A program made the position numbers and the translations under genes. Under the pieces are notes generated by a model that was not told the origin of the DNA, ran no database searches, and saw nothing but the letters and a program-made list of their open reading frames with translations. This document shows, piece after piece, positions 1 to 23,820 of a stretch of 23,820 nt of DNA (the stretch's first letter is position 1; each line of letters begins with the position of its first letter). This DNA comes from a virus, in IMG/VR virus record IMGVR_UViG_3300030329_001868, positions 1 through 23,820 of that record, one strand, 5' to 3'.

Positions 1-278
1 ATCCCGAAATACCTTTTCGCAAAAACTTCGATGCTGTCAAATGCAGCTTGCGCTTCGGGGGAAAGAGTTTCATAAGCGGGAACCTCCGGTTGAATGGTTT
101 TCCCCAATGCTTCTTCCGCCGCGAGATAGTTACGTGGAGCTTTACCGTTTTCTGCGTCGCGGCAAGCGTGGTAAGACAGCCCGCATTGTTTCGATGCTCC
201 GTATAGAGAAACACCTTGTCGCCGCATCGCCAGGTAGTCGGCCCATTTCTCTATTGTTGTGGCTTTGCCTGAAGGCAT
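1..278 (-). CDS. Probable terminase large subunit, N-terminal part with helix-turn-helix (cut by left edge)
   Basis: Open minus-strand frame of 92 codons running off the left edge. ATG at 278 follows AAGGGGACACT, a good ribosome site. Residues about 8-50 (EKWADYLAMRRQGVSLYGA.. to ..SYHACRDAENG) look like a helix-turn-helix that reads repeats or DNA ends. The last visible residues, FDSIEVFAKRYFG, resemble the stretch just before the PWQ/Walker A region of actinophage large terminases that carry an N-terminal HTH, which I recall as a family; the ATPase itself lies outside the window. It starts 9 bp after the cysteine-rich gene and is probably cotranscribed with it. The alternative is a separate small terminase or another HTH protein. 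The reading frame is solid; the function is inferred. Confidence 0.55.
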   Translation of the reverse strand, partial: MPSGKATTIEKWADYLAMRRQGVSLYGASKQCGLSYHACRDAENGKAPRNYLAAEEALGKTIQPEVPAYETLSPEAQAAFDSIEVFAKRYFG

Positions 279-287
279 AGTGTCCCC

Positions 288-566
288 TTATTGGCACGAT
301 TCACAAACGTCAGGGTTCTCCAACCCGCACTCGATAGGAGTGTCATCTGCGAAAGGATCTAATTCTGGGCGTTCACCCATCTCGTTTAACGACATCCACA
401 TGCCATTATCGAATAGTTCTTGGGCGTCGGCCTGATGTTCCATAGCATCCTCTGGGTTAAAACAAAAACAATCTTCAGCGCATTCCGGGCATTGCTCACA
501 AGCGCAGTCATAATGATAGAAGTGACAAAAGCATTCTTCTTCTTTGCATCCACACTTCGTTTCCAC
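288..566 (-). CDS. Cysteine-rich acidic small protein (13 Cys)
   Basis: 92 aa. The GTG start overlaps the ferredoxin stop (TAGTG), implying translational coupling. The first 35 residues hold ten cysteines, mostly as C-x-C or C-x2-C pairs (C5/C7, C12/C14, C21/C23, C26/C29, C33/C35), with His15 and His18; three more (C80, C88, C91) close the protein. The middle is acidic and Cys-free. I do not recognise a family. The pattern suggests metal or Fe-S binding, and the ferredoxin directly upstream makes iron handling or a redox partner role plausible, but that is inference. Together with the 28-aa peptide it flanks the ferredoxin with Cys-rich proteins on both sides. Confidence 0.75.
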   Translation of the reverse strand: METKCGCKEEECFCHFYHYDCACEQCPECAEDCFCFNPEDAMEHQADAQELFDNGMWMSLNEMGERPELDPFADDTPIECGLENPDVCESCQ

Positions 567-802
567 TAGTCGGCCTCAATATAAATACATTCCCCCGGAC
601 ATTCTTCCGCTGATTCTATAACAGCTTCCAAATCGTCGTCTTTGAAGTTCGCTAACCCAAATGCGCCACCCGGATTGTCGAACACATGGCCGTTTTCTTG
701 AACGTAAGCAAGCCCGTCATCTCGCATAACAAAAACGTCAGGACATATTTCCGCACACAACCCATCACCGGTGCAGAGATCCTGGTCGATCCAAACTTTC
801 AT
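566..802 (-). CDS. Phage-encoded ferredoxin (3Fe-4S/4Fe-4S, single cluster)
   Basis: 78 aa from ATG at 802, chosen because it begins with the typical ferredoxin start (MKVWIDQDLCTG) and overlaps the stop of the 28-aa peptide gene (TGATG); a TTG seven codons upstream is less likely. Cluster ligands visible: C10-x5-C16-x3-C20-P near the N-terminus and C68-P-x2-C72 near the C-terminus, the layout of small single-cluster bacterial ferredoxins that carry electrons to oxygenases or P450s. From memory the N-terminus closely resembles ferredoxins of Acidimicrobiia, suggesting acquisition from the host. As an auxiliary metabolic gene it would donate electrons during infection; the partner enzyme is not in the window. 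Family call is firm, physiological role unknown. Confidence 0.9.
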   Translation of the reverse strand: MKVWIDQDLCTGDGLCAEICPDVFVMRDDGLAYVQENGHVFDNPGGAFGLANFKDDDLEAVIESAEECPGECIYIEAD

Positions 803-888
803 CAGCCATCCATATGTCCGCAACAGTCACAATGATTGCATCTACAAGGGCATGACTCACAACTGCAATTTAAGCATTTCACTTTCAT
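802..888 (-). CDS. 28-aa cysteine-rich (metallothionein-like) peptide
   Basis: A very short ORF from ATG 888 to TGA 802-804. Nine of 28 residues are cysteine (C5, C8, C10, C13, C15, C17, C20, C22, C23), in overlapping C-x-C and C-x2-C pairs, plus His19 and His25. Its TGA overlaps the ATG of the ferredoxin (TGATG) and it begins three bases after the stop of the 38-aa gene, so it fits exactly between two genes of the same operon. No strong Shine-Dalgarno is visible; translation may be coupled. I know no family for it; the cysteine density suggests binding of a metal such as zinc, copper or iron (inference). That the ORF is real is supported by position and composition only. Confidence 0.6.
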   Translation of the reverse strand: MKVKCLNCSCESCPCRCNHCDCCGHMDG

Positions 889-891
889 TAG

Positions 892-1008
892 CTACCAACT
901 CAATTTCTTTGGAAGCCGATGCCGTTTCTCTTTCACATACGGGCGCACAATCGGTCTGATCTTAAAACGCTGACCAGCACACATAGAAAGTTTGAACTTC
1001 GTCACCAT
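892..1008 (-). CDS. Small basic peptide, first gene of the cysteine-rich cassette
   Basis: 38 aa, ATG at 1008, TAG at 892-894. It is strongly basic (many Lys/Arg; ends in HRLPKKLSW) with a single cysteine at residue 10. No ribosome site precedes the ATG, but an extended -10 (TGC-TATCTT) ends eight bases upstream, so the transcript would start at or next to the ATG and be leaderless, as is common in actinobacteria. It is the first gene of the minus-strand cassette and ends three bases before the 28-aa peptide. Function unknown; it could bind nucleic acid. The alternative is that it is only a leader whose translation feeds the downstream genes. Confidence 0.5.
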   Translation of the reverse strand: MVTKFKLSMCAGQRFKIRPIVRPYVKEKRHRLPKKLSW

Positions 1009-1016
1009 GCCCAGAA

Positions 1017-1025
1017 AAGATAGCA
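1017..1025 (-). promoter_or_regulatory. Extended -10 promoter, leftward, leaderless
   Basis: Minus-strand TGC-TATCTT matches TGn-TAnnnT. The end of the -10 lies eight bases before the ATG at 1008, putting transcription start at or within a base or two of the start codon. No convincing -35 is seen 17 bp upstream. Confidence 0.45.
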
Positions 1026-1038
1026 GAAAAAAAAGAAA

Positions 1039-1047
1039 TGGTATTAT
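1039..1047 (+). promoter_or_regulatory. Extended -10 promoter, rightward, leaderless
   Basis: TGG-TATTAT (five of six bases of TATAAT plus the TGn extension). The -10 ends six bases before ATG 1054, so +1 should fall at 1053-1054. It is divergent to, and within 15 bp of, the leftward promoter. No clear -35. Confidence 0.5.
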
Positions 1048-1053
1048 TGGGTA

Positions 1054-1332
1054 ATGACTATAGAAGACGTAGCAGACCGAGCTGACGCATGGTCAGAGGC
1101 AATAAAAAAAATAATCAAAGCGATCTCAGCAGCCGGAATTGCCCTCGGAACCGGCATCGCAGCACTCCTAGCCCTATGGCCCTCCTCAGAAACAACCGAA
1201 CCAACACCCGACGTATTAACCGGCACCGGATACGGGCCACAATGCTCCCAGCTATACAACACCATCGACCACACCTGGACAGAATCCCAATGGACAGTAT
1301 GGGAACAACTCAAACGTGACATGAACTGTTAG
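1054..1332 (+). CDS. Small single-pass membrane protein
   Basis: 92 aa. A charged N-terminus (about 1-22) is followed by one hydrophobic helix (about 23-42, AISAAGIALGTGIAALLALW) and a polar, Pro/Thr-rich then Trp-rich C-terminal part with cysteines at 64 and 92. There is no Shine-Dalgarno; the extended -10 six bases upstream predicts a leaderless mRNA. The antisense frame is also open over this stretch, but the plus-frame hydropathy, promoter and C-rich codon third positions (as in the 11182 gene) favour this strand. Its stop is immediately followed by a perfect DnaA box. Function unknown; holin-like or superinfection-exclusion roles are possible but unsupported. Confidence 0.65.
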   Translation: MTIEDVADRADAWSEAIKKIIKAISAAGIALGTGIAALLALWPSSETTEPTPDVLTGTGYGPQCSQLYNTIDHTWTESQWTVWEQLKRDMNC

Positions 1333-1341
1333 TTATCCACA
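1333..1341 (+). promoter_or_regulatory. DnaA box (perfect consensus)
   Basis: TTATCCACA matches the bacterial DnaA consensus exactly. It abuts the TAG of the 1054 gene and lies ten bases before the extended -10 at 1351, so DnaA binding could also regulate that promoter. Confidence 0.6.
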
Positions 1342-1350
1342 AAAAGGGGA

Positions 1351-1359
1351 TGCTATAGT
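1351..1359 (+). promoter_or_regulatory. Extended -10 promoter reading into the non-coding region
   Basis: TGC-TATAGT is five of six for the -10 with the TG extension, predicting a start near 1365-1367. No protein-coding gene follows for 750 bp, so the product would be a structured untranslated RNA or a primer. No good -35. Confidence 0.4.
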
Positions 1360-1365
1360 AACCAA

Positions 1366-1697
1366 CACAAGCAGAGACATCGTGAACAGAACGACGCTAA
1401 CCCAGGCGAAAGTAGGGTTGCGAGGTGCGAAACCTTCGACCCGAACAATCGACGTAGGGCCAGTAAAGCGTTAGACGCTGCCAGTCTCCAACGCCTACGT
1501 GAAAAAACACAAGCAAAGGCGTTCAACAAAAACTCCCAAGACTGAAATCGAGTGCTGGTAAAGGGAAGCCTGGGCAGCACACAAAACATCGACCAGTCAC
1601 AACCCGGCCTTCCAACCGAACAATCCCCGGTTGGCTCCTAAGCGAAACCACGGCTCCGACACCGTACAACAACAGGAAGCTCCCCCACTGGGGGGCT
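1366..1697 (+). ncRNA. Candidate structured RNA downstream of the 1351 promoter
   Basis: Hairpins in order: a 7-bp stem 1452-1458/1494-1500 enclosing a perfect 5-bp hairpin 1467-1471/1475-1479 (AGCGT-TAG-ACGCT); a 6-bp stem 1552-1557/1575-1580; a 7-bp stem 1612-1618/1628-1634; and an 8-bp stem with a C-rich left arm and G-rich right arm at 1678-1697 that could be the 3' end, although no U-run follows. No known RNA family is recognised, and tRNA and tmRNA features are absent. The structures may instead act as DNA in replication initiation. The 3' end is a guess. Confidence 0.25.
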
Positions 1698-1748
1698 ACC
1701 TCTGCTCACCCACCCACCAACACCGTCCGGAATACCTTCCCCACAAGC

Positions 1749-1816
1749 GGAACAAACGGAACAAGTGGAACAAATCACACCCCCTCAAAAGCAGTATTCC
1801 ACAATACGGAACAAAC
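1749..1816 (+). repeat. Iteron-like 9-bp direct repeats
   Basis: Three contiguous 9-mers, GGAACAAAC (1749-1757), GGAACAAGT (1758-1766) and GGAACAAAT (1767-1775), and a fourth GGAACAAAC at 1808-1816, the last preceded by a small palindrome (GTATT-CCAC-AATAC, 1793-1806). Tandem short repeats next to DnaA boxes are typical of origins that bind an initiator. The repeat length is a multiple of three, so a coding repeat cannot be formally excluded, but no credible gene frames it. Confidence 0.5.
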
Positions 1817-2004
1817 CCCTGAACCAAACCCCCCAAAACACCGATAAACAAGATGTGTGTGGTAGGGGCGGCGGTAATCCCCCCCTTTTAGCGTGTGAGC
1901 TTACTAAACGTTCGTTAAGCAGTGAGGTATCCCCCAAATTTCCCACGACAGGACCCCGAGACTAAATTCTAATTACCGTTAGGTAACTTGTGGTGTGGTT
2001 CAGG

Positions 2005-2025
2005 TTATGCACAGCTTGTGGATAT
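2005..2025 (+). promoter_or_regulatory. Facing pair of DnaA-like boxes
   Basis: TTATGCACA (2005-2013) fits TTWTNCACA. Three bases on, TGTGGATAT (2017-2025) is a minus-strand box with one mismatch. The pair forms a near-palindrome and lies next to an AT-rich stretch (about 2027-2065), the arrangement expected of an unwinding region. Confidence 0.45.
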
Positions 2026-2038
2026 CTCTGTAATGTTT

Positions 2039-2083
2039 TTGTTACATAAATGGCGCATTTTGTACTACGAACTCTGCTACCGT
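2039..2083 (+). promoter_or_regulatory. Candidate promoter of the early operon
   Basis: Two weak options: TTGTTA (2039-2044) with TACTAC (2063-2068) at 18 bp spacing, or an extended -10 TGC-TACCGT (2075-2083). Either would give a short leader before GTG 2118. Position is logical, the match is poor. Confidence 0.25.
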
Positions 2084-2117
2084 TCTCTGTATCGGCTAGA
2101 CGTGAAGGAGAGAGCAC

Positions 2118-2522
2118 GTGGCAAAGGCTAAGTTTTGGGGAAACCTCAACAAAGGCTGTATTTCTTACAAGGATACCGGAGCGACTGAGTACCTGACAGG
2201 TTCTCAGGTTGTAGCGCTTACGGGTTGCGAGTTTCGGGTACAGGCTGCCGGTCACCTGCGTGCAGTGAAGGTGCGTGAGGTTGTGGCACGGATACACGCG
2301 GAAGCGTGGGAAGTCGTACCCGGCTCTATCGCTGACTATGAGAACGACTCCGATTGGGTCGAGGTCTCTTACAACCCGAAGGAGCGACCGGAGCAGGATC
2401 ATTTCGCTACCCGTAGCGGAGAGCGTGTCAACACTGCGCAACGTGCGGTAATCATTACAGATCCATCTATTAACAATAAAGCAAAAGTAAAAGCGTTCGT
2501 ACTTACCGGTACGACTAACTAA
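2118..2522 (+). CDS. Conserved-type early phage protein, function unknown
   Basis: 134 aa, GTG start preceded by GAAGGAGAG, a strong ribosome site, so the GTG is preferred. Soluble, no signal peptide or membrane segment. It starts MAKAKFWGNLNKG and has a central WVEVSYNPKERPEQDHFATRSGE stretch; from memory this recalls small actinophage proteins with a YNP motif and unknown role, but the match is weak. It is the first gene of the rightward operon just after the candidate origin, so early expression is likely. No catalytic motif is visible. Confidence 0.75.
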   Translation: MAKAKFWGNLNKGCISYKDTGATEYLTGSQVVALTGCEFRVQAAGHLRAVKVREVVARIHAEAWEVVPGSIADYENDSDWVEVSYNPKERPEQDHFATRSGERVNTAQRAVIITDPSINNKAKVKAFVLTGTTN

Positions 2523-2539
2523 AAGAAAGTAGAGAGAGA

Positions 2540-2974
2540 ATGTCAGACGTTACAGAAACTTGGGAAGCGTACGAAAGAAGCGTTCTAGCGTTCGAGCGTG
2601 CTTTGTGCGCTGCTATGGATTTAGGCGTGGACAGTGAACCCGTCTACAAATTTATGATTGACGAAGATTTAAGCGTGGAGAAGATAGAAGATTACCCAGA
2701 ATTGTGGGAAGCATGGTTTAATTCTAACGTGCTGGAGATTATTAACATTACGCGCACGTCATGGGCAGACAATGAGCCGACTCTAGACGCTGTAGAACTC
2801 CTGCTAGCGTTCGGCGGTCCTAACGTGCGTCTAACTGTCCCCATGCGTTTCGATACCGAGTGGGCTACCTTATCGGTCCATTGGGCTAGCGAGTCGTTCG
2901 AACGTGAGATTCATGTCCCACAAATAAAAGACGTGCTAGGCGTACACGCGGAATGTTTCGCACCTATTAGCTAA
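2540..2974 (+). CDS. Hypothetical early protein
   Basis: 144 aa, ATG 2540 behind a GA-repeat ribosome site (AGAGAGAGA) 17 bases after the previous stop. Acidic, with many Trp and Glu. It begins with a helical stretch (about 5-60), then a segment around residues 90-125 (NVRLTVPMRFDTEWATLSVHW) that looks like beta strands. No motif, membrane segment or family recognised. Its stop is followed at once by a structured RNA element, so it may end a translational unit. Codon use matches its neighbours. Confidence 0.7.
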   Translation: MSDVTETWEAYERSVLAFERALCAAMDLGVDSEPVYKFMIDEDLSVEKIEDYPELWEAWFNSNVLEIINITRTSWADNEPTLDAVELLLAFGGPNVRLTVPMRFDTEWATLSVHWASESFEREIHVPQIKDVLGVHAECFAPIS

Positions 2975-2978
2975 CCCA

Positions 2979-3040
2979 GAGCTGTGAAGCTCAATAGCCA
3001 CACAGGATTTAGTCCTACAGGCTCACAACCTGAGTGTGGC
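2979..3040 (+). promoter_or_regulatory. Structured leader: GNRA hairpin plus three-way junction
   Basis: GAGCT-GTGA-AGCTC (2979-2992) is a perfect 5-bp stem closed by a GNRA-type tetraloop. Next, a 7-bp stem GCCACAC/GTGTGGC (2997-3003/3034-3040) encloses two perfect 4-bp hairpins, 3004-3016 (AGGA/TCCT) and 3018-3032 (CAGG/CCTG), with single A linkers at 3017 and 3033. This is a complete small three-way junction upstream of the 3075 gene. It could control translation, RNA stability or termination. No known riboswitch class is recognised. Confidence 0.5.
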
Positions 3041-3074
3041 ACGCTACAAAACAACAGAAAGAGAGAGTAGCAAA

Positions 3075-3530
3075 ATGAGAGAGAACTACGAAGGTGTAAA
3101 CGTGCTGGACACTGACCCATTCAAACATTACCTATGGGAGATAGTGATGAACGGAGGAGCAGACGAGTTTGCAGGTAGCGCAGATTTCCACGGTCTAACA
3201 ATCGACCGACTCGGTAGGCACGTCCTAATCTGTAACGCTTGGGGACGCCTAGAGCATGTAAAAATGCACGGCCATAAATGGGAGCATCATTTTCATATGT
3301 GGCTAGAAGATTACTTTGGGGAGGATGAAGCGTTTAGGCTGACTCAGTTACATCAGGACTGGCAATATGACGACTACTACTTCCCTATGAACGACGGAGA
3401 GACAGTCGCTCAGGCTGTAGCACGTCGAGACCTGGAGTCACCTGACTCAGCGCACGTCTACTACTACGACGCTAAGAATGGCACAACGACGTTCTACTAT
3501 GACGACGGTAGCGCTATCGCTAGCCTGTAG
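3075..3530 (+). CDS. Hypothetical early protein, Tyr/Asp-rich C-terminus
   Basis: 151 aa. I chose ATG 3075 because GAAAGAGAGAG precedes it with normal spacing; a GTG at 3036 would start inside the structured leader and has no ribosome site. The middle is His-rich (residues 63-80, VKMHGHKWEHHFHMW), which might bind metal. The C-terminal third is full of Tyr and Asp (YDDYYF, VYYYDAKNGTTTFYYDDG), the look of a beta-hairpin repeat. No family recognised. It sits between two structured leaders, so its expression is probably tuned separately from its neighbours. Confidence 0.7.
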   Translation: MRENYEGVNVLDTDPFKHYLWEIVMNGGADEFAGSADFHGLTIDRLGRHVLICNAWGRLEHVKMHGHKWEHHFHMWLEDYFGEDEAFRLTQLHQDWQYDDYYFPMNDGETVAQAVARRDLESPDSAHVYYYDAKNGTTTFYYDDGSAIASL

Positions 3531-3537
3531 TTTCTGA

Positions 3538-3592
3538 CACTCACCTATCGGCTCATGCTGGTAGGTGGGTGCCAGTGCCTACCGGTAACTGG
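3538..3592 (+). promoter_or_regulatory. Structured leader with 12-bp hairpin
   Basis: CACTCACCTATC (3538-3549) pairs over all 12 positions (two G-U) with 3560-3571 across a 10-nt loop; a second hairpin, CCAGT/ACTGG (3572-3576/3588-3592), ends against the GA-rich ribosome site of the 3613 gene, touching the first bases of GGAGAGAG. There is no U-run, so this is more likely a leader structure than a simple terminator. Confidence 0.5.
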
Positions 3593-3612
3593 AGAGAGAG
3601 AAAAGAGAGACA

Positions 3613-3921
3613 ATGACTAGCAGAGTAGAATTTGCGAACAGCGCTGGCCGAATCGTAGAAATAGATTTCGGCCACGAGATGGAAGAAGCCATCAAATATT
3701 GCAGGACTGCCGACGAGTACCACAGAGTGCTGGTCCCCTACTGCGAATACTGCGAGAAGCGAATGACGCAGGACGATCTTCCCAAAGGACATCTCTATGG
3801 GGAACTATGCGACGAGTGTTTTGACTTTCGCTGTTGCAGCCTAGAAGAAGCCGGAGTAGAAGATTCTGTAATCGCAGAAGCAGCAAAGTTTGCACAGTTT
3901 GAATGGACGGTATGGGCATGA
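3613..3921 (+). CDS. Small zinc-ribbon protein
   Basis: 102 aa, ATG 3613 behind a long GA-rich ribosome tract. Two CxxC pairs (C44/C47 and C66/C69, with C74/C75 just after) form a zinc-ribbon-like knuckle pair about 18 residues apart. An amphipathic N-terminal part (1-40) and an acidic C-terminal helix flank it. The function is unknown; small zinc ribbons in phage early regions often bind nucleic acid or host RNA polymerase (family knowledge, not shown here). The stop overlaps the next start (ATGA). Confidence 0.7.
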   Translation: MTSRVEFANSAGRIVEIDFGHEMEEAIKYCRTADEYHRVLVPYCEYCEKRMTQDDLPKGHLYGELCDECFDFRCCSLEEAGVEDSVIAEAAKFAQFEWTVWA

Positions 3922-4145
3922 TGGACCTAAGCGACCGACGAGTACAAGACATGCTAGAAGCAGACAAACAAGAAGCACTAGCACGAATACGAGCCAAGAA
4001 ACTCAGAAAGAACGTGATCGAACTACAAAACTTTAACCCTCCGACAATGGAACCACGCTTTTGGGGAGCCGACGACGACTGGTACAAGTGCTCACAAAAC
4101 GAGTGGGCTGGGGACCTTAACGAATTCACAGGAGAGACACGATGA
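3918..4145 (+). CDS. Hypothetical early protein
   Basis: 75 aa from ATG 3918, which overlaps the upstream stop as ATGA; in-frame ATGs at 3903, 3912 and 3921 are alternatives. The N-terminal half is a charged helix (about 3-35, rich in Ala/Arg/Lys/Glu), the C-terminal half is aromatic (PRFWGADDDWYKCS). No family recognised. Coupled to genes on both sides. Confidence 0.65.
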   Translation: MMDLSDRRVQDMLEADKQEALARIRAKKLRKNVIELQNFNPPTMEPRFWGADDDWYKCSQNEWAGDLNEFTGETR

Positions 4146-4342
4146 TGGATTTTCTGAGCGAGATTTACAGCGACTACCTACTGAAACACGACCTACCGGC
4201 GGTGTGCGCCGAAGAACTAGCAGTGTCACACTTCGGAACAGATCACCACGACTGGCTAGAAAAATTCATCGTGGTGTGGGACCACTACCAACAACAACAC
4301 GACAGAAATATGTACGGAGGAGAGAACTATGGCAACCGCTAG
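4142..4342 (+). CDS. Hypothetical early protein
   Basis: 66 aa, ATG 4142 overlapping the previous stop, with GGAGAG upstream; a second ATG follows at once. Predicted mostly helical and acidic, with several His and Trp (FGTDHHDWLEKFIVVWDHY). No signal peptide, membrane segment or motif that I can name. It overlaps the next gene by 14 bp. Confidence 0.65.
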   Translation: MMDFLSEIYSDYLLKHDLPAVCAEELAVSHFGTDHHDWLEKFIVVWDHYQQQHDRNMYGGENYGNR

Positions 4343-4589
4343 AATCGGATCAGTCGTGACAGACAGCGCGTGCATCTCGATTATTGCACCCGAACGCATC
4401 ACGAACGTAGACGAACGAAACGAAGCGTGCGCTCCGACGCTGGACACAGTATTCGGACAGTGTTTCGATGATCTAGCGTTCTCGTTCGCTACTGGCATGG
4501 ACGGCGAATATCCAATAGTCGCCACCTTTGACCCGGACACGCGAGCAATAACCGCCATCACTATTCAACTAATACCCGACAAAATTTAG
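4329..4589 (+). CDS. Hypothetical early protein
   Basis: 86 aa, ATG 4329 behind GGAGGAGAG, a strong ribosome site inside the previous gene. Predicted mixed alpha/beta; the C-terminal part (DGEYPIVATFDPDTRAITAITIQLIPDKI) reads as beta strands. Cysteines at 15, 34 and 45 show no metal motif. No family recognised. It is the last gene before the 4594 hairpin. Confidence 0.65.
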   Translation: MATARIGSVVTDSACISIIAPERITNVDERNEACAPTLDTVFGQCFDDLAFSFATGMDGEYPIVATFDPDTRAITAITIQLIPDKI

Positions 4590-4593
4590 ATCG

Positions 4594-4653
4594 CACTGGG
4601 CTGGGGGACTCTCTCCCCCCGGCTCAGTGTCCCACCCCTACAGTAGGGTGTGG
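4594..4653 (+). promoter_or_regulatory. Double hairpin between early genes (terminator or structured leader)
   Basis: A 14-bp stem (4594-4607 with 4616-4629, two G-U pairs) has an 8-nt loop. A second stem follows: CCAC-CCCTA (4632-4640) pairs with TAGGG-T-GTGG (4644-4653), nine pairs with one bulged T and loop CAG. No U-run follows, but the first stem is GC-rich enough to pause polymerase. The loop (ACTCTCTC) is similar to that of the real terminator at 11511. It also forms the 5' leader of the 4687 gene. Confidence 0.5.
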
Positions 4654-4686
4654 TACATTAAACGAGAGAGAAAGAGAGGGGACAAA

Positions 4687-4887
4687 ATGTCCGAGATATT
4701 CAACAACCCGGAAGTGTTTGGGGCTGGACTCCTATTCGGTGCAGCGTTCGCATGGGGACAGATGCTTCTGCACATCAAGTGGGAGCAACGTCAACAGCGT
4801 AAACGTGACGACCATGCACGCCACGTCGAACTGCTTCAAGCTGAATTGGATGAGGTTGCGCGGCGAATCCGAGAGGAGTGCGTCTGA
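4687..4887 (+). CDS. Small membrane-anchored coiled-coil protein
   Basis: 66 aa from ATG 4687, preceded by a GA-rich ribosome tract; an upstream GTG at 4627 would lie in the hairpins and is rejected. One hydrophobic segment (about 10-31, VFGAGLLFGAAFAWGQMLLHI) is followed by a highly charged helix (32-66) with heptad-like spacing of Leu, Val and Ile. The layout recalls inner-membrane spanins or small anchored regulators, but lysis genes lie elsewhere in this phage. The stop overlaps the next ATG. Confidence 0.65.
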   Translation: MSEIFNNPEVFGAGLLFGAAFAWGQMLLHIKWEQRQQRKRDDHARHVELLQAELDEVARRIREECV

Positions 4888-5024
4888 TGGATTCATACTA
4901 CGAACCACCTGACGAGCCGTACGCAGACCTCAGCGAGGAAGAATATGAAGCCATGATTCAAGCGGCGGAAAACGCAGAATCAATGTACTGGGATAACAAA
5001 ATCGACGAGTTAAGGGGAAACTGA
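4887..5024 (+). CDS. 45-aa acidic protein
   Basis: ATG 4887 overlaps the stop of the upstream gene (TGATG) and its own stop overlaps the ATG of the next gene in the same way; GAGGAG precedes the start. It is very acidic: a Pro/Tyr-rich start (MDSYYEPPDEPYADL), then Glu-rich helix. Too short for the usual cut-offs but fixed in place by both overlaps. Function unknown; acidic early phage peptides may mimic DNA or bind host proteins, which is speculation here. Confidence 0.65.
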   Translation: MDSYYEPPDEPYADLSEEEYEAMIQAAENAESMYWDNKIDELRGN

Positions 5025-5245
5025 TGAAAGTCACTGTCACTGGGCGTAAAGCCGAAGTTTTGAGAGCACTTCAGCACGCCAAAGGCGACTGGGTGGGTGG
5101 ACCTGCCCTCGCGAACGTAGCGTGCGGAGGTAGTGAAGGACTCCGCAGACTTCGAGAGTTGCGTGAACTGGGGTACGTGATTGAGAAAAAGAAAGTTGAT
5201 CCCAAGCACAACTACTATTCGTATCGGCTGGTGACTGATGACTGA
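5024..5245 (+). CDS. Winged-helix DNA-binding protein
   Basis: 73 aa. Residues about 8-67 read as a winged helix: helix 1 (KAEVLRALQHAKGDWV), helix 2/recognition helix (GGPALANVACGGSEGLRRLRELRELG) and a wing (YVIEKKKVDPKHNYYSYRL), the organisation of small phage and actinobacterial HTH regulators. It is basic, as expected for DNA binding. It starts on a TGATG overlap and overlaps the WhiB gene downstream by 8 bp, so the two regulators are made together. Confidence 0.75.
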   Translation: MKVTVTGRKAEVLRALQHAKGDWVGGPALANVACGGSEGLRRLRELRELGYVIEKKKVDPKHNYYSYRLVTDD

Positions 5246-5522
5246 CAAAGACTGGCGCAAAAAAGCGGCGTGCCGCGGACTAGTCGGACCTGACTTCGAC
5301 TGGTTCCCGGCCCGTGGCCGATACATTACAGCTCGGGTTGGATCAAATCCGAGTGGAGAAATTCAAACCCTACTGGACATCTGCAATAGCTGTTCAGTCA
5401 AGAACCCATGCCTAGAATTTGCCATCAAATTCAATGAGCCAGGTATCTGGGGTGGTACAAGTTCTCGTCAACGACGAGCGATTAAGAAAGAACGAGCGAA
5501 GGGGATACAGATAGATGGGTAG
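5238..5522 (+). CDS. WhiB-family Fe-S transcription regulator
   Basis: 94 aa. The four cluster cysteines are C12, C49, C52 and C58 (C-x36-C-x2-C-x5-C), followed by the G-I-W-G-G turn (69-73) and a basic C-terminal tail (RQRRAIKKERAKG) for DNA or sigma-factor contact. This is the full WhiB signature, a family restricted to actinobacteria and their phages; known members bind the principal sigma factor and change promoter choice. It therefore both identifies the host phylum and suggests a role in switching host or phage transcription. Overlaps the genes on both sides. Confidence 0.95.
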   Translation: MTDKDWRKKAACRGLVGPDFDWFPARGRYITARVGSNPSGEIQTLLDICNSCSVKNPCLEFAIKFNEPGIWGGTSSRQRRAIKKERAKGIQIDG

Positions 5523-5673
5523 AACGAAAGACAGTCTGAATTTGAATGACCCGGATGCGTTCACCCGTGAACAGATCCTAGAAGCACGTCGAGATAAGGA
5601 CGCTGACGACTGGGATCGTGGTAAGGAGCACGCACGCCAGGAGCGTGAGTTGGAAGAAGGGTTTGAAGGATGA
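5515..5673 (+). CDS. 52-aa charged helical protein
   Basis: ATG 5515 lies inside the WhiB stop region (8-bp overlap) and the stop overlaps the next ATG (ATGA). Nearly all residues after Pro13 are charged or Ala (about 17-52 one long helix, REQILEARRDKDADDW..). No motif recognised. Supported by tight packing between two genes and matching codon use. Confidence 0.6.
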   Translation: MGRTKDSLNLNDPDAFTREQILEARRDKDADDWDRGKEHARQERELEEGFEG

Positions 5674-5876
5674 GCGTAGTGCAATCAGACGCCGGGAAAC
5701 GAATGCAGGCGTATCACCTCCGTCGTAACAAGATGGTTGAGTGCGAAATTTTGGACGTGCGAGTCAGCGAGGAGTTCAATGAGGGCCCAGAAGTGTGGGT
5801 CTGTCAGATTGACGAATACACCGGGGGGCATGTATGGCCTCCAGAATTGGTCCGCAAAGAATTGCTACACCAGTGA
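5670..5876 (+). CDS. Hypothetical early protein
   Basis: 68 aa. ATG 5670 overlaps the previous stop, with GAAGG just upstream. Predicted small beta-barrel-like fold (MQAYHLRRNKMVECEILDVRV.. EVWVCQIDEYTGGHVWPPELV), reminiscent of SH3-like domains; no family named. Its TGA overlaps the GTG of the lysozyme-like gene. Confidence 0.65.
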   Translation: MSVVQSDAGKRMQAYHLRRNKMVECEILDVRVSEEFNEGPEVWVCQIDEYTGGHVWPPELVRKELLHQ

Positions 5877-6208
5877 GGTACCTACTTATCTGGCTGCTTA
5901 TCGACGCCGGAGCCATGAGAGTGGGCCACCCTCCCCAACAGGAAATCGTGCAAGCAGCATCGGTTTACTGGGAAGAAGGGGAGGAGTTGGTTCGCTCTCT
6001 TTCTATTGCATGGTGCGAGTCGTATCACACCATCACCGCCTACAACGGTGAGGACCACGGAGCGTGGCAAATCAACGAGCATTACTGGAAAGACGTTTTC
6101 GGCCACAGAACGTGGTCACGCAGATACACCGCCGAAGCTTCAGCGACAATGGCCCACCATGTGTGGGAGGCAGGGGGCTGGAAGTGGTGGACATGCGGCA
6201 GGAAGTAA
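5873..6208 (+). CDS. Small secreted lysozyme/lytic-transglycosylase-like protein
   Basis: 111 aa from GTG 5873 (GTGA overlap), chosen because it gives a hydrophobic N-terminal signal or anchor (MRYLLIWLLIDAGAM); earlier in-frame ATG at 5834 would bury this. Mature part resembles the core of SLT/lysozyme-like domains: candidate catalytic Glu49 in IAWCES, then the GAWQIN motif (63-68, compare GLMQIN) and Trp-rich C-terminus. It would cleave peptidoglycan outside the membrane. Its place in the early operon, far from the amidase/holin pair, argues for a role other than final lysis, such as local wall remodelling or virion use. Confidence 0.65.
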   Translation: MRYLLIWLLIDAGAMRVGHPPQQEIVQAASVYWEEGEELVRSLSIAWCESYHTITAYNGEDHGAWQINEHYWKDVFGHRTWSRRYTAEASATMAHHVWEAGGWKWWTCGRK

Positions 6209-6261
6209 CACGAAAGTGGTACCATGTATCACAAGGAAACAGACCCATAAGGGGGGTCAAA

Positions 6262-6588
6262 ATGACAAACCAATTCCATCTCAACACACGATTTGAGAAC
6301 GGAGGCTTCGACGCTAACCCGTGGTACCTGGCAGTCACCGAACCGGCAGACTCAGGCATCACGGTAACCGTGCAGCACCGTTCCGAAGTCGAGGCACACC
6401 AGTACGCTCCATCACACTGTGACTGGCTCGTGCAGCTCGACACAGATCATGCGATGACTGAGACAATGAAGTTGTGGCTGACAGATAAGGCTCTCCGTAA
6501 GCTGACTGATGCTGCGGCGACACAGTTATGGGAAGCCCCGGTGCCTGCCGTCGCCGGTGAATCTGCATACGAGACTTTTGACGAGTGA
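6262..6588 (+). CDS. Hypothetical early protein
   Basis: 108 aa from ATG 6262, behind AAGGGGGGTC; upstream in-frame ATG at 6064 would overlap the lysozyme-like gene by 145 bp and is rejected. N-terminal half reads as beta strands (PWYLAVTEPADSGITVTVQ), C-terminal half as helices. No recognised family. The stop overlaps the GTG of the nuclease gene, placing it at the head of the recombination cluster. Confidence 0.7.
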   Translation: MTNQFHLNTRFENGGFDANPWYLAVTEPADSGITVTVQHRSEVEAHQYAPSHCDWLVQLDTDHAMTETMKLWLTDKALRKLTDAAATQLWEAPVPAVAGESAYETFDE

Positions 6589-7430
6589 GTAACGTCAACA
6601 TAGCTCGTGCGGCGTGTCTCAAGACACTCCACGAGGAGAGAGATGAAGAAGGGCATCGCCCAACGGCCTTCGGTACGTTGGGTAGAGGGTCGCAGGCAGG
6701 CGGCTGTGACCGTTCCATAGCGTTCGACATGATGAGCGCTGAACCATCAGAAGAAATCTTGGACTCCACGTTGATGGCATTCAAGACCGGCCAACATTTA
6801 CATGAGTTAGTGCAGGCTGCGATGGTGCGGCAATACGACATGGACTGCGAAGTCCCCGTAGACCTCAGATCGTTGGGGTATCCCATCAGTGGACACGCTG
6901 ACGGGGTGTACATCCTTGACGGCTTAACTATCGTCGCAGAAATCAAAACAAAAAAAGCGTACCCAATCAAACTGGCACGCCGCCAACTAATACCAGAGCT
7001 TCACGAAGTGCAGCAGGCCGGAATGTACGCGATGGGTGTAGGAGCGGACGCTATCCACTTGATTTACTACGCCAAAGACAACGCAGGTACAGCTCGCAAG
7101 CCCACTGATTTTGTGGAGGCTGGTGAAACTGTTGAATGGTTGCTGTATCTCGATCAGGAAGTTCCTGGTGATGGCCGCACAGTAGAGCAGGTCGCTTCCG
7201 CAGAAGCCACCCGCATCACCGCTATCGCTGGACAGGTCGAGGATGGGATGATCCCCGAACGATTTGTTCCTGGGTATGGGACGGTGCCTGTGCTTCCCGA
7301 TCCGGGGAGTATGGATGCGCCGTGGCGTTGCCGTTACTGCGACTACTGGGGGCTGTGCGAGACACTCCCCGCTGGTCAGGTGGCTGCGGCTGATGTGTTA
7401 ATACCAATAAGAAAGGATGCAAATGTCTGA
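6585..7430 (+). CDS. Cas4/RecB-like PD-(D/E)XK exonuclease with Fe-S cluster
   Basis: 281 aa, GTG 6585 (GTGA overlap). Nuclease motifs: His71/His73 in GQHLHELVQ, Asp106 in SGHADG, Glu119-x-Lys121 in VAEIKTKK, and Gln144..Tyr148 in QQAGMY, the RecB-type order. C249, C252 and C258 (CRYCDYWGLC) with C41 are the likely four ligands of a Cas4-type Fe-S cluster. Such enzymes resect double-strand ends to feed an annealase, and the next-but-one gene is a Rad52-like annealase. There is no cas1/cas2 or repeat array, so this is phage recombination, not CRISPR adaptation. Confidence 0.85.
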   Translation: MSNVNIARAACLKTLHEERDEEGHRPTAFGTLGRGSQAGGCDRSIAFDMMSAEPSEEILDSTLMAFKTGQHLHELVQAAMVRQYDMDCEVPVDLRSLGYPISGHADGVYILDGLTIVAEIKTKKAYPIKLARRQLIPELHEVQQAGMYAMGVGADAIHLIYYAKDNAGTARKPTDFVEAGETVEWLLYLDQEVPGDGRTVEQVASAEATRITAIAGQVEDGMIPERFVPGYGTVPVLPDPGSMDAPWRCRYCDYWGLCETLPAGQVAAADVLIPIRKDANV

Positions 7431-7656
7431 GACTGAACAGTTAATGACACTCCAAGATGTCGCTGAATATTTGAAGGTGTCTAAAGCCACCTTGTATTCG
7501 TGGCGTTGCAAAAATGAAAACACTGGGCCGACAAGGGGGCCACGATCTATCAAACTTGGTAGGCATGTTCGTTACCGTCGCTCAGATGTTGACGCTTGGC
7601 TACAAGAAAAGGAGGAAACAGATGTCGGATCTGTTGAAACTGTCGAAACCGTTTAG
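7423..7656 (+). CDS. Excisionase-type helix-turn-helix protein
   Basis: 77 aa from ATG 7423, six bases after GAAAGG; an ATG at 7417 touches the ribosome site. Typical MerR/excisionase (HTH_17) layout: LMTLQDVAEYLKVSKATLYSW (about 7-27), then a loop, then IKLGRHVRYRRSDVDAWL (48-65). The family binds DNA and often bends it. No integrase is in the window, so a replication or regulatory role inside the recombination cluster is more likely than excision. Confidence 0.85.
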   Translation: MSETEQLMTLQDVAEYLKVSKATLYSWRCKNENTGPTRGPRSIKLGRHVRYRRSDVDAWLQEKEETDVGSVETVETV

Positions 7657-8056
7657 CCCACGGTTCATTGAAAAGAAAGGTGGGTCGTTTAATGCAGACT
7701 ATGTGTCCCACTCCACAGTAAATGAGTTCCTGTTAGGGATACTCGGGCCGTTTGACTGGCAGCTCGTTCAAGTTCTTCACGAACCTGACGGTGCCATCAG
7801 CGGTGTCGTGTACCGCCTGTCTGTTGAGATAGATGGACGAATGGTGCACGTTGAAGAAGTTGGCTCCATCCAGCAGGGTGGAAACAAAAACAACGGGGAC
7901 CGCATGAAGGACGCAGCTTCAGACAGTTTGAAGCGATGCGCCATGCGACTGGGCCTCGGTTTACACCTCTGGTCGCAAGACAAATACATCTTGCACAGCA
8001 CGTTAGAATCAAAGACCGCCACAAAAAAGGAGACAGATGATGGCGTTAGCGTTTAG
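7622..8056 (+). CDS. Rad52-family single-strand annealing protein
   Basis: 144 aa, ATG 7622 with a near-perfect AGGAGG ribosome site. The C-terminal part MKDAASDSLKRCAMRLGLGLHLW (about 97-119) matches the hallmark of Rad52/Sak-like annealases (K-x2-x-SDxLKRxA..GLGxxLW), preceded by VSHSTVNEFLLGILGPFDWQ and the GSIQQGG segment. It anneals complementary single strands for recombination-dependent replication and works with the exonuclease upstream and SSB downstream. Shorter than classic Rad52 but normal for phage versions. Confidence 0.85.
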   Translation: MSDLLKLSKPFSPRFIEKKGGSFNADYVSHSTVNEFLLGILGPFDWQLVQVLHEPDGAISGVVYRLSVEIDGRMVHVEEVGSIQQGGNKNNGDRMKDAASDSLKRCAMRLGLGLHLWSQDKYILHSTLESKTATKKETDDGVSV

Positions 8057-8441
8057 TGGGAATCTCACTCGTGACCCCGAGTTGAGGTACGGACAGAGCG
8101 GAACCCCGTGGGTCACGTTCACCGTTGCTGAAACACGAGGTCGAGATGACAACAAGAAAACAACTTTCTGGGAATGCAAAGCGTTCGGTGACATGGCCGA
8201 ACACATCGGAGAGTCGTTCGCTAAAGGTCAGCGTGTCATCGTTGACGGCTCCGCTGAGACAGAGCAATGGGAAGATAAGAACAGTGGACAGAAACGATCC
8301 AAGATCGTGGTCACCGCGTGGGATGTAGGCCGCTCAGTGCGATTCGATTCGCTGGTAGCTGACGCTCCTGCCGCAAAGAAAGAAGATGCTCAGGCAGCTA
8401 AGGCTGTGCAGGCAGCGTTCGCAGATGAGGAGCCGTTCTAG
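8037..8441 (+). CDS. ssb: Single-stranded DNA-binding protein
   Basis: 134 aa, ATG 8037 (or the adjacent ATG 8040) behind AGGAG. OB-fold signature: LAFSGNLTRDPELRYGQSGTPWVTFTVAET at the N-terminus, TTFWECKAFGDMAEHI, FAKGQRVIVDGSAE and KIVVTAWDVGRSV. It ends in an acidic ADEEPF tail, like the SSB tail that docks partner proteins. It coats single strands for the annealase and for replication. Overlaps the annealase gene by 20 bp. Confidence 0.95.
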   Translation: MMALAFSGNLTRDPELRYGQSGTPWVTFTVAETRGRDDNKKTTFWECKAFGDMAEHIGESFAKGQRVIVDGSAETEQWEDKNSGQKRSKIVVTAWDVGRSVRFDSLVADAPAAKKEDAQAAKAVQAAFADEEPF

Positions 8442-8623
8442 TGATGGCAGTAAAAGGGTCACACCTCAACTTGCGTCTATCAGACGACGATCATTCATGG
8501 TTGCAGCTCTCCGCTACAACGAACGGAGTGTCCAAGTCAGAGATGGTGCGTCGCTGCATAGCGATGTATCGCGAAGACGAAAAACGTTTGGACGAAATGG
8601 CTGCTTACTACAACCAACAGTAA
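8441..8623 (+). CDS. Ribbon-helix-helix DNA-binding protein
   Basis: 60 aa. GTG 8441 overlaps the SSB stop (TAGTG) with GAGGAG eight bases upstream; ATG 8444 is the alternative. LNLRLSDDDHSWLQLSATTNGVSKSEMVRRCIAMY is the beta-strand, helix, turn, helix order of RHH repressors, which bind DNA as dimers. Immediately after its stop lies a 12-bp palindrome that is a natural candidate operator, so it may repress the following genes or itself. Confidence 0.75.
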   Translation: MMAVKGSHLNLRLSDDDHSWLQLSATTNGVSKSEMVRRCIAMYREDEKRLDEMAAYYNQQ

Positions 8624-8640
8624 CGTGATGTCACGTGACA
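8623..8640. promoter_or_regulatory. Overlapping palindromes, candidate operator
   Basis: TGTCACGTGACA (8629-8640) is a perfect 12-bp palindrome, and ACGTGA-TG-TCACGT (8623-8636) is a second inverted repeat sharing its left half. It lies directly after an RHH-protein gene and 10 bp before the next start. Confidence 0.45.
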
Positions 8641-8650
8641 GAATGGGGGG

Positions 8651-8932
8651 ATGGACGATTCTCCCGAACTTGAAATGGCTCTCCAAATCCCTGGCGAAAT
8701 GGAGATGGTGGCATTAGCCATCCCTGATCCGTTGCTGCTGGAACTCGACATTTATTGCGACAGTCTCAGGATGCACCCCTCGTGTCCTGAGGAGGTCCGT
8801 AACCTCCCTATGTGGGCGTTCCGCAGCAACGTGATTCAGGCTTCTATCCGAGGAGCTTTGGAGATGTATGCCCCAGACGAGGGCATAGAAGACGAACTCC
8901 AATTTATTTTCAACTGGTACAAGGATGAATAA
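8651..8932 (+). CDS. Hypothetical protein of the recombination cluster
   Basis: 93 aa, ATG 8651 right behind a run of six G that may serve as ribosome site. Acidic; a segment VALAIPDPLLLELDIYCDSL and the helix NVIQASIRGALEMYA (about 67-81) are faintly reminiscent of ribbon-helix-helix proteins, but not enough to name it. It overlaps the resolvase gene by 8 bp. Confidence 0.65.
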   Translation: MDDSPELEMALQIPGEMEMVALAIPDPLLLELDIYCDSLRMHPSCPEEVRNLPMWAFRSNVIQASIRGALEMYAPDEGIEDELQFIFNWYKDE

Positions 8933-9260
8933 AGCAAAACAAAAGGGGACCGCTTACGAAACGGCAGTAGCTCGTTTCTTGGCTGAAGAAACTGGGGCGT
9001 GGGTAGAACGTCGCGCTCTGTCAGGGACCGCTGATAAGGGTGACCTGATAGGTGACGGTGTGCTAGCTGACTGGTGTCTTGAAGCGAAGAACCACAAGTC
9101 GATTGACCTGGCAAGTTTTGTAGATCAGGCTGAGGCTGAAGCGAGGAACGCTGGGTCACGCTGGTTCGCTGCCATAGTGAAGCGCCGCAACAAGAATGTT
9201 AAAGAGTCGTATGTTGTGATGCCTCTGTGGATGTGGACCGAGCTGATCTGCGATGAGTAA
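8925..9260 (+). CDS. Hjc-like Holliday-junction resolvase (PD-(D/E)XK)
   Basis: 111 aa. KGTAYETAVARFL (7-19, catalytic Glu12), ALSGTADKGDLIGD (31-44, Asp40) and WCLEAKNHKSIDL (50-62, Glu53-x-Lys55), followed by Q68, reproduce the active-site order of Hjc-type resolvases found in archaea and many actinophages. It would cut recombination intermediates before packaging. A general endonuclease of the same fold is the alternative. Its end overlaps the methylase start by 8 bp. Confidence 0.8.
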   Translation: MNKAKQKGTAYETAVARFLAEETGAWVERRALSGTADKGDLIGDGVLADWCLEAKNHKSIDLASFVDQAEAEARNAGSRWFAAIVKRRNKNVKESYVVMPLWMWTELICDE

Positions 9261-10089
9261 GATTCTTAGCCTGTGCAGCGGCTATGGGGGGCTTGACCTC
9301 GCAGTAGAAGAACACTTTGCAGGTTCGCACACCGCTTACTGGTCAGACATAGACCCGTCAGCGTGCGACATTATGACCGCTCGGTTTCCCGATGCGGAAC
9401 CCGTCGGAGATTTAACCCAATTCGGTGACACAGTTTTTGACTGTGACATCCTGACTGCTGGCTATCCATGCCAGCCTTTTTCCCACGCTGGGAAACGCTT
9501 AGGAGAAAACGATGAACGACACCTCTGGCCCTACATTGCCAACACCATTAGCACATCTCGGCCCAGATGGGTCATCTTGGAGAATGTCGCAGGCCACGTT
9601 AATCTCGGAGGACCAGCCGTTGTTGGAACGCTTACCGAAATGGGGTACAGCGTCCGATGGGGAGTTGTACGAGCTTCCGATGCCGGAGCGCCTCATCAGC
9701 GTAAGCGGCTTTTCATTGTTGCCAACGCCAGTAGTGAACGACATGGGGGACAACAAGACGTTGGACTGGTGGCAGCATTGGATCGAGGAGAAAAGAAGAC
9801 AACACAACAACGGCAACGGTCACGGCAAGAGTTTGAGCATAGAAGTCAGACAAATTTCGGAGAGTACGCCCCCGCTATTAGCCGATGGGAGCACGTTGTT
9901 GGGCGACTCGCACCGCCTCCTGTAGAAGACAACAAACTTTCTGCCAGTTTTGTGGAGTGGATGATGGGACTTGAAAAAAATTGGGTGTGCGGGGTCGTTG
10001 GAAGCAGAGCCAAAGCGTTAAAAGTTTTGGGCAACGGCGTGGTGAAACAGCAGGCACGTTTAGCATTAGAACTGATCTGCGATGAGTGA
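9253..10089 (+). CDS. C5-cytosine DNA methyltransferase
   Basis: 278 aa with the expected motifs in order: I (SLCSGYGGLDLA, 6-17), IV with catalytic Cys73 (AGYPCQPFSHAG), VI with Glu110 (VILENV), VIII (HQRKRLF, about 149-155), IX (LSASFVEWMMG) and X (LGNGVVKQQA). The target-recognition part between VIII and IX is short. No matching restriction enzyme is nearby, so it is an orphan, probably protecting phage DNA from host cleavage. Residues about 87-224 are also read in another frame by a nested ORF. Confidence 0.95.
   Translation: MSKILSLCSGYGGLDLAVEEHFAGSHTAYWSDIDPSACDIMTARFPDAEPVGDLTQFGDTVFDCDILTAGYPCQPFSHAGKRLGENDERHLWPYIANTISTSRPRWVILENVAGHVNLGGPAVVGTLTEMGYSVRWGVVRASDAGAPHQRKRLFIVANASSERHGGQQDVGLVAALDRGEKKTTQQRQRSRQEFEHRSQTNFGEYAPAISRWEHVVGRLAPPPVEDNKLSASFVEWMMGLEKNWVCGVVGSRAKALKVLGNGVVKQQARLALELICDE
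9512..9925 (+). CDS. Nested ORF in a second frame of the cytosine methylase
   Basis: 137 aa in the +1-shifted frame, entirely inside the methylase gene. Its ATG has an excellent ribosome site, AGGAG six bases upstream. Its content looks like protein rather than noise: two LPTP motifs (residues about 9-12 and 70-73), DGSSWRMSQ, a WGTASDGELYELP segment and NNGNGHGKSLSIE. These recall, from memory, a family of actinophage ORFs encoded at or in methylase genes. It might be real dual coding or a conserved by-product of conserved methylase codons. Function unknown. Confidence 0.45.
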   Translation: MNDTSGPTLPTPLAHLGPDGSSWRMSQATLISEDQPLLERLPKWGTASDGELYELPMPERLISVSGFSLLPTPVVNDMGDNKTLDWWQHWIEEKRRQHNNGNGHGKSLSIEVRQISESTPPLLADGSTLLGDSHRLL

Positions 10090-10372
10090 AATAGTTTACG
10101 TTCCACCCGGCCAAATAATTACAGACGACCACGCCCACCAAACAGTCCAATACTTCTGGGATCGCACCCACCCCAAACCCCTCACCCCACTCCCAAAGAT
10201 CCAGAACATAGCCAAACGAGCACTCATCGCCGGATACACACCCGAAGAAGTAGTGCGCGCCCTCAACCAATGCCGCGCTTTCACCATCCCCGCAGTCGAA
10301 TACCAGCTCCGATCTTCTTCTATCCCCAACTATGGGCGTAACGCTGAACGAGTATTACGAATGATGGAATGA
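10082..10372 (+). CDS. Hypothetical protein of the replication/methylation cluster
   Basis: 96 aa. ATG 10082 overlaps the methylase end by 8 bp and its stop overlaps the next ATG. Begins with a strand-like MSEIVYVPPGQIITDD, then helices (about 56-85, YTPEEVVRALNQCRAFTIPAVEYQL). The helical part looks like a small DNA- or protein-binding module; no family recognised. Codon use is C-rich at third positions like the 1054 gene. Confidence 0.7.
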   Translation: MSEIVYVPPGQIITDDHAHQTVQYFWDRTHPKPLTPLPKIQNIAKRALIAGYTPEEVVRALNQCRAFTIPAVEYQLRSSSIPNYGRNAERVLRMME

Positions 10373-10632
10373 GTACCGAATCGCCGTACTGGTTTGACGG
10401 AGCGGCCTGCAAAGGGCTGCTGGCTGGAACGGTGCATGAGCAGATCTGCTGGGAGGAATGCCCGGTACGTGAACAGTGTTTGGCTTACGCTATGGGTGTG
10501 GCTGATTGGATTGGGACTGCGTACATGCCTCATCTGGTGTGGGGTGGGTACAGCGGTTATGCGAGAGAGTTAGCTATGAAAGAGGCCGGTTACAACGTAA
10601 CTAAAGCAGTGAATCTGTTGGAGGGGAAATGA
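10369..10632 (+). CDS. WhiB-like protein with atypical cysteine spacing
   Basis: 87 aa. WFDGAACKG (C14), then C27-x3-C31-x5-C37 and VWGGYSGYAR (57-66): the WhiB plan, but the second pair is C-x3-C where the family normally has C-x2-C, and the basic tail is weak. It may still hold an Fe-S cluster, with altered geometry, or act as a decoy of a host WhiB. Second member of the family here; the canonical one is at 5238. Overlaps on both sides (ATGA). Confidence 0.75.
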   Translation: MSTESPYWFDGAACKGLLAGTVHEQICWEECPVREQCLAYAMGVADWIGTAYMPHLVWGGYSGYARELAMKEAGYNVTKAVNLLEGK

Positions 10633-11189
10633 GTGAGGCTCTAAGGATCGGATACGCCGATCCCCCCTACCCAGGTATGGCCGACCTCTACAAAGACCAC
10701 CCTGATTACGGCGGAGAAGTAGACCACTACGCTTTATTGACACAACTTGTCAACCACTACGACGGTTTTGTTCTTCACACCGCCTCAGTTTCTCTAGGGC
10801 ATGTCGTTGATTGTGCTCGTGCTACAGGGCTAAGAGACAACGACTACCGAATTATGAGCTGGGTCAAACCTTTCGCTGCTTTCAAAGCAAACGTCCCTGT
10901 CGCATACGCTTGGGAACCAGTCTTAGTCAAAGCTGCTCGCAAACCTAAAGTAGATGGCTCTCACCAGATAATGAGAGACTGGTTATCGGAACCCATCACA
11001 ATGAAACGAGGGCTAACTGGGGCTAAACCTCGGAATGTGTGCTGGTGGTTGTTTGAGGTTGTGGGTGCAACTCCTGACGACACTCTCGACGATATGTTCC
11101 CAGGCACCGGGGCAGTTACACGAGCTTGGGATGACTGGCGCAACCTGATTCTTGGCGAACCTGAACAACTGGAGTTACAACATGACTGA
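10629..11189 (+). CDS. DPPY-type DNA methyltransferase (probably N6-adenine)
   Basis: 186 aa, ATG 10629 behind GGAGGGG. The catalytic DPPY box is at 11-14 (GYADPPYPG) and the SAM-binding FPGTG box near the C-terminus (157-161, DDMFPGTGAVTRAW), the catalytic-first order of beta-class amino-methylases. The middle segment GGEVDHYALLTQLVNHYDG and VAYAWEPVLV match what I recall of actinophage methylases of this kind. Orphan, like the C5 enzyme; target site unknown. Confidence 0.85.
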   Translation: MSEALRIGYADPPYPGMADLYKDHPDYGGEVDHYALLTQLVNHYDGFVLHTASVSLGHVVDCARATGLRDNDYRIMSWVKPFAAFKANVPVAYAWEPVLVKAARKPKVDGSHQIMRDWLSEPITMKRGLTGAKPRNVCWWLFEVVGATPDDTLDDMFPGTGAVTRAWDDWRNLILGEPEQLELQHD

Positions 11190-11481
11190 CGAGGAAGCAA
11201 CCCGAGCACTACTACACATGACACAAATCTGGTGGCAACGAGAACTACCAGACTCAACACTCGGAGTATGGAAACGAGAAATCGCACCCCGAGACTTCGA
11301 GACAGTCATGGCAACAATCAACACACTCGGCAGGGAACATGACTTCTGGCCGTCATTCGCACAGTTCGCCAAAGTCTACGTTGAACTAGCCCCGCAACTT
11401 TCCACGCCACGCAACCTGGAGTTTATTGAGCATGAAGATGGTTCAGTGACTCGCATTGTGGATGGTGTGACAGTAAACTAG
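11182..11481 (+). CDS. Possible helicase-loader-like protein, last gene of the early operon
   Basis: 99 aa from ATG 11182, with GGAG seven bases upstream and an 8-bp overlap with the methylase. Helical: MTQIWWQREL.. WKREIAPRDFETVMATINTLGREHDFWPSFAQFAKVY. This resembles the N-terminal domain of phage loaders of the G40P type (helix, then a hydrophobic P-x-F/x-F box), which recruit DnaB. The likeness is by pattern only. If right, it would couple the candidate DnaA-box origin to the host helicase. Terminator follows 30 bp later. Confidence 0.5.
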   Translation: MTDEEATRALLHMTQIWWQRELPDSTLGVWKREIAPRDFETVMATINTLGREHDFWPSFAQFAKVYVELAPQLSTPRNLEFIEHEDGSVTRIVDGVTVN

Positions 11482-11510
11482 GGTTGGAATAACAAACAGC
11501 TTTGCGCTGG

Positions 11511-11551
11511 CTCCCGTCGGGTTCTCTCTCCCCGGCGGGAGTTTTATTTTT
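11511..11551 (+). terminator. Intrinsic terminator between converging operons
   Basis: 11-bp stem (11511-11521 with 11531-11541; one T-G pair), 9-nt loop TTCTCTCTC, then TTTTATTTTT. It ends the rightward early operon; the T-run includes the stop codon of the leftward PP-loop gene. On the minus strand the stem can form but no U-run follows. Confidence 0.9.
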
Positions 11552-12332
11552 CGTCGTATTCAGTCATACACCCACAGCCACCCCACTCCAACAAGTCAAG
11601 CTGCCCGGTGTCCTCCGCTTGGATCTGCAATCGAAAGTCTTTCAACGTAATCGGAATCTTCACTCCCTTAACTTGCTTCCGTAAAATCGTTACATCAGCG
11701 TCAAGGTAATCCCGTATCTCCTGCTCGTTACGTTCCCACTCCGCATACCGTTCAGGCAACGCACCAAGCGCCCACTTGAAATGCCCCTGTCCAGCACGCA
11801 CACACATCCCCCCACAGTTATTGTGCGGTGCTCCCAGATCGTAAAGGCGTGGCTGTTTAATACCCCACTCTTTCAACAAATCTTCTGCTTCTGACTTATC
11901 CATCAACGGTTCCCACAACAAAGGAAAGTCCACGTTGTACGGCTCCCAATGCTTAGGTATCCGTTCAGCTCTGTGCGCCTCAGTCCAGTCAATACCGAAA
12001 TGCAAAGTCGTGTCATCAGGATCGGGACAGTGTTCGTCCACCCATTTCTGACTCGCTTCTTGCTTCAAGATGCGTGAGCACAGAGGTACCCGGTCGTTGC
12101 CGAGGAATCGTCTTTGCTTAAACACTTCCCAAATGTCACGTCCGTCCGCTACCTGGATAAGAGGGAGGTCTAGCCTTTCAGCGGTTTCTTCTAAGAAACG
12201 GTAAAGGTCTTCGTCCTCTGTCTTAGTGTCAGTGAACAACAACTGGATGTCCCCATCAGGGTACGTTTCTTTAACTCGGTGAGCTGCGAGGAAGGACGCT
12301 TTGCCTCCCGAATACATGACGACATGCTTCAT
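11544..12332 (-). CDS. PP-loop ATPase, PAPS-reductase-like protein
   Basis: 262 aa, ATG 12332 overlapping the exonuclease stop (TAATG). The SGGKAS loop (8-13) binds ATP for adenylation; the rest follows the adenine-nucleotide alpha-hydrolase fold. Cysteines at 85 (PLCSR), 173 and 177 (NNCGGMC) and 253/255 could carry sulfur or an Fe-S cluster. Relatives reduce PAPS, thiolate tRNA or DNA (DndC), or activate bases; phage versions are common and their substrate is usually unknown. A nucleic-acid thiolation or modification role is possible. Last gene of the late operon. Confidence 0.8.
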   Translation of the reverse strand: MKHVVMYSGGKASFLAAHRVKETYPDGDIQLLFTDTKTEDEDLYRFLEETAERLDLPLIQVADGRDIWEVFKQRRFLGNDRVPLCSRILKQEASQKWVDEHCPDPDDTTLHFGIDWTEAHRAERIPKHWEPYNVDFPLLWEPLMDKSEAEDLLKEWGIKQPRLYDLGAPHNNCGGMCVRAGQGHFKWALGALPERYAEWERNEQEIRDYLDADVTILRKQVKGVKIPITLKDFRLQIQAEDTGQLDLLEWGGCGCMTEYDEK

Positions 12333-13090
12333 TACGGCACTAGGTTAGGTGACGTGGCACTAGACCGCACACGCTCACGGCAATAAGCACCACACGCCTT
12401 ACACTGAAGCTGCACATACTGGGCAACCTTCGTAGACCGGCACCCTCGACGTATCAACTCGCCGTGACCACAAGTAGGACAAGAATCAGGGCGACCGTCA
12501 AGCAGCGCACGATTCGGATGGTTGTTCATCCACGGACGCAACCGGTGGTACACCATCGCTAACAGATCAACGTCCTGCCGAGCGTACTTCTTCATAGTGC
12601 GCCACGACTTCTCGTCCCCCATCATGCAACCCTTCCACAAAGCGAAACCGCCCGTGGCTTCCTTATTGCCCAGCCCCAAATGTTCTCCCAGGTCACCGAG
12701 TTTGTTGCTGTTGAACATGAAGTATTTGCGCGCAACTTTCAGGGTGTCTACCTGCTGCACAGGGGTAGGGGGTGTCATGTGATGGGCGATGAATCGGGCG
12801 TTAGCTTTACGCATGTCAAACTTGTCGCCGTTGTGAGCGATCACAATGTCGGCTTCGTCAAACAACTCCCACAATGCTTTAGCTACCTCGCGGTCGTTCT
12901 CTGGTTCAGTGGCGTACAGCTCAAAGTCTGGGAGTGCGACTACTTTCGTAGTTTTCTGCCCTTCCCATTTGTAAGAGAAGCACATCATGTACCACTCTTG
13001 GTGCTGCTCGATCACGTTCTGGTCGTATTGACCCCACACATACGCCAAGTTAGGCGCGGTTTCAATATCGTAGAACAGTACCTTTGCCAT
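12332..13090 (-). CDS. DEDDy 3'-5' exonuclease with C-terminal zinc ribbon
   Basis: 252 aa, ATG 13090 behind AAGGGGG. The exonuclease domain has ExoI D8-I-E10 (FYDIETAP), ExoII NGDKFD (87-92, Asp92) and ExoIII Y169-x3-D173 (YARQD), the layout of the RNase H-like exonucleases related to polymerase proofreading domains. C204/C207, C217, C230/C233 and C237 form a zinc ribbon that probably grips DNA. Separate from any polymerase. It lies in the late operon with the PP-loop gene although it is a DNA-metabolism enzyme. Confidence 0.85.
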   Translation of the reverse strand: MAKVLFYDIETAPNLAYVWGQYDQNVIEQHQEWYMMCFSYKWEGQKTTKVVALPDFELYATEPENDREVAKALWELFDEADIVIAHNGDKFDMRKANARFIAHHMTPPTPVQQVDTLKVARKYFMFNSNKLGDLGEHLGLGNKEATGGFALWKGCMMGDEKSWRTMKKYARQDVDLLAMVYHRLRPWMNNHPNRALLDGRPDSCPTCGHGELIRRGCRSTKVAQYVQLQCKACGAYCRERVRSSATSPNLVP

Positions 13091-13099
13091 GAGGCCCCC

Positions 13100-14983
13100 T
13101 TATGTGGGTACGGTCAGTAGCCTCACCACAAGAGTACCTTCCCACCAGCTACCGTCGTCGGATAGTCTCTCCGGCTGCATTGAAAGTCGCTCTATCGTAA
13201 CTTTCTCTGCTCGCGCACCCTCGGTGTAGTCAACAGTGACGCCCGATTCCATACGGTTACGCAAAGAAGTGAACACTTCGTTTGAGTCGTAAGTTGCTGG
13301 CGCTCCGCTGTTACGTGAGGTCAACACCTGACGGCGTAACACAATGGGGGCAATGATTTCGTCCACCCTTTTAGGGGTGACAACACAAGTTGTTTGCCAA
13401 TCCGCAATGATTGGGCCTTTAGTCGTGTCGTCTGTATCCCTGGTCATGGTGATAACAAACTTGTAAGACACAGAAGATTGAGTAGTAAACGTGAAATCGC
13501 TTGGGACACCCTGAGATAATGTCAATGTGTCTGTGACATTATTGTCGTTCGTGGCGCTGAACTGGATACCACCTAAGAAAGCCGCAACAGGGTCGCCGCG
13601 GTAACTGTATGTGTTGTGCCGGTAGTCAATCCCACCACTTTGGCGGTAATCAACTTCACCGAATGTGTACTGCGCTCGATCTTGCCGCACTTCAACAGAA
13701 CGCAGAAGCTTGGGGGCAACAGTTGACCATGACACTTCACCAATGGTGAGTGTCCCACTAGCAACTTTGATGCCAGTCCCCGACTCACCGTACACGCCGT
13801 CGCCTTGCGCTCCGAAATACGTTTTGCCTGCGATACGAGCGATAGAAGTCACGTTGCCGCTACCACCAGTAGACACCAGATCTGATGCCCATGCAGGAAC
13901 AAGAGTGGCAGTAAACTTTGTTAGATCAGCACGATAAATTTGTCCTGAGCCGCCACCCCACCACACGAAACGGTTATCCACTTCCAGTGAGTGAGCTGCG
14001 CCACCGTCGTCAATGACAGGGCCAATAGTCACAGCGTTAGAAGAAGTATCTACCAAACAGGTCCGCAAACCTTCGCTGGTAGCAGCGAGAAGCACCCCGT
14101 TGTAGATAAGTATTGAGTTGATGGTTTCCCCACGAGGCATTTCGCCTGCCACTGTGGGAGTGGACAAAGTGCCGTCAGAAGAATTAACCCCTATGTGGTA
14201 CAAGGAGCCGGTGCCGTTAGCGTTCGCCGCAGCGTAAATACCGGCAGGACCACCAGCAATATCAGCCCACTCGGTGCCACCAAGTGTCGCTGTGAAATCC
14301 AGTGAAGAAGAAGCCTTAGCTCCGTTAGCGTTCAGTTCAAAGATGTTGCCACCTAGCGCCCCAATGAAACGTCCTGCGACAATCGCTACGATGTCTGCGT
14401 TGACAGCACTACCACCCCAGCCAGCGTCGTAACTGGTGGAGTTGACTTGCACTCGACGTAAAGCGTTCGTTGATCCGAAAGCCGTGTAAACGTACTGGCC
14501 GTCAGACGCGAAGTCTTTAATGTCGTACCCCATGTCCGCTGTCGAAGCAGACCAGGTGGAACCCGTGACACTTGTAGTGTATTTCAGGTTTTGTCCATCA
14601 GAATAGTAAGCAAATGTGTTGCCCGAAACGATGTCAACTATGGACTCCAGTTTCAGGTCAGTGTCAGTGACGTTTACCTTTTCTTCGGTGATGGGGAGTA
14701 ACGAGAGTTCGCCTTTCGTCCACGGATCAACACCGCTAGAAGACTCAAAGCGCCTCCTATCACTATCATCCAAGTCAAAATGCTCTTGACCCGCACCTAA
14801 ACTCCAATCTGTTTGTGAGCGAACCCACGCACCTGTATTGTCAAGCGTGTTCTCACCTGGTTCTTTGCTGGTGTCTCGCTGTTCACGTAAGGCAGGGACC
14901 GTTGTTCGAGCGTATTGGCGAGCGTCAACCAAATAGGCGACGCCATCCAATTCAACTGGCAACGATTCTGCATTAAAACTCAC
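13100..14983 (-). CDS. Large tail/adhesion protein with beta-propeller-like middle
   Basis: 627 aa from GTG 14983, which overlaps the upstream stop (GTGA); a GTG at 15037 and an ATG at 15001 are less likely because they have no ribosome site. The N-terminus has few motifs; about residues 70-380 alternate short hydrophobic strands with Gly/Asp turns in repeats (for example IVAIVAGRFIGALGG, INSILIYNGVLLAATSEG, VTSIARIAGKTYFGAQG), the look of a propeller; the C-terminus (about 500-627) is a separate beta domain. Probably a tail tip or side protein that contacts the cell. No enzymatic motif seen. Confidence 0.7.
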   Translation of the reverse strand: MSFNAESLPVELDGVAYLVDARQYARTTVPALREQRDTSKEPGENTLDNTGAWVRSQTDWSLGAGQEHFDLDDSDRRRFESSSGVDPWTKGELSLLPITEEKVNVTDTDLKLESIVDIVSGNTFAYYSDGQNLKYTTSVTGSTWSASTADMGYDIKDFASDGQYVYTAFGSTNALRRVQVNSTSYDAGWGGSAVNADIVAIVAGRFIGALGGNIFELNANGAKASSSLDFTATLGGTEWADIAGGPAGIYAAANANGTGSLYHIGVNSSDGTLSTPTVAGEMPRGETINSILIYNGVLLAATSEGLRTCLVDTSSNAVTIGPVIDDGGAAHSLEVDNRFVWWGGGSGQIYRADLTKFTATLVPAWASDLVSTGGSGNVTSIARIAGKTYFGAQGDGVYGESGTGIKVASGTLTIGEVSWSTVAPKLLRSVEVRQDRAQYTFGEVDYRQSGGIDYRHNTYSYRGDPVAAFLGGIQFSATNDNNVTDTLTLSQGVPSDFTFTTQSSVSYKFVITMTRDTDDTTKGPIIADWQTTCVVTPKRVDEIIAPIVLRRQVLTSRNSGAPATYDSNEVFTSLRNRMESGVTVDYTEGARAEKVTIERLSMQPERLSDDGSWWEGTLVVRLLTVPT

Positions 14984-15918
14984 GACGAGTATCCGCTCCA
15001 TTGAGCGGTCGGGCGCACCGCAGAGTTGCGAGTCCACATTTGGGGGTACTGCGATGCAAGTCGAGAAGCTTCCGCCTCAACACGCGCACGCCTTCTCCCC
15101 ATTAAATCTCTAAACGAAGCAGAGATCGCTCCAGGCGGCACCTCGTCCGCCATGCGCGACGTTCCTTCAGCGTCAAGGAACTCCCTACGGATCGGTGTTG
15201 TGGTCATCAGAGCCATTGCTGCGCCGAGTGGAGGCAAATCGTAGGCTGTAGCAGCCAGCCCCACAGACGACCGGGAAGTAGACGCATCAGTGATAGAAGT
15301 AAACGGAGCTTTGTAGGACACCGTTATCTTCTGCCCAGGCCACGCACCCGTGTAAAGAATCAACGCCAAGCCGCTATCAAACGCACTCGTGTCACGATTC
15401 CTTTTCAGTTTCCACGACGACACATCCGGCTCGCTAGCTTCGCTACCAACGTCGGCATACGTCACCGAATAGATCGAGTCAATCTCAGCGGAAGTCAACC
15501 CAGCCAAATTGTAACCATCAACAGCAGCGTTGTAGGTAAAGCTCGTTGTTTTCATCTGGAACAAACCTTGACCCGGTGCTGACAGATCAGCCAAATCATC
15601 GTTAATGGATTGGATAATTCGGTGTGTGGGGAATTTAGGAGAAACCCTCACCACATCACCAGCCGTGTGCGCAGCCGCAGTAGAACCACCGTAGCCACGC
15701 ATCACAGAAACAGTCGTAGAGGTAACCGAAGTGACATACATCAGCTCAGAGTTCACCTCAATAACAACACCCTTCACAATAGAAGAAGCAATACCCTGCA
15801 CCACCAACGTTGTGCCAGTAGTCGCAGGCGAAGGAGCCGTCGTCACCAAATCCAGATCCTCGACATAGCCCGATAAGAGCATGTCTCTGGTCTGGTCAAT
15901 CCATACTTGTGCGGTCAT
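14980..15918 (-). CDS. Virion structural protein (connector/tail)
   Basis: 312 aa from ATG 15918, six bases after GGGAG and overlapping the upstream stop; GTG 15921 is the alternative. N-terminal 110 residues are beta-rich with Thr/Val/Ser repeats (TTGTTLVVQGIASSIVKGVVIEVNS), followed by FPTHRIIQSINDDLADLS, which resembles a stretch I recall in phage structural proteins. The last 80 residues are helical and basic (RDLMGRRRARVEAEASRLA). It lies among tail genes, so a connector or baseplate-like subunit is most likely. Confidence 0.6.
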   Translation of the reverse strand: MTAQVWIDQTRDMLLSGYVEDLDLVTTAPSPATTGTTLVVQGIASSIVKGVVIEVNSELMYVTSVTSTTVSVMRGYGGSTAAAHTAGDVVRVSPKFPTHRIIQSINDDLADLSAPGQGLFQMKTTSFTYNAAVDGYNLAGLTSAEIDSIYSVTYADVGSEASEPDVSSWKLKRNRDTSAFDSGLALILYTGAWPGQKITVSYKAPFTSITDASTSRSSVGLAATAYDLPPLGAAMALMTTTPIRREFLDAEGTSRMADEVPPGAISASFRDLMGRRRARVEAEASRLASQYPQMWTRNSAVRPTAQWSGYSS

Positions 15919-16307
15919 CACGTACTCCCAAGAACGTCGTTAAGTGCCGCCTCTTTACGTTTGCGGTCTTTCTTTGTGAGGACTTGACCGGCTTGGACTT
16001 CATGGGACGCTCCCGCATGTTTCTCAAGCTGTGAAGACCCGTTAATAGAAGGGGGTTGTAGCCCCTCAGAGCGGAGGCGTTTGTACGCTGCCATGTCTGC
16101 TTCTTTGTTTTTCTCATTGCGTTTCGTAACTCCCCAGTCAATGTTGCCTCTCGACGGGGTAGCTGAAGGAGCGAACTGGACATGCCCGAAATACTTGCGG
16201 ACAACTCCGCCGCATCCCTCGCAGTCAGCACCATATGTTTCGTCAAAACCATGACGAACATCAATAGTCAGTCCACAATCCAAACAACGGTATGCGTAAA
16301 CAGGCAT
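15918..16307 (-). CDS. FmdB-type zinc-ribbon protein
   Basis: 129 aa from ATG 16307 (TGATG overlap). The start, MPVYAYRCLDCG, with a second C-x2-C pair (DCEGCGG) about 20 residues later, is the FmdB/CxxC zinc-ribbon signature, followed by RKYFGHVQFAPSATPSRG. The C-terminal half is charged and helical (KKDRKRKEAALNDVLG). FmdB-like ribbons are found in metabolism and in phage structural clusters; here, inside the tail operon, it may be a virion component or assembly factor. Confidence 0.7.
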   Translation of the reverse strand: MPVYAYRCLDCGLTIDVRHGFDETYGADCEGCGGVVRKYFGHVQFAPSATPSRGNIDWGVTKRNEKNKEADMAAYKRLRSEGLQPPSINGSSQLEKHAGASHEVQAGQVLTKKDRKRKEAALNDVLGST

Positions 16308-17161
16308 CAAGTACCACTAGTCCCTACATCAATCGGAAAACCACTTGCTTTAAGTAATGATATCTCAGTGGCTGTAAGGTCTGTGGGTGGCAAATGCGCC
16401 CCATACAGGGTACGAGTAACCGTTGACGCATCCGCAGGCATAAAGTTCTGCACCGAACTGTTGTTGATAATGAACAAGTTGTCGGCTTTAGGTCGAGCAA
16501 CGTAATGCCGCATCAAAGCGTAAGCCGCTGGAGTTGGCTCATTCCTCAACCCAATCGGGGGAGTCTTCCTCGTTGACCCCGGATAGAACGTATACATTTG
16601 ATCCGTACCCACAGCGGAAGTAACAGCAATGTCGCCGGGTGTGACGTGAGCTGAAACGCTGACCGCCGGAACAGTCGCTGTTGCCGCAATCGTGGCAGGG
16701 AGCAGGTCTACTACCGCCGTACCACTAATCGCTGTAGTAGCCGCAATCGTTGAAACGCTAAGTACCTGATCTGCCCGCAGAGTTGGGGCAGGTAACGCCG
16801 CTACAGCGCTAAGGTCTACTTCCTCAATATCAACATAGTTAGCGGTTACCCCCGCACCAGGTAACGCTGCTACACCAGCAATCGTTGAAACAGAAATGTC
16901 TGCCTCGATACTGGCAGCAGCGGAAAAAGCGACAGTGGCAGTGACCGTTGTTACGGTCGCTACGATCTCAACAATACCTGTATCAGATTGGCTGTATGTG
17001 TAGTTGTTGCGATATGCCAGTCCCGATTCACGGTACTGGACACTCACTTCGTCTAAGACTGTTGCGGTGGCAGCAATCGTCGCAGGGGTAACCGTCGTAG
17101 GAGCGCCATACGCCACCCCAGATGCCCTATATTGAACCCCCGTTTGACGATACTGCGTCAC
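16307..17161 (-). CDS. Repeat-rich tail protein
   Basis: 284 aa, GTG 17161 with GAGG about eight bases upstream. Two short YR-x-SG-x2-YR units (QYRASGVAY, QYRESGLAY) open the protein, followed by about 150 residues of Ala/Thr/Val repeats: PATIAATATV occurs exactly twice (26-35, 155-164), with variants STIAGVAAL, STIAATTAI and GDIAVTSAV. This composition fits an extended beta fibre or a stalk. The C-terminal 100 residues (YVARPKADNLFIINNSSVQNF..) are different and may be the functional head. Confidence 0.65.
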   Translation of the reverse strand: MTQYRQTGVQYRASGVAYGAPTTVTPATIAATATVLDEVSVQYRESGLAYRNNYTYSQSDTGIVEIVATVTTVTATVAFSAAASIEADISVSTIAGVAALPGAGVTANYVDIEEVDLSAVAALPAPTLRADQVLSVSTIAATTAISGTAVVDLLPATIAATATVPAVSVSAHVTPGDIAVTSAVGTDQMYTFYPGSTRKTPPIGLRNEPTPAAYALMRHYVARPKADNLFIINNSSVQNFMPADASTVTRTLYGAHLPPTDLTATEISLLKASGFPIDVGTSGT

Positions 17162-17176
17162 CGTACAGCCTCATTT

Positions 17177-17386
17177 CTAGTTAGTAAGCGAAGCCGATTC
17201 TGAATCCCCCACTCTTGTCGCAGCGACAGCTTTAGCAACAGCGATAAGCGCCGCAACACCGGCGACTTTCAGAGCATCAGCCCAATCAGGGCCAGGAACA
17301 GCCATAGCTGCGGCCCAAGCTTGTGCGAACGTAGATACTCCACGCTCAAGTGAATCTTTAATAAAACGCGGGTTGAACAATGTCAT
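17177..17386 (-). CDS. r1t-like holin
   Basis: 69 aa from ATG 17386. The N-terminus (NPRFIKDSLERGVSTFAQAWAAAMA) and the following DWADALKVAGVAALIAVAKAVAA (about 34-56) match the r1t-type phage holin plan: short helix, turn, hydrophobic transmembrane helix. It makes the membrane lesions that release the endolysin. The ribosome site AAAGGA touches the ATG, unusually close, and the gene overlaps the amidase end by 29 bp, so initiation may depend on upstream translation, a way to delay holin. Confidence 0.85.
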   Translation of the reverse strand: MTLFNPRFIKDSLERGVSTFAQAWAAAMAVPGPDWADALKVAGVAALIAVAKAVAATRVGDSESASLTN

Positions 17387-18170
17387 TCCTTTGCAGTTGC
17401 ATCGCTGACCATGTACGAGGGCCAACGATTCCGTCAGCAACAAGCCCTTTAGCTCGCTGCCATCTCATAAGTTTTGCTTTCGTGTTCCTCCCAAAAATAC
17501 CATCTGGGGTCGCACCTATGCGTTCCTGAACAAACTTCACAGCAGCAGACCGTGAACCTTTCTTCAAAACACCTGGGAACGGCACCAAACCATCTTCGGG
17601 TTCTTTCGGTAACTTGATCTCTGGTTTCGCTATGTTCGCTTCATGGGCGACCATTGCACGAAACTCTGACATATCAAATGACGGATCTACCTTACGTGAC
17701 GACCATTCAGAATGTCCGGCCACGCGAGTAAATGGGTTCATGTCATTTGTGAGACACAGATAAGCGCACAACGTCACCGCTGCCGACATCTGCTCCTGAG
17801 GAATATCTTCACCCAAACCGTCGTTGATAAACGACACACCGATAAGTGAACCGTTTGCGCTGATCTTCCCCGGAGCCGTAGCTCTGCCCCTCACAGGGCG
17901 ATCTGCTTTCATGCGTGACAGCACGTCTGCCATGCCTCGACCAGCGTGGTTAGCTTTCACGTTTGGTGCAGTGAGCTGCACGATGGTGCCGTCACGTTTA
18001 ATCAAATAGTTGTATAGAGGACCAGGAACTTTGTTGACTCCTCGAATACACATTGCGACCACGTTGTCGGGGTCTGCGTTGCGGTTTGAGGCGGTGTGGT
18101 GGACGATTATGCCTACTGGTTTGAGTGGCCGTCCTGTGTTGATTTTGCCGGGAGCATCAACCAAGCGCAC
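17358..18170 (-). CDS. Endolysin: amidase_2 with peptidoglycan-binding domain
   Basis: 270 aa, GTG 18170. N-acetylmuramoyl-L-alanine amidase domain (about 15-175): Zn ligands His24/His25 region (VHHTA), His75 and His153, with Asp162 (RKVDPSF). C-terminal peptidoglycan-binding domain (about 199-258, LKKGSRSAAVKFVQERIGATPDGIFGRNTKAKLMRWQ). It cleaves the stem peptide from the glycan and depends on the holin just downstream to reach the wall. No signal peptide. Overlaps the upstream gene by 14 bp. Confidence 0.95.
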   Translation of the reverse strand: MRLVDAPGKINTGRPLKPVGIIVHHTASNRNADPDNVVAMCIRGVNKVPGPLYNYLIKRDGTIVQLTAPNVKANHAGRGMADVLSRMKADRPVRGRATAPGKISANGSLIGVSFINDGLGEDIPQEQMSAAVTLCAYLCLTNDMNPFTRVAGHSEWSSRKVDPSFDMSEFRAMVAHEANIAKPEIKLPKEPEDGLVPFPGVLKKGSRSAAVKFVQERIGATPDGIFGRNTKAKLMRWQRAKGLVADGIVGPRTWSAMQLQRNDIVQPAFY

Positions 18171-18546
18171 GATATTGTTCCGGTGTCAACCATTCGCCGT
18201 CAACCATCACAGCAACAATAGGATACGGCTCATCGTATGAAACGATGTCTTGTTCCCAAACTTCATTCCATTTATCTGTGTCTGCGTCATAAACAGCAGT
18301 TGGGTTGTAACTGATAAACGAAACAGCTTCCCTTATACCTTCGCAACCCTCAGGAATATAACCTTCTACTGGTTCAGGATTCAACGTATCTTCTGTCGTG
18401 TCCTCGTGGTAATCGCTAGGCAACGGTGTTTCAACAACTTGATGCCAACCTTCAGGCAACGCATCGCCTTCTTGCCAGTCAGGTTTTATGCGTGTTATGT
18501 CCCCTACATAAAGTGGGAATGTTCCGTCAGGATCTATAAATTTCAT
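18157..18546 (-). CDS. Hypothetical protein between adhesin and endolysin
   Basis: 129 aa, ATG 18546 overlapping the upstream stop (TAATG). Acidic, aromatic and Pro-rich (IKPDWQEGDALPEGWHQVVE; FISYNPTAVYDADTDKWNEVWEQ). It resembles small tail-fibre-associated proteins that follow fibre genes in other phages, but no motif confirms that. No membrane segment or signal. Confidence 0.65.
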   Translation of the reverse strand: MKFIDPDGTFPLYVGDITRIKPDWQEGDALPEGWHQVVETPLPSDYHEDTTEDTLNPEPVEGYIPEGCEGIREAVSFISYNPTAVYDADTDKWNEVWEQDIVSYDEPYPIVAVMVDGEWLTPEQYRALG

Positions 18547-20030
18547 TACCCCTCAATTTCTGCTGTAGCTAAATAAGAATCAAAACTAGATTCAGAAGGA
18601 TAGTAAGCAGTCGCACTTGTTTGGGAGGTACTTGTGGACCAACCAGACGAAGTGTTTGATGCGACAGTAAGACTTCCTGCTGCTTCCGTATAGGTTTGTG
18701 TGTTGTAAGTAAATGTTCCACCACCAAAAGAAACAGTGTCAGATGAAGTCAATGTGCCATCAGCAGGTACTTTGAAAAGCATACCGCTACCATTCTCGGA
18801 GCTATCTGGCCGTCCTCTCTCGATAGATATATAAAGATCTTCTTCGTCGTCACTCAGCCTTAAGCTATGTGGGTTAAACCAGTTAGTGGCAGTTCCAGTA
18901 TTTATTACAATCGTATTTGACCATTGCAATGTGCCTGAACTGTTGTATTTAGCTATCGAAGCTCGGTCAGCACCACTAGAGCTACCTACACGGTCACCCC
19001 ATGCGATATAAATATTGTCGCTGCTATCAACGATTGGGCGGCAAGGGGTACCAGTGGTATTACCAACTGAGCCTGTTTGCCCCGGCCCATACATTGAACC
19101 GCCACTAATTTTTCTTACCCATGTAGGAGAAGTAATATTATTCTCAGGGAGTTTCGCGAAATAGACAGACTGATTACTGGTATGCGGATTTGTTATTAGC
19201 CAATACGCTGGATCGTTAGTCTCGTTGGTGTTGCAAACAAGGCTGCCTTTAGCGCCACTAAAGTTCGTATCCCAACCAGAGTATTCATATGTAGAACCCG
19301 TAGCCGTGTTCCCACTTGTGTTGTAATTCCCAACAATCCACGGTTGAGTACCATATTTTCCTGCTACACCCCACCGATCAGCCCCCCATTGAAACGCCGA
19401 GCATGTCCCAAGCTGGGTATTGTCAGCACTTATCCCATTACTCGGAGAATTAGTGCTAGTAGTGTTAGCGATGCTCCAACCAGTTTCTAGCCATACACCG
19501 CCTTGCACGCAGTACCAACCAAAATAACTAAACATTTCCATCGAGCACCAGTTCAAAACACCGGTACTGCTCAATTCTGTTTGGTCGTGGCTGATGCTAT
19601 TATTTTCACCAGAGTTTATGTAAATTCCCCGAGATCCCCCACCGTTTACGTCGGTGCTTAAGTCTTTCTCAATGGAATAGACGTAACAAGATTCAGACTG
19701 ATTGTTTCTGCCACCGCTCAACGTAAGGATTTCAGTACCACCGTCATTCCAGATCGTCAAATTCCCCGTAGGAACAGTGTTGGCTACTTCAACGCTAGCG
19801 GCGAGAGTAGGGATGCCACCGCTTTGTTCAAACTTTGCGATACGAGCTTCTTCGCCTGAACCGTCTACGAACGCAACATACACATTGTCGTCAGAATCAA
19901 CATCCATGCCTCGGAAAGTTGACTCATGTCTTTCTCCACCCACCTCTGTCTGAAGCATTGCAGCCCAATACGTTTTGCTGCCACCTCCGGCAGTACCCAA
20001 AAGCGCCGTCTTAAAGCTACCGAGTGGCAT
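18546..20030 (-). CDS. Propeller-type adhesin/receptor-binding protein
   Basis: 494 aa from ATG 20030 (TGATG overlap). Repeating units of the kind VDSDDNVYVAFVDGSGEEARIAK and VDSSDNIYIAWGDRVGSS..ASIAKYNSSGTLQWSN are SBBP/NHL-like beta-propeller blades, common in adhesins of marine phages and bacteria. The protein is rich in Ser, Gly, Thr and Asn and starts with a small G-L-x-G-T-x-GGG segment. It is probably the receptor-binding fibre. It differs from the 13100 protein in sequence but shares the propeller style. Confidence 0.7.
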   Translation of the reverse strand: MPLGSFKTALLGTAGGGSKTYWAAMLQTEVGGERHESTFRGMDVDSDDNVYVAFVDGSGEEARIAKFEQSGGIPTLAASVEVANTVPTGNLTIWNDGGTEILTLSGGRNNQSESCYVYSIEKDLSTDVNGGGSRGIYINSGENNSISHDQTELSSTGVLNWCSMEMFSYFGWYCVQGGVWLETGWSIANTTSTNSPSNGISADNTQLGTCSAFQWGADRWGVAGKYGTQPWIVGNYNTSGNTATGSTYEYSGWDTNFSGAKGSLVCNTNETNDPAYWLITNPHTSNQSVYFAKLPENNITSPTWVRKISGGSMYGPGQTGSVGNTTGTPCRPIVDSSDNIYIAWGDRVGSSSGADRASIAKYNSSGTLQWSNTIVINTGTATNWFNPHSLRLSDDEEDLYISIERGRPDSSENGSGMLFKVPADGTLTSSDTVSFGGGTFTYNTQTYTEAAGSLTVASNTSSGWSTSTSQTSATAYYPSESSFDSYLATAEIEG

Positions 20031-20680
20031 CAGGCCATCGCTAACCCAGCAGCAAAGCCGTACCAAGTAGTACCAGCGTCCACAGTTGTGAAGGCAAGAA
20101 CGTCAACACCAGCGGCTGTAAGCGTCGGAGCAGAGCCACCAGCCCAATCCACAGCAGCGGGCCAGTTCACAGTTTGTGAACCGCCATTAGTAAGAATCAA
20201 AGTAAAACTGCATGACACACCCGAACCAGATGGATTCGAGAACGTGAAAGTGTTAGCCGAAGTATCAACCGTAGCTGTAACCACATTCCCTGCTGTTAAA
20301 TCAATATCCTGTGTACCGCCACCGGTGCTACCGATCACATTAACCGTTTCCCCATAGTCCTTATGGGTAACCGTTGACATGACCTGATCGCCGCCAGTGA
20401 CAGCTCCCCCAAGAGTCACAGCAGGCAACGTAGAAGACCACGCAGACCCAGAACCCGTACCCTGCAATATTGTGCCAGAAGTTGGATTTGAGTCAGTGAT
20501 CCCTAGTTTCGTTTGCAAAGCAACAATCGCTAACGACAGATTCTTGTGCAACAAATCATGCTCAACATTGGTTGCATCTAAATCAGTAGACGACTCTGGC
20601 TGAGGGAACTCAATCGTTGCGCCAGCCGTTGCACTCGTATCGTCGAGTGTTGTTGGATAACCGGAGGTTGGAATTGCCAT
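20030..20680 (-). CDS. Tail fibre protein (N-terminal virion anchor)
   Basis: 216 aa, ATG 20680 with GTAGGAG upstream. The N-terminal part holds NVEHDLLHKNLSLAIVALQTKLG (about 38-60), a pattern I recall in many phage fibre proteins that precede a beta-rich shaft. The rest is Thr/Ser/Gly-rich beta (GSTGGGTQDIDLTAGNVVTATVD; NGGSQTVNWPAAVDWAGG), like the domains of marine phage fibres. It precedes the propeller gene with a shared stop/start, so they may form one fibre. Confidence 0.75.
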   Translation of the reverse strand: MAIPTSGYPTTLDDTSATAGATIEFPQPESSTDLDATNVEHDLLHKNLSLAIVALQTKLGITDSNPTSGTILQGTGSGSAWSSTLPAVTLGGAVTGGDQVMSTVTHKDYGETVNVIGSTGGGTQDIDLTAGNVVTATVDTSANTFTFSNPSGSGVSCSFTLILTNGGSQTVNWPAAVDWAGGSAPTLTAAGVDVLAFTTVDAGTTWYGFAAGLAMA

Positions 20681-20689
20681 CAGTTACTC

Positions 20690-21133
20690 CTACGGGGTCA
20701 AGTCAAGCGTAAAGATTCCGCTTGCGTTCCAAGTAATTTTGAATGTTCCTGCCGTAGTAGAGAAATCCCCACCAAAATCAACAGCCCCAATCAACGGATC
20801 ATTCGTCAACGAATCATCATAAATCACTGCGTAACGAGCATTCGTAATCGTGCTCGAAGTCCACTCAACATCCGCTGCGTCCCAAGTGATAGTTCCACCA
20901 CTCGTAGCAAACGTGACAGAAGTCAACGACGCCCCACCCGCAGTGTACCCAGTACCAGACACCTCGTTAGTCACATCAGACTTAACAGAATGGGTACTGT
21001 AATTCGGTGTGTACGAGCTGGTCGTCAACATAACTTTGAAACGATCAGCAGTCGTATCATTAAAATCAATATTAAAGTTCGCTGTCTGCTCCAGGTTGTA
21101 TTCCATCGGCAGGCAGTAAAGGCCACTAGCCAC
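20690..21133 (-). CDS. Virion protein, beta-rich (tail or head decoration)
   Basis: 147 aa, GTG 21133 preceded by GGAGG eight bases upstream. Nearly all beta: FNIDFNDTTADRFKVMLTTSSY then SLTSVTFATSGGTITWDAADVEW and NARYAVIYDDSL. This type of small protein recurs in phage structural operons behind the capsid; a tail or decoration role is likely. The ribosome site lies inside the 26-aa ORF upstream. Confidence 0.65.
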   Translation of the reverse strand: MASGLYCLPMEYNLEQTANFNIDFNDTTADRFKVMLTTSSYTPNYSTHSVKSDVTNEVSGTGYTAGGASLTSVTFATSGGTITWDAADVEWTSSTITNARYAVIYDDSLTNDPLIGAVDFGGDFSTTAGTFKITWNASGIFTLDLTP

Positions 21134-21206
21134 GTTTAGTTCCTCCGGTCCCGGTTATGGGTTTGGGCCGAATCGTGACATTCCCATCACTCGATGAACC
21201 GGCCAT
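21126..21206 (-). CDS. 26-aa peptide between structural genes
   Basis: ATG 21206 overlaps the upstream stop (TAATG); stop 21126-21128 lies 8 bp inside the next gene. Composition Gly/Thr/Lys/Arg (MAGSSSDGNVTIRPKPITGT..). Support is from the tight overlaps only; it may merely carry ribosomes to the next gene, whose Shine-Dalgarno it contains. Confidence 0.4.
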   Translation of the reverse strand: MAGSSSDGNVTIRPKPITGTGGTKRG

Positions 21207-21322
21207 TACTTCTTACCCCGCTTCTTGTTCGTAACTTTTTTGCCAGTCTTCTTCGCATAAGCACGGGCAGCACTTTTGCCTGCCTTCGTGTAACTAAAAT
21301 GACGATTTCCAACTTTTGGCAT
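21206..21322 (-). CDS. 38-aa very basic virion-region peptide
   Basis: ATG 21322 with GAGGAATT as ribosome site. 13 of 38 residues are Lys or Arg, in runs such as AKKTGKKVTNKKRGKK. Short peptides that start MPKVG and end in Lys runs are frequent next to capsid genes in environmental phages (memory). It may bind packaged DNA. It lies between the terminator-like hairpin and the tail genes. Confidence 0.65.
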   Translation of the reverse strand: MPKVGNRHFSYTKAGKSAARAYAKKTGKKVTNKKRGKK

Positions 21323-21373
21323 AATTCCTCGCTTTGTAGCAAGAATAGCAAAGAAATGGGGGAGCCGGGGAAA

Positions 21374-21393
21374 GGGGGAAACCCGACCCCCCC
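21374..21393 (-). terminator. Terminator-like hairpin after the capsid gene
   Basis: On the minus strand, a GGGGG arm (complement of 21387-21391) pairs with a CCCCC arm (complement of 21374-21378) around an 8-nt loop, then TTTCCCC. The T-run is short, so it would be a leaky terminator lowering expression of genes after the major capsid gene. Confidence 0.35.
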
Positions 21394-21414
21394 AAATCTT
21401 TTAGAAGCTAACTA

Positions 21415-22353
21415 TTAGTTAGCTCCAATGCTGGATGAAGTTTCAATGCGTTGCAGAGAAGCTTCACGGAATCGGCCATAGCCGACAAGGTGGTACCAGC
21501 CAACCGGGTTGAACCGGCGGAGGGTATCGGTCACAGGACCGAAGACCACTGAAGGATCTTCACCGAAGCCAGGAGCACGAGAGAATGCTTTGGCGAGCGC
21601 TTGACGGCCACAGATCAAAGTCTGGTATGCGTCGCACGTACCCGCACCGCCATCTGCGATAAGACCCGCACGCGGGTTCTCAATCCACTCAATGCCACCG
21701 AATACGCCGATGGAACCATTGCGAACAGAGGTAGCATCTTGGCGGATTTGGAAGGCGATTACGTCAGTGACATCGGTTTCACTGCGGAGGTCATAAGCGA
21801 CATCCGGGTGAACCATGCCGATGTAGTTGCCGTTCTCGAAGCCAGGTGCGCTAGCTGTACGAAGTTCGGCTACAGCTTTACGTGCCAAGTCTGCGGTGAT
21901 TACGTCTGCCGCCACAAGTTCGTTGCGAGCGGTAGCATCGCCACCATAAATGACGTTGGTGCCGCCGTTAGCAACATCAGACACAACCTTGTCGATTGAG
22001 TCAACCATGTTGTAACCGATGATGTTTGCAGCGTCAGCATCAACGTTGAGGAACGAGGTGCCACGCAGTTTCGCTGTGGTAATGACAGCGTTACCGTACT
22101 CTGCAAGAGTTACGGTTACGGTGCTATCGCCAAGAGCGACTGCTGTAACATCCGAAGTTTCCGTCAAAGCTGAAGTGGCCTGAGAAAGATCGTTGTAAAT
22201 GTTGAACTGGACTGCTGAACCGTTGTGGCTCTGAGCAGTCGAACGGACATCCGCAACCATTTCAAACATTGGTTGCGAACGAAGCGCGAAGTACGCTAAT
22301 TGCTGAAACGCCGTCGTATCTGAAGATACGTCGCCGGTGCCTGTATAGGCCAT
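21415..22353 (-). CDS. Major capsid protein (N4-gp56-like)
   Basis: 312 aa, ATG 22353. Family pattern: FNIYNDLSQATSALTETSDVTAVALGDSTVTVTLAEYGNAVITTAKLRG (about 50-98), then NIIGYNMVDSIDKVVSD and EWIENPRAGLI, as in N4-gp56-type major capsid proteins of phages. It lies right after the scaffold gene. Forms the icosahedral shell. Its ribosome site (AAGGA) is in one arm of a 7-bp hairpin, so translation may be controlled. Highest-expressed gene expected here. Confidence 0.9.
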   Translation of the reverse strand: MAYTGTGDVSSDTTAFQQLAYFALRSQPMFEMVADVRSTAQSHNGSAVQFNIYNDLSQATSALTETSDVTAVALGDSTVTVTLAEYGNAVITTAKLRGTSFLNVDADAANIIGYNMVDSIDKVVSDVANGGTNVIYGGDATARNELVAADVITADLARKAVAELRTASAPGFENGNYIGMVHPDVAYDLRSETDVTDVIAFQIRQDATSVRNGSIGVFGGIEWIENPRAGLIADGGAGTCDAYQTLICGRQALAKAFSRAPGFGEDPSVVFGPVTDTLRRFNPVGWYHLVGYGRFREASLQRIETSSSIGAN

Positions 22354-22360
22354 GTTGTTA

Positions 22361-22379
22361 AGTCCTTACGGGAAGGACT
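22361..22379 (-). promoter_or_regulatory. Hairpin sequestering the capsid-gene ribosome site
   Basis: On the minus strand, AGTCCTT-CCCGT-AAGGACT is a perfect 7-bp stem with a 5-nt loop. The 3' arm contains AAGGA, the Shine-Dalgarno of the capsid gene, with seven bases between the stem and the ATG. Confidence 0.55.
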
Positions 22380-22391
22380 CCACAAGTTAAA

Positions 22392-22868
22392 TCAGATTGC
22401 TGCGCCCCACTGATAACCCTCTGACTCCATCAAAGCTCGAAGTTCCTCTGGGTTCTTCGTCGCTGCGATACGAGCATTTAGGTCGGCTTGTGACACCGGA
22501 TCTCCACCTTCGCCAGCAGTAGCTATTCTCTGTTCCGCTGCAAGGGCATCTTGCATGTATGGGGTGGGACTAGCTGCTGGAGCATCTGATCCAAGGAATC
22601 CTGCCGCTTCCGCTTCTGCACGGATAGCATCCGGGTCCATTTCACCGTCATACGCTTTAACAAAGTATTTTGCACGAGCATCGTCAGGGTCAATTCCTGC
22701 TGATCGAAATGTGTCTCGACGTTCGTAACTTTCAAGTCTCGAAGCGTAATCTGCCGCTTGTTGTTCGGCTTCTTTCGCCCGGTTCTCTAGGTCACGTCGC
22801 CAATTCGGTTTCGATTCGGTTGGGCTGCCAGAACCTTCTTCACCGTAAGTGGAGTCGGAGTCTGTCAT
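22392..22868 (-). CDS. Scaffold protein
   Basis: 158 aa, ATG 22868 behind GGTGAG. Acidic and disordered N-terminus (MTDSDSTYGEEGSGSPTESKPNW), then a helical charged part (RRDLENRAKEAEQQAADYASRLESYERRDTFR, about 24-55), and a Pro/Ala-rich C-terminal tail, the usual make-up of capsid scaffolds. The position directly before the capsid gene supports it. It guides shell assembly and is lost on maturation. A separate protease gene is not visible. Confidence 0.75.
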   Translation of the reverse strand: MTDSDSTYGEEGSGSPTESKPNWRRDLENRAKEAEQQAADYASRLESYERRDTFRSAGIDPDDARAKYFVKAYDGEMDPDAIRAEAEAAGFLGSDAPAASPTPYMQDALAAEQRIATAGEGGDPVSQADLNARIAATKNPEELRALMESEGYQWGAAI

Positions 22869-22879
22869 ATGTCACTCAC

Positions 22880-22960
22880 CTATCCTGTAGCGCATCCCAG
22901 CGGTGGTACTGGAGATGGAGGGGTGTTAAACAGCTCGCCCAACGTGGGGCCGATCAACAC
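22880..22960 (-). CDS. 26-aa peptide before the scaffold gene
   Basis: GTG 22960 to TAG 22880-22882, in the 123-nt gap between two structural genes. Pro-rich with a GPTLGELFNTPPSP segment. No good ribosome site (GAGA touches the start). I include it because its composition does not look random and it fills the gap, but it may be non-coding. Confidence 0.3.
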   Translation of the reverse strand: MLIGPTLGELFNTPPSPVPPLGCATG

Positions 22961-22991
22961 TCTCAAAGATACATTAAGTGACTAGCAGATT

Positions 22992-23820
22992 TCAAGTGTC
23001 TGCGGCACCAAGCCCCGAAATACCCGTACCCGTAGTCAGAGCAGACCCACGGCCCATCATTGGAGCCAAGCGGCCTTCTCTGCGGCGGCGCATCTTTGCT
23101 GCTTCGTCAACATCTAAACCGAACTCTGCTTCAGCAATATCTGTGGCACTCAAGCCTTCACTCCCCAAAAGATCTTCAGTGAGTCCAGCTCGTTGGCTGA
23201 GGCGTGATTGGATTTCTCGACGTTGAATGTCTTCACGTTGCAACGCTTCCGCAGTTTGCACTTCGAGTCCTTCGCCTACAGCTTGCATTGACGCAGCAGA
23301 CAAACCGGCTGCTTCGTATCGGCGGCGTTCTTCAAAAATGTTTTGCGCCGCTTTGGGATCAAGATAGTAAGCGGTGAGGTCACCGTCGCTAAGGTTATAG
23401 AAATCTTTAAGTTGGCCTACGATGTCTTGGTTAGCGGTATCAAGCGCTGATTCGGCTAACGAAACCCGCTGCTGGAACTCTTGGGCCGATACGTCACCAG
23501 AGATAAGGTTTGTGAAGTCTTCAGGAGCGTCATGGAATGTGGCAGGTAAATTCGCTGCACGCATGATCGACCGGTAGTCGCGCTCTAACCTGATGTATTC
23601 TGCTTCGCTAATCGCTGGGAGTTTAAGTTCTCGGCGTACTGCCATTGCGGGGAACCTGGCAGCGTATTCGGGACGTGCCCTAATTTTTTGGGCTATGCCT
23701 AGTTCTGATTCGCCTTCAACCATTTGCTCTAAAAGAAATTCGGTTATGGTGTCAGGCAAACCGTAAGTTCGTACTAAGTCCCGTAAAACATCTTCACTGT
23801 TTTCTTGGTTCTGTAGTTGG
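22992..23820 (-). CDS. Phage structural protein before the scaffold, cut by the right edge
   Basis: The frame is open to the right edge (276 codons up to base 23820 minus the stop); a TTG at 23759 has no ribosome site, so the true start lies outside the window. The visible part is helical and charged, with FLLEQMVEGESELGIAQKIRARPEYAARFPAM and ISEAEYIRLERDYRSIMRAANLP, a pattern I recall in internal or portal-neighbour proteins of environmental phages. The C-terminus is Gly/Ala/Thr-rich. It precedes scaffold and capsid genes, so a portal-associated or ejected internal protein is likely. Confidence 0.65.
   Translation of the reverse strand, partial: QLQNQENSEDVLRDLVRTYGLPDTITEFLLEQMVEGESELGIAQKIRARPEYAARFPAMAVRRELKLPAISEAEYIRLERDYRSIMRAANLPATFHDAPEDFTNLISGDVSAQEFQQRVSLAESALDTANQDIVGQLKDFYNLSDGDLTAYYLDPKAAQNIFEERRRYEAAGLSAASMQAVGEGLEVQTAEALQREDIQRREIQSRLSQRAGLTEDLLGSEGLSATDIAEAEFGLDVDEAAKMRRRREGRLAPMMGRGSALTTGTGISGLGAADT

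Follow-up and report, generated by a model that had tools for sequence, protein, structure and literature searches.

The gene of a C5-cytosine DNA methylase (gene A) in the IMG/VR virus record IMGVR_UViG_3300030329_001868 (23,820 bases, analysed as a whole and called the window below) contains a second gene (gene B) in its +1 frame, and comparison with homologous loci establishes, at the level of sequence, that B is real and selected as a protein and that the DNA is dual-coding. The best explanation, which we regard as probable in the absence of expression, interaction or activity data, is a two-polypeptide C5 methylase of which B would be the second subunit, giving the target-recognition part. 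This explanation is supported by the selection on B, its fixed frame relative to A, its recurring start and its kinship with the enzyme family, as seen in the sequences.

Gene A, gene B and the bases they share

Profile searches matched A to PF00145 (E=8e-40, spanning aa 3-164) and PHROG_363 (3.5e-59); its alignment with M.HhaI stops at motif VIII. The chain runs in a single frame from motifs I-VIII through a short linker of about 65 residues to a C-terminal module with motifs IX-X. Motif IV reads PCQ (aa 73-75, upstream of the overlap), motif VI ENV (aa 110-112) and motif VIII QRKRLF (aa 149-154), and A meets the two sequence criteria of a C5 methylase, namely motifs I-VIII with PCQ and ENV, and motifs IX and X, the latter detected by a C-terminal profile in A's own frame (115.5 bits). 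The overlap with B corresponds to A residues 87-224, so that motifs VI and VIII share bases with B; the initial annotation, which called the methylase frame certain on account of these two motifs, is upheld.

The neighbouring genes form a replication-type row encoding an ERF-like annealing protein, a single-strand binding protein, a resolvase-like protein and a WhiB-like protein. A recombination module lies upstream of the methylase (6585-8438, + strand), made up of a Cas4-like exonuclease (PHROG_1706/1990), the ERF-like protein and the single-strand binding protein in a row. The product of 10629-11189 (+ strand) has DPPY close to its N-terminus and matches DNA methyltransferase weakly in PHROG (E 0.0076), and is possibly a second, adenine-type methylase adjoining A.

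B lies wholly within A, and its ATG at 9512 follows AGGAG (9501-9505) after six bases; the stop is at 9925. It had been described beforehand as a 137-aa nested ORF with an ATG well spaced from AGGAG, which proved correct, and the peptide strings quoted for it (LPTP twice, DGSSWRMSQ, DGELYELP and another) are all present. In homologous loci, B's start sits on A's Asn-Asp-Glu codons, as GAT-GA or AAT-GAC, with ATG, GTG or TTG at the usual place in 103/122 loci, 99 of which carry a preceding Shine-Dalgarno (SD)-like 4-mer. The other 19 lack such a codon there although B is conserved (e.g. L072, L081, L092 and L098). Constraint along the overlap is uneven (Table 1): the first part is constrained for both proteins, the second mainly for B, and the last (9847-9925) looks constrained for A only, because A's C-terminal module is conserved there and B's last ~25 residues are not. 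The earlier claim of 414 bp of true dual coding therefore holds insofar as both frames are constrained, but probably not over its full length, B's final ~25 codons being likely free of B constraint.

Table 1. Positions of gene A, gene B and their parts within the window.
Feature	Position	Strand	Basis or remark
Gene A, C5-cytosine DNA methylase, 278 aa	9253-10089	+	PF00145, PHROG_363
C-terminal module of A, motifs IX and X	9847-10086	+	C-terminal profile match, 115.5 bits, A's frame
AGGAG, Shine-Dalgarno-like signal of B	9501-9505	+	Within A's Leu-Gly-Glu codons
Gene B, nested ORF, 137 aa	9512-9925	+	+1 frame of A; proposed second subunit
Doubly constrained stretch, B core domain (aa 1-70) over A motifs VI-VIII	9512-9720	+	Synonymous conservation, conserved B columns, frame controls
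LPTP cassette of B (LLPTPVVND...NGNGHGKSLSIEV)	9721-9846	+	In A's frame: linker, motif VIII to C-terminal module

Selection on B and its relatives

To avoid selecting by B, 160 loci were collected through conservation of A's motifs I-VIII only. Of 206 loci, 194 have their best B-domain match in the +1 frame, and just one, the Tsukamurella sputi prophage L170, has it in the frame of A itself. For every locus, 200 resampled versions were generated that preserved A's protein and took their codons from the usage of the gene concerned. Among 190 non-redundant loci, 188 have an open B frame (about 88 codons, over A's motifs VI-VIII), against 50.6 expected, and the refutation named in the initial annotation, stops in homologues, failed. 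The B score exceeded all 200 resamplings in 142/190 loci, and in 109/152 of those outside the profile set. Resampled sequences reach 30-45 bits with the B profile, meaning that A accounts for part of the raw B similarity, and the B score of many Pseudomonadota loci is no higher than that of the resampled sequence. A matched control on 177 loci found the overlap open in its +1 frame in 176 (45.3 expected) and no excess in any of the other four frames, which exceeded expectation by two loci at most; in an upstream stretch of equal length, the +1 frame was open in 76 against 37.8 expected. For the window alone, the probability of 137 open codons with A's protein kept is 0.010 by A's codon usage and 0.0012 by that of the other window genes. 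Its B-profile score of 117.5 bits compares with a maximum of 79.1 in 5000 resamplings, and a profile built without the window and its close relatives L031 and L011 still gives 91.5 against a maximum of 63.6.

Codon choice in A bears the same mark. Across 6610 pairs whose A proteins are 40-70% identical, the identity of A's synonymous codons is 1.46 times the expectation in the overlap and 1.14 times upstream, which is the reduced synonymous change that had been put forward as a check. Codon 128 of A is xCC and codon 131 is xGG in 122/122 loci each, the latter always GGG where A has Gly, both being dictated by residues that are invariant in B (P42 and G45, respectively), and Asp87 is GAT, supplying the ATG of B, in 32/41 genes in which GAC makes up at least 80% of the Asp codons. 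Over the 45 codons after motif VIII, the window and L031 are identical at 38/45 positions in B and 25/45 in A, with 10, 3 and 15 base changes at B codon positions 1, 2 and 3, while over motifs VI-VIII the two proteins are about equally conserved (30 and 36 of 57).

A tblastn search with the nested protein alone, likewise proposed at the outset, found matches in phages that lie in the +1 frame of methylase genes and are mostly unannotated in that frame; two methylase genes are annotated at the locus in Streptomyces phage Sebastisaurus (34/35) and Mycobacterium phage Pharaoh (79/78). B matches PHROG_1008 (E=1.1e-9, spanning B 1-83), as do all of the 24 B proteins searched, in keeping with the suggestion that it is akin to phage proteins found near methylases, and it is without a match in Pfam or NCBIfam. 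The B alignments taken whole offered no stretch sufficiently conserved for profile searching. The concern that the LPTP likeness might merely reflect mis-framed methylase entries did not survive the constraint on the B frame, the A codons fixed by B residues and the annotation of the B frame as a separate gene in some phages. The overlap recurs among both phages and bacteria, in Actinomycetota, Pseudomonadota, Verrucomicrobiota, a Paenibacillus and cyanophages, and enterobacterial plasmid records show an open B-frame ORF within the annotated methylase, with a weak B match.

B as a putative second subunit

In single-chain C5 methylases, the target-recognition domain lies between motifs VIII and IX. 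According to the proposed mechanism, one DNA stretch would yield two proteins: A, the catalytic chain with motifs I-VIII plus IX-X, and B, which would be read in the +1 frame from a separate ribosome site within A's NDERHLW codons. As second subunit of A's enzyme, B would stand in trans between motifs VIII and IX, where A has no more than its short linker, and would largely determine the site at which the A-B complex methylates cytosine. Translation of B, its function as a subunit, its association with A and its recognition of the site are inferred, as are the methylation target, C5 methylation itself and the need for both chains, there being no assay.

The layouts of motifs IX and X among relatives speak for this mechanism. 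Both motifs lie in A's frame in 107 loci, the window included; 57 loci, plus 18 partial cases, carry motif IX in B and X in A; both are in B in 15 loci and in a third frame in 3. Relatives' B thus runs on into IX or IX and X, and L170 (1983-3560) encodes a single chain of 526 aa, identical in the viral contig L208, with the order motifs I-VIII, B domain, LPTP array and IX/X, which places B between VIII and IX. This chain retains B's three invariant residues; the old +1 frame is interrupted by a stop, and the overlap is not kept. No further fusions other than that of Tsukamurella were found in 299 genomes of the order. The C-terminal part of PHROG_1008 also matches A's IX-X module, and split C5 methylases in nature are active as two chains (PMC3404938). 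B's apparent membership in the methylase itself, suggested by motif IX or IX and X in relatives and by one fusion, had not been noticed in the initial annotation.

In a tree of A, the layout with IX in B and X in A is scattered over deep parts, whereas the window's layout and that with both motifs in B form one supported group (SH-aLRT 99). The starred branches force at least four changes for the latter layout, and layout labels are far more clustered on the tree than when shuffled. As this was a quick tree with a midpoint root, the direction of layout change is not shown. Structure prediction contributes little to the identity of B: the model has a small beta core, with strands between residues 14 and 54 and a block mean pLDDT of ~79-90, and the predicted fold has no match in PDB, so that identity as a recognition domain is not shown by structure. 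For a protein combining B with IX/X, matches of the predicted fold to DNMT3 were weak (E above 1).

LPTP units such as LPTPTVGNATGTNERRGG or LPTPRATDGTKGGPNQRG are read in the frame of B at some loci and in that of A at others (39 cross-frame pairs at >=75% identity), implying that they are conserved as protein regardless of ORF and suggesting, as far as sequence alone can tell, that they are exchangeable modules, possibly carrying specificity. Near-identical cassettes occur in opposite frames between one set of loci (L001, L002, L036, L046, L088, L170, L179, L182 and L214) and another (L004, L005, L008, L019 and L134), as if modules had moved between ORFs. It is conceivable, though we hold this only tentatively, that the B core and exchangeable LPTP cassettes make up a modular target-recognition subunit whose cassettes shift between loci, in the A or B frame; if so, the methylase target could be changed by cassette exchange inside dual-coding DNA.

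Motif IX lies in A, not in B, in the window, and A might consequently act alone. There is limited room for the view that B is a genuine protein outside the methylase, for example a DNA-binding regulator or an anti-restriction factor, that arose by overprinting in the methylase gene: the window's B is a free 137-aa protein with neither motif IX nor X, and its fold and families are unmatched in PDB, Pfam and NCBIfam. We consider this unlikely in view of the relatives in which the B ORF extends into the C-terminal motifs, the fusion of B into the methylase in L170 and the fixed overlap with the methylase in 194/206 loci. Still less likely, B might be made mainly as a frameshifted product, with the N-terminus of A followed by B, rather than from its own start. 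The 19/122 loci without ATG, GTG or TTG at the usual place, which also count against the two-subunit explanation, would fit such a product, and the layouts with IX and X in B resemble a frameshifted enzyme; yet the start is kept in 103 loci, nearly always with an SD-like signal. Since B overlaps motifs VI-VIII, a shift into B at or before its start would remove catalytic motifs, and a late shift leaves the constraint on B's N-terminus unexplained.

That the open B frame is a mere echo of A's conserved protein and codon bias is very improbable. The 30-45 bits reached by resampled sequences and the upstream +1 frame, open twice as often as expected, speak for an echo, but it accounts neither for an excess confined to the +1 frame of the overlap and open in nearly every locus, nor for codons fixed beyond A's need, separately annotated genes and a fusion; chance or A-driven similarity of B is excluded by codon resampling and the frame controls. 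The least credible candidate is a homing endonuclease hidden in the gene, comparable to the out-of-frame HNH genes that exist within phage methylase genes (PMC11855218) and to the one annotated in the relative Sitar (L214); it is excluded by B's position, as its bases encode A's motifs VI-VIII and B is thus no insertion, and by family searches, in which no HNH domain was matched in Pfam among 24 B proteins.

Relation to known systems

Long same-strand overlaps within an enzyme core are, to our knowledge, rare outside small viruses. Two-polypeptide C5 methylases are already known; no literature on this overlap in phages or on its recurrence was found, which is weak evidence, most subscription papers lying outside the search, and an out-of-frame HNH insertion in a phage methylase, though different in nature, came closest (PMC11855218). 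B is unannotated in most of the records inspected despite its recurrence in several phyla, and such phage methylases expressed without it may prove inactive or mis-targeted. The layouts, in which the C-terminal motifs have switched frame several times and a fusion has occurred once in nature, make it testable within one family how overlapping genes are born, split and fuse again.

PHROG_1008, a phage 'DNA methyltransferase' family, unites the two parts, B matching its positions 61-148 and A's C-terminus 207-315, whereas in the window they are on separate chains in separate frames. A second frame is also used inside an actinophage methylase gene by the out-of-frame HNH insertion known as the ShiLan domain (PMC11855218). 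That insertion is mobile and nuclease-encoding, whereas the B overlap lies in the enzyme's own motifs, is conserved across phyla and is found in most homologues; B therefore meets neither the criterion of an insertion outside the methylase motifs nor that of an HNH domain in the second frame. Gordonia phage Sitar combines overlapping genes of two kinds in one methylase (361-2070), where an HNH gene annotated in another frame (734-1201, with the note 'delete') lies inside a stretch interrupting the motif VI-VIII region and a B-domain match is present in the +1 frame too.

M.EcoHK31I beta is read in another frame inside alpha. Two known two-chain systems offer the closest comparison. M.AquI is a two-subunit C5 methylase split in the variable region, the small subunit carrying the distal variable region and IX-X (PMC3404938). 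It resembles the layout of the 15 relatives with both motifs in B; its criterion of a small chain with motifs IX-X is not met by the window, where B has neither, A itself carries both and the long overlap involves motifs VI-VIII. M.EcoHK31I is a two-polypeptide C5 methylase (YGGCCR) with motifs I-VIII and X on the larger chain and IX on the smaller (PMC3404938), and the same motif layout in overlapping frames is seen in 57 relatives of the window locus. The window meets one criterion of this type, a second chain encoded in an overlapping frame, but not another, motif IX on the small chain and X on the large, which those 57 relatives meet; its B lacks any catalytic-domain motif, and motif IX is in A. 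Our best reading, in which activity is inferred, is that the window's layout works like the M.EcoHK31I type despite failing the motif IX criterion, and represents a new variant of it.
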